DNA from: Terebella lapidaria
Taxonomy: Eukaryota; Annelida; Polychaeta; Terebellida; Terebellidae
Direction of reading: 5' to 3'
NCBI GenBank assembly: GCA_949152475.1
Contig: OX424555.1
Location: 71,315,499 to 71,379,498 of the forward strand
DNA: 64,000 bases
Part shown: piece by piece, positions 1 to 64,000 of the stretch
Layout of the letters: each line of letters begins with the position of its first letter
Numbering within the stretch: position 1 is the first letter of the stretch
Position numbers and translations under genes: made by a program
The notes under the pieces: model-generated
Databases searched by the model: none
What the model was told of the DNA's origin: nothing
What the model saw: the letters and a program-made list of their open reading frames with translations, nothing else

Positions 1-2755
1 GCCTGCTATGTCCGATGTAGCGGTATTATCAACACCCCGCCACTGTACGCCCAAGAAACCCTCGAGAACAAACAGCACGCGCTTCCTGTATTGCATTGCC
101 CTCAATCTCAACTCCCTATCTCACTTCACCACATACTTCATCTACCTTTGACGAGCAAATACTGCTAAATAGCTTATTGTCAAGCACAAATGCCGATGTA
201 TTGATCAAACCGTGTCCTTGTGGAACCACACGTGATGTGGTCCCCATACAGCCATTTATTTTATTGGCAGAAATTGCCAGCAAGGACGCCCCATCAAGAC
301 CATGCTTTATGCCTGTTTACATCCCGTGTATCAACCCATGGGGAACCCATTGACCCAGTACATATCACTCAGCAACCGCCACAAAAATACCCACCTCCAA
401 GAATGTCTTATAAAACATATTTGTTGCATTGATTGCCACACTTTATGTTCAAATTTCAGTAATACATCATATATTTTAGAGTCTAACATTGCCATAAATA
501 TATTCGATCATTTTAAAACAATAATAATTGCTTTGATCTGAAAAAAAATCGCCATCTAGACATATGTGCCAAATCCACCTTATTTGTTGAAATCAGTTGA
601 CAGGCCTACCTGTATATATAGTGATGGCGAGTATTTCAAATTTTGGCGAAATGCATATAAATCCTAAACCATGGGAGAACATGTATGGTCCTGCGCAGTG
701 GTGATGCGTTGCAGTAAGTGTGCTGTATACTATATCGATCTTCATTAGTTGTTCAGACCGTGTCTAACTGTGGACGATGACTTGGCAAAAACAAGCCGTC
801 TGATCACACACTGCAGTAATATATGAATTCACCCCCTTTTATAAGAAGACTATTATAAATTCCAGAACACAGCGGAATGTAGCCGTAATACTTACATAAG
901 TACATACATGTATATATGATGAGATATCTACCAATTAAACTCTATGTCATTCATGTCCTTACTACATACAGATTGATAACTATGAGTCAAACAAAGTACC
1001 ACATATTATGATCACTAATATTTGATTGCGTAACACTAAGTATCTAAGTATGAGGTCTTTGGTATGATGTCAATATTTTGAATAACTGCCACAAAGTGGT
1101 ATTAACGATAAGCCTAAGTAATACCATTAGCGCACCATTGTGTGTAATAGGATCATTACATAAAGCAGTTGATATTGACTTGTAGATTGTGTTCTATGAG
1201 CCACGATATGAATCATGATGAATTCCACATGTATAACGGTGATTGGTAAAGATAAGGTTAAGCTGTGTGCGATTGCATTCCGTTGCTGAACTGACATCAA
1301 TATACGTGTAGATCTACTGAAATGTGGCTTTTTCATTGGCTGCCTACTCTAGTCACAAGTAATATTTGTGGATATTCATTGTTGGAAATTTGTCGATAAA
1401 TACAAAATAAGTTAACTAATAACATCACATACCTATAATATCGCGGATCTATGTCAATCACCGAACTGATTGCGTGATCTCAACTGCGTGAATGACCATC
1501 ATAGCCTATTCATGTACTAAACCATCGTCATTTTATGGTAAAACACAACTTTACAAACGGAAGCACATACCTCAGATATCCATGGTAGCTCTAACGACCA
1601 CGGCCAGCGACCTAGTTCGGGGATCCCTTTCGACTAGACTACCCTAGTCAAGGTGAGGCCGAGTGACCACTTGTTCTGCATTGCCACCCTATCTAAACAC
1701 CCGGCACCGCTGGAGAACAGTAGGACTGTCATTGAGTCCGGCCTCGGGTCTTCAAGTTTCACACTGCCGAGTCAACATGCAGACAGGCCGTCAGTGGTCC
1801 ACGTCGTGAATGGAGTCCGTCCCCGCCTTTGATTGGCATATGACGTATCTCGCTCACAGCGCGACTGGCGCCTGTTCTCTCGTTCGCTAAGGGTATCGAC
1901 TGGTTAACACAGAAACGTTTGAACAAGTTCACGGTGCCAAGCGCACGTCCTCCTTATAAGAAACGAACTACTGACTTATCCGCACTCAAGTTTTCTGCAA
2001 ATATTGACGACAGTTCGTTGATTTTGTCATATGTTATTGTACGAAGAACATTGTATAACCCCCGAATATAAGCACTGGAATCAAATACAAGGTCACTGTG
2101 AAAGCCAAACGTTAATGTGACACATTAGTATCCTCTGCCACGGTTATATAAAAACAACAAGAACTGTACAAATAACATCATTATATGTATGGTGTGATTG
2201 CTGTTCCTGAAAAGGGCAACTTTACGAAATTACTCACATATATGCTCAAAACCTCGTCGATCAATTTATTTATTTTGGTTGTATGAATAATTAGTGTACA
2301 TATCATGGCAAATGTAAATTTTCATTTTGATGTCTCGCGAATAGCGTCTACGACGTGATAATCATATTTTTCACCGCTATGAGATAGAGTTAGAACCACT
2401 TGTGATAGGGCCTACTGATAAGCATGGTATTGAGATCCTCGGGATTCAGAGAGTATCATTTGAAATCGCCGTAAATGATTTCATGAACTGTTATTCGAGG
2501 GGAAATGTGGCCTTATCCTAGTAGAATTAGTAGATGCACAGTATAAATGCAAACTATTCTGGTATTTAAATGCATTAATTCAAAGAGAAAATCGGAACAT
2601 ATAAAAACATTAATGTTTGGTGGTGACACCCTGTATAGGCTTATTGTAGCGATTTATCTTTGTGATCCGCGATTCACATGGAATATATGTGTCAACCTAT
2701 TACCGCTTATAACAAGATTTTCATGATTACAATAAAAAGCCTAACATCAAACACT
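1..2755. other. Intergenic sequence, no recognised gene
   Basis: Open frames here are short and resemble no family I recognise. The left half is AT-rich. A CpG-richer island lies at about 1571-1960 and is listed separately as a possible promoter and first exon. A short hairpin built on ACCACA/TGTGGT is present near 223-241. Nothing else can be supported. Confidence 0.5.
1571..1870 (-). promoter_or_regulatory. Possible leftward promoter and non-coding first exon
   Basis: Read on the minus strand, a CpG-rich block begins near 1870 with a CCAAT box, a GC-box-like AGGCGGGGACGG and a CRE-like ACGTCAT. It ends at 1571 in a strong splice-donor context, CTGAG|GTATGTGC. The only ATG close to the donor opens a three-codon frame (ATG GAT ATC TGA), so the exon would be 5' UTR. 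The gene body would lie left of the window. This is inferred from signals only; no coding match supports it, and chance donor sites are common. Confidence 0.25.
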
Positions 2756-2872
2756 TTCGGAATAGAAACAAAGCCCGACCAAACTTTTATATCTGAAGCC
2801 ACACTGGTGTCATCAGGGGCAGACAGTGTGTAAATATAGTTGTTTCTACTGTACACCAGATGGAATTAATGC
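2756..2872 (-). repeat. Dispersed repeat R1, copy A
   Basis: On the minus strand this reads CCATCTGGTGTACAG, then CACACTGTCTGCCCCTGATG and a tail GGTCGGGCTTTGTTTCTATT. The same order of blocks occurs at 19557-19660 on the plus strand, and partly at 11845-11910 and 44883-44932. It is a short non-coding interspersed repeat, perhaps a SINE or the tail of a LINE. I see neither a clear Pol III promoter nor target duplications. Confidence 0.6.
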
Positions 2873-5454
2873 ACAACTGCCCAACAGAGAAAACATCTTA
2901 GGACTGAAAGTCACTGGATCAATATAAAATCATTTTCAAGTGGACATTTTGTTATTTTTTTATTTGAAGTGACTGGCCATGAAGTGATGCTCATGTCACG
3001 CCAAGAAGTGACCAAAGTGTGATTTGATACGAGTTCGCAAATGTTAGTCGTGCGCATGACATCATGCCTAAACTCCGGGGGCAGGTACCCAGTAATCCAA
3101 ACTGAGCTTTCATTGCAATGCCGATCAAGAAACCATGGGTTTCTGATACTATGTATAGGCATATACGCTCGGTAGCCTCAAGTGACGCCTTTCTGTAGCG
3201 CCAGTTCGTGCGCATGGAATACCCTACCCGATAGGAATTCCCCCGCCAAAAATACGTCGTGAACCTAAAATGATATTTTTACCCCCAGTATGGCGCAGGG
3301 ATTTTCCGGAGGGTCATAAATGTTAAGCTGAAAAATCTAGTTCTAGGTTTTCCGGAAATATTCTCATGGTGTGTGGTAAATAATTTCCACGGAGAGAAAA
3401 AAAGTCCTGATGCCTCAGAATCTTGGATTCCTATTAGATTATTCGCAACGAGACAAAATGAGTAAGCACAAAGATACGGAAAAAACTGTTATCGGACAAG
3501 CACTCTCCAAGGTAAGCGACATTAATTACTCGTGACCTGGCGTAATTACGAGTGATATATAACATGATATAAACCACCGTATGAGGGCACCATACTGTCA
3601 CATATCAACAAATAATATATCCTTGGCAAACACTAATAAATAATAATGGTCCTCTTGAGTGGGCCCTCCACGCGTGCAAGTGGCCACATACTTGTCACCA
3701 GTAACCGACACTTGAGCACGTTATTCGATTTCATAATTCTATTCAATGTTGGAAGCAACAAGTGCTCCTGTACCCGACTGAACCAGATACATTACGATTC
3801 CGCTCGTGTGAAAAAAAAACCCTCATATATTCAATGTGCAACCCCTACGGGTGATCGAACGCGCTAAGTACATGTACATGCTCTGTGGGTTTGCCAGATA
3901 TTGTCGCATTGCTCTGGACGCCACATGTGACAAACACAGCCTCAATACATGACACAATAACACCCCCATGACGATTTAATCCCACGTGATGTGTGACCGT
4001 CAAACTTGACCTCAATTGATGTCAATTAAAATTTGTTAGGTAGCGTCCTTCACGCGCCTTTGAAGTGAATCTTTAGCATGTTTAGTGGGTTAGAATATGG
4101 AACACATCTAATGCATTCACTTTTGTGTGTTATATTGTGAAAAATTACAAAATGTTTACTGATGTTCAAGAAAGGTTTTTATTGTTTCGTGGATCGACCT
4201 TCTAACTTGATTCCGCAAGAAACCTGATATAACAACCTACCATGTCTAATCTAATTTCAATATAAATGTCGGTTTCCGTTTGATCAGATTCAGTGGATTG
4301 ACATTGGGATTACGCCACAGTTTCAACATGTTCAATGAATCAAACATTTACACACATGCCAACGGAAGGCTGAGATTAGTAATATAGAATAATAAAATGT
4401 ACATTTAACTATGGTAAGAAAATGCATACAATGCCGAAGTACTTAATTTCAACTTGAAATATGCGCTATACTGTCACTCATAGTATGAGTGTCATTCCTA
4501 CACATGTTGACAATTTACATGGCTGATTACATTCACAGAAAAATCAAATACTTGACTTTGAATATTTTTTAGTGCGTTGCTCATAACCAAGCAATGATAA
4601 GTACCATATAAATCATATTGTAAGAAAAGGTTAAAACATACATTGTGGTTTCACAATTTTATTACATGTAGCAAAGCTTCAATTCCTGGAAAGAAAATCA
4701 TTGTTATTATTGTATTTCATTCAGTAATGCTAATAAAATCATTGTTGTGAATATCTTGGAGAATCGGAGAATCATAAGAATCCATGCAATGAAAATCACA
4801 CTCATTGACTTTGTATATTCCAGTTCAGGGAATTTTATCGTGCAGGATTTCGATCCCAGCTAAATGCTTCTGTCGCCGCCTGGCACATGTGGACCCGTCT
4901 TTAAGTCTACATGGTCTATGTCATTCCCAATAATGACGAATCTACAACGAGCAGACAAACTGTCTCGCAGTATTTGGTTTTGATGGTGCCCATAGACTAT
5001 GCCTGCAGTCTTGAGACGATACCACGTTATATCTATTATATTTTAAACATATTTCATTTACAACTTATCTTCATTAACATGGAGTGTATTTAATGACATT
5101 ATGAAATGTTCAAAATGTATATTTATATAATGCATGTACGTATTCCTCAAGATAATGATGATGTCAATGGAAAACCTAAAATGGCAAAGGTTTCGAAATA
5201 GAAATTTATTGTACCTACAGTATTATTCTCATAAAAATCCACATTAGCGTCATCATGGGCAGAAAGAATGTAATCAAAATTTTGTCCCGAATGGCTGAAA
5301 ACGAGGACAATTTCACTAGGACAGTGAATATATAGTATGGTAATTCGAACGCATTACTATCCTTATTTGTGCCGACACCGTCCAATTTGGAAGGTTAATA
5401 ATCGATGGGTATTCATGCAACAACTGACCTAGAGTTAAATTTACTCCGGATTTA
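2873..5454. other. Intergenic sequence with one weak R1-like fragment
   Basis: No recognisable coding region. At 5217-5275 the minus strand carries a degraded version of the R1 core (CTGCCCATGATGACGCTAAT). Two places with weak tRNA B-box resemblance, near 3860 and 4850, were judged unsupported. The rest is AT-rich unique-looking sequence. Confidence 0.5.
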
Positions 5455-5539
5455 GGGGCCGGTCATTATTTATCAGGTGGGGGGGTTGGGTAAAATTAGC
5501 CCAATGGGCTAGAAAGGTTACCGGAGAAATATACAGAGT

Positions 5540-6830
5540 TAAGCCGAGAAAGTTGAAGGTCAAATTCAAGGTGACCACTGAAATCGCCATATCTCTAACC
5601 TTGAAAATGGGATCAAAGGTTAAATTCTAGATCACCAAACTATTCAGCATACATCATTTCCTATGTGTTCACTATGGACCCCTAAGATGTAAATTTGATA
5701 ATAAGCGAGATATAAGCCATTTTGTAATCTGACTTTGAAAATAAAATGACTGACCTTGAAATTTAGGTCAAAGGTCAAATTCAATATCATTAAAATATTC
5801 AGAATATATCATTTCCTATATGTTCACAATTGATTCCTAAGCTGTAATGTCGATAATAAGCGAGATATTAGCCATTTTGTCCTGTTGACCTTGAAAATGA
5901 GATCAAAAGTCAAATTCAAGGTCACTAGAATATTCAGCATATATCATTTCCTATATGTTCACAATTTACTTCTAAGCTGTAAAGGTGCTAATAATCAAGA
6001 TATTGGCCATTTTGTCCTGTGACCTTGAAAATGAGGTCAAAGGTCAAATTCAAGGTCATGAGAATATTCAGCATATATCATTTCCTATATGTTCACAATT
6101 GATTCCTAAGCTGTAAAGTCGATAATAAGCGAGATATTAGCAATTTTGTCCTGTGACCTTGGAAATGAGGTCAAAGGTCAAATTCAAGGTCATGAGAATA
6201 TTCAGCATATATCATTTCCTATATGTTCACAATTGATTCCTAAGCTGTAAAGTCGATAATAAGCGAGATATTAGCCATTTTGTCATTTGACCTTGAAAAT
6301 GAGGTCAAAGGTCAAATTCAAGGTCATGAGAATTTTCAGCATATATCATTTCCTATATGTTCACAATTGATTCCTAAGCTGTAAAGTCGCTAATGAGCAA
6401 GATATTGGCCGTTTTGTCCTGTGACCTTGAAAACGAGGTCAAAGGTCAAATTCAAGGTCACGAAAATATTCAGCATATATCATTTCCTATATGTTCACAA
6501 TTGATTCCTAAACTGTAAAGTCGATAATAAGCGAGATATTAGCCATTTTGTCATGTGACCTTGAAAATGAGGTCAAAGGTCAAATTCAAGGTCACAAGAC
6601 TATTCAGCATATATCATTTCCTATATGTTCACAGCTGATTCCTAGGCTGTAAAGTCGATAATAAGCGAGATATTAGCCATTTTGTCCTGTGACCTTGAAA
6701 ATGAGGTCAAAAGTCAAATTCAAGGTCACGAGAATATTCAGCATATATCATTTCCTATATGTCCACAATTCATTCCTAGTCTCTAATTTCAATATTAAGT
6801 GAGATATTAGGCTTAATGTGTCCCATTATA
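5540..6830. repeat. 134-bp tandem array rich in AGGTCA half-sites
   Basis: About ten head-to-tail units recur every 134 bp (for example the GTGACC start at 6019, 6153 and 6287). Each unit carries TGACCTTGA, then AGGTCAAAGGTCA, then TTCAAGGTCA, followed by an AT-rich part with CATATATCATTTCC and TAAGCTGTAAAGTCG. A further unit lies at 7285-7425, after a two-copy 234-bp repeat. The central motif is a DR1 (two AGGTCA separated by one base), and the flanking motifs are inverted TCAAGGTCA sites, known as monomer sites for ERR/SF-1-type receptors. The array is non-coding. A related array lies at 60945-62320. Confidence 0.85.
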
Positions 6831-7285
6831 AAGCATAGGAGAATTTAACATGGGAAAGTCCCATTTGGGCCGAGTTTGGGCCCAAAATGGCCCACTTCGA
6901 GCGATTCAAGCGCAACGAAATTTATACATGTCACAGGGGCACATATGGGGAGTGTTATGCATCAATAAAAAAAAAAGTTACTGAACAGATTTTGAGAAAA
7001 TGGCCGCCAAAGTCCAAAATCAGGCATTTTTCGTCGAAAACGGCCGCCATTTTGAAAAAATTATAAAGCATAGGAAAATTTAACATGGGAAAGTCACATT
7101 TGGGCCGAGTTTGGGCCCAAAATGGCCCACTTCAAGCGATTCAAGCGCAACGAAATTTATACATGTCACAGGGGTACATATGAGGAGTGTTTTTCATCAA
7201 TAAGAAAAAAAAGTTACTGAACAGATTTTGAGAAAACGACCGTCGAAGTCCAAAATTGGCCATTTTTCGACGAAAACGGCCGCTC
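6826..7285 (+). repeat. Two-copy 234-bp tandem repeat
   Basis: Copies start at 6826 and 7060 with TTATAAAGCATAGG, and share TTTGGGCCGAGTTTGGGCCC and AACAGATTTTGAGAAAA. They sit between units of the 134-bp array inside the Harbinger-like element. The copies differ by scattered substitutions, so the duplication is not very recent. Pieces of similar wording (CAGATTTGAGAAAA near CCCAAAG) recur at 48035-48070, which suggests a wider repeat family. Confidence 0.75.
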
Positions 7286-7685
7286 TGACCTTGAAACCAA
7301 GGTCAGAGGTCAAATTCAAGGTCACGACAATATTCAGCATATATCATTTCCTATATGTCCACAATTGATTCCTAGTCTCTAATCTCAATATTAAGTGAGA
7401 TATTAGGCTTTAATGTGTCCCAAAATTTATAATTTTATCAAGGGTTAAAGGCTCCTATTTTGCTCCTATTCAACAATTTTCAGGAGCCAATTTGCTCATA
7501 GAAGCATATTTCAATATAACTTTACAGATTTTGTTCAGCCAATTGGCTCGTGAGGTATATTGCCTGGTAGCAAATCTGAAATGTTATGAGCCTATGGCTA
7601 CCCACAAGTGGCAATTCTGAGCCCTGATGTGCATTGATCAACGCTCATCACTCAGATTGAAACATTGTCACCAAGAATCAACGTT

Positions 7686-7738
7686 GGACCTAACGGAGCA
7701 GCACTACAATCTAACGGACCTAACGGAGCAGCACTACA
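7686..7738 (+). repeat. 30-bp direct duplication
   Basis: GGACCTAACGGAGCAGCACT occurs at 7686 and again at 7716, with period 30. It lies in the part of the Harbinger-like element that resembles no repeat seen elsewhere in the window. Small local duplication. Confidence 0.7.
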
Positions 7739-8667
7739 GCTGAATACGGTGCCAGCAAAGACGAACTTAGATCAGCAGGGTCCTGTCACAAACAAACCAC
7801 GGATCAACCAGTTCATACCACCCTGAGCAACATAGCATCCCTTCCGATGAACCCGAACTAGCATGTCAGAATCACAGACCGGTTTTCCACTCAAAATTTT
7901 GTCAACACATGATCCCACTGAGGATATTCCCCAAAGACCTCAGGACTATCACAAACCACCATGTAAAAGATATGGATCTTTATACACAGAATGGCAAAAT
8001 AGTCCTGGATCGCCCCGGATGACCAGGGTAGGGAATCTGACTCACATGATTTGGATGATGGCAGAACATTATGAGCCCATCATAGAGCCAACACAGACCT
8101 GATTCAAGACTAAAAAAAAACCAGTTCTGAATGGCCTGATTCACCAAATCTTCCCAGCTCATCAATGATATGTGGAAGAGCCCTGTATTTTTTTTTGCGA
8201 GTTTGCTATAGTGTCCAGTAAAAATCCAGTGAAAGTCCGTGAGGGTTTTCATACATTTTTTCCATTCCATCAAAAATTTCGGAGTCAAGGAATCAACTGA
8301 ATGATCTTTGACCTAGGTCTCGAGTGTTTCAAGTGGGCTTCGAAACGATGGGTTGTTAAGTGCCCATATGTAGTATGCATACGAGTAATAATTGTTGTAA
8401 TGGCATTCACACCTGAAGCGAAGTAATGGTGGATACACGAAGAGCGCAAATAATAATATTCACTGACCTTATAGAATCATATATTTGCGACAAAAGTCAC
8501 AATTGTTTCAATAGAAATGGGGATTGGGGGGTCATACTTTAATTTTGGATCTCGGTGGGGGGTCATAGATTGGTTTTCGATATCGGTGGGGGGGTCAAAC
8601 TTTGAAAACTCATTTCTCGGAAAAACCATCCAACCCCCCCACCCAGTAAATAATGACCGGCCCCTTA

Positions 8668-11600
8668 TTATTGGGGTCATCAGAATCTTGTTGTGTTAGT
8701 GGCAATAAGTCGATACAGAGCTTGTTGCCCACGTTAACAACACGTCTAAGTGCATCATAAATGACAATAACGATTGTAAATGTCTGAGGTGCAATATATT
8801 CCGATACATGTAAGTTTTTTTTCTAGTACAACATTGGGCAATGCGTTTATCATGTTTATTGAAGATTTATACTTATATTTATCTATCTAAGCAGTACCAG
8901 CATGCATCATAACTAACTCTTGCAAATGGCAAGCATTCTTTTCATCAATTTTAGGATAATCCACTTCGCAATTTTCGCAATTTTTCTGCTGCTAAGGCAT
9001 CCAATAGTATGTGTACACCAGACTGGGTTTAAAGTTAGTAAGTCCAAGTTATTAATCATCACATTGATGTATGTATACGCACTGTCATGAGGAGAAGTCT
9101 ACACCATATATCTCATATATCCGATCATAATATGACATAGAAATTTTATTAGTGGTAAATATACGTGGATTGTACGATATCATCAAGAAAATAGGCACGT
9201 TATGATCTAGATACTGTAACTGTTTCACAGATTAAGTATTTTTTGGCAATTCGTTTTGCCTTCTGTGCGTCCAGTCTACCTTGCAAATCTCAACCTCATT
9301 TTATTGTGTTCTGTACGAACGTCATGAACATTATGATTTCCATGCAACGTCACACAAGAACTGGAAAGTTATACTATGGAACATTATGATACTATTATCC
9401 ATAGATAGACAATCCAGCAGTTGGGCTCATACAGTATGAGGACTTTGTTTATCGAAGTGCCCAGCTAGTCTCTAAACTACTGCGACAAGGATATGTTTTA
9501 TCAAGACTTATAGCTGCTTTTAGGAACTTCTATGGACATCATCATGATCTGGTTGATAAATACACCACATCCATGACTGCCATGCAACTAGGTCTATTTT
9601 CATGTTATTTTGGGGAATTCATGACCGGTGCCACTCGTGGGGCAGGAAATGCTCGTTCTTTCCGGAACACCTGATTCCACCACCTAATGGCCATATTTGG
9701 GGGTTCATGAGTTTCCCTGTCATTTTTGTTTTCTCTCACTTCGTATGCCTGATATGACTTTCTGTCGCCGGACTATGAGATTGGATAACGGACCATGCTT
9801 TACATAATATACTGGGTATACATAATACTGGGTATTGATTCTACGTCTATTACACAACGGTCATGATGCTAGTGTTTAAGATATTTAACATTTATCTATC
9901 AAAACAGAATATGTATTATAGTCTCAATTTTCTTCACAAGAACAACCCAGTGAACAATATGTCTACATCACCCTCAGCTCACATAAGCATCACAGATATC
10001 TCACGGGGTGAGATCGCTGTGATATCAATGTGTAACCCCACCACAACATAAAGCTGGCCTCACGGCTATGATATACTCACAACAAGCATATTAAATAGGA
10101 GCTTTACTCGTACGTAAGACATAAAGGCAGATTTCAAAAATAAATAAATAAAAAATAAAATGTGCCGTAAATTATGCGTATAGCCGCAAAAAATGTGCAA
10201 ATGGTATTTCATGACTGATTTCACGTGAAAGTAATCCATAACTCACGCGCACTGAAATACTGACTTTCAAAATTGATTAATATATTATTTAAATGTCGCA
10301 TAATTTCATTACATCATAGTGATATCGAATGAGGCATATCATGTTTTCGATGTTATATCTATCTATCTTTGGTCTCATTGTGACATCACATCGACCTCAC
10401 AGGATACTGGTCACAGTTCTAATGTCACTGATATCCATGTAGCATTACTAATCTGGTGTCATAAAACTGTGAAGTTCGAGTAAAATCACAGTGAAGTTGT
10501 AAGATGTCGTGGGTTGACTGGTAAGAATCATCTTATACGTGCATATATTACGTATATCATATTTGCATCACATTAACAATAATATCTTGTGTTGTGATGT
10601 TTTGAGTAATGTCGACTACCATCTATGTATATTCACACACACCGCATACAGAATACTCCAGAAGTAGTATTAAACTAAATCTAACCTCCAAATTTGAAAT
10701 GTGAACAGCTACATTGATTTTATGAAAATTGCTTTCAGCTGGCATTCGTTCTGGTCTAGCCCATATCCGATTAAAACGTGTTCACGAATTTATGAGACAT
10801 GCGTTTTCAGGTGCTCCTGGACAATGCTACATTCGCAATCCTATCTAGCATCATCACGTGAATTTGTTCAAAGCACTGGGTGCCAGTTTCAACCAGAAAG
10901 TAAAGATCAAGACGAATTTTGGCCCACCTGGAAATTTTTCATTGGCAAAATTGGTAAATTCATTATAATCACGCATCAGTAATACATAAATAAATAATTC
11001 AATGCAAAACATAATACACCACAGCCTCTCAGGAGGAGAAAACAATACTGGTGTCAGAATTTAATAAATGTACAGATGGAAGTGAGTTAGTCCAGTACGT
11101 GCAGGGAATTTGTAAGGAAGGGAATTTGTTCAGTACGTGTAGTCTGGACAGTTCAACCCATGTGTACCAATTTAATACGAAAATACAAAACAGTAAGTGA
11201 ATATTTCTGATCTGCTGATGGGAATACACAAATATGCATAAGTATTTAGAACGAACGTTCGTGAGCATAAGTTGTGTGTGAGTTTAGGTACCGATATGGT
11301 TTGATTACAACGGCTTGCAAGAGCATTCATTATCATCCGAAATGATATATTTATGCTGTATGTATTCCCAGTACGTCATTCTAAAGATCGGCGAGTATGA
11401 AATACCGATCTTGTGTAGCGCGGTGGACATATGGAAAAGTAGTAATTTGAAACTACTAACCAGGCATACTGGTGTATTTAAATTCACGATCGTCGAAGTA
11501 ACCACATTTGGTAGCAAAATTTTCATTGTTTACTTTGATAGCTGTCCTATGGAGCTGAAAAGCATCTCGAATACCGACGTAAATTAGTACTTTAGCATAT

Positions 11601-11844
11601 ATATATCATATTCGCATGACGTTATTTTTATTTCACTAGAATTGCAATGCCAGTGAGGTTACGGCAGCAGACCTGGACTTGACACAAATGTCTTTCTTTC
11701 GCATTCATTTGTATAAACTACGAATTCCCGAAAATATATAATACACATATAACACGTTACTTCATGCTTTTCTATTGATATGTATAAACAGTATAGCACA
11801 TTTCGATTTCACCAAAAACACTTATTATATTTTATTTCAAAATA
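8668..11844. other. Intergenic sequence, no recognised gene
   Basis: AT-rich sequence without recognisable coding regions; frames at 9863-10051, 10701-10982 and 11315-11587 have no family resemblance. An A/T simple run (AAATAAATAAATAAAAAATA) lies near 10138-10160, and a hairpin at 9990-10022 is listed separately. Confidence 0.5.
9990..10022. repeat. Imperfect 15-bp-arm hairpin
   Basis: TCACAGATATCTCAC and GTGAGATCGCTGTGA flank a GGG loop; 13 of 15 positions pair. It stands alone, with no T-tract or neighbouring gene that would make it a terminator. Function unknown. Confidence 0.5.
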
Positions 11845-11910
11845 ATCCGCTGATGACGCCAGTGTGTCTTTGGATAAACTAATTGGTCGGGCTTTGTTTC
11901 TATTGCAAAA
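11845..11910 (+). repeat. Dispersed repeat R1, copy B (partial)
   Basis: Shares the core TGATGACGCCAGTGTG and GGTCGGGCTTTGTTTCTATT with copy A, and the following TATTTTACGTTTG with copy C. The left part seen in copies A and C is not recognisable here. It lies just outside the left end of the 7.3-kb fold-back element, in the same orientation as copy C just outside the right end. Confidence 0.6.
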
Positions 11911-12549
11911 TGTCGTATTTTACGTTTGTTATTACCATCATCAAAATCTAGTTGTGTATTAGTGGTAATAGGTTAATACTTGCGTTCATACCACTGAGCC
12001 GGTGTCACTGCTGGTGGACGTTTAATCTGTCGCCGAGGATACCATAAACACAGTAGCCATTGGGCTAGTATAATCACTTATAGCCCAGTTGCCAAATATT
12101 TTCTTGTGAAGCATGTTTTGGTGTCATTATGAACTTCCTTTGTTGATTCTTCATCTCGGACCTTCCTGAGTCAGAACCAGCCGGGTGCCTCTTTGGCACC
12201 CTTGAGGAATTTTTTTCAGAGCCGATAAACAAAATGGCCGCCACCGAATTTACTTCTTTGACAATATCTTGGCTTCCGAGCCACTTAGAAACACAAACGT
12301 GGTTTTCACGGTCAAGGAATCCGACTATAATACTACCAAACTCGAATATATATATATAACAGCTTATCCGTTTTTCGAGATTGACTAACCTGCCATGGTG
12401 TTTGAAAAGATCTGGTTTTGTTCAAGTAATATGTATTTTCCACTTTAAAAAACAATCTTGTTTCCAATACTAGGTGCAGTGAATCAGGGGCAGTGAATTT
12501 ATAGTATTGACCCCACACAGGCTACATGGTTGTAACTGATCAAGTGTTG

Positions 12550-12970
12550 TGGCAACATTATGGGGGCGCTAACAAAACTTCATAGCTTGAGCAGCCATCA
12601 TCTCATCTTCCTGAACAGGTTCTCCCTTTGTATATTCGTTGCACCAATGTGGTCTAGTATTACAGCTCACAGAACTTTGAACATCAAATCTGTGGCGTCA
12701 CACAATCACACAACTGGAGGGTCTGATTGAGCAGCGGACTTCCACAACATTTGCCTTTGAGCACAATGTACATGCTGAACAAAGGCATTTTGTGATGGGG
12801 GCAATACCTTCAATTACGCAGCTGACCTGTTCTTCGAGTTTGCCATCTTCACCTTCCATACAGAACCGACATCACTTCCCAGTTTGTCACCATAACAGGC
12901 AGCACTGAAGGCAGTTGTTTCTGACATCAGGTTTGTTTCTTCTGTTCCTAGTTGACCAAGTAAGCTGATG
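12550..12970 (+). repeat. Left inner arm of the fold-back element
   Basis: Matches the reverse complement of 18890-19370 with many small differences. Anchors are GTGGCAACATTAT at 12550, TCTGATTGAGCAGCGGA near 12722, CCATCTTCACCTTCCATAC near 12842 and GTTTCTGACATCAGG near 12918. Confidence 0.65.
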
Positions 12971-13814
12971 TGATATCCTCCCAATTCTCAAACAGATAAT
13001 AGGCACAAAATCGCACAGTTAAGAACAACTAATCGCAACAATTTCACGGCCAGCAGAATATACCACTTGGGTGCTTTGAGGTTTACTTAATCTTCGACGG
13101 ATACACACTGGCGCAAAGCAAATGACAAGATCCAGCCGGATAGGTCAAGATTCAAGTAAAAAAAAACATCAGCTCAGCACACACACGATACTACTTCTGC
13201 AAAACGTATCCTCAATGTAACCTACAACAAGGCTCGATTGAAGCCGTTCATCTACTCAGTGGTACAACCGCCAGTCACGTGTGAAAACGGCCAGGGAGCT
13301 CGAGATGATCACACTCTGGGGAATGTCGTTTCAATCCAGTGCTGTACTGGGAATTAACGACTACTGGTACATGTTGACGGATGTTTGATATTATCGTGGT
13401 TAATCCATTGACTAGCTTATAGAAAGAGGCCAGCCTCGTTCTCCTTTCCCACTCCTCGAATGATATATATCCGAGGTCATTAGGAGTAGCTGTAATGCTG
13501 TTTGGATGTCAATTATTGTCTCCCCGCAGGGGAGACTTCTTAAACGCTCTCTGAGATTCCCATGGGGGAAATACTCTTCGACTGGGGGAAAAACCTGGTT
13601 TCGAAGAGAAAATACTTTGAACGTGTTTTCTACAGAGCTCGACGTAAATAATTCAGTTAATAACTAGACGTCAAGGCCTGAAGATGCCTTGGGGCATTTC
13701 GTGTGAGTTCTATTCCTACCTAACATATACCTAAGAGACCGCGTCTAGAACCATGATGACTTTGTAACTGTCCGTGGTCAAAGTTTAAGTGACATACCCC
13801 ACCCTTAGGCATCT

Positions 13815-16160
13815 TTGCGTTTCACTCTACGACGCACCGTTTCCGAGACACGGCAAACAGGAAGTGCTGAGTCGGCGAAAAAAAATCGACACCAGAAGTC
13901 GTCTCGACCCTAAATACCCTCTAGGCTAGTTATTCTAGTGCCAGGAGGCTGAAATTAAACTCCGTTTCGCTCTACGACTCACCGTTTCCGAGATACAGCC
14001 AAACAGGAAGTGCCGAAAAATTTGACACCAGAAGACGTCTCGGCCCAAGATACCCCCTAGACTAGTTTGTCTAGTACCAGAAGGCCGGAATTGAGCTCCG
14101 TTTCGCTCTACGACTCACCGCATCTGAGATACGGCCAAACAGGAAGTGCAGAGTCGGCAAAAAAAAAGAATTCGACACCAGGGGCCTTCCCAAAATACCC
14201 CTAAGCCTAGTTTGTCTAGTGCCAGGAGGCCGAAATTGAGCTCTGTTTCGCTCTACGACGCACCGTTTCCGAGATACGGGCAAACAGGAAGTGCAGAGTC
14301 GGCGAAAATAAATTTGACACCAGGGGTCGTCTCAACCCAAAATACCCCCTAGACTAGTTTGTCTGGTACCAGAAGGCCGGAATTGAGTTCCATTTCGCTC
14401 TACGACGCACCATTTCCGAGATACGGCCAAAAAGGAAGTGTCGTTGGCAAAAATAAATTCGACACCAGGGGTCGTCTGGACCCAAAATACCCCTAGCCTA
14501 GTTTGTCTAGTGCCAGGAGGCCGGAATTGAGCTCCATTTCGCTCTACGACTCACCGTTTCCGAGATACGGCCAAACAGGGAGTGCCGAGTCGGCGAAAAT
14601 CAATTCGACACCAGGGGTCATCTCGACCCAAAATACCCACTAGGCTAGTTTGTCTAGCGCCAGAAGGCCGAAATTGAGCTCCGTTTCGCTCTACAATGCA
14701 CCGTTTCCGAGATACGGCCAAACAGGAAGTGTCGAGTCGGCAAAAAAAAATTCGACACCCAAAATACCCACTAGACTAGTTTGTCTAGTGCCAGAAGGCC
14801 GGAATTGAGCTCCGTTTCGCACCGTTTCCGAGATACGGCCAAACAGGAAGTGCCGAGTCGGCGAAAATCGATTCGACACCAGGGGTCGTCTCGACCCAAA
14901 ATACCCACTAGGCTAGTTTGTCTAGTGCCAGAAGGCCGGAATTGAGCTCCGTTTTGCACCGTTTCCGAGATACGGCCAAACAGGAAGTGCCGAGTCGGCA
15001 CCAGGGGTCGTCTCGACCCAAGATACCCTCCAGACTGGTATGTCTAGTGCCAGGAGGCCTAAATTGAGCTCCGTTTCGCTCTACGATGCACCGTTTCCGA
15101 GATACGGCCAAACAGGAAGTGTCGAGTCGGCAAAAAAAAATTCGACACCAGGGGTCGTCTCGTCTAGTGCCAGAAGGCCGGAATTGAGCTCCGTTTCCCT
15201 GTATGACGCACCGTTTCCGAGATACGGCCAAACAGGAAGTGCTGAGTCCGCTAAAATAAATTCGACACCAGGGGTCGCCTCGACCCAAAATGCCCCTTAG
15301 ACTAGTTTGTTTAGTGCCAGAAGGCCGGAATTGAGCTCCGTTTCGCTCTACGACGCACCGTTTCCGAGATACGGCCAAACAGGAAGTGCCGAGTCGGCGA
15401 AAAAAAATTCGACACCAGGGGTTGTCTCGACCCAAAATACCCACTAGGCTAGTTTGTCTAGTGCCAGAAGGCCGAAATTGAGCTCCGTTTCACTCTACGA
15501 CGCACTGTTTCCGAGATACGGCCAAACAGGAAGTGCCGATTCGGCGAAAACAAATTCGACACCAGGGGTCGTCTCGACCCAAGATACCCTCTAGACTGGT
15601 ATGTCTAGTGCCAGAAGGCCGAAATTGAGCTCCGTTTCGCTCCAGACTGGTATGTCTAGTGCCAGGAGGCCGAAATTGAGCTCCGTTTCGCTCTACAACG
15701 CACCGTTTCCGAGATACGGCCAAACAGGAAGTGTCGAATCGGCAAAAAAAAAATCGACACCAGGGGTCGTCTCGACCCAGGATACCCACTAGACTATTTT
15801 GTCTAGTGCCAGAAGGCCGGAATTGAGCTCCGTTTCCCTGTATGACGCACCGTTTCCGAGATACGGCCAAACAGGAAGTGCTGAGTCCGCTAAAATAAAT
15901 TCGACACCAGGGGTCGCCTCGACCCAAAATGCCCCCTAGACTAGTTTGTTTAGTGCCAGAAGGCCGGTATTGAGCTCCGTTTCGCTCTACGACGCACCGT
16001 TTCCGAGATACGGCCAAACAGGAAGTGCCGAGTCGGCGAAAAAAAATTCGACACCAGGGGTTGTCTCGACCCAAAATACCCACTAGGCTAGTTTGTCTAG
16101 TGCCAGAAGGCCGAAATTGAGCTCCGTTTCACTCTACGACGCACTGTTTCCGAGATATGC
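13815..16160. repeat. 147-bp minisatellite, about 16 units
   Basis: Units recur every 144-148 bp and carry CGTTTCCGAGATACGGCC, AACAGGAAGTGC, CGACACCAGGGG and CTAGTTTGTCTAGTGCCAG. Because unit length is often a multiple of three, several frames stay open across the array on both strands; these are not genes. From about 15170 the order of unit variants repeats with a period near 639 bp: the distinctive CCCTGTATGACG variant falls at 15197 and 15836. That indicates a recent multi-unit duplication. Confidence 0.9.
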
Positions 16161-16194
16161 ATGAAAGCCTCAAGGATGAATCAGCAAAAATTCT

Positions 16195-16500
16195 TCCGAG
16201 CTCTAGGTCAAAGGTCGTTTGACGTATTGATCCCAAAATCAATAGGGTTCTTCCTTGGTGGTATATGAACTCCCATGCACAGAATACCTGCCACTGCATG
16301 AATACATTTTGAGTTATCGCTCGGAAACCAAGTCTCAAAATCAACCTTGAGTTCATCCTCACGGACCTCACGGACCTCAAGGACCCAGGAGCCGCCTCCA
16401 AAACAATAGGGGTCTTCCATGTAATATTTCTGACCAGTGGTGTAAATTTGGACAAGATCCGTTCAGGCGTTCCCGAGTTATTGATCGGAAACCAAAACGG
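16195..16500. repeat. Two diverged repeat units with GGTCAAAGGTCG
   Basis: AATAGGGTTCTTCC and AATAGGGGTCTTCC start two related stretches that each end in GTTATCGCTCGGAAACCAA or GTTATTGATCGGAAACCAA. The first begins with CTAGGTCAAAGGTCG. It directly follows the 147-bp array inside the fold-back element. Confidence 0.55.
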
Positions 16501-16507
16501 CGGAAAG

Positions 16508-16526
16508 TAAAAAAAAAAAAAGAAGA

Positions 16527-16558
<32 letters not shown>

Positions 16559-16559
16559 C
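16508..16559 (+). repeat. A-rich simple repeat
   Basis: About 50 bases that are almost all A, with a few G. It could be the decayed poly(A) tail of a retroposed sequence or slippage; no retroposon body is recognised beside it. Confidence 0.85.
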
Positions 16560-17789
16560 ACCAGACAAAACCATAAGGGCGAAATGCCCTAATTATAATC
16601 TGAAGACTATTTTCGTTGAAGGGTGCAATTTTTTCATTACTATCGCCGATTTACGTGAACATTAGCGTCTCGGCTGGATTTGAGAATAAATACATAACTA
16701 CGGTGCGCATTCAGTCAACCAGGTATCACGTTTGTCCCTATTGTCGAGCCATCGCTCACTTCTCACGCTTATTCTTTATGTCCGTGCCAAATTTTCCTTG
16801 TTTTGGAGCAGTAAAACTAGCACATTTGTTACGTTCCATTTTCTGACTACATCTTCAATTCTAACAATCATACGCATTTATTTTTTCGCTGTTCCACAGC
16901 GAGCTAATTTTTCGCTCGCAAAGTGCCGTGGTATTTATCGTGGTATTTATCGTTGGCAATGTGTAAAAGTCGGAAAGGGTTCCGAGTTCAACACCACCGA
17001 CTTCAACATTGATATTTCAGTGCTTATAAATATTCCGACGGTACTCAAATTTATTGGACACTTCTCATATGGCATATATTGTCGCATATTTGTACACTAT
17101 TGACCAAAAACAACTTTACGAATATATTGAACTTTGGGCCAAAAAGAAAACGGTGCTGAATTTTATGAGCACCTTGCTATTTTTTTATGGGCGTACTCGA
17201 TCAGGGACTCGATTTTTTATGGGCGTACTCGATCAGTGTTCTTACGAACTATAGGGTACCAATTGCTTTCACATCGGTATATTCGTCCGGCATGGACATC
17301 GTAGGCCTATATAATATGCGCACGGAATTTATTGAAAACAGTGCTAGAAATGATCGCGCTATTGACTTCTGTCATCCGGGGAGATCTGGTGCTTTGCACC
17401 AGGTATGATTCTTGTCATAGAGTTTGTTTGCTACAAAACTGGCGGCATATCGCCGCACCTTTTCAAGCTGGTTTTGTAGTTTGGCCTGATGTGGGCAATA
17501 GATCACACAGCATTATTCCATGAGGAGTCGGATGAGAGCGGAATACAAATGTAGGCCTTTGGCTTGGGTTACTTGTCACATCGATAAGGTTTCTGCGAAG
17601 GAAGGCTAGCGCCCGAGTCGCCATTGTGGACACCAAAGTATAGGTTTTTAGGTTACCGAACCTATGGTCCAAATCTATTGGCAACCTATTGGCGTACAGT
17701 TTTGAGATTTTTGATGTAAAAGATTCCCCTTATATACCTCTCTGATATGTATCAGTTTGGTTGCCCTTGAATCGCCGGTCTCCGTGTGA

Positions 17790-18425
17790 TGGCCATTTTG
17801 AATTTTTGACGAGTCGGCGAAAAAAAACATTTCTTTCGCATTACTATCCATTTTGGGCCATTTCTAGGCAAAAAAAATTTTTCACCCTTTGAAAAAAAAT
17901 TTCGCCACTTTTTTGCTTCATAATGGGAGCTGTCAGGACTGTACTCATAGAACACTTGAAGATACAGCTTAGAAATTGGCACTTTCAAATGGGAAGTCAT
18001 ATATGGCGATTTGTGTGGTGACCTTGAATTTGACCTTCGATGACTTTGAAAGGTCAAAACAGCCATTTTGGGGTCAAAAAAATGCCCAGATTTGCCTCTA
18101 TAGATGAAATGTTTGCAGATGAACATATAGGAAGACATATATGGCACAACTAATGATGACCTTGAACTTGACGTCAGATGACCTTGAGTACCAAATGTCT
18201 GACTCAGAATGTGTAAATTGACCTGAGCGACCTAAACGATTCCACCCAGATATATCTTTGTATTATGAACATATAGAATATCAATTGCCGTACACATACA
18301 TGTATAATATAATGTAATGGTGACATCGAAGTTCACACGGATGACCTTGATTGGTAAATCTCAAGGTCTTATGATCACACTATGAACCTTGATTGGTAAA
18401 TCTCAAGGTCTGTTACCTGCCAATG
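17790..18425. repeat. Degenerate AGGTCA-rich repeat block
   Basis: Contains many GACCTTGA, AAGGTCA and TCAAGGTC words and CATATATGG phrases like those in the 134-bp array, but units are too diverged for a clean period. At the right end, CCTTGATTGGTAAATCTCAA is duplicated (near 18346 and 18388); each copy is itself an inverted pair, GACCTTGA or ACCTTGA against TCAAGGTC. Confidence 0.55.
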
Positions 18426-18889
18426 GCCAAACCAAAATTGTCCGGTAACCTATCTTAGCCTTTGGCTAATTTTCATCCTTTACTTGACATTTCCTGCCAC
18501 CTGTGGAATATTGATGTAGCAATACGTTTTGTGGCCAAGGAAATTATTATAATGAAAAAGTGTTCAGTGTTGAAAGTCATTCGCCTTTTGTAAATCCATG
18601 CTTTGAATGTCATTATGAAGGAGAGTGTGATTCTCATGATATTTCAAACAACTACATGTAAGCATCCTGATGGATGATGTTAAGAGGGCAGACTTCAATC
18701 CACGTGGACTTTTGGGGGTTCTCTGATCCATCAATGATCCAATCCATAAAAGATGTTTGTCTTTGATTTCATGATAGTCCAGTTTTGCTTCTTTAGTCTG
18801 GAGTGTTCCCGATCGAGGATCATATCGACTTGTTTGCACCTGTTTTAGTAAGGTGTTGAAGATCCCCAAGAGGGGAAATCATCTAATCT

Positions 18890-19370
18890 CACTTGATCAA
18901 CCAGGAGCAGATGAAACATACCTGATGTCAGAAACGACTGCCTCCTTTGCTGCCAATTATGGTTTCAGTTTGAGATGATATGCTTGTTCACCACCATCCC
19001 GTATGGAATGTGAAGATGGCATAGATCGAAGAATACGTCAGCTCCGAAACGCAAGGTCCCCATCAAGAATCGACTTGATTCAGCATATACATCGTGCTCA
19101 ATTGTAAGTTCTTGTATACATCCGCTGCTCAATCAGACCCTTCACACTTTTGCCCGACCCGATATGGTTGGAATACAGGTGAAGTACTGGTGTACTTCCA
19201 ACGTATTTGCCATTCTACAAATAGTGAAATGTGGATGTCCCAGCAAACGGTCATGTTACACTGGGAGATATGGTTGTGTAGTGGCACAGATGTCATGGAC
19301 GAGATTATTGCAATGATCGTAGCAAGTAAGAATTGTCAATGACTTATAATGTTGCCACATGTAACACATT
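18890..19370 (-). repeat. Right inner arm of the fold-back element
   Basis: Inverted partner of 12550-12970. Anchors on the plus strand are CCTGATGTCAGAAACGACTG, GTATGGAATGTGAAGATGG and TCCGCTGCTCAATCAGAC. The frames seen here are arm sequence, not genes. Confidence 0.65.
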
Positions 19371-19556
19371 TTATAATTGAGTTCCCTAACCATGCTTTTC
19401 TATTCTGGAAAAAAAATCCTCAAGGGTGCCAAGTTGGCACCCGGCTGATTCTGACTCATGTATTGTCAGTGATGTATTTGACACACATCTATCCATGGGG
19501 TTTGTTTCGGATTTCTAAATTAGTTTCATAGGATCTTGCGCAGATGTATACTAATT

Positions 19557-19705
19557 CCATCAGGTGTACAGAAACAATTTGACATTTCACACACTGTCTG
19601 CTCCTGGTGATGCCAGTATTTCTGAATGAACTGATTGGTCTGGCTTTGTTTCTATTGGAAGATTGTGTATTTTACGTTTGCAATTGGTATCATCAAAATT
19701 TGGTA
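19557..19705 (+). repeat. Dispersed repeat R1, copy C
   Basis: Best-preserved plus-strand copy: CCATCAGGTGTACAG, CACACTGTCTGCTCCTGGTG, then TTGGTCTGGCTTTGTTTCTA. It continues past copy A into GTATTTTACGTTTG and ATCATCAAAATTTGG, which copy B also has. Confidence 0.65.
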
Positions 19706-20306
19706 AAGTGATATTATATTTTAGTGTAGCGTGCCGGGACCTATGATCGGCCGTCTATACGGGCATATATAGTCATTTTCTTATTAGAATTCCAATCAGA
19801 AGAATTAAAACATATTTTTTCATGAGAAAAATTATCGCAAAATCAAATCCTACAAATTCAATTGCATCTCGAAGACAACTTTTATAGATATAATCGTTAT
19901 AATTGTACAACCCTCCACAGCAACAAATAGGCAAAATGATCGGCCATGTTTAAAGTTCCACAAATGTGATTTGTGAACTGCTGTTTTGTACGTAAGCAAA
20001 GATTTAATAAATGCTGTACCACAATGCTATCAGAGTTATGTTTCCAACAAACAAACAAAAACATGACATCATTTACACACTTTCAATATCTAATATAATT
20101 ATACTATCAGATATAATATACATATCTAGGCTACTATAATAAAGTTATTTTTTTATATCCACACTTTCATATCAATGTTTTTGATTAGCGTTGATATGAG
20201 ATTTATAGTATATTATCAACGATCATTGAATTGAATTGAATAATTAAATAGTTCCCTAAAATGTAAACAAACAAAGATAGTCTGTGTCATTGATGTTGAT
20301 CACGGT

Positions 20307-21992
20307 TCATTCCTCAGACTGTCTGCATTTGTTGCACAGCCAGTTTTCCCCCACACACCAGACTGAGATCCACGAGTGTTTGCTCCGTTGTTGCCAAACA
20401 TGCGCGATGGTACGACTGAGGGCATTCGTCACATCCGACCCAGTCACTGCTGGGGAAATCTGTCATGCAAACGCCGCACAACTGTGTTTCATCAACAGCC
20501 GGCTTCCTCGCACGTTTGGTTTTTGGCTTGGGGGGCTGCCATGACACTTTCTTGGAGGCTCTAGGTTTGGAAGGGCCAGGCACCGGGCTTTCTGGGACGT
20601 TTTCGGGCTTCTCTGGGACAGGGAATGTTTGCTCTTCCAGCAAATCGGCACCAGTCAGGAGACGTGCTCCAAGCTTTCTCTTGGATGGTGGCTTTGAAGC
20701 ACTGGCTGTGGGCTCCACAAGAACATGTGCCAAACTCTCAGGGACGATTCCCAGCTTGACAAGGCTGCTCTGTTTCTTCTGCCCACATGTTTTACATGCT
20801 TCCTCATCTTGTTCATCATCAGCAACTGTTGTAATTGGTCCGACATCACCATCTGCCAATTGGATTTTTCTTACTGGGAATAATCCCGTTTCTGCAAAGG
20901 CTGCCTTTATAGCCTGGGATGAAACTTTATCCATTCCATACTCCAAGATTTTCGGGAAGCAAGATTTCGATATGCATTTCACACCTCCATACCCCAGTGC
21001 CACGGCTGTGGAGCCCATTTCTTTCTTCAGTAGATTGAAGTATCCTCGGTCTAGGGGATGTAGGATATGTGTGGAATGTGGTGGGAGGCAAAGGAGGTGG
21101 ATGTTCTCCTGCTTCGCCAGGTCAATCACGGCTGGTGATACATGGTAGGAGTGATTGTCCATCACAAGCAGCAGGGGACGATGACTTCCAGCATTAGGGA
21201 TGAAAAGGTTCCTGAACCACTGCAAAAATAAATCTGCAGTGATCCACCCAGACTTCGTGGAGGCAATTCCCCAATCTGGTTGGATTCCTGGGGATGTTGT
21301 GGGACAGGAGCCTTCATAAATGATCATTGGGGGTATGGTCTTCCCATCAGCAGCACAGCAGGACATCACTGTCGTGTGGCCCTTGAACGATACCTGCTTC
21401 TGATAGACACGTTTTTCCCACGCTTGCTGATGACCTTCACCTTCACGACATCTTTGGATGAAAATCCCGTCTCGTCACAATTGAAAATATGTGATGGATT
21501 TTCGATCCCATTTTCTTGTGTGACACTCGTCAGAAGGGTGAAGTATTTGTCCACCTCAGATTGGCTCAGAAATGACCTGGACTCATCCAGCTTGTCCAGT
21601 GTGCGAATGGACAAATTTTGGTGTCTCCGAAGAAAGTTTCGTAGCCATTTCCGAGAGGGATCATCCTCGTTGAACGGCGTCTTCACCTTCAAAGCCTTTG
21701 CCACACCCATCGCCAGAATCTTGAAGACTTTCCTGGTTAGAGGGAAACCTCGGTCACACATGAATGTCGCATAATTCTCCAAAGCCTTTTCTGCTTCATC
21801 TGGCAGTGCACGCATTCTTCCCATGTGACCCTTGTCATTTTTGTATCGGCCAACTGTATGGTCCTGCAGGGTGGATCTTGGAATATGGAATCGTCTTGCA
21901 GCCTTCCGCACGCTCCAGCCTTTTTTAGTCACAGCACTGATCGCCTTTCCCCAGTCATCTTGGGTATAAGGATTCTTGGCCTTGTTGAGCAT
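20307..21992 (-). pseudogene. Pogo-like (Tc1/mariner) transposase with PHD finger
   Basis: The first frame (21992-21366) begins MLNKAKNPYTQDDWGKAI, a psq/CENP-B-type helix-turn-helix (SVRKAARRFHIPRSTLQDH), and includes the first catalytic Asp in NCDETGF. The second frame (21369-20314) continues with the DDE_1 domain: second Asp in VMDNH, third in HPLDRG, 35 residues apart. A Pro/Lys-rich linker leads to a C-terminal PHD finger (CGVC, CDEC, HRAC). The protein would bind element ends and cut and paste the element; PHD fingers usually read histone tails. Two single-base frameshifts are visible, both in homopolymer runs: an A run near 21395 and a G run near 20350. After the second, the closing WLCNKC is read in another frame up to a stop at 20307-20309. 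All catalytic and zinc residues survive, so decay is slight. I could not find convincing TIRs around it. Confidence 0.88.
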
Positions 21993-24900
21993 GTTATGAT
22001 ATAACGCCCAAGAAACTATTGGTGCAAGATCTAATTAAATTTTTTCAAGGACCAGCCCGCATTTTTACTCAGGTATTCAACCATGGTTCGAATATTAAAA
22101 TATTTGGAGTAAAATATCCCATAATATAGTAAATCTGTTCGTTGTGAAACTTATTATTATTATTATATATTACCAAGGAATAAGTGGAAGTATGACAGGC
22201 TAAAACATAATAATTATGTACTATAGGCCAATAAATGGGTTGACCTCTAAACATTATGGTTGACCCCTGTGAACATTATGTCCACTTTTTTAAAAACACA
22301 TTCAGGTTTTACTTGTGTAATGTGTTTCTTATGATAAAGGATACATAGGTTGGTCAAACTCGCGTAAGAAAAATAGTTCTAGATGATTGATTTCACGTAT
22401 TAATAATGAAAAAATCCACTTCTCAGATGAAATCGCCTGCTATGACCACCATTAAAACTTGTCCTACAGTCCGCAAATGGCTTTTCTGTAAAACAGTCAT
22501 TTATTTAACGATAAATTTGTTTCCTTGACAAACCTATTTTAACATTGATTTAAACGTCCGATCATTAGGTACCAATGAGATCTTTCATATAAATTCACAT
22601 CATATTTTCACTATACTAGTACTTTAAATTTCTCCGTTGATTTGACGACGTTTTTATCAACGTTCCTAGCTACTTACATATGTAATTGTCAAACTAATGC
22701 GACAGTCATTATGTGAGTTTATTGGAATTATTTACAACCAATCAACTCACCGTGACATTAAGTGTAGTGTATAAACACAGATGGAAGACATTTGCTTTAT
22801 CTTTCCGGGACAAGCTCTCCTGACTTCGCCGCCATAATAGTATGCGAATTCCAGAAATCTTCTGACATACCAGTGGGAATAATCGCCTACATGTATATTA
22901 TAATAAACATAATGTATGGTTGATTGTAAATTGAGTTTCTGTTATTTGCGCGTGTGAATAAATTTTACAAATATTATTATAAGGGTAAGGGGCACTTCTA
23001 AATTTTCAAATGAACTACTCCCTAAAATTGAAATTTAAAAAATCGGGTGGAATTTGCGCAGCATAATACATAGCTTGTCGTGACATGGTATACATCGGTG
23101 TCTGTCTGTTTTTTCCTCGTTACTACTAACGCTGTCTGGTTTAACGCGTCTGGAAATGGCTTGTAATTCCCGCCAAATCTACGCCTCTGGCAGACGACAG
23201 GATTGATAAGTGGACATGACCCGGACCTGGCCAGGGGGCAGCGAGTCCCCTCATTCCCTCCCTCCGCGGAAAGAAAGCTTGCCTCAACCCATTCCTTAGG
23301 TACAATACAATTTCAGCCCCCAAATGTCCATTTATCCCGTCAAATTAAAGGAATAGGCGATACGTATCAGTGTCCATTCTGATCTTGCATCTCTTGTTGC
23401 TTCACCTTCCGCCAATAGCCAACAATCGTTATATGTGAGTTTGTGTCACAGAGTCGCCGTGATCCGCTCTCATAGATAACATCAAATTACTTGTTGGAGC
23501 TGGTTGCTGCGGGTATACCCCTGTTCTTGATCATATGATTTGGGGGCAAAGACGACGGTACGGAATAATTCATTATTGTTGGCCGGAGGAGCAATGTCTG
23601 ACGCCTTTATCTGACGTTATCGGGCAGCGTAGACGGACGGACGTGAGTTGAACAGTCCGTGAGCACGAACGTCCGCCAGGTAATGATCTTTTGTATGTGG
23701 TGCCGCGGTGTGAGATTGAAAACGGACTCCCGTGGAAATACTGGTCCATACTGACCCCCCTAGGCTTTGGTGGAATATGGGCCCGGTGAAGGGGTATATA
23801 TTTTTTTTGTTGTTTTAGTAAAATTGAGGAAAAGTAAAAAAACGAAGTAGGTCAACTGTGTTTGAAAAAATAAACGTTTATTAAGAATGAAAAATATGAC
23901 GCATACATACTAGTCTAAGACCCGTTTTCCACCATGGGAAGTAGTGAAATCTTTTCAAACTTCGTAAAATTATTTTATAAAATAAATGTTCATAACTTAT
24001 CCATTGCTAGATATACGATGGGTCCATATTCAACAGGTAGTTTAGGCTACTGTGGCAATCGAAAAATGGTCCCATATCAACTATTTCACACTATCTGATA
24101 CCAAGTACATATTACACAGCTGAAAATGGACCGAGGGTGGGCCTACATTTTCCACCGTGGTAAATAAGCCCCCGGTCACTTTTTATATGACACCAGCATC
24201 GATATATATAATCACGTGATCAGCAGCTATATAATATCCATGATGTACTCGATTGCAAAAAAAAAAACGTTTTGATCCTCTATACATGTAATTGTTATCG
24301 GTAGAAATAGCAAAATTCCAACATGGCTAGTTGTCACCGGATTTCATATTTAGATAGTTTCCGTTTCTTGGCAATGTTATTTTTCCTGACACAATAGTTA
24401 TCGTTTCTTCAGACAAAGAGTGCGAAGTCATCTTGTGTACTTTCCCCACAGATGTTTCTCAATAATCCTATTGTCATGAAGAATTAAATCACGGGGATGA
24501 AGAGATGACTTGTTGCGATGCCCGTGTGTCTGGTGTGTGTACCTGTTTCATTTAACGTAAGAAACACCAGTTGCAATAACTGCACTAGCGTTTTTTTCTT
24601 CGGGACTTAACTATTACTTTTTGTGCGCTTGATATTTCAATAAATCCCTCGGTACAGCACCTAAAAACTATCGATGACAATATTCCTTCCACCCTAGATA
24701 TTGCTGGGTAAAATAGGTTAAGAGCACTTTATGTCTCATATTTCTCGAGTTAATGTGTACTGTGGCAGAAAGCAAATGTACAAGGGGAATACACATATAA
24801 TAATGGGACATTTAATTGCTTTCCAAACTTGATCTGATGCCAAACTATACCAAACGAGAATGTTTGCCGTAAGTTGCCGAAAACGACTTTAACTAGTTAG

Positions 24901-25975
24901 AAATCTTTTACTGCAAGTAATCAGATTAGCTGTTCCCACAGTTGGCTCATTGGCACGGACTGGACTAAAAAGTTAAACCTATATCATTCTCCCACAGGAA
25001 AGTACTACAGTGTTAATTGTTATCATACTGCATTTTTACAAATAAAATGACCAGTCTCTTCGTGGACAGTGTGAACTTTGATGACACAAGTACGGAACGA
25101 ACATAGTGTGGCAAAATGTGACATGAAGGTATTCGAGGCAACAAACTCGTATCAGACTTCGAATGCTATGGCATAATTGAGCATCCAGTCCATTTTCATT
25201 CGACCAGTGAATATCGGAATCTCTTCGAATACACTGAGACATCTGATGCCCTATATCCCTATTGTGATATTGTCTTTATGATATTATTGTTATATAACAT
25301 ACCTAATGTGATATGATATTGTGATTTTTATCCCATAATTAGTCATTTTAGTACATGATGTAGTCTAGATACATGTGGATATATTTGATAAAATTCGCCA
25401 TCAAATTTATTTACCGTTTGTACCAAAACGACAATCGCCGTACATTAGGGATAGCCCTGGGGATCCTGGTATATGTAAATAGAGGAGCGGGAAAGGCCAC
25501 GCTGAAAGCAGACGACCTTGGGATCTTCAACAGTTGTAATGATTATAGTGGCCTCTGTGGTCAATGGCAAATTTTGACCCACATTCGCACTTAGATCTTC
25601 CTTCTGCAGAACATCAAGGAAAGCGATTTCGGTGTTTCCATGCTGGCTAGAGGCTGCCTTCTACACAGTGCTTTTTTTCGGGTTTTCTTGGATAGCATTA
25701 TTGATAGTTCATAATATGTATTTTCTTAATTGTGTACATGCGCGGTGTGAATAGTGTTCATACTTGTAAATATTGTACATCTTATTTTGCATACATTCTT
25801 CAAAGCATTCGCTGATAACGTACGACAGTGCCAGACATATTTCGACACATTTCGTTTCTCTAGATACTGTTCAAGGGTGATAAATGCAGTCCATTTTTCC
25901 AAGGTACATTATTGAATTGTACGTAGTGATTTATGCTGGAATAATCACATCTGATATGAGCAAGTACCTTCTCGA
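21993..25975. other. Intergenic sequence, no recognised gene
   Basis: Mostly AT-rich. A CpG-richer stretch at 23350-23690 is listed separately. At 23700-24180, phrases around GGTCCATA and TTTTCCACC recur in both orientations (near 23749, 23928, 24020 and 24150), suggesting a decayed element whose ends I could not fix. No frame resembles a known protein. Confidence 0.45.
23350..23690 (+). promoter_or_regulatory. Possible CpG-rich promoter and 5' exon
   Basis: Higher GC than its surroundings, with a CCAAT box (CCGCCAATAGCC, near 23410), repeated CGGACGGACG and a donor-like CCGCCAG|GTAATG at about 23681. It could be a non-coding first exon of a rightward gene, but no downstream coding exon is recognised nearby. 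Signal-based guess only. Confidence 0.2.
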
Positions 25976-26446
25976 TCATGGCACTTGCTCATAAAAACAG
26001 TTACTGCGATTGTAGCCTGTGCCAGTCATCCCGAGGTTTGCAGTGCCTTCATACTGTCTTGTCAACACCGTGTTAACTGGGGATGGCTCGGTTGGTATAC
26101 CTGGTGAGGTTAAGTTGATGTTTCTCCAGTCCATCACCTCCCCGTTGAACATATCTGTTATCTCCAAACAAAACACTTCACAAGCTGTGTCAGACAAATA
26201 GAACAGCACGGGAAGATAAAGATCCTGAAAGGACGAGGCAGCGCCTGGCCAATAACGCGCTTGTCTGCACTCACAGCTCGATCGCTTATATCCAGGGTTG
26301 AACTGTTTGCTTGCTCCGTCCGACCACCTTTGACATACGCTATTAGTTAAAACAATTGCTGCCTGCGCCGCCGTCTGGCTACTAATTGACAGAAGAGAAA
26401 AGAATATATGTTTGGAACCGATGGGTGAATAAATAAATTTGGGCAT
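25976..26446 (-). CDS. Possible small secreted cysteine-containing protein
   Basis: A 156-codon frame that I do not recognise. It starts with a stretch that could serve as a signal peptide (hydrophobic FFSLLSISSQTAAQA, plausible cut after AQA). The rest has six cysteines (SVC, SSCEC, ACEVFC, SNC), three Asn-X-Ser/Thr sites by eye, and acidic and aromatic residues typical of extracellular proteins. No acceptor is clearly better than the in-frame ATG, so it is drawn as a single exon; it could instead be an internal exon. No TATA box or poly(A) signal stands out. It may be a chance frame, and confidence is low. Confidence 0.28.
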   Translation of the reverse strand: MPKFIYSPIGSKHIFFSLLSISSQTAAQAAIVLTNSVCQRWSDGASKQFNPGYKRSSCECRQARYWPGAASSFQDLYLPVLFYLSDTACEVFCLEITDMFNGEVMDWRNINLTSPGIPTEPSPVNTVLTRQYEGTANLGMTGTGYNRSNCFYEQVP

Positions 26447-27428
26447 TGGGGCGAGTAGAACTTTGCGAGAGTCACTTTTTTTCCGTTCAGAACCCTAGGG
26501 TTATAAACGCTGGGGGTCGGTAAGTACGTACAAACTTCGGTGAGGAGGAGACCGCTGCTGCACACAGTGCACTGGCAATCTGTAATCAACCCTCACTCAT
26601 TTGTTTATCGAATCGACCAATTACATTTTGAGTTTGTGGTGCGAGGATTCGCCCTGAAATATAGTTGCCTCCTATCAAAACAAGACTCGATAGTCGCTGT
26701 ATGCTATTCATCATTGTGACTTTTGATTTCATCCCACTGGACAATCCATTAACGACCATTTCTCGAAACCAAGCTTTGATTCACGAAATATTTTCATAGC
26801 CAAATCATACATGGTAGCAAGTATACATCAATATTGTGAACCATCATTGCATTTTTCCAGCAGTGTATATTAGGGTTGAATAATTAGTGCTCATAGTTCA
26901 CGGGAGCATGTTGCTGGCCAGTGAAGGCAGAGATGGACTGATTGGCCTAGATCGAACGCAAGCCCTTGAGCTGGACGATAAGGAGCTGTCAGATGACCAC
27001 ATAGATCTGAGGCAGGCGCACTATCAGTTCGGGGCCCCAGCCGTGATCACGGGTACGGTTATCTCCCGGAGGTGCACCGGACCGTCAGATAACCCCGTGG
27101 ATGTTTCCCCTGTGAAAGCTAAGACAGGAGCTGGGTGCCGGGATCAAAGGTCTGGTGTGAGGAACACCGGTGGCCGTGTTTAGTCTAACGTTCCCCAGGG
27201 TAGCATGTTATGACGACAGCCACATCAAGCTTACACCTCGGGGGTCAGCCACGACCCACTTCAATATATTATATCGAGCAGACACAAAAAACAACGCGGT
27301 GGATCGGACGAGAACGAGGAAGCCCTATTGTTTCCGTCGATAGCTGGCGACGTGATCTCTTCCGGGTCGTCTTATTAGATACTGCCGAGATAAGACGATG
27401 TGCGATTATTGCTGGCCACCTCTTGCCC

Positions 27429-27478
27429 TGTCTACACGGTGGCGGCGACTGTCTATCTGCCTCCAGGAGTCTTGTAAG
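27429..27478 (+). repeat. 50-bp direct repeat, first copy
   Basis: TGTCTACACGGTGGCGGCGA continues into ACTGTCTATCTG and GGAGTCT. The second copy begins at 28244 with only a few changes (second listing). The spacing is 815 bp; whether this is a duplicated exon or a repeat-family fragment is not clear. Confidence 0.7.
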
Positions 27479-28243
27479 TCTAACGTTTGCAGCGCGTCTG
27501 TGCGTACGTCCGATTGAGGGTCGGCGATGTCGGTTGGCCGGTTCGGCAGCCCGCCTTTGATATCCCCTCCGTCCCTATCGATGCTGCGCTGCCACGATGT
27601 ATGTTCCAAACTGTTTTTCCTTGGCCCACTCCCAAAATGGCACGAAACCCTAGATGCTATATATCCAGGGTTGGGGTCTAAGAGAAAGTGGCCGGGTAAA
27701 AGACCAAAAGCTAGCTTCGTGTCATCACTTGTCTGGCTCATTGCCGCCAGGGATGGCAGCAATTATCGGACGACCAATAAAGGGTCACGACACTCGCGAC
27801 CAGACGAGCCCTGTCGCTCCCGGACTACCCCAATGTTGAGTCTTCGGCTCCACGTCGACTAGCTTATGTCATTAATTCTTACACATCGAGTGCTTAAATC
27901 AGGATGTATTTATACTGTGTCACGATATATGTATTGGACGGCGACAGGCTGATGCCGTATCTCAAGTAAACTTAATCAAGCCAAGGACGTGGATGGGACG
28001 GCCCCCGGTCTGTGGAAGGCAGTGGACCAGCACATGGACAGGACGGCCGGTCACTGTCTGCATAAAGACGGTCAGCATGTCGTGAGCTGCCACTCGCAGG
28101 ACAGGACACCTGACTTTGACTACCCATGCTCATCTATCAACTTACACAGAGACACAGCCAGCATTACATAACATGGAAGTGACATGAGGTGAGTGTTTAT
28201 GACTTTATGTGTGAATCTTCCTAAAGTCATTCAAGAAGTCATC

Positions 28244-28293
28244 ATGTCTACACGGTGGCGGCCACTGTCTATCTGTTTCCGGGAGTCTAATGT
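28244..28293 (+). repeat. 50-bp direct repeat, second copy
   Basis: TGTCTACACGGTGGCGGCCA followed by CTGTCTATCTG and GGAGTCT, matching 27429-27478 at roughly nine positions in ten. Confidence 0.7.
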
Positions 28294-31000
28294 AAAACCT
28301 CATTTTGTGCATAATTCCTTGTACGAAGGAATACACTACTTGCAGTACATTGCTTGATATAATATTCTCATCAATAACAACGCATCAAAATTAGACACAT
28401 TTAAAAGTCATTCACAGTGCTGACATTATTTATGTATTGTCCTTTTTCTTGCATTTAGTTTCTTGCTCACGTCGAATTTATTGCATTTTATTACATTCTG
28501 TAAATGTGTTCTCTCTTATATTTCCTTCCTCGATGTTCCAATAATCAACATACATGTATTATTACATTTTGTGCATAATTCCTTGTGCGCATCGGGTTTT
28601 ACTTCAATCCCAAAAGTTATTCGCAAATTCATGATTCGCCGGTATTTGTGGTCAGATTTGTCCACCCACATACGTTGTGATTTGCCAACAATATTCATGT
28701 CAGTGGGACTGTACCTTTACTGTACGGTACAATACTGCAAACTTGCGTGATTTCCATTCATGCATCATTGCATTAAGGTAAACGTTTGCTGGATAACTAT
28801 TGCAAGACAAAACATTCTGAACGTTATTTATAATTCATAGGACTCTATCGGCAATGATGATTTATCGCAAATTAAATTTTTTAAATAAAAATATATATTA
28901 ATGTATATCTCGAAACACTTGTCGCACTGTGGAGAAAAAAAGTATCATATTTGTCTAAACAATGTCACTTTGACGTTCCACTGAAATTCCATGTGTATAC
29001 TTCAAACATTCGCACATATTTATAACGTTTACAGCTGGCTACTTCGCTGAAGATTTCCATCCTATGTTTCCTTGAATTGTACACCTAATATTATTACTAA
29101 TGGGATAATATATTTATTTCTGTTAACGTGAACAACCATTGTTTTCGTCCATCGTGAGAATGCAGATGTTGATGTTTCATAGTTTCATGTTGAAGGACAG
29201 ACCTTTGAGTTTGAAAAACAGTGCTAAGTAAGGCATTTTTGACTGTAATTAATCAAATGAAAATCTTCCCTTATCACTCAGAAGAGCCACCACTCCTATC
29301 CATTCGGCCTTACAGGCCATCCATCACCTGTCGTTAAAAATGTGTGTGAATTTGAATTACATATCAATTACAATATATTTCATGTTTATGCATAGGGCTG
29401 AATCATTGATCATCACTGACCACAGGCACAAACCCTCGAAAAATCAAAAACAAAGTAGGTGCATATGAGCATATACCGTTTGAGTCGTACTCATTATTTG
29501 ATAACAAGCCAGAAAGTTCATGTCAAGATCGATACATTCTGCGGACACAACATTACTTGGGCCTGCCTTCTGCATGGTTTGGGTACTAACAACCGACTAA
29601 TTGAATTTTCAACATTGATGGCTGCCAACTGGAAATGTGACTATGCTAAATTAACAGGGCTGGAACGGGAATGACCGCAGTGGCCTTCATAATGTTGTCG
29701 AGGTATGGGAAACAACAGGACAGTGGATCCAGTGACTCACTACTGACTGGCCCCCGGTCAAATACTCTATATTGACCTCCTGTCATGCGGATATCATGAC
29801 GTGGAAATACCAGAACTTTGGTCCCTTTGTGATCAATTATTTTTTTGTAAGAAGAAATACATAGACCACTGTTGGACTCACAAATGTTTCAAATTACTAC
29901 GGAAACACGATCGCATAGATATCAGTCAGATGTGAAGGTTGACAAAGCACAAATAATATGATCAGTCCAGACCATAAAAATTCACTGTTCCTAGTGAAAT
30001 GTGCAGTGAGCTTACAAGTCTGCAGACTTTGTAACTTTGAAACAAAATTACGGAAATATGTCAAAGAGGAATATTGTTGATTGGGTAAAGACATTCTCAT
30101 CTGGAAACAAATTATAATTCAATACTCTAGATGTAATTGAAGTTGCAATAGATGATCGTTAGGTGTGTTACATGACCAATGGCATGTTTATCATTGCTAG
30201 GAATGGGATGGGATCAACTAGGTATTGGCACATTCGGTGTCTGCCACTGATGACGCCAAAGTGGCTCTGGATATACTTAGGACATTTCAAGTCGGACGTA
30301 TTTGATACTAATTTATTCACTTTAATTTTCTATTGGCTCAACAATGATGATATATTGCGGTTATGGCGGTATTTATGCAGAGGTCAGAAAGATATTATCA
30401 TAGGGAGTCATTGCAGGAGATTGCGCTTCTAAGCCTCAGTCATATAGTCACCTACCTCTCGGAAATCCGGTGAAAACTGGGGATAAATATGTCGAAGTTC
30501 AGCTCAACTGTTGAGGGTAGTTTCGACATGAAAATTAATGACCACCTCTGAGGCTGCTAAATCTCAAATCCATCTCAGCTATTGATGAGTCAATATACAC
30601 AATATGTTTATCACAAGCAACCCAGTTGTTAATAATGATAATTGTTCATTTTTCACAATGAATATAGATTCATACAACCAACAGAATTTTCGCTACGGAT
30701 AGCAGTAACAATGTATTTCTATTACAAAGTATCTCTTCCGGATACGATACCTAGGTGACATCACGAGGCTTTATTACTCATACATGTAGCATAATTACAT
30801 CCGCTGTCCACATTCAGGTTCACTCCGAACAGTCGACAAAACATGTTCAGTAAGAAAAGTGAAAGTAATGTGTAAATTACGCAAGTAATGTGACATGACT
30901 CGGCAGGTTCAGACAAGGGTCCAGGCAGGTATGTGTATGACTGAGACCTGTAAACATCGCCGACGCCGATATTCACCATTTTTGGATATTTTATACACTT

Positions 31001-34000
31001 AAACATGTACACAAAGCAAAATGATAGTAATAGTAATAAAAAAACAACAACAGCAATTCCGGCTTTCATTCATGGAAAAAGAGTGGTTGTATGAAGTAGC
31101 CGTTATCCGTTCGCTATGTAGCTTTGCAGAGCCAACAGAGAAATGTGTACAAGAGGCTCTTGTGTCCATTAGGTACAGGTCAAACCATCCATCTCGGCTC
31201 ATTTGGACACGGAAGGGGACACACTTGGGCCACAAATAGCTTGCTAATCGTCCAGTACAAACACGGCTTTGATTCTTGATTGATTCGCTTTGTCTTTGTC
31301 TTAGCCAAATATAGATCGGCCGGATCCGTGTAAAGGGGTTCACTGGAGCAGCAAACACTGCAACTGGTGCTTGTCAGCTCCTAGTGCCTGTCCCAGTGTC
31401 CAACTCTCGCTCACCTACACAGTGTCGTGACTGTTGGTGTTCCGGCCTCCCACGCACGTAAAAATGAATTAATTGTGTCCCGGCGAGGCCGCTTTATCAT
31501 CAAGTGGAGCTTTGAGGTGTAATTACTGATGTATACACACCATGTGTTTCCGGCGGAGCGAGGCCCCGTGAACCTCTACAAAGTAGTGTCGGAGTTGTCT
31601 CTTGACGGCCCGAGGCGAGATGTTCGGTGACGCAACTCAGAAGCACGTCCGTACCAAAGGTCACAATGTCGTCAGTGCTCCCAGCAATGCAGCAATGCGC
31701 TCTTCCCCAGCTTATGGTCATGAACTTTGTCTGTGATAACATTTTCGTTTACTTAGGTTAATGAATGGAAAACATGAGAGCGGTTATAGGATCATATGGC
31801 TATTACTTATCGTTGTGTGTGTAGACGATATACAGGGCCATATAAAGTTGTGAGTCAGTCGACGTTGACCGCAAGGCCCTGTCGGTCCTTATATTAGCAG
31901 GTCGGCTATCATTTATCACTAACACAACTAACAGATTGCTCCTATCTGCTGGCAACAAGGACGAGCGTTACGCGCCGGTCACGGAAGGCTATCACTTTAG
32001 GGCCCTTGCAATGTTATTGCTTTCCGCTGATGCAGCAATTTGTTGAGCGAAGCCCTGACTTCTCTATCAAATCAAGGGCTCGGACAGGCAGCCGCCTGTC
32101 GACTGCTGGTAACGAAACGGGATTACACACGTTATTGCGACCATCTCCGAGTTTTCTGCTTGATCAAGCGAAATGGCCATGTGATGTCACTGTCTAAATA
32201 TAGAACTTGTGACGACATTTAGGACGAAACTTTCAACGCGCAGAGTGTAACATAAAGCTGGCTTTGTAGAGAAGTTTGACTAGTTGCATGATAGCCTTTA
32301 CCACGTGTAGTATATTATAGATCGATAAGGTCTCGTGATAGACGTTCTCAGAACGTTGTCCTGCGTGACTCCAAACGCAGTGAACACAGGTGTAAGTATA
32401 AACGTATACGTGTTGTAGATCATGGAATCTATTTCATTTCCTTCATTATATTACATTTCTTGGTGTTTAATATTCACTACTGATATGAAATGATTATCGG
32501 TGTGAACATTATTAAAAATGGCACCCCTATGTCATCCGAGATTTTCTGACATGACATCACTACTACATGAGGCTAAACCTAGTCGTGGATGATGATGGTG
32601 CAATACTCAACATATGTTGTGAAATCAGGGACTTTTCTGTCATATAATTTCCTCACCGAATCAAATTTTGGGTCTTCTATGAACTTCGAGGAATATGTTC
32701 TAGGTAACACTGTAGGTGACTATTTGTAAATGACACACACACTGTGGCTTGTTACATGGGTAGACTTTCCTGATTGGTAATGATATCATATAGGATACTG
32801 AACCGACCACAACTATAAAACCTTCAAAGGATGGGTCAGTTATACATGCAGTCATCGGTGTAATCGTCTTGAGTGATCAAACGGTTTTATCCATTATTGG
32901 CACTGGAATGCGTTTTATTCGTGCCTCATATATCTATCATCAGATACGATAAATCCCTGATAGTCTATGATCTATTGTGGCCGTCTGATTGTTGGTGTGA
33001 ATACATGTATGAATACACCGTGGTGGGAGGCGTGGGTGTGACAAATTAATTGATGGCGATTTGAGAAGCGATTAAGTGCGTAAGTTAATAACATTGTCAA
33101 TTACTCGCAGCAAAGTTCACACGACATTTTAGACGACAGTTTCAGGAGTGTGAGGTCCAATATTGACTGTAATCGATGCGGATTATTCCTCGAAGTGGAG
33201 GAGTGCCAGTCAATTGCTCTGCCCTTGTCGTAGGCAGCTATGCACAGTCTATTGCTTTTAGTTTCACATTTGAAACGTCATTGAATTGATGTAGAAGTTA
33301 CACGTCCAACAAAAATCCCATGTACCTTCCTGCAAGGACGATTCCAGAAATAGCATTCTGGGACTAACGCCATGACCCCGGGCTGTTTGTAAGCGCACCA
33401 TGGTAGTGGGCGCCGACTACCTTTTGTCATATGTTCCATTTGTCTAGATTGTGAACATTACACGGATGAAGAAAACATGGTACAAAACTTCTGTTCATGT
33501 AACAAAGGTAGCTAAGGTGACATTCTCCCATAGTGTTCGGAATTATAAAATATGCATGATGTGAACCGTTTATATGGCAATGTTGAGGTGAATGGGCTGT
33601 ACTCGTGTATTCTGATTGAGCTTCAGGTCGGATCAGGTGAGTGGTCGACAGGCTTCTTGTAGAACTTAGTGTGCATGTCTCGATTGTGTAGCGTGAAGTT
33701 TTGATAACTTCACTTCAGGTAGATGTGTAGCTACATGTAAACAAGGAATACCCTATGCAATTTTAAGCAGATATATGTACATTGGAGGATTGCATAGCAG
33801 TAATAATGCTTACCAATCACGCAGACTGTCGTGTTAGATTATGAGATATTCTGAGACAAGGTCATCGCAAGTCCAAGTGCTGTAAAAGACCTGATGCTCT
33901 GATTGGACCTCGACCGACGACTATCTCTTGACAACGTAGACAACATGGCCAACAGCCATCGAAGCCATTCCGTCCTTTTCAATACATCATATATATTGAC

Positions 34001-37000
34001 GGTCAGAAAACCAGTACAGTCTAGCCGGAGATTTGTTAGATGTGCCGTTTGGATTTTTTCGCCCCAAAATATTTCCAAAAGTTGATGATAATTTTCCAAT
34101 TTGGTTCTATACGAGCGTGCCTGGATGGTCTAGGAGCAGATCTTTGATCGAATCGCGTTATCACAGCATCTTCCGAACGTTAAATTCCAGACAATGACCG
34201 CGAGAACTTTAGCGCCAGCCCGTCAGTTGATAAGTAAGACATACCGCATAAATGGGGCATTTCGTGTGACGGTTTTATTGTTACGATCTTCCCGGCTTGT
34301 AGTAGCATTTTTTGCCGGGTCGCAAGGTTCAGAGCAATCATTCATGTGTCGGTTCTCCCGGAGAGACTAGTCCAAGCACGGTCAGTAACCTCGCCAGTAG
34401 ATGTCAACAGTCAAACTACTTGGCTCGACAATAGCAATTCTCAGTCTAATTGATGCGCCAAAATTGAATGAAATTTTAATGCGATTGTAGCAAAAAGTCA
34501 ATTTTGTCTGATATTTTCGTTATGTTGGTAACATGGATGATTTCGACGAGAAATACGAAAGAGGAGTCCAAATTACCGAATTTCTTATTGCCTGGCTCAG
34601 CTCATCATACACGGAAAGAAAATATATTTTGCATCATAATCTGTTATTAACCACGAGCACAAGTGACTCGTAAGATGAAAGCTGAGTGTTTTTAAATCAC
34701 TTGGACCTGTCACTGGTCTCAACAAACTGCTAATTCACGGTGTTAGTAGCCATTTTGGTCGACCTTTGAAGTAAGTTTCTCAAGTGCACTTTTCTAGAAA
34801 CCTTAGGAATCGTTAAAGACTTGAGCCAGAACGATGCCAGAGCTCGCCACAGTGTCTCGTGGAGACCGGGCAGGATTTGTGGTTGCCCTGTGGCTAGATA
34901 CAGCGACTAAATGCCGGAGATTGCTGGCCGCTCGACACGTATCGATACTGCTCTTGTTCTCCGCTGGCCGTTTCCGTGAAGATGGCTGAAAAATCAGTGT
35001 TTTGGCGCCGTTGTAGGACCCGTGCAAGAGTCTACTTGTCTATGGACGGTCCCCTGCTAAATCTCACTTCTGCGTCACCTAGGCTTAAAAACACCCAGAA
35101 CAGAATTGATATCTCATTGATTATCTATGGCTCATCTTTGATAACTGGAAATGCGCAATGCAGTCCACAGTGCATAAATTTGACCATTGAAGTTATCCGA
35201 CAAAACAAACTTTATATAACTTGCTTTAATTGAATGTACATAATATATAAAGTTATTTCATATCAGATCACGATACTGCAGGAACAGATGTACAAGTCAT
35301 AGTGCCGAAAAGGTGTCGCACACGAATCTTAACCATTACAATCCAATAGATTCACAACAGTGAAATATAAATTGGTTCGGATATAATCCCGGACCTCTGA
35401 TTACATCGGAAGCTGTTGTCCTGACTTGGAAAAACGTAATGCTACATTACACCACTGCATGGTATGTTGCTCGTACAGTTTTAGAAAAGCTGGCCGTAAA
35501 CAATGAGATAATGTCGACCAGTCTACAACCTTGGATATATATTTAGAACAACGAGCTGCTTTGGGAAATCCATAATGTGCAAATAGCATGGAAAATGTAC
35601 TAAATTACTAACTGGTCGAATTCTAGGTTCTTTGTGAGTCGTCACTTCTTTATCAAGGTTTGCCTTCAAAATGTCGTGTTTTACCTATTTATTGCCGCAG
35701 TATATTTGTGTACATACTTTACAGGTGTCCGAATCGTTGTTTTGTACGGATTATATGCCTATGTGCAGACTCATATTTGTTCATTTTTCAGGATATAAGG
35801 CTTTCACGGATAATTCATTGTTGTGCAGATGATCAGTTTCCCATATATTATACACACATCCATTTTGTTTGGCAATTTGAATGATTTTGAATTAATGAAG
35901 TTCAATCCAATTATACTGAGCGCTTTTCACTGGAATCATGTGATCTCAAGGAATTGATCAGGACGACTTTACCATGGTGAAAACTGTAATTGCACGTCCG
36001 CGCAGGAATCCCCAGCAGGATCAGTGTGCGGAGATCGCACATTAATCAGGAGCGGGTGGCACTGTAACTATTGCCCTCGGCTCGGTCACATTCCAGTACG
36101 GAACGGGGACACCACGTCTGAAAGTAACAAAACCTGTGACAGAAAACTGGGCAACTGTACCGAGGGACAGACTTAGACAGACCGAACCCAGTCCCTCGAC
36201 TGCCTTCTGCTGAAGACAAGGGTATGTTAGATTGCTGAAAGGATGGGTAGTGGGGGCACGGAAGAGTTGTCCCGGGGGCCGATTCCCGCCAGTCGGCCGT
36301 CGGGTACACAGACAGACGAGGCCAGCCCCGCCTCGGAGTCGCCACGTCGGCACCCGGGGTGTCAAACCAGCAAACGGACACCTCTTCTTCCCCCAGCCAC
36401 CGTGTCACGGGGTCCACCAGTGCCGGCTCAATAAATACCGACAAGTATTTATGGATAAATCCCGTGGAAGTCTTCTCTCGCTACTTGTCGGCCGATGTTT
36501 TCTGAGCTGTCCTCTCTCATTCACACTACACCTGGCGTAGAGTAGAGATCCAGGAGTGACTATATACGGGAAGTTATCCCCAGCATGACGCAGCCTGGAC
36601 ACTCCACGACAAGTTTGTCATCATCGCTTGTAGCAAACGGATATGGTCCATTTCATAATGAAATTTTACTTCAAGTTTTTGATTGATGGAGTTGCCAGTG
36701 ATTGACATCAAGCGGTGTCAATAAAATGTTATACAACAAGCAAAGGGCTGCGACTTCCGGCGGCTAGGAGTGTCCAGTCTGAGAGGTGTGCCCAAGGAGA
36801 TTTGTGGCTATCGAACTATGGAGTCCATTGATTGCACTGCAACTGATACAGGAAACACTACAAACAGAAACGTCATACGATCCGGGGGAGTATCGACAGT
36901 ATATATGAAGCTGCGGGGGTGGCTGATCTGTAAACACCAGTGTTCGAAATAATCGCTGGCGCACGATCAGGACACAAAAACCTCTGATCACTGAAAAATC

Positions 37001-39190
37001 GGCTCTAGAGATGGATTCTATCACACACAATAGCAACCAGTGGCTATAAATACTATGGATATCTCGGCACCTGCAGCACTCCTGGAAAAGATATGATAAC
37101 TTAATTCTTAAGGCGCCGATTGGAACTTACTGACGAGTTATTACATCAAATAGGCATATCATAATATATACGGACATATGAAGGGGATAAAGGTAGGGCT
37201 AATGAGTGTATGAACAGTATTGCTTTTCAAAAGTTTCTGGTTAAAATATTGAGCACTGTAAAGAGTTTGATCAGGATTTGGATATCGTACACTATAGTTT
37301 TTTTCAGGATCATATGTCACATGTCGTAATAGCAGTTTCGTAGATGAGTCTGTATCTTCAACGTTGGATGGGTGTTGGGTTTATGATTTGGCGAGCGACG
37401 TTCAGGTTTTGGGACCGCTTCTACATTGGGTATCACTCCAGTGCTTTCAACACGTGGTCTGCGAGACAGTTCGCGCCAATATGGACGCGTATTGCGGAGT
37501 CGGAGTGGTCTCCCGGCACTTGACGGCCGCATATTTCAGCACTTCCCGGCTCAAGTGGGAGACAGATAAAAGCCTTTAATGCCCTCGACGGAGTTGGTGA
37601 ATTTTTTTAACCCCCGGACAGGAGGTGATATTGCCGGTTCATGTAACCACTGAAGTCAAAATAACTGTGAAGTTGACTCGACCACTTACCCTCAGGATGC
37701 GTGGAGATCGATGGGGAAAACATTGCTCATAATTAGGTATTGTCCCAGAAACTATCAGTTATATCGGGACCTATTTAGTTTGGCCCTCCCTAGGTAACTG
37801 CCGGAAAGCTTTAGCATATTATAGAGGGTTGATAATGTACCGGTATTATGTGTGTGCATGGGTATTCTAGGAGAAGAGACCGTCTGATGTTTTGTAACCT
37901 AAAAAGTCCAGTTATATCCAGTTTGGTGTGAAAATGACCCTTGTTTGACTATTATTTGCTAATTGGGATTAATTACGTTTAATTATATGTAGAAGATCTG
38001 TGAGTTTTGACCGTTCCGTCAGCTAATTGTATGGATGTCCCTTTGTATCACAATTCACAAGGATGACATCAAGAGATCAAATACTGGAGTGTCGACCACT
38101 TACACATGACGACATACTATTGTTTGGTAAATACAGTAGCTTGTGTGGTATAAATTTATTAGGACCCAGGTATGTTAGTGGGCCGTGTTCACGTTTTGTG
38201 GGTTGTGTATATTTCAATCACGTAATGAATACCTGTGGTTTACCTGACTTATGACGATTGAATTTAGAACCACCTGTTCTGACAGCCGTACACTCAAGTT
38301 TACCCACCTATCCATTATCTGCTACTTATACCACTTCAGAAGTCCCCTCAGACAGTATTGTTTTGCAATTATTTCTCACTAACCTCACGTGGGCTCGTAT
38401 AAATCTAACCATGAAGCAGTCTCTCTCTTGCAAGAGATCACCATCAAACGACATCTAGAAATATTTCCGACATGCCGGTGTCGTTGTGGACACATCCTCT
38501 TGGTTACTATAGCTACTACGGGCGTTCCAGGGGGTCATGTGACCCAGTGCAACGTGCGTAGCCTGGCATTGCGCGCAGCACTCGAGCCGTCAGTAGAGAA
38601 CACTTCATGAGAACCTGCTACGTACATCCCATCAAAGAAAGCGTGATTCCAGATCTTGTTACTATTCCCGTTCAGCGGACCACAAAAGGAGGTCCAACAA
38701 ACGACATCGATTAGGCGGGTTGATTGAATGGCTGACACCCACGCGCCAACACACGGACTGCCCGCCGTGTCTCGTGAGGCCCACTCTCTCCCAATCGACC
38801 GTGTCTCGCGCGAAATAATGCCACATACCTTCCTGACGCCATTCGGCGTGCGTACCTCTACAGAAGACAATGACAATTATAGGAGACTTCTTGTCGGTTT
38901 TTCTCCAAAACAGTGCTATTTATATACAGAAAAGCAAATAATAGTACATTTTGTCTCGCTGATTAAAAATGAAGAAACGTGCTTTTGTGTGAAGATTTGT
39001 CAACGCTTCCTTTCAATTCCAGTAAAACACGTTCACTGGAATTAAATGATTGGCCAGTCGGGTCAGCGATTGAGTCATTTCCGCCTCATTTCCATTTCAC
39101 ATCCGAGCTCTTATATATAAGATTTCGTGGTGTTCCCTCCGATGTGTCAGTTTCTGGTCCATCAGGCCTCTGGACATCGCTCAGCTCAGT
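31001..39190. other. Long intergenic stretch, no recognised gene
   Basis: Alternates AT-rich sequence with CpG-richer patches (31370-31700, 34800-34990, 36040-36560, 37380-37560, 38460-38860). None of the open frames resembles a known protein, and none is longer than about 130 codons. A small candidate exon at 34533-34679 is treated as a finding. The CpG-rich patches may be regulatory or host non-coding exons; nothing firmer can be said. Confidence 0.45.
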
Positions 39191-39535
39191 TCTATAGTGA
39201 AACACCTCCCTATACAGGTTCGAGGACTAAACCAGTGCTATAGTGAAATACCTCCCCATACATGTACGAGGACAAATTAAACCAGTGCTATAGTGAAACA
39301 CCTCCCCATACAGGTACGAGTACAAATTAAACCAGTGCTATAGTGAAACACCTCCCCATACATGTACGAGGACAAATTAAACCAGTGCTATAGTGAAACA
39401 CCTCCCCATACAGGTACGAGTACAAATTAAACCAGTGCTATAGTGAAACACCTCCCCATACAGGTACGAGTACAAATTAAACCAGTGCTATAGTGAAACA
39501 CCTCCCCATACAGGTACGAGGACAAACTAAATCCA
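39191..39535. repeat. 50-bp minisatellite, about seven units
   Basis: CTATAGTGAAACACCTCCCC recurs at 39238, 39288, 39338, 39388, 39438 and 39488, exactly 50 bp apart; the first unit (39192) is 46 bp. Units alternate between ACATGTACGAGGAC and ACAGGTACGAGTAC variants. It is non-coding and lies about 2 kb upstream of the NDNF start codon, so its copy number could vary between individuals. Confidence 0.93.
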
Positions 39536-40334
39536 ACATGAGACATGTCCTGAACGTAAAACTTACGGCATATGCTTAAGCGAATGGGAATACTATGAAT
39601 CTGCGAAACTGAAACTGCCATGTAGGATTTTATTCACAATCAACTATTTATTTATTATACCAAACTTATATACAATCATTTCCAGTATACACAAGAACAT
39701 TATATGTTTAGAGGTGTTTTACATATACATGCACATCGAAATAAAAGACTAGATATATATGTTGAATAGATATAATTTAAGGATATTTATTATTTGCTTA
39801 TTTCACATGATATGAAAAAGAAAATTTATGATATAACGTGAACGATAATAATAATTTGATAATATTTTAAATATTAAGTCTGAAGGGGGGAAAAAGCAGA
39901 TCGTTTCAAACGTGCTAAAAATAGTCGGCATATCGACTTTGGAGATAAATTTAAGATTTGATTCATCCAAAACCACGACATAAATCTGGAAAGTGCTCAA
40001 TATAGCCATTGTAAGTGCCGGGAATGACATCATTAAATCACGGACGAGGTTTTACCTCACGTGGCGACGACAAGTCCCTCGTGACACTATGACGATAGAG
40101 GGCCACTTCAGTCGGAGGGAAAAAAAAATCCTGTTTCGTTTTTTGCGTTGAGACGAACCTGACGTTTTGGACAATATTTACTGGCCCTGCGTGGGTGGCT
40201 GAGGGTGGGGTGCTTGTAAATACATAAACTTAGGAGAACCGATATAGGCCCGAGTTGAGAGCTTGTAGCTGCTGCTGGCATCGTCGACCTTTATTGTCCT
40301 ATACACATCTGGGTTTGAGTGAGAGGGCTCAAGT
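39536..40334. other. Intergenic, upstream of NDNF
   Basis: AT-rich sequence with no coding signal, then a GC-richer part from about 40040 leading into the candidate NDNF promoter. Confidence 0.45.
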
Positions 40335-40419
40335 CTATAAATTATTTGGCCCTTTCCTCCTGTGCTTTCAAACGGGAGAGGGCCGGAGAAGTGGCTGTCA
40401 AGCACAGACGGGACGGGAG
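40335..40419 (+). promoter_or_regulatory. Candidate NDNF TATA box and 5' UTR exon
   Basis: TATAAAT begins at 40335. About 30 bp later, near 40365, transcription could start. The sequence then runs GC-rich to a good donor, GACGGGAG|GTAAAGT, with the exon ending at 40419. A matching acceptor with a pyrimidine-rich approach, CTGATTACAG|TTGACC, ends at 41318, six bases before the NDNF ATG. This predicts a roughly 55-bp non-coding exon and a 0.9-kb 5' UTR intron. All of it is inferred from signals. Confidence 0.38.
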
Positions 40420-41056
40420 GTAAAGTACACACGTGCTGTCGACAGTTCGCTGGTCGGTCCCGGGGCTGCGGGGACTTGGAGTACTCGGTCTGGTCCAGTC
40501 TACCTCCAGAGACGATCTCGGAATATTACAGTCGTAAAGACGCAAATCCCAACATCTATTAACACCTTCATATTTACGACATCGAGTATTAATCATGGGT
40601 TATTGTTTTACCGCCAGAGTACGTGCATGGATATTTCCGTCCCATTTCTGAAGAAACCAAAGCTATTTTTAGCATCCTTCTCACCGTGTCACGGCCGCCA
40701 ATGATGATTTGCCAGTTTGAAATTTTCGTAACCCTTTATGCGTGACTTGGCATTGTTTCATCACATGACTGACACGTGACGACACTCAGCGCATGAAATC
40801 ATGTAACCTGCAACACAACAGTGATGAAATAATGTGATATCATTAAGGTTAATGTTGTGCACGTTTGTATAATGTACTGTGCATAGGTTAAAATGGAGAA
40901 CAGTTATAGTCAAATATACAACGCAAGGACAGCAGCCACAATCAGTAAAACGATAAATAGAGTCTCAAATTTTACATAGAGAGGAAATGGGAATGACTGA
41001 GATATAACCCACGATAAAATACCATTTCATATTGCTTTTCGACACATTTGAATCAG

Positions 41057-41171
41057 GAAATGTTTTGCAATCATACAATTGAAATGTTTTATAATCATAC
41101 AGTTTATGAAGTACTGCATTACATACGGTACATGTATATTGTAAGTCGTCAAGCCAGAGTCGTCAAGCCAG
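41057..41171 (+). repeat. Two small tandem duplications upstream of NDNF
   Basis: A 24-bp unit starting GAAATGTTTT is doubled at 41057 and 41081, and AGTCGTCAAGCCAG is doubled at 41144 and 41158. Both would lie in the predicted 5' UTR intron. Confidence 0.8.
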
Positions 41172-41324
41172 ACTGTGTCTGGAGATCACAAAATATAATT
41201 TGTACCAAAAAGGAATTCATTACTTGCTGTACGTTTACAGCAGGGAGAATGCAGTTTCGGGTGTGATACGTAACAGCCATACTCGCTTCTTTACAATTCC
41301 CGTAACCTCTGATTACAGTTGACC

Positions 41325-43285
41325 ATGGGGCCGCGGAATTGCCGCCAGTTGTACCCTGGTTTGAGGCGGACACCCGTGGCTGTGCTGCTAATGCTAGCCT
41401 ACCTGCAAGGTTCGGGCCACGTCAGCACAGGCCAGAAGCTGCCCACCAGAGACGAGGAGCACCTGCAATACACCAACAGATACAGTGAGTCCTTCTACGA
41501 CACGAGCCTGCTACCAGATGGCCAGGAGATGACACTCTACCTCCGCTCTCAGAAAAGGTGTGTATTCCATAAAATAATAAGCATTATGTATTTTTGTTTT
41601 AAATGTGAGAATATGCTCCAAAACCATACTGTTTGTATACACATATATCAAACCGTATTTCCGAGTACATATAGAGAATATAGTTTGATATATCCCATAT
41701 CTTCAGGTTTTATTTTTTGGTGGAAGAGAGATCGCCACTTTTGATTGTGATGATGCCTTGTACGACAGAAACAATTCACTGGAGACTCATGTACCAGACC
41801 TTCAACGTACAGCTTAGTGGAGATGGAATAGGTATGTGGAGTCATGAAAGCGCTTTGTCTTCGTTGTCTATGGACCCTGAATGGAAGACCCAACATCATG
41901 TCAGTTTGTGTTTGTGCTGATATTAATAGAGATAATGATTGAATGTTTCAGAAGACGAAGAATTGCTCACACAAGCCAAGTTCCCGCGCGGTGCCCCGCC
42001 GTCTCCAGACCAGAGGTTCATCCTGCGGGAGGGTAACATAAGCCGGACTGTAACGACATTCCGGATTGGGGACACGCTCGCCGGACTCTACACACTTCTC
42101 CTCACACCCCAGAAAGGGCCTGTCAGCATCAAAGTATTCGGGTCTACCTCATTGGCCGACCGTCCATTCCCAGAACTCCCCACTGACAATGAGGTCAAAC
42201 TGACCCACACGGTAGACAGTGAAGTCACGTTGTCATGGAAACCAAGCCCCTCGGAGCAGTTACACAATCTGCCAGTCGAGTATTGCATTTCAGTGAACCA
42301 CAGAGAGCATTTGAACTCCCAGTGTACTGCATCGACTTACAAATATGGCGACCGTTCACCAGAGTTGCCACCCCACGTGGGCTTCGGATTTCCAGGAGAA
42401 CGAGAACGGTTCAAACAGATCACCATCAAACCAAAGTCCAGGTACGGTATCTTCTATACCTGTATTGGAACAAAGACATCTTTCACATACCATATCCATA
42501 AGGACTCCAGCAGACGTAAGTACGTTTTCGACGTATTTGCCGTGAACACGCGCACCAATAGCAGTGCAACTTACGTGGGAGTGTCAACGCGATCTAAAGC
42601 TAAAAGTCGCGTTCCGCAGACAATGTCTGAGGGAGAAGTCAGAGGATTCAACCTCTCCACGAGTCACCCGGTGAGGTACTCCACCTTTGCACTCCGCAAA
42701 AGGACTACTGACCTTTATATCTATATATTACCGTGTGAACACCGCGTGGAGCTGGAACTCTACAGGAAGCGCCACCTGGTCAACAAAACGACTATTTTAC
42801 CGAGTGGTGGCATGCTAGTACTCCACGACGTCAAGAAAGGAGTATACCGAATCCGTGTCAAATCCAGGAAGGAATCAACACGTGTACAAGCCGTTTATTC
42901 CACGAGCCTATTGACTCTGCCATTCGCACCGCTGCCAGCGTCGACCTCGCTGGACGTGGACAACAGCACAGGAGACTGCACGTCACTGACCGTGTCGTGG
43001 GACTTGGCGCCCGGAGACAATCGATACTGTTTGTACGCCAGGCGGACACACGGCACGTCCGACCACAACAGACAGCCACACAGGTCGTGTACGGGGAGGC
43101 CGCGGCGGAAACGGCGCCACAAAGTGTCCTGTAGCCGGAGAGACACGCGGGATGGACACGAGAGGTTATACCAGACTGTAGAGAACTTAACGTCTGGTGC
43201 GCACTACCAACTCGATGTTTACGTAGGAGGCAATGAAAAACGCTGGAGTTCGTACTCTACGAGGCACACACAGGTGAATTGTTGA
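41325..43285 (+). CDS. NDNF: NDNF homologue, neuron-derived neurotrophic factor
   Basis: Three coding exons: 41325-41557, 41707-41831 and 41952-43285, joined by GT-AG introns of 149 and 120 bp, giving about 563 residues (vertebrate NDNF is close to this length). The ATG lies in a strong context, ACCATGG. Residues 17-30 are a hydrophobic signal-peptide core. The mature start QKLPTRDEE and the following LLPDG, FYFLVEE and MPC stretches match the vertebrate protein as I remember it, as do LSWKPSP, CIG and YVG. Two fibronectin type III regions are expected, at about residues 195-315 and 443-560, with conserved cysteines and a C-terminal VNC. NDNF is a secreted glycoprotein acting on neuron growth and migration in vertebrates; its invertebrate role is not known to me. 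Between the domains lies a basic stretch (RPRRKRRHK) that could bind glycosaminoglycans or be a cleavage site. The gene looks intact. Confidence 0.93.
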
Positions 43286-44460
43286 CAGGTTGTTGCCGAC
43301 TGATTCTGTTGATGTTAGATGTATTCAAGTCATAACTGCGACTGCCGAAACACGTCGTCTGTGTTGTTATTATTTGTGAAGTTATCTACGTATAATGCTA
43401 GTCATGTTTTTGTCACACTCTGCTGCTGATTCTTGCATTGAATCAATACATGTAATACTCAATGATGTCAATGTGCTAGTAGACTTGAAGTTTGTCTTGT
43501 AAATAATTATTATATCTGTATAGTGATACATACTGTTGTACAAAATTGCTTGAATTACGATGTAAATATTTATGAAATCTGCTATTTTTGTAGAAAAATG
43601 TACTATTTATACGCGATATTTATATTTTGCCTGAATTCCGAAATCATACTGTTTCTACAGTATGTATATTGTGTTCAGAGTAGGGCATTCTGGATTAGTG
43701 ATCTCAAACACTCGTTGAGTACAAAATACCAAAGTTGCGGTCTGCGTCTGGTGTGAAATGGCAATATGCTATATGAAAACGGTTCTGTACAAAATGTTTT
43801 GTTGTATGTTTTACATTGTATAAGTCCAGTACGTTATTCGCTTGGGATATATCCCGTCGTTATGTTGACACTTGTATCACTGATATGATCATACATGTAT
43901 ACTGTTTGATGACCTCTACGGACCTCGGACTATTTGGTAGATGGTGGTTACGGTCAGTGAGGCAGAATCCTTGCAAATATCGAGACTAATTTATTGGGTA
44001 ATAATGACGCTTATAACAACAACGCAAACATACGTATAGATATGCCATTTTGTGTTCAGAAATAAGTGTGCGGTGAACTCGATGTCAGCTTGTGAGCTTC
44101 TATAATTTTGCCACATATATTGAAGCAATACATGGCATAAGTTCATCACGACAAGAGAGTCATGTAACACATCAATCACCGATCTACATTCAGCTGTACA
44201 AACTCAGTCTTCCGGTTGCTGATTTTTTGTCCTTACTTAATGCCATATGGTCATGTTATGCATTGTTTATCTCTAAATGTGCAATATCCGAGCATCTAGC
44301 TCTTCTAAATACAATCAATGACAAGATCTTGCTTTCGAAAAAGAGCCTTAGCTGGAACACTGCCATCTTGAAATGAAATACATACCGGTATACAATTAAC
44401 ATCGTGTAAATATTGTATGTAGGTTTAAATTATGTTCTCTATTAAACTATACAAATATTG
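43286..44460 (+). other. Predicted NDNF 3' UTR
   Basis: AT-rich sequence after the stop codon, with no coding content and no earlier AATAAA that I can see. It ends shortly after ATTAAA at 44441, followed by a GT/T-rich stretch (GTGTTGTTACTTTG), as expected for cleavage and polyadenylation. The extent is inferred. Confidence 0.4.
44441..44446 (+). terminator. Candidate poly(A) signal for NDNF
   Basis: ATTAAA, the commonest variant hexamer, followed within 40 bp by a GT/T-rich element. A canonical AATAAA also occurs at about 44665 and would be the alternative. Confidence 0.4.
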
Positions 44461-44882
44461 TTATCCGGATGTGTTGTTACTTTGTCTTTTCATTCATAAT
44501 TATAACGACGAACAGAACACTTATACCCAACATATTTCCAACACTAGTATATGGACATTGTATGCACAGTGATGTATTTGGAAACATTGACACGTTATAA
44601 ATTGGCAACGCATATGTACAAACCAAACACAGACAGTACATCATGAGTTATGCAATGACCAATGAATAAATACTTACCAAAAATCACCTTCAAACTATGT
44701 ATATGTATCGGAAATTTCCCGCACCTATTTGTCGTTTTACTAGTACTAGCCATCAACCTTTTCATGTCTTCTCAAGTACTGGATGTGCACCTAATTCGTG
44801 GCTTGATTTTAGATTTTAAAATTGTTCTGATCGGTTGTTGTGCAGTAACTGCTATACCAGTGACATTCGGGAACCAACACAA

Positions 44883-44932
44883 TTGACACACTGTTTGCTG
44901 CTAGTGACGCCAGTAACGGGTTGTGTTTATGT
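44883..44932 (+). repeat. Dispersed repeat R1, copy D (partial)
   Basis: TTGACACACTGTTTGCTGCT followed by GTGACGCCAGT, matching the middle of copies A and C; the GGTCGGGCTTTG tail is not clear. Confidence 0.5.
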
Positions 44933-46751
44933 CCAAAGAGTTGTCATGTGGAAGTATTTCCAAGTAGTTGTGTATTTCAGTAGTCCACTGTCGATTTCAT
45001 AGCATCAAGGACACAACAAACCGGGTGATTCGAAAGCTGGAAATACATTATGGTACCAGTTGAATACTAACAATCAATTGTCTTATGAACGCTAACGTTA
45101 TATGTAGTTGTTCAGAGGGAATCAGTATCTTTGCGTAGCAAAATAAGTAGGAATTGGGTCGATTATTAATTACCAACACGATGAGCGGCGCCAAAACAAG
45201 GGAAACCCCAACGAGTGTTCTTCGCTGGAAGTAAGGATTTGTTCTCTTCTGGATGCAGTCGATAGTACTTACGAGTATTAGATGTGGACGCCTAAGTGAT
45301 GGTAAAGTCTGGGGGTGTTAAAACCTTGTGCGGTTACATCCGCGATCTTGAAAACACTTTTAGCGGAGCAGTGCGTTGGCGTTAATCCCGGTGGCGGGTA
45401 TTCATGACCGGATCAGCCGGTCCTGGAGGTTCGTGTGCCTGACACTTCTGTTAGATCAGTCCGGCTCACTGAGACGACGGTGACGTGACTTTACCGGCTC
45501 TATTTCCTTCTAATCTACTCCCCCGCTTCCTTCTGAGATATTCTTAGTACCATCCGAAGCGTTGCCGCGATCCTTGAGTCGACCGTCCGAAACTTAGAAG
45601 GTATCTTGGCCCGAGTACTATGAAACGTACCATATTATTTCCTGTCATGAACAGTGTAACTGTTTTTTTCAAAGTGAGTTTTCTTTCAAAAGGACACAAA
45701 CTATGCATAAATAATTCCTGACATGTATGCATTTCACATCTGACATAGCAGAACAATATCGTTGAAATCTATAAATGCTGACAAGATCACTAAAGATCAT
45801 ACAGCAAAAATCAAGGAAATGCTCCGATGAAGACAATCGTGTAAATTTTCACTTTGATCACTACACTGTCCTCCACACATGTCAGTAATGATAGATAGTT
45901 CGATGCTCGTTACACAAAGGTAACTCATGTAAAATGTCCACTTCCTGAACATCCAGATATTGACACAGTTCATTGAATGATTCGAATAGTAAGCTAATTA
46001 TTTTGGCTAGCACCGTTATTTTAACATTCGACCTTTAAAATACTAACAAATCACACTTTCACGGACAGAACAGTAACCAATGTAACTGACAATGACCCTT
46101 CTTAGCTCGAGTACTTCGTACTCTAAACTACGGCTCTAGCCTTCAATTAACGATTCCCTGAATTCATCCAGTTGATTGAGATTCAGGCCTCCACACAGTG
46201 CCACAACGTCCTGGCTTTCCACCGACGCCACTAACAATCCCTTCCCGAAATAGTGGCACAAGTGTTGACAAATATAGACAGACTATCCTCACTTCCATGA
46301 AAAACCGATTAGAAGAATGTATTGACCACTAGTCCGAACATCTTCATCCGAATGTTACTATAACTTCAACAATCAACAGTACATTATATTCTGCTTCATT
46401 GAGGTATTCTCTGTATTGGATAGAAGATATGCAAATGGCAGCATTTATATGTGTATGTGATCTATGTTCGGTGTACTCACTTTGTTTGGAATATCTGAGA
46501 ACATGTCAAAATTGAATAGCCCTAAGTTAGTTCTCGATACCAGGTTCTTCACTCAATGTTGAATAATGAATAAAACATAGCTTACCGACAAATGATGAGA
46601 ATTGCACAAAGTATTGATTTTCCAAAGTATAAATTGTTACACTGATTTTCAACTGTATTGTCAAAACATGTTCCTAAATGTTGCCGAACACACATTTTCT
46701 GTATGGACTATAATACAAAATAGATTCACATTCTTGAAAGGTTTTTTTCGT
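44933..46751. other. Intergenic sequence, no recognised gene
   Basis: A CpG-richer patch at 45180-45560 includes a donor-like CTGGAA|GTAAGG (about 45228) but no recognisable coding exon. The rest is AT-rich. Confidence 0.45.
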
Positions 46752-46753
46752 TA

Positions 46754-47172
46754 AGGTAGTCCGCTACAAACAGTGAGGTAACGGAGAGTCAAAATTTAAA
46801 AGTCATTTCTTGAATATTATCTCTTCAAAATGACATTATTTTATAGAGTAAATGATCAGCATCCTAATACTGAAAAGAAAATCGGGGGTCACCGTGCTCG
46901 TTTCTTCTACATATTCGATCGAAATCACACGTATTTACGTAAATTGACATAAATTCTGGCATTTTTGCACATTTTTTTGTCCATATTCACATCTTGCATC
47001 GTGTTTTCCATGCGAACGGATACGGTGACCCCCTATTTTCTTTTCAGTTTTAGGATGCTGAACAGTTACTCTATAAAATATATCATTTTGAAGCTCTAAA
47101 TTATGTTGATACAGGTATTTATTTTAAAAAACTCTTCGACCCCCTTCCCTCACTGTTTGGAGCGGACTACCT
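46754..47172. mobile_element. 419-bp palindromic MITE, Tc1/mariner-type TA site
   Basis: The ends AGGTAGTCCGCT and AGCGGACTACCT pair over 24 of the first 25 bases and are flanked by TA on both sides (46752-46753 and 47173-47174). Pairing continues inward with gaps: GAAAATCGGGGGTCACCGT on the left against GAAAATAGGGGGTCACCGT on the right arm, and TTTATAGAGTAA against TTACTCTATAAA. Arms of about 190 bp enclose a short centre, so a transcript would fold into a long hairpin. No coding capacity. Confidence 0.85.
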
Positions 47173-47269
47173 TACATAATTCATAATTTCACAGACCATC
47201 GATTCAATAGGACACAACTTATAAACATCACAAAGTAACATAAGGAGAACCTTATGCATTTAGAAGAAA

Positions 47270-48070
47270 ATTATCTGAATAGATTTGGAGAAAATGGCTG
47301 CCAAAGGCAAAATTCATCGTTTCTTGGGACAAAAAAGGTCGTTTTGACCTTCCAAGGTCATTGAAGGTCAAATTCACCATTCATGATTTCCAATTTGAAT
47401 GTGCCAATACTTCGGCTCTATCTTGAAATGTTCTAGGAGTTTACTCCGCAAAAATTGGGTGAAATTTTCCAAGTCCAAACAATTTTTCAAAGGCAAAAAA
47501 GAAAAGAAAAAACTGTTTTTGCTAGGAAACGTTTGCTTCGCGAAGGAAACATTTGCTTCGTGTGTAATTAAAATATTTATATCTGAAAAATTTTTCTAAC
47601 GAAATTAATCTAATTGTGGCAGAAATAAGCCACCGTACCTGATCACTGGCCAGAAAATAACGTTTCTAAAAAAAAAAAACGGTCGTCTCGACCTATCAAT
47701 GTTATGGAAGGTCGAGTTCAAGATCACTATTCAAATCGTCTCTATTTGAATGCGCCAATATCCAAGCTTTATCTCGAAGCATTAGAGAAGTAAAGTCCCC
47801 TTTAGCGATAGGCAATTCTTGGCTGAAAATGGTTCAAAATACAAAAGAACCATATCGCAGACACATTCCGTGAGGAAATAAAAATTACCGCCACCCGCAA
47901 ATGGGCGATGGTAACGAAACGTATACACATCACATGGGAACATATGAAAAGTCCAACTCTTGAACTTGGGAAAACTGTGTGAACTCTTGAACTTGGGAAA
48001 ACTGTGTGGACTCTTGAACTTGGGAAAACTGTGTGAACAGATTTGAGAAAACGCCCCCAAAGTTCAAAAA
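47270..48070. repeat. Diverged AGGTCA repeat with 27-bp triplication
   Basis: Two related stretches (around 47340-47440 and 47690-47790) share GACCT..AAGGTC, ATTTGAATG(T/C)GCCAATA and CTTTATCTTGAA-like wording. Within it, CTCTTGAACTTGGGAAAACT is repeated three times with a 27-bp period at 47955, 47982 and 48009. The open frame across it (repeating FPKFKS on the minus strand) is a by-product of the 27-bp period. Confidence 0.7.
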
Positions 48071-48176
48071 TGTGACAGGCAATCTAGGAGTACAATCCAA
48101 TGGTATAAAGGAAAAGCGCGATCCTATTAAAAAGTCCAAAATATTTCCAAAGACAAATCTTTGTCGTTACTTGAAA

Positions 48177-48340
48177 TGGCTCAAAACTACGGAAGCGTAG
48201 AAGAGCCACGAGAAATGATTTATTTTCTGAAATTCTCGACTCAATAATATCGACCCAGTACCTCCGATATCGACTTAGACTCGATAATATCGACTTACAC
48301 GTAATGTCTCGAAAATATCGACCTAAAACGTGGAATGAGC
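48177..48340 (+). repeat. Hairpin module followed by ATATCGAC repeats
   Basis: TGGCTC and GAGCCA enclose CTACGGAAGCGTAG, a 5-bp stem with a GAAG loop. After a T-rich spacer come several AATATCGAC and GATATCGAC units. The same order (hairpin, T-rich spacer, ATCGA repeats) is found at 60674-60840 with different stem bases. Confidence 0.65.
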
Positions 48341-49141
48341 ACCGGAGTAAATGTTCTTTCAAATTCAAATTTTGTGGTTGGCAATTCTACGCTACATGGT
48401 AACTTAATTTTGGACGAAAAAATCACTGATCCGTTGGAAAATGACCGCCACCCGCTCATCGGACAAAGGTACATACATGTTGCAATATTGTGCATAAACA
48501 CCCTGCAACAAGCATACATCCAGTAACTGAGGGGGATGATACGATGTCCGAGATACTACTGCCCATTTACTAGTATGTACTTCACAAATTTTAGTAGCAG
48601 TTGAGATTCCCCAGAAATAAGTTTTCTTCCGCCGATATTTACCCCAATTTTGACACGGTTATCATAATCGTCGTCATTTTCAAGAACTTCTGGACATTGT
48701 ATTTCATTAATCTCCACACGGGAGTTAAGATGATCATCTTATGTTTCATAAATCCTGTGCATATGCACAAATATTTTGCTATTTTTCAGTTATTCCTAAA
48801 ACACTCCACATGCGTGTCGTGACACCGATTTGAGTCAAGCGTCTCGGATATCGTAGCATCCCCAACAGTTACTCTATATATGCATCAAATTGCAGAAATT
48901 GCATTTTTCTTATCATGTGTCGATGTTCTGTCCAAAAATTCTGAGCTCAAGTCGTTGACAATAACATGACCTGACCCCTAGACGAAAGAACTAGCTCAGT
49001 CACCAAGTTGAGATATGTTGCAGGGTGTAAGTAAAAGTGAAAATTGTCCGAACAGATTTCAGCACTGACCATTACATTTCCCATGGATATTGATTAATTT
49101 TAGTCATGCATGAATAAACTTAAAAAAATGGAATATCTTTA

Positions 49142-50800
49142 CAGGGTTGACATTTAATATGGAATATATATTTTTCATTTTCATCAATTGTTTTTTTATC
49201 AATTCATTTTCATCAATTGTTTTTTTCAGTTTTTATTTGCAAGAAATTTGTCTTACCTGGCGTTCATAAGCATCTAACCTCATACTTAGTGCATTCTTTA
49301 TCTTGTATTTTCAATCTGGTAAACGCTGTGATCTAGAAAAAAACAACCCATCGCCAATTTATATTTTCAAATTCAATATCTCAGCAACACGCAACAGCAG
49401 ATACACGAAACTTCACAATATTGAGCGTCATTATGCCATCTAGCGCCAACAATGTTCAGTATCGTGTGTGACCTCCCCTGGCTGCTCGTAGCGCCATCAC
49501 ACGGCGGGGCATACCCTCAGACAGGGTCCTCAAGGTGTTCAGGGGTACATTGGATCATGTGTCCATCACAGCCTGTCGCAATTCATCCACACTGGTTGGT
49601 TGTCAAACCCGGTTGTTGATATGACAGGCTACTTCAGCTCATAGGTTCTCTATGGAATTCATATCTGGTAAACACGCTGGCCATGGCAAGTGCTCAACCC
49701 CCAGATCTTGAAGGTAAGTGTCCACTGTACGAGCCCTGTGTACAGAAGCATTGCCGTTCTGGTACACAAAATTGTCCTGGAAGGCTACCCGAGCGAATGG
49801 CAACATTGTTTGGTCTGGGATGCGTATGTACTGGTGTTGATCCATATTGCCGACCAGGATCACAAGGTCACTTTTTCCACCTGCGTTCCCATTGCGTGGA
49901 AAGCTCCCCATATGGTTACCCACCGCCTCCAGCTTGCACCCTGGGTAGTATGCAGGCTTCACGGTAAAGTTCTTCAACTCGTCTGCCAGCTCGGATGCGT
50001 CCATCATGGCGGTACACCTCAAAACTCGCCTCGTCACTAAATATGACATGATTCCAGTGATGTGGTCCCAATGACGATGATCCCTGTCCCACTGCAGACG
50101 TCAGTCGCGATGTCTTTGACTCAGCAGGGGTTTCCTTAGTGGTCTCCTGGCACGATACCCAGCTCGAACCAATCGGTTGTTCACTAGGGTTCAGAATATG
50201 CGTACCTATGACGTTCTGCCACTGTACTCTCAAGGCCCTGACTGGCATGGTACGGCCACCAGTACACAGGCGAATCAACAAACGGTCCTGTCTTCTTGTT
50301 GTCTTTATAGGACGTCCTGGGCGAGATCTAGGAGTAGGCACACCTGTCTCGGCGTTCCTCTTCAGGATCTTGCTGATCTCCCCCTGTGTGATGTTGTTTT
50401 GCCTCGCTATCTCAGTCTGTTTTAGCCCATTAAGTCGCAGGGAAACCACTCCGTGACAAACTGCCGCACTTAATTGACGATCCATTACTTCAGGAATCTG
50501 TGTTCAGATTTTGTAGCTCCAAGTCAAGGAGATCCTGGTATATGCTCATAAATTTGACTAGCCCACATAATTTATAGCAGAACAAAAATCACCCCATATC
50601 GTAGTGGTCAGTCACTTCGTCATCCCATGCACTCCCGCGGTGTCAATTGGCACGATAATCGCCTGATCGGCAGGTGAATACTTGGCTGAACATCAGATCA
50701 TGTAACAACTTCATGATCCTTATCAATTTGGATCTATGACATAATCTCAGTTCACCCACCCAACCGATATACTAGTATTCCATATTAAATGTCAACCCTG
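49142..50800 (-). mobile_element. Tc1-like DNA transposon, complete ends
   Basis: The ends are identical over 25 bp in inverted orientation, beginning CAGGGTTGACATTTAATATG (49142 onwards, and the complement ending at 50800), each flanked by TA (49140-49141 and 50801-50802). The length, 1,659 bp, is typical of Tc1/mariner. The single transposase gene lies on the minus strand and is broken, so this copy could only move using a transposase from elsewhere. Confidence 0.92.
49639..50485 (-). pseudogene. Decayed Tc1-like DD34E transposase
   Basis: Starts at 50485 with MDRQLSAAVCHGVVSLRLNG and two helix-turn-helix regions (TEIARQNNITQGEISKIL), then the GRP(I/R)KTT hook. The first catalytic Asp is in VIFSDEASFE. 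A later frame (50049-49639) holds VYQNGNASVHRA, in which the second catalytic Asp has become Gly, and NSIENL with the catalytic Glu. Coding similarity moves between frames at least twice (for example NRLVRAGYRARRPLRKPLL is read in a third frame near 50110-50170), so several indels have accumulated. In an active element this enzyme cuts at the TIRs and reinserts at TA. Confidence 0.88.
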
Positions 50801-50802
50801 TA

Positions 50803-51042
50803 TATGACAAGGTGGGTCTATATACAGAAAGGCACGAACAATTTGCACATGTCGATAATGTACCCCCATTATCCATGGTTCCCAACACTATACTAAACAA
50901 ACTCCGACGTTCGGACCGAGTAGTATCTGACCGAATCACAACACGTTATGATGTCTGGCCAAGTCATCACGACACCAGAGCAGTACATTACTGACAAACA
51001 TGCCAGTTAATATGCTATTTCGGCCAGGTCTAACAGACTTCC
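50803..51042. other. Short unassigned spacer
   Basis: Between the Tc1-like element and the G run; no coding or repeat signal seen. Confidence 0.4.
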
Positions 51043-51057
51043 GGGGGGGGGGGGGGG
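51043..51057 (+). repeat. Run of 15 G
   Basis: An uninterrupted G run, prone to slippage and to sequencing error. The exact length may not be reliable. Confidence 0.9.
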
Positions 51058-51344
51058 ACCTGTGGCTTCCGAATACCCGTATCACTGCGACTTGCTGGTC
51101 GATAATCCATGTTTTGGGATAGCTTCCTGGCTTCTTTTGTGTGTATCACCCAAAGATTGTCTGGTGTGGAGTGTGTGTAAATACTGTAACGGATCTGGGG
51201 GTCAACCGGAGCTGACGGAAAATTCGGGACTGCTGCTACACGGTTAATACGGCTAGAAGTCTCTGAGGATTGGTAGCGTGGTCTGGAATGGACCTCCGAC
51301 CGTTTCCGACTGCAATCTGCAACTGCACCTGAAATGTAGATTCC

Positions 51345-51555
51345 GCTTGCGCTTCCGCTTCCGGTACCGCAACTGCTCCGTCAGGTACCGCCTCTGCAAC
51401 TGCCCCGTTGATTCCGTCTCAGCAACTGCTCCGTCAGGTACCGTCTTTGCAAAGGCTCCGTCGTTTCCGTCGTCGCAACTGCCCCGTCAGGTACCGTCTC
51501 TACAACTGCTCCGTTGATTCCGCCTCTTCAACTGCTCCGATGATGCCGTCTCCGT
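51345..51555 (+). repeat. 26/27-bp minisatellite of GCAACTGCTCCGT units
   Basis: GCAACTGCTCCGTCAGGTAC units recur at 51369, 51396, 51422, 51449, 51475 and 51502, alternating 27 and 26 bp. Two variants, CAGGTACCG and TGATTCCG, tend to alternate. The mixed spacing shifts the frame, so coding use is unlikely. On the minus strand it would lie just downstream of the promoter block at 51726-52297. Confidence 0.8.
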
Positions 51556-51725
51556 CTTCTTCTGTGATGATCTGGGTTCTGGATCACCCTCAGACGTTAT
51601 CAGCTATATCTTAACCGACTGCTAACTTGTATATCTTTTCTCCGTATTTCTCTCTTTACCGGCTACCGTTACTTTATCATTCTTCAAGTTTCTTCAGGAA
51701 CACGGAAAAATAATCCGGATGATGT

Positions 51726-52297
51726 TTTCAAGTTTATTTTCTAAGTGTACAGTCGGAATACATAGATTGTAAGCATCTGCATGACCTAAGCCGGAGCTCT
51801 GGAGTACTCTGCTCTGGGAGAAGGGTCTGAACAGGTCGACGTCAGGACACCAACTCCACTGACCCTCGCCGGAACGAGGGCTTTTATAGACCCCAGACCC
51901 GGTGTCACGTGACCAACCGATTGTGACGTCACAGACCGACAAAACACTGATTTTTCCGGAATTTCCAAAAACATGCTAGAACCAATCAGTGGCTGCTACG
52001 TCACCTTTTTAACCGAAAATGAGGCTGATCACGTGACCTTTCGGAAATTACGTAGTTTGACGTTTTTGTACTCCGGGGGCTCCGGCTCAACCGTGAGGGT
52101 GTCCGGCAGTTCCGTCTCAACCGTCTAAAAATTATTCTAAGTTCTAAGCCGGAACACCTCTCTAATATCTCAAATATGAAACCGTATGAACTGTTAAACA
52201 CGTGTACATCTTCAGGAACTCTTATTCACCCGTAATATCACCAAATAATGTACGAATTACCTTGGGGGAACGGTTGGGAACACCCCAAATTCGTAAC
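51726..52297 (-). promoter_or_regulatory. Compact promoter plus poly(A) block, possible solo LTR
   Basis: Read on the minus strand it begins TGTTACGAATTTGGGG at 52297. It then holds CCAAT-type GATTGG, a perfect CRE (TGACGTCA), an E-box (GGTCACGTGACACC) and a TATA box (GTCTATAAAAGCCC) near 51900. About 170 bp after the TATA comes AATAAA (51728-51733). A promoter followed so soon by a poly(A) signal, with a TGTTACG start, is the layout of a retroviral-type LTR (U3-R-U5). The 3' boundary and target duplication are not certain, and no internal coding region is seen beside it, so a solo LTR is the main reading. A host Pol II promoter is the alternative. Confidence 0.45.
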
Positions 52298-52562
52298 AAT
52301 ACCATACCCAAAACAGACATGAATTTGGGAACATGTAACCCCACTCCAGAATATTCATAATCTGTATGTATTATTATAGTATATCCTCAAATAACCTCTG
52401 ATATTGTTGTAAAACTATTTTCGATATATATGGTTTACGTGACCTCATAATATTTATTAAGTGGATTTATTCCTACGTACGAAACTTGTTCATGGTAGCA
52501 TTGAAATGCATTTTTTATTGAATCCACACGAATCTATTACCACATTTCCACTGTCGGAAACC

Positions 52563-52841
52563 GACTACCGTAACGTCACGTTACGGTAGTCATGACGATG
52601 GCGCAAGGTAAACCGATTCGTTTGATTGTCTGCTGTTTTCTTGCTAAAAATAATATACTGACACGAACTATTCCACAGACATATAGTATGAGACATTTAG
52701 AATCCATAAATTGTCATGCAGAATACGCTGTAAAGGCATTTTCGGGATAAAAGCGGTTGGTAAGATTTGCTGTTGACTACCGTAACGTTTCGGTCCGACT
52801 ACCGTAACGTGACCGATCGGCGGTTTAGGACTACCGTAAGG
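52563..52841 (+). repeat. Left-end array of a 13-bp motif
   Basis: GACTACCGTAACG occurs five times: as both arms of the palindrome at 52563-52591, then as direct copies at 52775, 52797 and 52829 (the last ending AAGG). Such repeated subterminal words are usually transposase-binding sites. Confidence 0.85.
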
Positions 52842-54011
52842 TCATTACTGTGATTCGGCGAATACGCACGTGAAATTGAAAAGCAATCATTTTCATCATT
52901 ACAGAGATGGTTTTCAGATGCAGAACAAATGACAAAAATATATGACAAAAAATTATCTATATTCAAACCGTCCGCTGTAAAAGCTGCTGCGATGATCTAC
53001 GAATCAAATTGAAATTCGGATGTTTGCGAAGAGGCGGTAGGTGACGCGGGTTCGATCACCGTCACCGGCACAAAGTAGATGGAGTTTTCATCCTGGCACC
53101 GCAAAGGTTTCTCCATTCGAATGTGCTTTCCGAATTGAAAATTGTCACTCGACGGGGGATGGGGAAGACAGGCAGAATTTCCTATCATCATGGACCGTCG
53201 TTAAATAAATCAGATTATTATATTATATATTAATACTTCAACTACGAGAGCTATAACCAGACAAATGCTATAGATTCAACAAAGTCAACATGCGAAACAG
53301 GCAATCAATTCCAAATCCGAATTCCGAGCTCCTAATCCATAAACATATCAGTCAACGACAAACAAGGAACTCTTACATACAAGGTTTGTGTAATTATTGA
53401 TAAGGGGCTATATGACCTTGGAAAAAATTTCACCTCGTCATCAATTGTTGATACATTTCATATGTGCCCTGTAATTAAAGTGATATTGGCAGTAAGTTAT
53501 GGATTTTTCCATACCTTTCTGATCGAACGAAGAAAACATAACAGTTATATATATCTGCATTTGTATGCTCAAGCAGACACCCGCATCTAATCGATTTCGT
53601 TGCGAGTTTCTGGTGGAGATATTTAGAGTTTGTTCACATTGTGCTTTGTATCCCTTGATGCAGTGCGAGTCCAGCTTACTGGTATATGTTCGAGCCAATC
53701 GAACGTGAAGTAGGTCAAGTCAGAGGCAACTCTGAGTGGCGCACAAAACAAAAGAACAAAAAGCGGCTGCTAGTACTGTCATATGCCTGATTTACCCATC
53801 TGATTTTTTTTATTTTGAATCATTTATTAGAGTGACCAAGACACACACAAATTCAATAACAATATAACAATTCAATACATTTGATACCTCCAGCCACACA
53901 GGGCTTATTAGTCACTACAAAAACACGTGTATATAGACATGGTGAAGATATAAGCACAAAATTGAAAATAAATCACTACAAATATATGATATTCTATTGA
54001 TATAAAATGGA

Positions 54012-57000
54012 TTAACGGTGTTCCAATGAATCACAGAGATATTTGGCTAAATATTTTTGACATTTTTCAACAATATTTACGAACTTATCATGATCATTAT
54101 TTTCCTCAAAATTTGGCAAACTATTTTTAACACAGTTATACAATGTAAATCTGAAGGTTGCATAAGCGGGACAAGATATTACCAAATGAAATTCATCCTC
54201 AATCTCTTTAAGGTTACACACATTACATATTCTATTTTCTAAAGCGGTATTATTGTATCTGCCAGTTTCAATTTCTAATGGTAAAATTCCTAATCTAAAT
54301 TGAGCAACTATGGAACGGTTTCTTTTATTCATGTAATAATTAATGTAATCTTCTGTGCACATGTTAGTTTTAAATGACATATATGTACGTAATTTCGGTT
54401 TCTTTCTTATCGCTAATTTCCAGTTTTCCTCATTCAATTTCATAAGTTTCTCTTTGATCTCAGTCATATTACATATGTTCCTGTTTATAAATACATCATT
54501 CATGTCTAAAATTGAAAAAATTTCTTTTAGTTCGGAGCACCAATTTTTGTTACATAATTCGTAGTCATAATTTTTTCAAAATCCTTTCATCATCCATACA
54601 AACTAATTTGTTCCAATATCTCAACATTGACATAAATCTTCTATATTTACAACATAACCACCCGAAGTCACCATCCATACCAGAAATAGGAGCAAATTTA
54701 TGAACACCAAGATAATATCGCATTGATCTATTTTGTACATTGCTACTGAATGAAAATTGTTTAAAACCAATCACTTCACTTGCATAATCATGTATAGGGA
54801 TAATTGCAGCATTGTACATTTTCTCATATGTATGAAATCCAGCATCTTTTATATTTTTAAATTTGTTTATCAACCCACCAAGTGCTCTTCCAGCTGAATC
54901 ACAAAGGATTTTTGTCCCAATTTCAAAAGTTAAAAATTCATCGAAATATACACCCAGATATTTGTATTTGTCCACAACTGACAACTCCTTTTCACTAAAG
55001 AAAAAAACATTATTTGTTACACCACAACGTCTGGGGCGAAAATGAATAATATTCGACTTATCAGCATTCAATCTCAACTTCCATTTATGACACCAACTAT
55101 ACATAAAGGTTAACATTTGTTGTAAATTTTCTGCATTTTCAGCAATCAATACAATGTCATCAGCATATAACAACAAAGAAATATTTTGTTGATTACAATC
55201 TACACCAACACCAAGTGATTTAATTTCTTCAGCTAATCCATTTATAAATAACGAAAAAAGTGTCGGTGATAAATTATCACCTTGACGGACACCAGCTTTG
55301 GATGTAAACATAGTACTGTACATATTATTTACACGAACACATGATGTAGTTTTTCCATACATCGATCTTATGGATTGCAAACATCTACCATTAATGTTAT
55401 ATAATAATAACCTGTAAAACAATAAATCACGATCGATACAATCAAACGCCTTTTCCATATCAATGAATGCACACATAGTCGATAAATTTTGTTTTTGTCT
55501 ATTCCTCAGTATACTACTTAATGAAAATATGTGGTCAATACATGATCTATTTTTACGAAATCCATTTTGTTCATCTACAATGATATTATTTTTGTCTGAA
55601 AATTTTACAATACGATTATTAATCAAAGACGAATATGTTTTCGATATACAAGACAACAAGGAAATACCCCTGTAATTTAGCGGCACATAGGGATCTTTCC
55701 CAGACCCCTTGGGGATTGGGTTTATTATTACACATAACCAAGATGAGGGTAAAACACCAGTATCAAATACAGACTTGAACAGTTTATATAGGGCAAAATA
55801 CACACCAGGACATTTAATAACTTCATTTGGAATACAATCCAATCCTACTGCTTTCTTAGATTTCAGTTTCTTAATTGTCTCTACAACTTCATCATATGTT
55901 ATATCTTCATTGATATCTACAGTGCAACCAGTTCCAAACGAATTTGATTCATAATTTTGAACAAAAGCTTTTGCGTGGTCAGAAAAAGTTTCATCATATG
56001 CCGATATGTCAGGATTATACAATTTCTCAAAAGTTTTAGACCATTCATTCAAAACCATATTTGGATCACTCACAAAACCTTGCTCACATTTCACACTATT
56101 TGGAATATTTTTATGCTTCGAAGGTCCCAGGTTTTTAACATGCTCCAAAAACTTTTTCGGGTCATTTGTACACACTTTTTCCATTTCATCTATTTTATTT
56201 CTTCTGTATTGCCTTTGGGTGAACCTTAAATATTTATCGAATTTAGATCTAGCAGACACAAATCTATTTCTCATATCTAGTACATGTTTTTTCTTACAAA
56301 TCTCGTTTGCATCGCAGATACAAAGCTTCTTTCACAGACATATCTTTCCATAACAATGTAAGCTGTTCATTCCAATAAGGTTTATAATTCTTAAATTTTG
56401 TTCTAATTGATTTACCACATTGTTTATAATTGAGAAATTTGTCCATTTCTGAGAATATACAAGAACATAGTGAATTATATATTACATCTATTGAACTTTG
56501 ATTTTGAGTTTCCAACTCAAGCCTTTTAATTACAGTATTTATTTTATTGCCCCACTCGGTGTTCAACATGAAATCTTGAGGCATATTTGACAGGTCATAT
56601 TTTTTCTGAGCAGTATTGACAATCATATTCACATCAGACAAAGCAGGATTAAGTACATGGTTGGATGAACTCATTGGGCAATTTGATTTTGAGTCATTGA
56701 ACTTGGAGCTGTGTGTATCCAACAACATGTCACCGGGGCTAAAGTACATATCAACAAATACAATAGAGTGGTCTGGGGGCCGGCTCAAGTCTGATATCGT
56801 TTGTTCAAGTCCAAATTTTGCAATTAAATCTGACATAGTACATACATTGAAATTTAAAAAAAATTTCAGGTTTTCATGTTGAACACAAATATAATCTACA
56901 ACTGAACTACCTTTATTTGATATACATGTGAAATTATCATTATCAAATCTACCATTCAATATACACATATTTGTTTCTCGTAAATGTTCAATAAAATCTT

Positions 57001-57565
57001 CTCCTTGAGGGTTTTTGATATCATCAATCACAATTCTATTTTGGATCACATCGTCCACCTTTTCAATAATATCACATAAATTGCCAATTCGAGCATTCAT
57101 ATCACCACACAAAATGATGGCATCTGCCTCTGAGCTTTCTACATATACTTGACTTGATACATAAGAGAATATATCATGAGAATTTCGTCCTCTAGTTGAA
57201 TTTGAGGGAGGAATGTAACAACCAAATAACACTAAATGGCATGAATTATGTTTGTGGAATAGAGACAGTTTTATGACACTGTCTATAGAAATGTCTGTTT
57301 TAACATCATAATTCTGTACAACGTTATTTTTTACTAGAAATCCCACACCACCAGAACCTTTCCTTGCGTTTTTGTGTATATGCTTTCTATTGTTTCCAGA
57401 CCAAGTGTAATTATCTACAGTAATATTTTCACCTGGTTTCAAATGTGTCTCACATAAACATAATACTTCAATATCACAGTTTAAACAAATTTGATACCTT
57501 AGATTCTGATTATTGATGGTCCAGCCGTTGACGTTCCACGTAGCGATGCGAAGTGACTCCTTGTG
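54012..57565 (-). pseudogene. LINE ORF2: endonuclease and reverse transcriptase
   Basis: The endonuclease opens with IATWNVNGW (about 57555), earlier than any ATG, then CETHLKPGE, LCGDMNARIG, SSVVDYICVQ and PPDHSIVF, which together hold all expected catalytic residues. A one-base shift near 56292 leads to the reverse transcriptase frame (56274-54565): LNYRGISLLS, FIDMEKAFDCID, GVRQGDNLSPTLFSLFINGL and the active-site YADDIVLIAE. A second one-base shift near 54570 precedes the C-terminal part (54503-54012) with CNVC and HLVISC, a zinc-knuckle-like CCHC. The enzyme would nick target DNA and prime cDNA synthesis there. Only two frameshifts and intact catalytic motifs suggest a fairly young copy. 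Confidence 0.92.
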
Positions 57566-57580
57566 TGACTGACTGTTGTC

Positions 57581-58757
57581 CTATGCCGGATACTGGAGGT
57601 GTCGGGGAACCGGAGGTCGAGGAGGACATGCAGGAGTCCCGAAATAGGTAATGGTTGGGAGCGAGTTGGGAGAGTGGGGACGGAGAGCAGGGTTCGCGAG
57701 GTAGGGTCGTGGCATGGTACCAGTCGGAAACGGGTTGGCAGCAGGGTCGACAACTTGCCCATTGCCCTGGTTGGAGATGATACTCGGTGACGTTATCATC
57801 TGGCCTCGGTCATCCACAGGGAAACTTGAGTAAGCATCTCTGGAGCAAGGCTGGGCATCTCTAAAGCGGGACTGTACTTCCTGGTGTCGACGGGGTGGGT
57901 TCGGCGAGCTATGTCTCTGAATATCCGCATGTTCTCGTTGGTGAGGAGCAATATATTGGGTGTCATTTTTTTCCACGAGGCGACCATTTCCAGCAAACCG
58001 GAATCTTCCTTTCAACTCTGGGAGGGCATCACACACCACTTTGATGTTATTTTGGGCCACCCGTTCCTCGTGTGTTTGACTCGATCTGACGAACACTCTT
58101 TCATACTTTTTAATTTTCTTCAGTTCTTGTTTATTCCTCAGAGCTTCGATTTTCTGATTCTGGGAATTCAATTCGATTTTGAGTAATCCTGGTTTACTTA
58201 GCTCGTGTTATTTTACACCCTAGTTGCAGCCCGTCCGACACAAGTTTCTGAGCCTGGTCATGCACTGACATTCCGTCTTCAGGGATGAGCTTGGTGACTA
58301 CAAGTGTTCTACAGGGATTGAACTGGTCAGTATCACATAAGTCTTGAACAGCAGTTTCTACAGTCTCGATACGTACAGTCATTTGCTGCATTTCCTTACC
58401 TACGTCTTCGCGGAGCGATTGCACTTTGGAGCAAATTTCAAGTGAGAGGTCATGTCGGCATTCTTCGATTTTAGCTGTTAAGGTTTCTCGTAGTGTTGTC
58501 TGTTCGTTTTTTATCTGCTGACAGAGAATTGTTAGTTTCCTAACATCTCTACACAAGTTCACCATTGGATCTGTTTCATGGGCCATACGCGAAGTTTCAT
58601 CGAGCGTCGATGTATTTGAGACGGTCCCCAAGTTGAATTCGCCGCCTTCAGCCATTGTTTGTTGTTGCATAATGCCCTTTGAAAACTCGAGTCGGGTATA
58701 TATATCCAAATTCACAGATAATGCACAAATAAACGTATCCAGTAGTAATCCAAACAA
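57581..58757 (-). pseudogene. LINE ORF1 protein, one frameshift
   Basis: The first part (58757-58194, from MAEGGEFNLG or an upstream Met) has a coiled-coil-like stretch (LCQQIKNEQTTLRETLTAKI) and then an RRM-like start (TLVVTKLIPEDG). The frame breaks near 58190, and the second part (58171-57581) carries KKYERVFVRSSQTHEERVAQ and FRFAGNGRLVEK, the wording typical of LINE ORF1 nucleic-acid-binding domains, then a Pro/Arg-rich tail. ORF1p coats LINE RNA and acts as a chaperone. Its stop lies about 15 bp before the ORF2 endonuclease begins. Confidence 0.75.
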
Positions 58758-59214
58758 TCATGAACACATATAATCCAAAGAGATGTGAATCCATTCAAGT
58801 TTCACACCATAAAACTGTAAATATATCCGAATTTTCGAGAGAGCAAAAACAAAGCCACCATTTTTTCACCAGGTCACGTGATACCATCGGATGTGCGTTG
58901 GTTTGTAACCTATTTTTTCTGAGACCACAGGCATATATGTAATTGATTTGGAAAAAATAGTTTTCCTGCCAATATCACTTTAAATAGGATCATACATATA
59001 ATTATTTGCGACAGTGGGACTGCGTAAGTAGCCCTACATGAACGATATAATACTGGCAACATATACACAACCTGGCAGGTGTATAGCCACAAACGAAAAC
59101 GACATACATGTACATTCATTTCTTTTACACATAGATCTATATCAGCTCCTTACTTGTTGTGGAGAATTAACTTATAGAACAAAATAGCACATCAATGATC
59201 TGCGTGGTTTGTAA

Positions 59215-59495
59215 CGTTACGGTAGTCGGCCGTTCGCGTTACGGTAGTCACTACTCTGATATCACCTGACGTTACGGTAGTCGTCATTGTTTTTTTATCG
59301 AACAAATATCACACATACACCCAGTGCTCTGGCTACTCTAGTGAACCTCATAACTTCATACATTTTGTGGCTTCAAAATTGTTCCGATCTTAAGCTGTAT
59401 CGTACAACTTATCAGGAAAAATTCATAGGAAACAAAACGAATCGACATAGCTTCCGCCATCTCAATGACTACCGTAACGTGACGTTACGGTAGTC
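59215..59495 (-). repeat. Right-end array of the 13-bp motif
   Basis: CGTTACGGTAGTC, the complement of the left-end motif, occurs at 59215, 59237 and 59270, then as both arms of the palindrome at 59467-59495. The gap between palindrome and nearest inner copy is 184 bp here and 183 bp on the left. Confidence 0.85.
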
Positions 59496-59515
59496 GGGGT
59501 TCCGACAGTGATTTC

Positions 59516-60154
59516 AATGTGACCTATAGCTTAGCTTTTAAAAATAACTAAGCTACATGTTTCATATTGGCCAGCCTGGCACATATACTAGGAAAACCGG
59601 TTAAGGTTATTCTTCAATTAAATGTGATTACTATTGTGCCTACATCACACAATCTTCAGGTTGGAAGATATTATCGTTCCAACTTGAACGTTAGATTTTG
59701 AAATCAGTCATGGAGATATTATGTCTCGAGCCCGTCATTGGGGATAAACTGAGAAGTATTGGTTACTTTATGACGGGGTTTAGAATCATAGAGAACTGTG
59801 CCAATGTATGTTTAGTCATTGGTTTGCCCACTGTGATTACAAACATGCAAACGTCTGCTATTAATAGATGTTTTATATATGTTTGAAAATGCAAATGATC
59901 ATATTGATGAGGTGTCTCATTGATACGATACTCCAATGTATTATATTCCTTTATGGTTATAGCGCAATCATTTTCATTTTGAATCAATTGCTTCTCGGAA
60001 CTAAGTTCCGAATGACTCAAGATGTATTTACTTGATGGTTGTATCGTTTTGATTCTGGAGTCAATATATATTGAATAACCTCTACCCTGGCTCGAATACT
60101 TCTTTCATATATTTAGTTTTTCATCCAGTAATTTTGGGGACTCAGTAAGAAAAA
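59516..60154. other. Unassigned spacer
   Basis: AT-rich; no coding region. A small hairpin (GTTGGAA / TTCCAAC) lies near 59661-59686. Confidence 0.4.
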
Positions 60155-60366
60155 TGAATCGTTAGAACAATTTACAAATCGTTCGTTCAATTTATCGAAT
60201 CAATCGTTCAATATATAAAATCGTTCACAAGGTTTGACCGTCACTCAATATAAGAACAAACAGAGAGAGCTATGTAATATTTATCAAACTGTGTGAACGA
60301 TACAATAAATTGGACGAGCGATGTTAGAAATTTAGTGAACGGTTTATTATATTGCGCGAACGGATG
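60155..60366. repeat. Imperfect palindrome of AATCGTTC / GAACGATT words
   Basis: The left half has AATCGTT several times (60157 onward, ending AATCGTTCACAAGGTTT). The right half has the complement (AAACTGTGTGAACGAT, GAACGGTTT, GCGAACGGA). The two halves would pair loosely around a short centre near 60245. It may be a decayed MITE. Confidence 0.45.
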
Positions 60367-60673
60367 GTGAGTTGAATCAACTTTGAGTGATTTATGTCCA
60401 CGTCATGTCCTATCCGGAGCAGTATAGGAAGTTGCAGATATAGGGAGGGAAAGTGGGCACTCCATGCTTCAGCCTAGTGATACATGTATCTCCAATCCGC
60501 TCCCAGTCTTACACATACATATCAATACCTATGCACTTTGAGGAGAACCTGAATTTTAAAAAAGCAATAATACAACACCTTGATGCCCGTTCTGACCATC
60601 CATGTAGAAAGAACTCCAATACCGATCGGTGCCTTACCTACCGAACGCAATGAGGATAGATGATTTTTTTCAA

Positions 60674-60863
60674 TGCAGCTGAGATGTGTAAATACGGAAG
60701 CGTATTAGAGCTGCATGAGTATTATTTTTTTTCAAATTTCAACATTCAAGTTATCGATTTATTTTTCCGATAAATCGAGTTAGTTAATCGATAAATCAAG
60801 ACATTATCTCGATAAATCGACTTAATATCTCGAGCCCTCACTCAGTAAATGATGACTGGCCCC
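60674..60863 (+). mobile_element. Right end of a GGGGCC-family element with hairpin module
   Basis: ATGCAGCT and AGCTGCAT enclose AATACGGAAGCGTATT (6-bp stem, GAAG loop), then a T-rich spacer and ATCGATAAATCGA repeats. It ends CTCAGTAAATGATGACTGGC with CCC at 60863, then TAA. The end resembles the right end of the Harbinger-like element at 8664 (CCCAGTAAATAATGACCGGC plus CCC). The matching left end was not found, so this is a partial or truncated copy. Confidence 0.55.
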
Positions 60864-61271
60864 TAATAACTGATGTCATTATCATTGGTTCATGCATTTA
60901 AAAAAACACCGGACAATCTATGTTTTATATTTTATATATTAGCCATTCTATCCAGTGACCTTTAAAATAAGGTCACTGGTCAAAATTCAAGGTTACGAGA
61001 ATATTCAGCATATATCATTTCCTATGTCCAAAATTGATTGTTAAGCTGTAAATTCAATAATAAGATATCAATAATTTTGTCGTGTGACCTTGAAAATGCA
61101 GCCAGAGGCCATATTCAAGGTCATGACAATAATCAGCTTATCTCGTTTCCAATCAATGTTCACGATTGATTCTTAAGCTGTAAAGTCGATGATAAGCGAG
61201 ATATTAGCCATTTTATGCTCTGACCTTTGAAATAAGGTCAAAGGTAACTTCATGAGAATATCAGCATTTAT

Positions 61272-61404
61272 CACTGACTGAACACAAATTCGAGACTGTG
61301 ATTGGCCAATCACAACGGTGATAAAAACTCGAATCCTTAATATCTAACTTGGCACGCGCCACCTTCGATACGATTTCAAATGTGAGTCTCGTTTTCAGTC
61401 AGTG
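61272..61404. mobile_element. 133-bp mini inverted-repeat insert
   Basis: CACTGACTGAA at 61272 is matched by TTCAGTCAGTG ending at 61404. Inside are a second inverted pair (ATTCGAG / CTCGAAT) and a perfect 18-bp palindrome, TGTGATTGGCCAATCACA (61297-61314), which is two back-to-back CCAAT boxes. It splits one unit of the 134-bp array. No coding capacity. Confidence 0.6.
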
Positions 61405-61417
61405 GTAAATTCCTTAC

Positions 61418-61502
61418 CCCATGTCTGTTCACGAAATACGGAATTATATCTACGTCTAGCTGTCCGTATTGCATGAGGCCGAATTCCGTGAACAAACATG
61501 GG
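61418..61502. repeat. Hairpin with 20-bp-plus imperfect arms
   Basis: CCCATGTCTGTTCACGAAAT pairs with GAATTCCGTGAACAAACATG followed by GG, leaving a loop of about 35 bp. It lies 13 bp after the 133-bp insert, and both may be parts of one inserted element. Confidence 0.6.
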
Positions 61503-63503
61503 ATCACTAATAATATCATTTTCATGTCCACAATTCATTCCTAAGCTGTAAAGTCGATGATAATGAGATATTAGCCATTTTGTGTCCTGGTCTTGAAATA
61601 AGGTCGAATGTCAAATTCAAAATCATGAGAATATTCAGCATGTAGCATTTCCTATATGTCCACAATTGATTCCTAAGCTGTAAAGTCGTAAAATAAACCA
61701 GATACTGACCTTGAAAATGAGGTCAAAGGTCAAATTCAAGGTCACGAAAATATTCAGCATATATCGTTTCTTATATGTTCACACAGGGGATTACTAAACT
61801 GTAAAGTCGATAAAAGCGAGATATTAGCCATTTTGTGCTCTGATCCAGAAAATGAGGTCAAATGTCAAGTTCAAGGTGATGATAATATCCAACATATACA
61901 ATTTCCTATATGTCCACAATTGATTCCTAAGCTGTAAAATCGATAATAATTGAGATATTAGCCATTTTGTCCTGTGACCTTGAAAATGAGGTCAAAGGTC
62001 AAATTCAAGGTCATGACAATAATCTGCATATATCATTTCCTATATGATCATAATTGATTGCTAAGCTGTAAAGTCGATAACAAGCGAGATATTAGCCATT
62101 TTGTCCTGTGACCTTGAAAATGAGGTCGAAGGTCAAATTCAAGGTCATCAGAATATTCAGCATATATCATTTCCTATATGTCCACAATTGATTCCTAAGC
62201 TGTAGAGTCGATAATAAGCGAGATATAAGCCATTTTGTGCTCTGACCTTGAAACTGAGGTCAGAGGTCAAATTCAAGGTCACGAGAATATTCAGCATATA
62301 TTATTTCCTATATCACGCTGGGAAAGGCGATCTCCAGAATCTGAGGTTGAACGCCGGAATTGGAGGTTGAACGTCTGAATCAGAGGAAATCACGAAAAGA
62401 AACAAAACATTGTGAGGGAAAAGCCCTCAAAAGGTACTTAAAATCGTCCGTGTCATCGATATAACAGTGTGCATCAGTTATGCGAATGATCATTGTCCCT
62501 CGGTAGCACAAAAACTCCTTAGTATATCACACAGTTATCTGACAAACCGCGGCACAGTTTTAGGTACTGAAACAGGATCTAGGCGACAACACGCATCGAA
62601 TGAATAAACCAGTTTAATTCACTAAATAACCAAATATAGTACTTGAGATTGTGCAGAATGGTTGTTTAGATGCGAAAGACTTTATATCTGACCAGATTTC
62701 CTGAATGTTTGGCGAAATTATTGAGTATTCAATGTGAAATGAAATAAGGCTGCAACTCCACGAGTATGAGGGCTCATAAAAACGGCAACACCGGAATTTA
62801 CGGAACAGAGTGACGAGTGCTGCCAAGAACACATTGTTCACAGGGTTTGATGACGTCTCTGCTTTGGTGATTTGGGGTTCATGACATACGAAATATACAA
62901 CCTTGTGGTCTTATTCTTCGCACATGCACCCAAATTCAAGATCCGTTAGATTAGTGTCAAAGAAATCTGCAAACATAACATACATGCAAGGACAAAACTG
63001 TATCTTACCTATCTACATGTACTCTTTCTATGCTTCACTTACTGCTACGTGTAGCGTTTGCCATTGTCTTCACATGTACGCAGACGAACAAGGCCAAAAT
63101 AAATATTTATTTCGTTTGTGTCCCCTTGCGCGTCGTCTCAAACGTCGAGTGTCATACTTTTTTAAATTCTTTTTTCAAAGAGTCGGCCTTATATCATTGA
63201 TTAACGGCAGATCATCCTCACAGAACCGCATAGTGGAAAACTTGTTTTCTATATATAATTCCATGCGTGCGATATAGGCTCTCTCGTTTGGAAAAATATG
63301 TGTTTATATAGTTGTTATATTTGGAAGCTGCCAAAGTGTTTTGTAAAGATTTCTTTTATATTTATTTTTGATTATTGCTATTGTTTTGGGTTATTTCATA
63401 TCACGTGTACAACTTTTTATTTGATCCAATAATTAGATTTTTTAATATTTTGTATGTTTACAGTTTCAGATAAAATATATGTCTATGTTACAAACAAACT
63501 TTT

Positions 63504-63541
63504 TTTTCCGGTTTCATTCTTATGGGAATGAAACCGGAAAA
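63504..63541. repeat. Perfect 16-bp-arm hairpin
   Basis: TTTTCCGGTTTCATTC and GAATGAAACCGGAAAA flank a 6-base loop. No neighbouring gene is recognised. It may be the remnant of a palindromic element. Confidence 0.85.
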
Positions 63542-63688
63542 CTGATACACAAAACAGGTACTTCGAAAAGGAAAGAAAACTAAGCTCCATACAACCAGTT
63601 ACGAAGCATAACTGGGACGTAAACCGAAACATTTGCACGTACTATATACCTGTATTTTGTCAATCCCCAAGTCTGTCCTCATCCGAGT

Positions 63689-63723
63689 AAACCTGCATGG
63701 GGGGAAAGGGGGTATGCAGGTTT
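63689..63723. repeat. Hairpin with G-rich loop
   Basis: AAACCTGCAT and ATGCAGGTTT form a perfect 10-bp stem around GGGGGGAAAGGGGGT. The loop holds two long G tracts. Confidence 0.8.
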
Positions 63724-64000
63724 CAAGAAAAGTATACTAGTAGGCAGATACGATTTATTGATGAACATATTTGTCTCACAATCTATCAATACAACCAGCA
63801 AAATGATGATGACATAAGGTAATAGTATTGGTGTCCATGATATATGCGTAGTAAATTTTGAATAAACACATGCGTTCAACCAAATAATACAACAGTTGGT
63901 CCCTAGATCTATCAAACTCTTGCGGAGGGCAAACCTAAAATCAACATTTTATCAACTGTTTTATACAAACTAGCACACACATTGCTCTTTCCTTGCCACC

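Follow-up and report, generated by a model that had tools for sequence, protein, structure and literature searches.

Structure of the element in the window

The window, the whole stretch of 64,000 nucleotides of Terebella lapidaria contig OX424555.1 that was analyzed, was found to contain a nonautonomous DNA transposon at positions 52549-59510, with CACTGTCGG at both tips. The element is flanked by a target duplication (TSD), ATTTC, at 52544..52548 and 59511..59515, and when lengths of 1 to 11 bp were tried in the window, 5 bp alone fitted, as an earlier note on this DNA had claimed. The left tip (52549..52562, plus strand) reads CACTGTCGGAAACC in the window copy versus CACTGTCGGAACCC in most listed copies, while the right tip (59496..59510, minus strand) reads CACTGTCGGAACCCC on the minus strand and is one base longer. 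Next to each tip lies a 29-bp palindrome. The left one (52563..52591) is made of two opposed GACTACCGTAACG motifs and is self-complementary at 28 of 29 positions, and the right one (59467..59495) mirrors its tip-adjacent position. Both the CACTG-type tips and these palindromes were confirmed where the earlier note had placed them. The left TIR extends over 52549..52625 (plus strand), its inner limit being approximate; within it, an ungapped core (52561-52623) shows 87% complementarity to 59435-59497.

Three further copies of the motif, also claimed previously, were present inward of each palindrome, after a gap of 183 bp at one end and 184 bp at the other. On the left they occupy 52775..52787, 52797..52809, and 52829..52841 on the plus strand, the third having the sequence GACTACCGTAAGG, and on the right 59215..59227, 59237..59249, and 59270..59282 on the minus strand. 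Counted from the tip, successive motifs are spaced by +22 and then +32 bp at the left end, compared with +33 and then +22 bp at the right end. The motifs are therefore inverted, yet the order of the spacing is the same along one strand, so that the description of the arrays as mirror-placed was correct for motif orientation but not for spacing. With up to one mismatch allowed, 10 motif copies were counted within the element versus 1 in the remaining 57 kb of the window. Motif positions were nearly constant across the seven copies compared, and variable columns were fewer in the motifs than elsewhere when both ends were pooled (13/130 versus 98/470, Fisher P = 0.005); for the right end alone, the motif columns were not significantly better conserved (8/65 versus 48/235 variable, P = 0.15).

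Most of the interior is foreign to the element. A non-LTR retrotransposon of approximately 5.1 kb is nested at 53805..58897 on the minus strand, with approximate ends and with junctions taken from comparison with copies lacking the insert. Its frames comprise a reverse transcriptase (54565-56331), an endonuclease (56294-57580), and a frame without a Pfam match (57581-58207). The apparent length of 7 kb is therefore misleading, the host transposon proper being approximately 1.87 kb. No coding frames were found in the window copy other than those of the nested retrotransposon, which bears out the earlier statement that no transposase is present.

Copies in the genome and their target duplications

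The genome search for copies that had been suggested yielded many. The exact 14-base tip was found at 203 places (109 forward and 94 reverse), compared with 2 for the reversed control (1 and 1), and the palindrome with up to one mismatch was found at 185 places, each matching both strands, compared with 0 for its control. These frequencies are far above chance, and a chance origin of the tips and palindromes was ruled out by the controls. From the 203 exact tips, the family was estimated at about 100 copies scattered in the genome; the tips are common to these, and in the copies read the palindromes and arrays lie at nearly fixed distances. A set of 168 ends, compiled from 100 of 165 tip places, further ends from pattern searches, and eight earlier ones, gave 56 adjacent opposed pairs, of which 42 were 1.0 to 1.8 kb long. 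Another 56 ends were solo. When they were compared by eye with a later exact-tip search, in which about the first 100 of the 203 places were listed, some 11 proved to have a facing tip. Solo status therefore partly reflects the exactness of the search patterns.

TSDs were examined in 17 copies, namely 15 of the 56 pairs (seven among the longest, two typical, one of 58 bp, and five others) together with copies C8 and C11b; C11a, which lacks the right tip and duplicates C11b, was excluded. Fifteen of the 17 had an exact 5-bp TSD and the remaining two had one with a single mismatch; lengths of 3, 4, 6, 7, and 8 bp gave an exact fit in none. A different duplication length in other copies, which the earlier note had named as grounds for refutation, was thus not observed. 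Among the exact TSDs, A occupied the first base in 11/15 and T the fifth base in 11/15 (one-sided P of ~6e-4 each), and the composition leaned to AT, with 21/75 bases being G or C compared with 41% in the window (P = 0.026). Stop-to-stop frames in six other copies reached 98 amino acids at most, and the copies read were noncoding except for nested elements. The 58-bp copy has the length expected from recombination between the two end palindromes. Clearly, these copies constitute a nonautonomous cut-and-paste transposon family that makes a 5-bp target duplication on insertion.

Search for an autonomous partner

A longer copy encoding a transposase, also proposed as a target of search, was not found among five long paired copies sampled, of which 55 to 1200 bases each were read. 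In C13:13430110 (3.9 kb) the middle 1.2 kb consisted of a noncoding repeat and family interior, and in C1:88428614 (5.3 kb) the middle was a 134-bp satellite. In the latter, 55 bases located 400 bp from the left tip were unlike the family interior and matched noncoding sequence elsewhere in the window, with weak matches to stretches L043 and L045. Ordinary nonautonomous interior was found near the left end of C14:11111499 (7.4 kb) and C9:9378096 (16 kb), and the 147-bp satellite of the window near the left end of C1:47494894 (8.8 kb), the middle of which was a dispersed repeat for which a first look gave 466 candidates.

The genome was also probed for the RAG1 family (with E cutoffs of 0.001 and 10), the Transib C terminus, Transposase_21, and the hAT dimer domain. 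The reach of these searches is limited, since only the best candidates were scored and introns split genes; among the matches listed, none lay near the compiled ends (by eye). The 69-amino-acid HzTransib C-terminal query matched 8 places at E values up to 10. Seven of these fell within RAG1-like genes, with identities of 37-39%. The eighth, located where the RAG1 family matches too, was weak (E 2.2, 42% over ~43 residues). This probe of the genome therefore returned RAG1-like loci and no separate Transib.

Comparison with Transib and RAG-like transposons

The Transib/RAG reading put forward in the earlier note held for the CAC tips and the 5-bp TSD. No support was obtained for a Transib- or RAG1-like partner, and the targets, which lean to AT, speak against it. 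Like the family, Transib, RAG-like, and ProtoRAG elements have tips that begin with CAC and make 5-bp TSDs, and nonautonomous derivatives of them are known, according to the part of PMC7204232 consulted. The family is unlike them in its AT-leaning target, its palindromic tip site, its motif arrays, and a partner transposase not found by the probes. In the sections of PMC8289069 available, the TSDs of Transib, RAG, and ProtoRAG are said to lean to GC, a usual though not strictly defining feature of Transib that the family lacks. The heptamers given there are CACAGTG and CACTATG, of which CACTGTC shares CAC but otherwise only part.

It is possible, though we regard it as doubtful, that the family derives from Transib proper as a special case within the CACTA/Mirage/Chapaev/Transib (CMCT) account given below, its autonomous copy being rare, lost, or missed. 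The CAC tip and 5-bp TSD favor such a derivation. According to the portion of PMC4411706 consulted, a genome contains a single autonomous Transib copy or a few at most, so that failure to find one is unsurprising. Against this stand the HzTransib results, in which the query led to RAG1-like loci and one weak match at a RAG1-family place, and the AT lean of the TSDs, where the published lean is to GC. Nor are palindromic tips or subterminal arrays mentioned for Transib in the portions of the literature consulted.

RAG-like transposons are themselves resident in the genome, where RAG1-like genes gave 18 matches at 11 loci. Three RAG-like lineages had defined ends, with both ends present in five copies of one, and all seven elements with defined ends carried an exact 5-bp TSD. 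These transposons look recent, and their 5-bp duplications might suggest that they (RAG1L-RAG2L) mobilize the family in trans. Such cross-mobilization is nevertheless highly improbable. The tips of the three lineages (CACNNNGAAACG) differ from those of the family; of the 13 positions of CACTGTCGGAACC, they share no more than 4, 5, and 5. No RAG1L-RAG2L pair was found inside family tips, the seven defined elements carrying other tips and four further RAG1-like loci having no defined ends. Around the RAG1-like genes (1.5 kb on each side at four of the 11 loci), neither a family tip nor a motif with up to one mismatch was found, and looser settings gave scattered single matches with 2 to 3 mismatches and no array. 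G or C accounted for 18/35 of the RAG-like TSD bases versus 21/75 in the family (P = 0.02). The family tip agrees with the protostome RAG-like consensus CACTWMCAAACKTYKBB at 9/17 positions and lacks the AAA block, compared with 13/17, 11/16, and 12/16 for the resident RAG-like tips.

Comparison with EnSpm/CACTA, hAT5, and other groups

The earlier note had likened the subterminal sites to those of EnSpm/CACTA, and arrays of CACTA-like motifs were indeed found at both ends, as is characteristic of that group. EnSpm/CACTA elements (Spm/En, Tam1, and Tgmt*) share with the family the CACT tip and repeated subterminal motifs whose orientation is reversed between one end and the other. They differ in having a TSD of 2-3 bp rather than 5 bp. 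Each end of the family carries only five motifs, in fixed places, and two of these are joined into the tip-adjacent palindrome. In the parts of the sources consulted, a 2-bp TSD is described for SmTRC1 (7/14 copies; PMC1636069) and 3-bp duplications for Tgmt* (PMC2613891). In the family, a TSD of 3 or 4 bp fitted 0/17 copies and one of 2 bp fitted 3/17, two of which fit 5 bp too. A search for a tnp2-like transposase with Transposase_21 gave 5 genomic matches, and none of them lay close to a listed end (by eye). Membership in EnSpm/CACTA proper appears very unlikely on the TSD length, unless the group includes lineages with 5-bp TSDs.

Kapitonov and Jurka in 2007 reportedly described a hAT group with 5-bp TSDs, and a hAT5-type element, with subterminal repeats as in some other hATs, would account for the TSD of the family. 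This likeness, for which the hAT5 TSD is taken from the title of the reference, extends to the subterminal binding sites that hATs may have; the hAT-derived Kat1 needs subterminal repeats, according to the part of PMC4763223 consulted. The genome is also rich in hAT genes, with 151 matches to the dimer domain when 150 of 273 candidates were scored. Among the matches listed, however, none lay closer than 20 kb to any of the 168 ends (by eye), and a hAT5 origin is considered unlikely. Ginger2 was rejected by its tip, since Ginger2 ends follow TGTNR and not CAC. Chapaev and Mirage have TSDs of 4 bp and 2 bp, respectively, and so differ from the 5 bp of the family. Both are placed in the CA..TG group in the part of PMC12730594 consulted. 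The end design fits no known family fully, in support of the earlier claim that there was no clean match to one, and no description of the tip or architecture was found among the open-licence papers searched.

Proposed mechanism

Our preferred explanation, which we consider probable, is that this is a nonautonomous cut-and-paste family mobilized in trans by a transposase that escaped detection and most likely belongs to the CMCT group. Judged from its tips and TSD only, CMCT would be the most likely placement; these lineages mostly share 5'-CA..TG-3' ends and have TSDs of 2 to 5 bp, as stated in the accessible part of PMC12730594. The transposase supplied in trans would make cuts staggered by 5 bp immediately outside CAC, and its source may have been lost, be very rare, or have diverged beyond the reach of the probes. 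The tip-adjacent palindrome would be a putative dimer-binding site, and the inner three-motif array a putative further binding cluster helping to pair both ends. The latter suggestion is made by analogy with Spm/En, the subterminal repeats of which are bound by TNPA in the section of PMC2613891 consulted.

More tentatively, the family may represent an undescribed lineage, CMCT-related or outside CMCT, that makes 5-bp staggered cuts at ANNNT and combines the tip-adjacent dimer-binding palindrome with a helically phased inner array. The palindromes would let copies collapse to a 58-bp two-tip minimal element.

Significance

V(D)J recombination arose from a lineage that has CAC tips combined with 5-bp TSDs as its signature. 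A family in which this signature occurs with CACTA-style ends, the opposite target bias, and no RAG/Transib partner found would imply that the signature by itself is insufficient to assign a lineage, and may be a sign of an as yet undescribed transposase. The 58-bp copy, if still mobile, would be near to a natural minimal substrate.

Structure of the window copy and extent of the family

The earlier note had placed a CACTG-ended element at 52549-59510 of the window, with a 29-bp palindrome beside each tip and three further motif copies inward; this architecture was present in the window sequence as described, and no duplication length other than the claimed 5 bp fitted the flanks. Comparison with other family copies revealed a later insertion at ~53805-58897, with C8 and C3a matching the window to either side of that stretch. 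Minus-strand frames of the insertion matched reverse transcriptase (PF00078, E 1.2e-39) and endonuclease (PF03372, E 1.5e-9). The transposon proper is therefore ~1.87 kb. The window also carries a 134-bp satellite, at 5598-7406 and 60936-62313, which recurs inside the family copy at C1:88428614 and in sequence flanking a RAG-like element of contig C7, and a 147-bp tandem array at 13818-16157, with AGACTAGTTTGTCTAG in its unit, which recurs inside the copy at C1:47494894.

In the assembly searched (761.6 Mb, 438 contigs), the palindrome at ≤1 mismatch was found at 185 places, each matching on both strands, and its reversed control at none. The 14-base tip CACTGTCGGAACCC occurred 203 times, against 2 for the reversed control and approximately six expected arithmetically at equal base frequencies. 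Two end types were distinguished, with 14 bases ahead of the palindrome in the left tip and 15 in the right. Several searches of the genome were pooled to give 168 compiled ends, of which 112 formed 56 adjacent opposed pairs. Most pairs (42) spanned 1.0 to 1.8 kb, including 27 at 1.20 to 1.35 kb; 12 were longer and 2 were shorter, at 58 and 731 bp. For ~11 of the 56 compiled solo ends, facing tips were among the matches listed in a later exact-tip search. Copies that were compared shared about 81 to 99% identity in aligned blocks.

Motif arrangement at the ends

The 13-bp motifs kept their positions to within a few bases across seven copies. Counted from the left tip, these positions were 15, 31 (inverted), 227, 249, and 281 bp; counted from the right tip, they were 16, 32 (inverted), 229, 262, and 284 bp. 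The exceptions were C3a, in which an insertion shifts the left motifs, and C8, which is without one right-tip motif at ≤2 mismatches. The inner intervals of 22 and 32 to 33 bp correspond to approximately 2 and 3 helical turns, and the inner motifs would therefore sit on one face of the DNA helix. Motif columns were less variable than the rest when both ends were pooled (p = 0.005); variable columns numbered 5/65 in motifs versus 50/235 elsewhere at the left end (p = 0.011) and 8/65 versus 48/235 at the right end (p = 0.15, not significant). In the majority line of the seven copies, the stretch directly inside the tip palindrome reads AAGATGGCG at either end (window 52592-52605 and, on the minus strand, near 59453-59466), and the window copy departs from it by one base per side; this sequence resembles the YY1 core.

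Target site duplications and unusual copies

When flanking duplications were tabulated across genome copies, as the earlier note had suggested, the target site duplication (TSD) was exactly 5 bp in 15 of the 17 copies with both flanks, and the other two (C5 and C3b) agreed at 4/5 bases. Lengths of 3, 4, 6, 7, and 8 bp gave no exact fit in any of the 17, and a length of 2 bp gave 3. Among the exact TSDs, A at the first base and T at the last were each observed in 11/15 (one-sided p of ~6e-4 in both cases), and G or C made up 21/75 bases (two-sided p = 0.026 versus the window).

The shortest pair, at C2:7820588-7820645, is a 58-bp minimal element consisting of two tips and one common palindrome within a perfect 5-bp TSD. 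Because the palindrome is self-inverse at 28/29 positions, those at the two ends also repeat each other in direct orientation, and deletion between them is predicted to leave 14 + 29 + 15 = 58 bp, the size observed. This copy may have arisen by such a deletion or may have transposed as a 58-bp unit. In the C8 copy (C8:29187907), the left junction is present a second time in the interior, identical over 63 bases (45 in the flank and 18 in the tip), as would be expected if an excision gap had been repaired by copying off the broken end, in the manner of filler DNA and interrupted gap repair. On C11, two copies 3.6 kb apart (33969435 and 33973038) are 99.7% identical and have a common left flank, probably reflecting a tandem duplication that took in the element.

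RAG-like transposons of the same genome

RAG1-like genes gave 18 matches at E 0.001, in 11 loci. Five apparently complete copies of one RAG-like element (on C7, C14, C9, C3, and C1) share the terminal inverted repeat CACATAGAAACGT and have exact 5-bp TSDs; three measure 9.4 to 9.6 kb, and the other two, which bear extra insertions, measure 13.0 and 13.5 kb. Those on C7, C14, C9, and C3 are mostly 98 to 99% alike across blocks of 1 to 5 kb, with the C1 copy more distant, and this near identity suggests recent movement. RAG1-like open frames reach 1058 aa in these elements. The C7 element (C7:27373894-27383469) also has, in convergent orientation, a RAG2-like frame of 494 aa that contains Kelch repeats (Pfam E 3e-32) and matches PHD and RAG2, both below cutoff. 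Two single elements were defined by searching for CAC..GTG ends bordered by a 5-bp TSD, an approach that in the C7 control matched only the ends of the CACATAGAAACGT lineage: one of 7966 bp in the C1:81376235 region (tip CACGATGAAACGT, TSD CGCGG) and one of 9255 bp in the C12:27916703 region (tip CACAATGAAACGT, TSD TTGTG). As these have their own tips, three RAG-like lineages reside in one genome.

The protostome RAGL pattern described in PMC7204232 has CAC first and AAA at positions 8 to 10. The resident RAG-like tips resemble it, agreeing with the consensus at 13/17, 11/16, and 12/16 positions; the tip of the present family agrees at 9/17.

Search for the partner transposase and classification

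The earlier note had pointed to Transib/RAG-type transposition. The CAC tip and the TSD length, a 5-bp TSD being called typical of Transibs in PMC4411706, agree with that reading, but the AT-type target does not, as PMC8289069 describes GC-leaning target sites for ProtoRAG, Transib, and vertebrate RAG; the defined RAG-like elements, moreover, have other tips. In seven 20-kb stretches and smaller loci around RAG1-like genes, neither the family tip nor the motif at ≤1 mismatch was found, motif matches there being scattered and single with 2 to 3 mismatches only. An HzTransib C-terminal query of the assembly detected RAG1-like genes at 37 to 39% identity and nothing with a better E value, so there is no sign in the assembly of a Transib with an unbroken C terminus.

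The subterminal arrays are like those of Spm/En, in which subterminal repeats are bound by TNPA (PMC2613891). By-eye comparison placed none of the listed Transposase_21 or hAT dimer-domain matches near compiled family ends. Three places of equal score (C2:27376206, C3:9182502, and C4:38525403) have an 849-aa open frame with a weak Transposase_21 match and are possibly a recently moved CACTA-like element. No autonomous copy was found in five long family copies, each sampled over 55 to 1200 bases, or by probes.

The CACTA/Mirage/Chapaev/Transib (CMCT) clade is described as having mostly CA..TG ends and TSDs of 2 to 5 bp (PMC12730594). A Transib proper would be a special case within a CMCT-type explanation, and our confidence in the one overlaps that in the other. 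The family is read as nonautonomous, with a partner that is more likely of CMCT type than of hAT type.
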